A stretch of DNA of 5,183 bases from an uncultured Flavobacteriales bacterium (GTDB lineage Bacteria; Bacteroidota; Bacteroidia; Palsa-965). The stretch lies in the NCBI GenBank assembly GCA_946478675.1, contig CAMLEF010000322.1, positions 1 to 5,183 on the forward strand, written 5' to 3'. How positions within the stretch are numbered: the first letter of the stretch is position 1; each line of letters opens with the position of its first letter. Both the position numbers and the translations under genes were made by a program. Shown piece after piece: positions 1 to 5,183 of the stretch. Below the pieces are notes generated by a model. That model had not been told where the DNA came from, did not search any database, and worked only from the letters and a program-made list of their open reading frames with translations.

Positions 1-35
1 CCCAGCATGCCGGTTCCGCCGGTGAGAAGGATCAT
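1..35 (-). CDS. NAD(P)-dependent epimerase/dehydratase-like protein, N-terminal fragment
   Basis: Only the first eleven codons and part of a twelfth are present; the gene continues past the left edge. They read MILLTGGTGML followed by a probable G, the first beta-strand and glycine-rich turn (TGGTGxLG, the TGxxGxxG pattern) of a Rossmann fold. This is the usual beginning of extended short-chain dehydrogenases such as NAD-dependent nucleotide-sugar epimerases and of NmrA-like NAD(P)-binding proteins. The start is well fixed: an in-frame TAA lies only 12 bases upstream (45-47 on the plus strand) with no alternative start between. There is no Shine-Dalgarno sequence. The gene is divergent from the reductase gene starting at 204. 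Substrate and exact subfamily cannot be told from so short a piece. Confidence 0.75.
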   Translation of the reverse strand, partial: MILLTGGTGML

Positions 36-203
36 GCGGTAAAGTTAGGGGTTTCGGCGTTGCCGCTTGGGCGGAGAAAATGATGCGATGATCGGCGTTT
101 GTGTTTCGTAATTTCAGTGTCTCATGAATGCGAAAGTCATCCGGCCGCATGCCTGAGAATTTTGTATACGTTTCTCCGTTATTTTCTTTGTAAAAAAATC
201 ATC
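36..203. other. Divergent intergenic region
   Basis: These 168 bases separate two divergently transcribed genes, so they must hold the promoters of both. The right half (about 155-203) is clearly more AT-rich than its surroundings and ends in an A-run just before the reductase start. An open reading frame enters this region from a TTG at 99 but shows no conserved protein before the ATG at 204. No RNA gene or clear operator palindrome was seen. Confidence 0.6.
161..190 (+). promoter_or_regulatory. Possible Bacteroidota-type promoter of the DHFR-fold reductase gene
   Basis: A TTTG (161-164) is followed after 18 bases by TTTCTTTG (183-190), which matches the Bacteroidota -7 consensus TAnnTTTG except for the A. 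It lies in an AT-rich stretch and would give a very short leader before the ATG at 204. The spacing is one base or more below the usual 19-21, so this is a weak call made by eye. Confidence 0.35.
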
Positions 204-746
204 ATGCGAAAAATTATTCTCGATCTCGCTGTCAGTCTCGATGGAATGATCGAAGGTCCCAACGGTGAATACGATTGGTGCATTATGGAGCCCGACATGA
301 ACTTCGACAAGTTCCTCGCGGAAACGGATGCGGTGTTTTACGGAAGGAAAAGCTACGAGCTCTTCGGCAGTCAGCAGCCGGAAACATTCGGCTCTGACCT
401 GGAACGCGAAGTATATGAATCGGTGAGCCGCAAGAAAAAATATGTTTTCTCCCGGACGCTAACAGCAGCAGGCGACGCGACGATCGTCGGCGGGAATATC
501 GAAGAGGAAGTGAAGAAGATCAAAGCGATGCCGGGAAAAAATATCTGGCTCTTCGGTGGCGCTTCTCTGGTAACGGATTTCGTAAACGCAGGCCTGGTCG
601 ATGAATATCGTCTCAGTGTGCATCCGATCGTGCTGGGCAGCGGGAAGCCGTTGTTCCAGGATATCAAGCAGCGTGTGAAGCTGAAGCTGGTGCGTTCGGA
701 GACTTTTTCTTCCGGCGTGATCCAGCTGTATTACCAGCCGGAGTAG
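204..746 (+). CDS. Dihydrofolate reductase-fold family protein (RibD C-terminal domain type)
   Basis: This 180-residue protein is a single RibD C-terminal/DHFR-like domain of the kind found in YwjB/YyaP-type proteins. It begins MRKIILDLAVSLDG, the first strand and the conserved SLDG turn. A WxxxEPDMNFDKFL helix lies near residues 25-38, and the TDAVFYGRKSYE segment at 41-52 is the family's (M/Y)GR(K/R)(S/T)YE signature. GGN at 96-98, WLFGGASLV at 115-123 and HPIVLGSGKPLF at 140-151 complete the nucleotide-binding fold. The members are probably NADPH-dependent reductases, but most have no proven substrate, and true trimethoprim-target DHFR (FolA) is a different branch. I chose ATG 204 because conservation starts there; a TTG at 99 would add 35 unconserved residues. 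No Shine-Dalgarno is present, only an A-rich leader. The stop lies one base from that of the convergent MgtC-family gene. Confidence 0.9.
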   Translation: MRKIILDLAVSLDGMIEGPNGEYDWCIMEPDMNFDKFLAETDAVFYGRKSYELFGSQQPETFGSDLEREVYESVSRKKKYVFSRTLTAAGDATIVGGNIEEEVKKIKAMPGKNIWLFGGASLVTDFVNAGLVDEYRLSVHPIVLGSGKPLFQDIKQRVKLKLVRSETFSSGVIQLYYQPE

Positions 747-747
747 A

Positions 748-1383
748 TCAGAACTCGAACGCGAGAATCCGCTCGTCTTTCAGCAGCAGGTCCGTCAGCC
801 GCTCGTGATTTTTGACCGAGCCCTGCAGTTCCCAGTAGCCGGTGATCTTTCCTTCGGCACGGCTTTGTTTTCCGCGATGCACTTTGAGGTTGTGCTGGCG
901 GAACAACTCTTCGTAATGGTACAACGTTTCCTGCTCGAAGTCGCAAACGATCTTGTACGAACGCGCCTGGTTGAGATCGTCGATGAGCTTTTCCAGCCTG
1001 GTGAAGCCCATCAGCACCACCACGATAACGACCGAAGAAGATGCGCAGAGCACGTATTCGCCGGAACCAACGCCCACGCCGATCGCCGCCGCCATCCAGA
1101 TCGTCGCTGCAGTCGTTACGCCTTTCACGTGATCGCTCGCGCGGAAAATTGCGCCCGCACCGAGAAAGCCGATGCCCGTCACGATATTCGCCGCAATACG
1201 ATCGGCGTTGTTCGGTCCGCCGAGGCGAATGGAAAACAAAGTGAAAAGCGCGGAGCCGACCGTCACGAGAATGATCGTGCGAAAGCCGGCAGATTTGGAA
1301 CGATACTCCCGTTCTGCGCCGATGATCGCACCGAACAAAACGGCGAGACCGAGTTTGATGAAATCTTCCTGCGCGAAATCCAT
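748..1383 (-). CDS. MgtC/SapB family membrane protein
   Basis: The 211-residue product shows the MgtC/SapB signature throughout. GAIIGAEREYRSKSAGFRT (18-36) is followed by VTVGSALF (40-47), then TGIGFLGAGAIFR (69-81) and VKGVTTAATIWMAAAIGVGVG (86-106). Five hydrophobic segments, near 9-22, 36-52, 64-80, 88-105 and 110-127, make it an inner-membrane protein. The remaining 80 or so residues are a charged soluble domain, matching the ACT-like cytoplasmic tail of longer family members. MgtC of Salmonella affects virulence, low-magnesium survival and ATP synthase; most homologues in environmental bacteria are uncharacterised, so magnesium or acid-stress adaptation is only a guess here. It lies 82 bases downstream of the carboxylase gene in the same direction and could be co-transcribed. 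A long heptamer-repeat hairpin ends nine bases before its ATG. Confidence 0.92.
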   Translation of the reverse strand: MDFAQEDFIKLGLAVLFGAIIGAEREYRSKSAGFRTIILVTVGSALFTLFSIRLGGPNNADRIAANIVTGIGFLGAGAIFRASDHVKGVTTAATIWMAAAIGVGVGSGEYVLCASSSVVIVVVLMGFTRLEKLIDDLNQARSYKIVCDFEQETLYHYEELFRQHNLKVHRGKQSRAEGKITGYWELQGSVKNHERLTDLLLKDERILAFEF

Positions 1384-1391
1384 GAGAGTCG

Positions 1392-1461
1392 GGAGTTTGG
1401 AGTTGGGAGTTCGGAGTTGGAAATGTTAGCAGGAACACTCCGAACTCCGGACTCCAAACTC
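1392..1461. repeat. Long inverted repeat with arms of tandem GGAGTTN heptamers
   Basis: The left arm (1393-1417) and right arm (1437-1461) match as reverse complements at 23 of 25 positions around a 19-base loop. The left side consists of four exact GGAGTTN heptamers (1392-1419); the right side, read on the minus strand, gives GAGTTT, GGAGTCC, GGAGTTC, GGAGTGT. On the minus strand it begins four bases after the carboxylase stop and ends nine bases before the MgtC-family start. Neither side has a T-run, so it is not a standard intrinsic terminator. It could act as a factor-dependent terminator, an RNA-stability element or an extragenic palindrome. Confidence 0.85.
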
Positions 1462-1465
1462 AGCG

Positions 1466-3007
1466 CTATAACGGGATGTTACCGTGTTTCTTCTGCGGCA
1501 GCTTGTCGGCTTTGTTCTTCAGCATTTCGAACGCAGCGATGAGCTTGGCACGCGTGTCCTCGGGAACGATCACTTCATCGACGTAACCGCGCGCGGCAGC
1601 CATGTACGGGTTGGCGAATTTCTCGAGGTATTCGGTTTCTTTTTCCTTCAGCTTGGCTGCCGGATCTTTTGCAGCAGAAATTTCATTCTTGAAGATGATC
1701 TCCGCAGCGCCTTTCGCGCCCATCACGGCAATCTCTGCCGACGGCCACGCGTAGTTCATGTCGGCGCCGATGTGCTTCGAGTTCATCACGTCGTAAGCGC
1801 CGCCGTATGCTTTGCGCGTAATGACGGTGATGCGCGGAACGGTCGCTTCGCAGAACGCATACAGCAGCTTTGCGCCGTTGGTGATGATCGCGTTCCATTC
1901 CTGGTCGGTGCCGGGCAGGAAGCCGGGAACGTCTTCGAACACGAGCAGCGGAATGTTGAATGAATCGCAGAAGCGCACAAAACGCGCGGCTTTCGTCGAG
2001 GCGTGAATGTCGAGTACGCCGGCGAGCACGGCAGGCTGGTTCGCCACGATGCCGATGCTTCTTCCGCCGAGACGCGCGAAACCGACAACGATGTTCTCCG
2101 CGAAATTCTTGTGCACTTCGAGGAACGAATCCGCGTCGATCACGTGTTCGATGACTTCACGAATATCGTAAGGCTGGTTCGGGTTGGCGGGAATGATATT
2201 GTTGAGCGCCGTACGTTTTTCATTCGCGGCTTCATAGGGAAGCACAGGCGCATCGTCTTCGCAGTTCTGCGGCATGTAACCGACCAGCGCGCGGATCGTC
2301 TGCAGGCATTCGACTTCGTTAGCCGCAGCAAAATGCGTGACGCCGGATTTGCTCGCGTGGGTCATTGCGCCGCCGAGCTCTTCGGAAGTGACTTCTTCGT
2401 GCGTCACCGTTTTCACCACGTTCGGGCCGGTCACAAACATGTACGACGTGTTCTCGACCATGAGAATGAAATCGGTGATCGCGGGAGAATAAACCGCACC
2501 GCCGGCACAGGGTCCCATGATCGCGGAGATCTGCGGCACCACACCCGAAGCGATCGTGTTGCGGTAAAAAATATCTGCGTAGCCGCCGAGCGAAACCACA
2601 CCTTCCTGGATGCGCGCGCCGCCCGAATCGTTGAGGCCGATCACAGGTGCGCCGTTTTTCATCGCGAGATCCATGATGCGGCAGATCTTCTCTGCGTGCG
2701 TTTCCGAAAGCGAGCCGCCGAAAACGGTGAAGTCCTGCGAAAACACATACACCAGCCGACCGTTGATGCGGCCGTAACCGGTCACGACGCCGTCGCCGAG
2801 GTATTTTTCTTTGTCCAAACCGAAATCGGTAGCGCGGTGCGTCACGAGCATGCCGATCTCTTCGAATGATCCGTCGTCGAGCAGGAAGTGCAGGCGTTCA
2901 CGCGCGGTGAGCTTGCCCTTTTTATGCTGTGCGTCGATGCGTTTCTGACCGCCGCCGAGTTGGGCTTCGGCGATCTTATCATGGAGCGTTTGGAGCTTGT
3001 CTTTCAT
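1466..3007 (-). CDS. pccB: Acyl-CoA carboxylase carboxyltransferase (beta) subunit, propionyl/methylmalonyl-CoA type
   Basis: The 513-residue protein has the normal length and full two-domain crotonase-fold layout of PccB-like carboxyltransferases. The enzyme moves a carboxyl group between biotin on a carrier protein and propionyl-CoA, giving methylmalonyl-CoA. Domain 1 carries [12 protein letters not shown] (125-136) and [13 protein letters not shown] (164-176), which form the first CoA and oxyanion site. Domain 2 carries [14 protein letters not shown] (357-370), [11 protein letters not shown] (398-408) and [18 protein letters not shown] (420-437). Asp406, in GGAYDVM, sits where PccB enzymes are reported to have a propionyl-selecting aspartate, but I have not aligned it. 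ATG 3007 is chosen because [11 protein letters not shown] is the family's usual N-terminus; an extension to 3073 would cross the promoter-like element. No biotin carboxylase or BCCP gene is in the window. Methylmalonyl-CoA decarboxylase alpha subunit (MmdA) is a close relative and remains an alternative. Confidence 0.93.
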
Positions 3008-3023
3008 AGGAGGAAATTGTTTG

Positions 3024-3053
3024 CGAAGATAGCTATTAAGGGAATGTTGGCAA
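3024..3053 (-). promoter_or_regulatory. Candidate Bacteroidota promoter of the carboxylase gene
   Basis: Read on the minus strand, TTG (3053-3051) is followed after exactly 19 bases by TATCTTCG (3031-3024). This fits the Bacteroidota TTG-N19-TAnnTTTG pattern with one mismatch in the -7 box. Transcription would start near 3018, leaving a leader of about ten bases before the ATG at 3007. The upstream hairpin at 3110-3172 would separate it from the acetyltransferase gene. The call was made by eye. Confidence 0.45.
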
Positions 3054-3109
3054 CGCTGTGAGAACTGCGGCAAGGATGGGGAAGATGGTGCCCTGGTGAA
3101 GCTGTCGGA

Positions 3110-3172
3110 CAGTCGGCAGTCTTCAGTTGGCAGTCATTCGCAATACGACTGACAACTGAAGACCGACGACCG
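3110..3172. repeat. Long inverted repeat with arms of tandem CAGTYNN heptamers
   Basis: The left arm (3110-3135) and right arm (3147-3172) match as reverse complements at 22 of 26 positions around an 11-base loop. Two of the four mismatches become G-U pairs in minus-strand RNA. The left arm is CAGTCGG, CAGTCTT, CAGTTGG, CAGTC; the right arm, read on the minus strand, is CGGTCGT, CGGTCTT, CAGTTGT, CAGTCG with the same seven-base period. It starts one base after the acetyltransferase stop codon. No T-run follows on either side, so a plain intrinsic terminator is unlikely, though a 3'-end function fits the position. Confidence 0.83.
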
Positions 3173-3173
3173 A

Positions 3174-3707
3174 TCAAACCGACTTTCCGTACAACAGCGC
3201 GTCGATGAACTGGCCGTTCTTGAGGAATGCTTTGCTGCGGATGCCTTCCTGCGTAAATCCGTTTTTCACGAGCAACCCGGCAGAAACAGGATTCGTTGCG
3301 TATACCGTGGCATCGAAGCGCGTGAGCTTGCGCACATTCTTTCCGTATTCGAGCAGCACCGGCAACGCAGCCGACATGATGCCCTGCCCGCGGAACGGCG
3401 CCGCTACCCAATAGCCGATCTCATCGCGGTGCGCCGTCGCAGGAAGCGTGTTGAAGCCGAGAAATCCCGCACCGCCGCGCATCGAGCCGTCCTTCGCGCG
3501 AATGACGAAGTTCAGCGGGTGACCGAATTTCTGTTCCTGCTCCTTGCAGTAACTGACGAACCACTTCGCGTCTTTTTCCGTGTACGGATGCGGAACGTTC
3601 AGCGTTTGCCGGAACAGCTCGAAGTCGTTCATGTATTCCACGTACGAAGGAATGTCGCGCTCTTCCGGCGGCGAGAAATACAGCTCCTCGTTAATGGGGA
3701 TTTGCAT
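3174..3707 (-). CDS. GNAT family N-acetyltransferase, RimJ/RimL type
   Basis: The 177-residue protein is a single GNAT domain that would transfer an acetyl group from acetyl-CoA to an amine. The pyrophosphate-binding loop RGQGI (106-110), preceded by EIGYWVAAPF (96-105), is the motif A core of this fold. DATVYATNPVSAGLLVKNGF (132-151) is the following strand and helix typical of the RimJ/RimL and SpeG-like branch, in which NxxSxxLxxKxGF is a hallmark. The N-terminal SPPEERDIPSYVEYMND (12-28) matches the usual first strand and helix. Substrate cannot be deduced: members acetylate ribosomal protein N-termini, polyamines, aminoglycosides and other small molecules. The start at 3707 is the only ATG before conserved sequence, and the length is normal. 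The gene starts 18 bases beyond the T-run of the upstream terminator, and I found no convincing promoter in between. A heptamer-repeat hairpin follows directly after the stop. Confidence 0.9.
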   Translation of the reverse strand: MQIPINEELYFSPPEERDIPSYVEYMNDFELFRQTLNVPHPYTEKDAKWFVSYCKEQEQKFGHPLNFVIRAKDGSMRGGAGFLGFNTLPATAHRDEIGYWVAAPFRGQGIMSAALPVLLEYGKNVRKLTRFDATVYATNPVSAGLLVKNGFTQEGIRSKAFLKNGQFIDALLYGKSV

Positions 3708-3725
3708 GAGGTGAAGTTACGGCAT

Positions 3726-3759
3726 AAAAAAATCCCCCCGGTGTTGCCAGCGGAGGGAT
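3726..3759 (-). terminator. Intrinsic terminator of the GIN-barrel protein gene
   Basis: On the minus strand the 9-base arm ATCCCTCCG (3759-3751) is followed by a 10-base loop and the arm CGGGGGGAT (3740-3732), then six further T residues (3731-3726). All nine positions pair, one of them as G-U. The hairpin lies 56 bases after the stop at 3816, and the T-run occurs only on this side, so it acts on minus-strand transcripts. Confidence 0.9.
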
Positions 3760-3815
3760 CGTAGAAGCAGGGATGTAAAGTTTCCTGCGGGTTTAGAGCG
3801 AATATTGTTTTTCGT

Positions 3816-5183
3816 TTAGAAGTCGAGGTGAATGCCTGCTGCGAAAGGATACACCGTCGGGCCTTTTTCTTTCTCGAAAAGCGTCGAGAGCGAATACGTG
3901 CCGAAGATGGAGAACTTGCCGTAACCGATGCGCACGATCGCGTCGTAGCGGAACGGGTTTACGTTGAAGTCATCTTTCACTTTGCGCTTGTACGTGTGAC
4001 CGTCGAGCTCGTATTTCTGCTTCAGCTTATTGTTGAAGACGTTGTACCCGAATTGCATGCCGGCGCCGATGTGGAACGAGCGGGATGCATCGTCGTTGTT
4101 GGTGTTGAACTCGAGGAACAGCGGCACGTTCACGTAGCACATGTTGAGGCGGTTGCGCGAATAGTGCATCGAATCGTTGATCGCCGTTACTGCCGGCATC
4201 TGCGGCTGCAGCGTGTACGAGTTGCGGAAGTTGTAGTGATACCAGGTGAGACCGATGCCGGTGCCGAGGTTCACATTGTTGCGGTAGATGTGAATGTTTT
4301 TCTGGAAAGCGTTCCAGCCGAACATGTACGACTTCGCGTAATTCAGGTTCATGAATTCGTTGGTGCCGGTGAAGTCGAGCTGGTTGTTCGAGTTGAGATA
4401 ACCGTTGATACCGACGTCGAAACCGCCCCAGTATTTGAAGTCTTCGTCATCCGCTTTTTTCTCGCGCTTCGAACGCTCATCGTCGTTTTCCGTAATGTTG
4501 AAGTTGTACGGTCCGACGTGGATGTTGGTCGTGTCGGAAGTGCTGCTGCCGTCGACGTTGCGCATGCTCACCGAGCTCGAGCCGTTCGCGTTGATGACTT
4601 TTTCTGCCGGCGTGCCCTGGTAAGTGATGTCGGATGCGCCGTTCGCTGTAGCGTTGATCGACTGCGAAGCGGAAACGTGTGCGCTGGATGCGCCGCTGGC
4701 GACTACCGTTGCGCGTTCGGTCTGCAGGTTGTATGCTTTGAGCTCGCAGGCGCCGGAGAGTACCGCGTCGAGACGCGAAGCGGTGCCGGTCAGTTTGCTT
4801 TCGCAGGCGCCGCTCAGGCGGACATTAACGGAAGTGGCCTGTACGTTCAGCTTCGTTTGCGCTGCGCCCGTACCGATGACGGTCAGCGAATCGGTGATCA
4901 ATTGGTTGCTGGACGTTACTTCGGTCGCGCCGCTGACGTCGATGTAGTTCAGTTTCTTCAGCGTGACCTTCACCTTCGTGTCATCGTCGATGCCTTTCAT
5001 GCTCTCCGCTTTGATCACGAGCACGCCGTTCTCGACGTTGGTGGAAATGCTTTTCGCGGCGTTGTTGTCTTCCGCTTCGATCGTCACGGAGCAGGCGTCG
5101 CCTTGCGTGAGCTCGATGTGGAGCGGGGAAACGGAGCGCACGCCGTTAAATTCGCCCGGCGTGCGGGTATCGTTGGTTCCCTG
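3816..5183 (-). CDS. GIN-domain (DUF2807) surface protein with C-terminal outer-membrane beta-barrel, 5' partial
   Basis: The reading frame is open to the right edge, so the signal peptide and true start are missing; 455 codons are visible. Residues 10-210 are a GIN domain (putative autotransporter adhesin head). It opens with GEFNGVRSVSPLHIELTQGD and then shows a turn motif such as SGA, NGA or TGA every 19-20 residues (about 84, 105, 124, 143, 163, 181, 201), as expected of a right-handed beta-helix. A short charged linker, DDERSKREKKADDEDF, lies near 234-249. Residues 250-455 have alternating aromatic and polar strands (for example NLGTGIGLTWYHYNF, FHIGAGMQFGYNVF, YDAIVRIGYGKFSIFG), and the chain ends in AGIHLDF with a terminal phenylalanine, the pattern of an OmpA/PorT-like outer-membrane barrel. 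Exposure of the helix by the barrel is inference, and ligand and role are unknown. A GTG at 5141 is in frame but internal to the domain, so it is not the start. An intrinsic terminator follows. Confidence 0.85.
   Translation of the reverse strand, partial: QGTNDTRTPGEFNGVRSVSPLHIELTQGDACSVTIEAEDNNAAKSISTNVENGVLVIKAESMKGIDDDTKVKVTLKKLNYIDVSGATEVTSSNQLITDSLTVIGTGAAQTKLNVQATSVNVRLSGACESKLTGTASRLDAVLSGACELKAYNLQTERATVVASGASSAHVSASQSINATANGASDITYQGTPAEKVINANGSSSVSMRNVDGSSTSDTTNIHVGPYNFNITENDDERSKREKKADDEDFKYWGGFDVGINGYLNSNNQLDFTGTNEFMNLNYAKSYMFGWNAFQKNIHIYRNNVNLGTGIGLTWYHYNFRNSYTLQPQMPAVTAINDSMHYSRNRLNMCYVNVPLFLEFNTNNDDASRSFHIGAGMQFGYNVFNNKLKQKYELDGHTYKRKVKDDFNVNPFRYDAIVRIGYGKFSIFGTYSLSTLFEKEKGPTVYPFAAGIHLDF

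What the first reader, a model, noticed from the sequence alone, without database searches (positions are those of the whole stretch)
1392..3172. Two sequence-unrelated palindromes built to the same plan of heptamer arms right after stop codons
The inverted repeats at 1392-1461 and 3110-3172 share a design. Each has arms of 25-26 nt, made of nearly four tandem 7-nt units with a common NNAGTYN core. Each begins one or four bases after the stop codon of a minus-strand gene, and neither is followed by a T-run. The heptamer sequence differs (GGAGTTN versus CAGTYNN), so this is not simple copying of one element. A period-7 repeat inside a palindrome suggests either an element that grows by slippage and is kept for its fold, or a family of mobile or extragenic palindromes. 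I recall similar AGTT-rich intergenic tracts in Bacteroidota genomes, but I cannot verify this here.
Basis: partly seen in the sequence, partly recalled or inferred. Interest (0 to 1): 0.72.

Follow-up and report, generated by a model that had tools for sequence, protein, structure and literature searches.

The report
Seven-base repeat hairpins between genes
Between some genes of this Bacteroidota bacterium lie hairpin-forming sequences built from seven-letter repeats that start with AGT; many related genomes carry them, nearly always pointing the same way and often starting right at a gene's end, which suggests a common but little-described kind of gene-end punctuation.

Summary
Both palindromes are real (arms 25 nt, 92% complementary; 24 nt, 88%), far beyond chance, and lie within 1-4 nt of the stop codons of the PCCB and GNAT genes, with no T-run. 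They share one format: AGTYNNN at period 7, AGT strand pointing inward. No whole genome is held for the window, so relatives were used. Such palindromes occur in 103 of 296 sampled Bacteroidota genomes and in 111 of 120 genomes of the Mucilaginibacter genus (2731 placements, overlaps counted) against 13 placements of opposite polarity. In 65 placed palindromes of that genus the stop-codon side lies at a median of 4 nt. At one convergent gene pair all 28 comparable gaps fold into a hairpin and 22 keep the period-7 core, while words differ between many species. At the window's own PCCB 3' site, three of eight relatives carry ordinary U-tract terminators and one another heptad palindrome. Best reading (about 0.5): two-way, U-tract-less gene-end hairpins that block 3' decay and/or end transcription. 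Folding does not explain the polarity. Against: no sense-strand preference, weak arm co-variation within genomes, many arrays between divergent genes in one relative. No transcript data were available.

The parts
1387..1417 (+). Palindrome 1, AGT arm (five AGT cores at period 7; paired part 1393-1417)
1418..1436 (.). Palindrome 1, loop (19 nt)
1437..1461 (-). Palindrome 1, ACT arm (AGT heptads on the minus strand)
3112..3135 (+). Palindrome 2, AGT arm
3136..3146 (.). Palindrome 2, loop (11 nt)
3147..3170 (-). Palindrome 2, ACT arm (one AGT core changed to GGT)
1466..3007 (-). Carboxyl transferase gene (PCCB-like); stop codon 4 nt from palindrome 1
748..1383 (-). MgtC-family gene; start codon 9 nt from the paired arm of palindrome 1
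3174..3707 (-). GNAT acetyltransferase gene; stop codon 1-3 nt from palindrome 2
3026..3053 (-). Promoter-like site TTGCCA-16-TATCTT upstream of PCCB, downstream of palindrome 2 (3 such sites found in the window, 1.9 expected, so weak evidence)

Best explanation
The two palindromes belong to a class of intergenic elements widespread in Bacteroidota. Each has two arrays of AGTYNNN-type heptads that face each other, AGT strand inward, and so form a hairpin, often starting right at a stop codon. Most likely they work in RNA as two-way gene-end hairpins without a U-tract: the mRNA of the gene just ended folds the element into a stable stem that stops 3'-to-5' exonucleases and/or helps RNA polymerase to stop; being a palindrome, the element does the same for transcripts from the other side. 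The heptad make-up lets both arms gain or lose units and still pair, so the fold survives while words change. SHOWN: the elements, their number in relatives, polarity, position in one genus, hairpin potential, and a hairpin in all 28 comparable gaps of one orthologous site. INFERRED: action in RNA, the exonuclease or termination step, slippage as source of turnover. NOT EXPLAINED: why AGT is on the 5' arm.
For: All 28 comparable orthologous gaps fold (z -2.6 to -12.0) and own arms beat the mean of cross-species arms in 28 of 28 (17.0 against 9.5; 10 of 28 exceed the 95th percentile of cross scores). 22 of 28 keep the (A/G)GT period-7 core, 0 in the wrong polarity, shuffles 1.1 on average. In 65 placed palindromes of the genus the stop side has median 4 nt, the start side 34 nt; in tandem pairs the stop side is nearer in 31 of 45 (p 0.016). 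Convergent over divergent 14:6 against 34:45 (p 0.044). Three of 8 relatives of the window have U-tract terminators after PCCB and one a heptad palindrome. Stem-loops favouring convergent gaps and the 50 bp after stop codons are known from other bacteria (PMC1590033, passages), as are U-tract-less hairpin 3' ends that stabilise RNA (PMC13289151, passages).
Against: No sense-strand preference in fold energy (24 of 45, p 0.90). Own arms not clearly better matched than same-genome swapped arms (40 of 70, p 0.074; 16 of 29, p 0.59). RNAalifold on 7 orthologues: 7 of 22 pairs with two-sided changes, but an unfavourable covariation term, +1.61. Polarity is not predicted by folding. In G075, 14 of 34 placed arrays lie between divergent genes, some palindromes filling the gap between two start codons. 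No T-run of 4 after the second arm in 0 of 45 tandem sense sides, so not an ordinary intrinsic terminator.
Confidence: 0.5

Rival explanations
1. DNA-level punctuation: the AGT heptads are direct-repeat sites for an unknown protein that binds one site per 7 bp in a fixed orientation. Arrays facing inward from gene edges act as orientation-specific roadblocks or insulators; the palindrome is a by-product of two facing arrays with the same words.
For: Polarity 2731 against 13 placements. Single arrays also have the ACT end nearer the gene edge, start or stop (46 of 61). No sense/antisense difference in folding. Arms not clearly matched beyond shared words.
Against: 6 of 28 orthologous gaps keep a hairpin without the period-7 core. 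Apparently single arrays often have a weak complement on the inner side (score 11 or more in 20 of 96 against 1 of 96 outside), so pairing seems to matter. No candidate protein was sought.
Confidence: 0.2
2. REP-like or MITE-like selfish palindromes spread by an HUH (Y1) or other transposase, landing mainly between genes because insertions in genes are lost.
For: Palindrome number correlates with Y1_Tnp number over 120 genomes (rho 0.44; per Mb 0.38). In G010 palindromes sit in dispersed repeats with constant flanks (by eye). The palindrome of L253 has 78-80% matches elsewhere in G012 and related genomes.
Against: 0 of 20 sampled Y1 genes are flanked by a heptad palindrome within about 1.5 kb (1 has a single array). 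Genomes with 45 and 20 placements have no Y1 match (assemblies may be incomplete). The element is in place at the orthologous site of many species.
Confidence: 0.15
3. Neutral heptad slippage with hairpin-templated correction: the arrays are by-products of replication errors tolerated between genes.
For: Period 7 and its multiple 14 dominate the lags tested. PMC4679880 (passage) reports length differences mostly in 7-nt steps between cyanobacterial strains.
Against: Slippage predicts both polarities and even decay over the seven positions; observed are strict polarity and AGT kept while neighbours vary (matches listed, though these were selected for AGT). The column conservation of lag-7 tracts (0.62 to 1.0) is inflated by their selection and not decisive.
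Confidence: 0.13

Closest known systems
TAACTGA (reverse TCAGTTA) heptamer direct repeats of Beggiatoaceae, cyanobacteria and five Bacteroidetes (PMC4679880; passages and section 12 read)
   Same: Intergenic 7-nt direct repeats with an AGTT core on one strand; in F. litoralis 12 of 14 sets run forward before a start codon and one set lies reversed right after a stop codon, the same edge rule as here
   Different: One fixed word; almost no inverted pairs reported (one indirect repeat in the BOGUAY genome); mostly at start codons. Here words vary, arrays face each other as hairpins, and stop codons dominate in one genus
Intrinsic (Rho-independent) terminators
   Same: Stable hairpin right after the stop codon; the same PCCB site carries U-tract terminators in L162, L165, L167
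   Different: No U-tract; arms made of heptads; fixed AGT polarity
REP elements and RAYTs (PMC3733652, passages)
   Same: Many dispersed extragenic palindromes; hairpins that can stabilise RNA
   Different: No GTAG/CGTC tag searched or seen as a family feature; copies are not one conserved sequence; Y1 genes not flanked by them in 20 of 20 sampled
Cyanobacterial STRR heptanucleotide repeats (recalled; only listed)
   Same: Intergenic heptad tandem repeats
   Different: Not compared here

Membership tests
Canonical intrinsic terminator | Stable GC-containing hairpin after the gene | tested here: met
   z -7.3 and -8.9 on the sense (minus) strand
Canonical intrinsic terminator | U-tract directly after the hairpin | tested here: not met
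   None at either window palindrome; 0 of 45 tandem sense sides and 3 of 28 convergent sides have a run of 4 T within 12 nt
Canonical intrinsic terminator | Transcripts end there | not testable with these tools
   No RNA data
TAACTGA heptamer repeats | 7-nt direct tandem repeat between genes | tested here: met
TAACTGA heptamer repeats | Unit TAACTGA/TCAGTTA | tested here: not met
   Units in the window are GGAGTTN- and CAGTYNN-type
REP/RAYT | Palindrome flanks a Y1 (RAYT) gene | tested here: not met
   0 of 20 sampled Y1 loci in relatives; the window's genome could not be searched
REP/RAYT | GTAG or CGTC tag at one end | not tested
   No scan for tags was made
MITE | Target-site duplication and empty sites | not tested
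   No strain-level relatives were compared
AGT-heptad palindromes as described here | AGT at period 7, AGT arm 5' and ACT arm 3' | tested here: met
   Both window palindromes; palindrome 2's second arm has one GGT, so it falls short of the strict three-core pattern

The most novel reading that the evidence does not exclude
Bacteroidota use a polar punctuation code at gene edges: arrays of AGT at 7-nt spacing, pointing from the gene into the gap, are read as DNA or nascent RNA by an unknown heptad-spaced protein that stops transcription leaving a gene or fixes its RNA end. The hairpin follows when both edges carry an array, and the other four bases of each heptad are nearly free.
Probability: 0.25. 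Interest if true: 0.87.

Novelty: new variant of a known kind. Interest (0 to 1): 0.62.

Why it matters
If these are common gene-end signals of Bacteroidota, terminator finders that require a U-tract miss them, and operon maps for the phylum need revision. The polarity (2731 against 13 placements in one genus) is a clean, testable clue to an unknown reader or maker. Change of words with retention of format offers a natural experiment on how folded noncoding elements evolve.

Tried and rejected
Rfam: only sub-threshold microRNA hits (best mir-22, 26.7 bits against a gathering score of 48), taken as chance hairpin resemblance. A CAGT-only palindrome pattern over 61 genomes of G010's family found 0: too strict. 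Integron attC sites were considered from memory only and set aside; no integrase search was made. In-register arm pairing was tested twice and not clearly supported. REP/RAYT was tested and its flanking feature not met, although counts correlate. ACT arms abutting TATNTTTG boxes in G075 were seen by eye and not counted; the box is recalled. The 86 opposite-polarity placements in 8 of 296 phylum genomes (my sum) include self-complementary ACTAGT words in G334 (33) and simple-repeat tracts in G438 (32); G463, G389, G320 and G293 look like real exceptions.

Limits. Gene calls are my own longest-ORF calls without ribosome-site models. AGT strands often hold stop codons, which shortens apparent stop distances: of 73 stop sides 21 overlap the array and 41 lie 0-15 nt away. 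Arrays, species and repeat families are not independent, so p-values are guides. Counts are placements; one palindrome can give several. Samples of G009, G075, G071 and G076 were mostly taken around listed AGT matches, those of G010 from contig starts. The 70 Mucilaginibacter loci come from capped match lists; 4 of them were taken because they resemble the L253 palindrome. AGT is not the only core: the reversed pattern TGAx3..TCAx3 has 285 placements in 69 of 120 genomes (control column, summed), some perhaps the same elements through TGAGT words. In one search, G009 (16 of 25) and G071 (7 of 10) alone are not significant. One search left out 35 arrays inside called genes and 19 at locus edges; one search left out 7 and 1.

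Full report
What is there. The window carries RibD_C (204-746 +), MgtC (748-1383 -), PCCB-like carboxyl transferase (1466-3007 -), GNAT (3174-3707 -) and DUF2807/beta-barrel (3816-5183 -) genes. Both inverted repeats are confirmed and far beyond chance by motif (7 matches against 0.02 expected) and by fold (0 of 200 shuffles as stable for either strand of either one). They lie in the PCCB-MgtC and GNAT-PCCB gaps, 4 nt and 1-3 nt from the stop codons, without a T-run. In both, the order is AGT arm, loop, ACT arm.

Where it lives. No whole genome is held for the window. A DNA search placed the window near an order of 12 held genomes, the closest PCCB at 77-80% nucleotide identity. In 8 PCCB loci of that order DUF2807 lies beside PCCB in 6 and GNAT in 3. 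AGT x4 period-7 arrays: 7 of 10 genomes of the order have a match; G076 has 40 against 1 for the reversed control and G075 102 against 110. The control is as high as or higher than the pattern in G071, G074, G075, G078 and G080, so there the count alone proves nothing. Of 12 genomes reached through PCCB loci 10 have matches, strongest G010 (405 against 2), G012 (318 against 62) and G009 (110 against 9). By lag analysis without any motif, lag 7 exceeds each of lags 4-13 and 15 in samples of five genomes, lag 14 coming close or, in G075, above it; G075 also has 21 lag-8 tracts. Of these only the G010 sample (298 kb) was not chosen around matches. In the 80 PCCB loci lag 7 gives 15 tracts, lag 14 18, lag 8 10, and in 400 kb of G012 lag 7 gives 8 against at most 5 for any other lag tested.

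Polarity. Facing pairs of AGT x3 arrays within 90 nt: 31 AGT>..<ACT and 0 opposite in the five samples, 15 of them in G010, where repeat families are shared. With a pattern of 18 fixed bases: 111 of 120 genomes of the Mucilaginibacter genus, 2731 placements (summed), against 9 of 120 and 13 placements for the opposite polarity (my sum). Reversed-pattern controls: 104 placements for the first search and 285 for the second. Phylum sample: 103 of 296 genomes against 8 of 296. The ACT end is nearer a gene edge, start or stop, for 83 of 105 arrays and for 46 of 61 unpaired ones.

Position. 65 palindromes from 61 of 70 loci of the genus could be placed between two called genes. Stop side: median 4 nt, 62 of 73 at 15 nt or less, 21 of them overlapping the array. 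Start side: median 34 nt, 21 of 57 at 15 nt or less. 45 are tandem, 14 convergent, 6 divergent, against 99, 34 and 45 gaps of 60-400 nt in the G012 sample (convergent against divergent p 0.044). In G075 the placed arrays were 14 divergent, 17 tandem, 3 convergent, and some palindromes fill the gap between two start codons.

Orthologous site. One convergent gene pair was searched in 120 genomes of the genus; 117 had a match and 30 loci were kept. 28 gaps were usable, the query's own included; in the other two the pair is not adjacent. All 28 fold (z -2.6 to -12.0 against 40 mononucleotide shuffles each), and own arms score above the mean of cross-species arms in 28 of 28 (17.0 against 9.5), 10 of 28 above the 95th percentile of cross scores. 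22 of 28 show the (A/G)GT period-7 core at 8 of 9 or better in at least one arm in the usual polarity (19 in both), 0 in the opposite one; 200 shuffled sets average 1.1, at most 5. Words differ between many species, while close ones (L269-L271; L274 and L275) carry recognisably the same element. The other six gaps keep a hairpin without that core. So the hairpin is what all share at this site, and heptads are the usual way of building it.

The window's own site. After the PCCB stop, L162, L165 and L167 have hairpins followed by T-runs, L161 a long inverted repeat without one, L168 a TTGGCAA heptad palindrome; in L163, L164 and L166 no such repeat was listed near the stop (fold z -3.6, -0.7, -1.8). 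A heptad palindrome thus stands where some relatives have ordinary terminators, which fits a gene-end role but does not prove one.

Results against. The sense strand is not more stable in tandem cases (24 of 45, p 0.90). Own arms are not clearly better than same-genome swapped arms (40 of 70, p 0.074; 16 of 29, p 0.59). RNAalifold on seven orthologues gives 7 of 22 pairs with two-sided changes but a covariation term of +1.61. Fold alone cannot explain the polarity. Palindrome number correlates with Y1_Tnp number (rho 0.44), though 0 of 20 sampled Y1 genes have a heptad palindrome beside them and two genomes with 45 and 20 placements have no Y1 match.

Known work. PMC4679880 (passages and section 12) describes TAACTGA heptamers in Beggiatoaceae, cyanobacteria and five Bacteroidetes; in F. 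litoralis 12 of 14 sets run forward before a start codon and one lies reversed right after a stop codon, the same edge rule. PMC1590033 (passages): stem-loops favour convergent gaps and the 50 bp after stop codons. PMC13289151 (passages): U-tract-less ends and stabilising hairpins. PMC3733652 (passages): REP and RAYT. PMC7366714 (passages): Bacteroides terminators predicted with TransTermHP and RNA-seq. In searches of an open-access library I saw no listed paper on AGT-heptad palindromes or their polarity in Bacteroidota; subscription papers are mostly absent from that library and most listed papers were not opened.

Verdict. A real pair of elements that opens onto a widespread, polar, little-described class. 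The gene-end hairpin reading is best at about 0.5; the polar-reader reading is the most interesting one left open.

Noticed in passing
L172, L174, L175, L179, L181, L182, L184, L186, L188 (G010): Heptad palindromes sit in dispersed repeats with constant outer flanks but at least three different loop sequences, as if modules were exchanged at the heptad arrays (by eye).
   Followed up: partly
L209-L228 and L167 (G075): Besides heptads, 21 lag-8 tracts (such as AAGTTGAA and ATCAGCAC units) occur in the sampled stretches.
   Followed up: no
L210, L218, L224, L226, L227 (G075): AGTGACA-type arrays occur in long one-way tracts without a facing arm.
   Followed up: no
L212, L214, L215, L221, L222 (G075): The ACT arm often runs directly into TATNTTTG-like sequence (recalled Bacteroidota promoter box) and a start codon (by eye).
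   Followed up: no
L001 7508-7831: A 324-nt period-7 tract of CAAGTTC-type units lies about 1 kb beyond the PCCB gene of the relative G001.
   Followed up: no
window 731-1438 - and 1263-1457 -: Open frames through palindrome 1 read LPTPNSQLQTPDSH and SELPTPNSRLS; stop-free heptads stay open in all frames and may give spurious predicted proteins.
   Followed up: no
L278, L291, L295, L298: At the orthologous convergent gap some species have hairpins with AAGTCCG-like units of about 8 nt instead of 7 (by eye).
   Followed up: no
120 genomes of the Mucilaginibacter genus: Heptad palindrome number correlates with the number of Y1_Tnp matches (rho 0.44), though the genes are not adjacent.
   Followed up: partly
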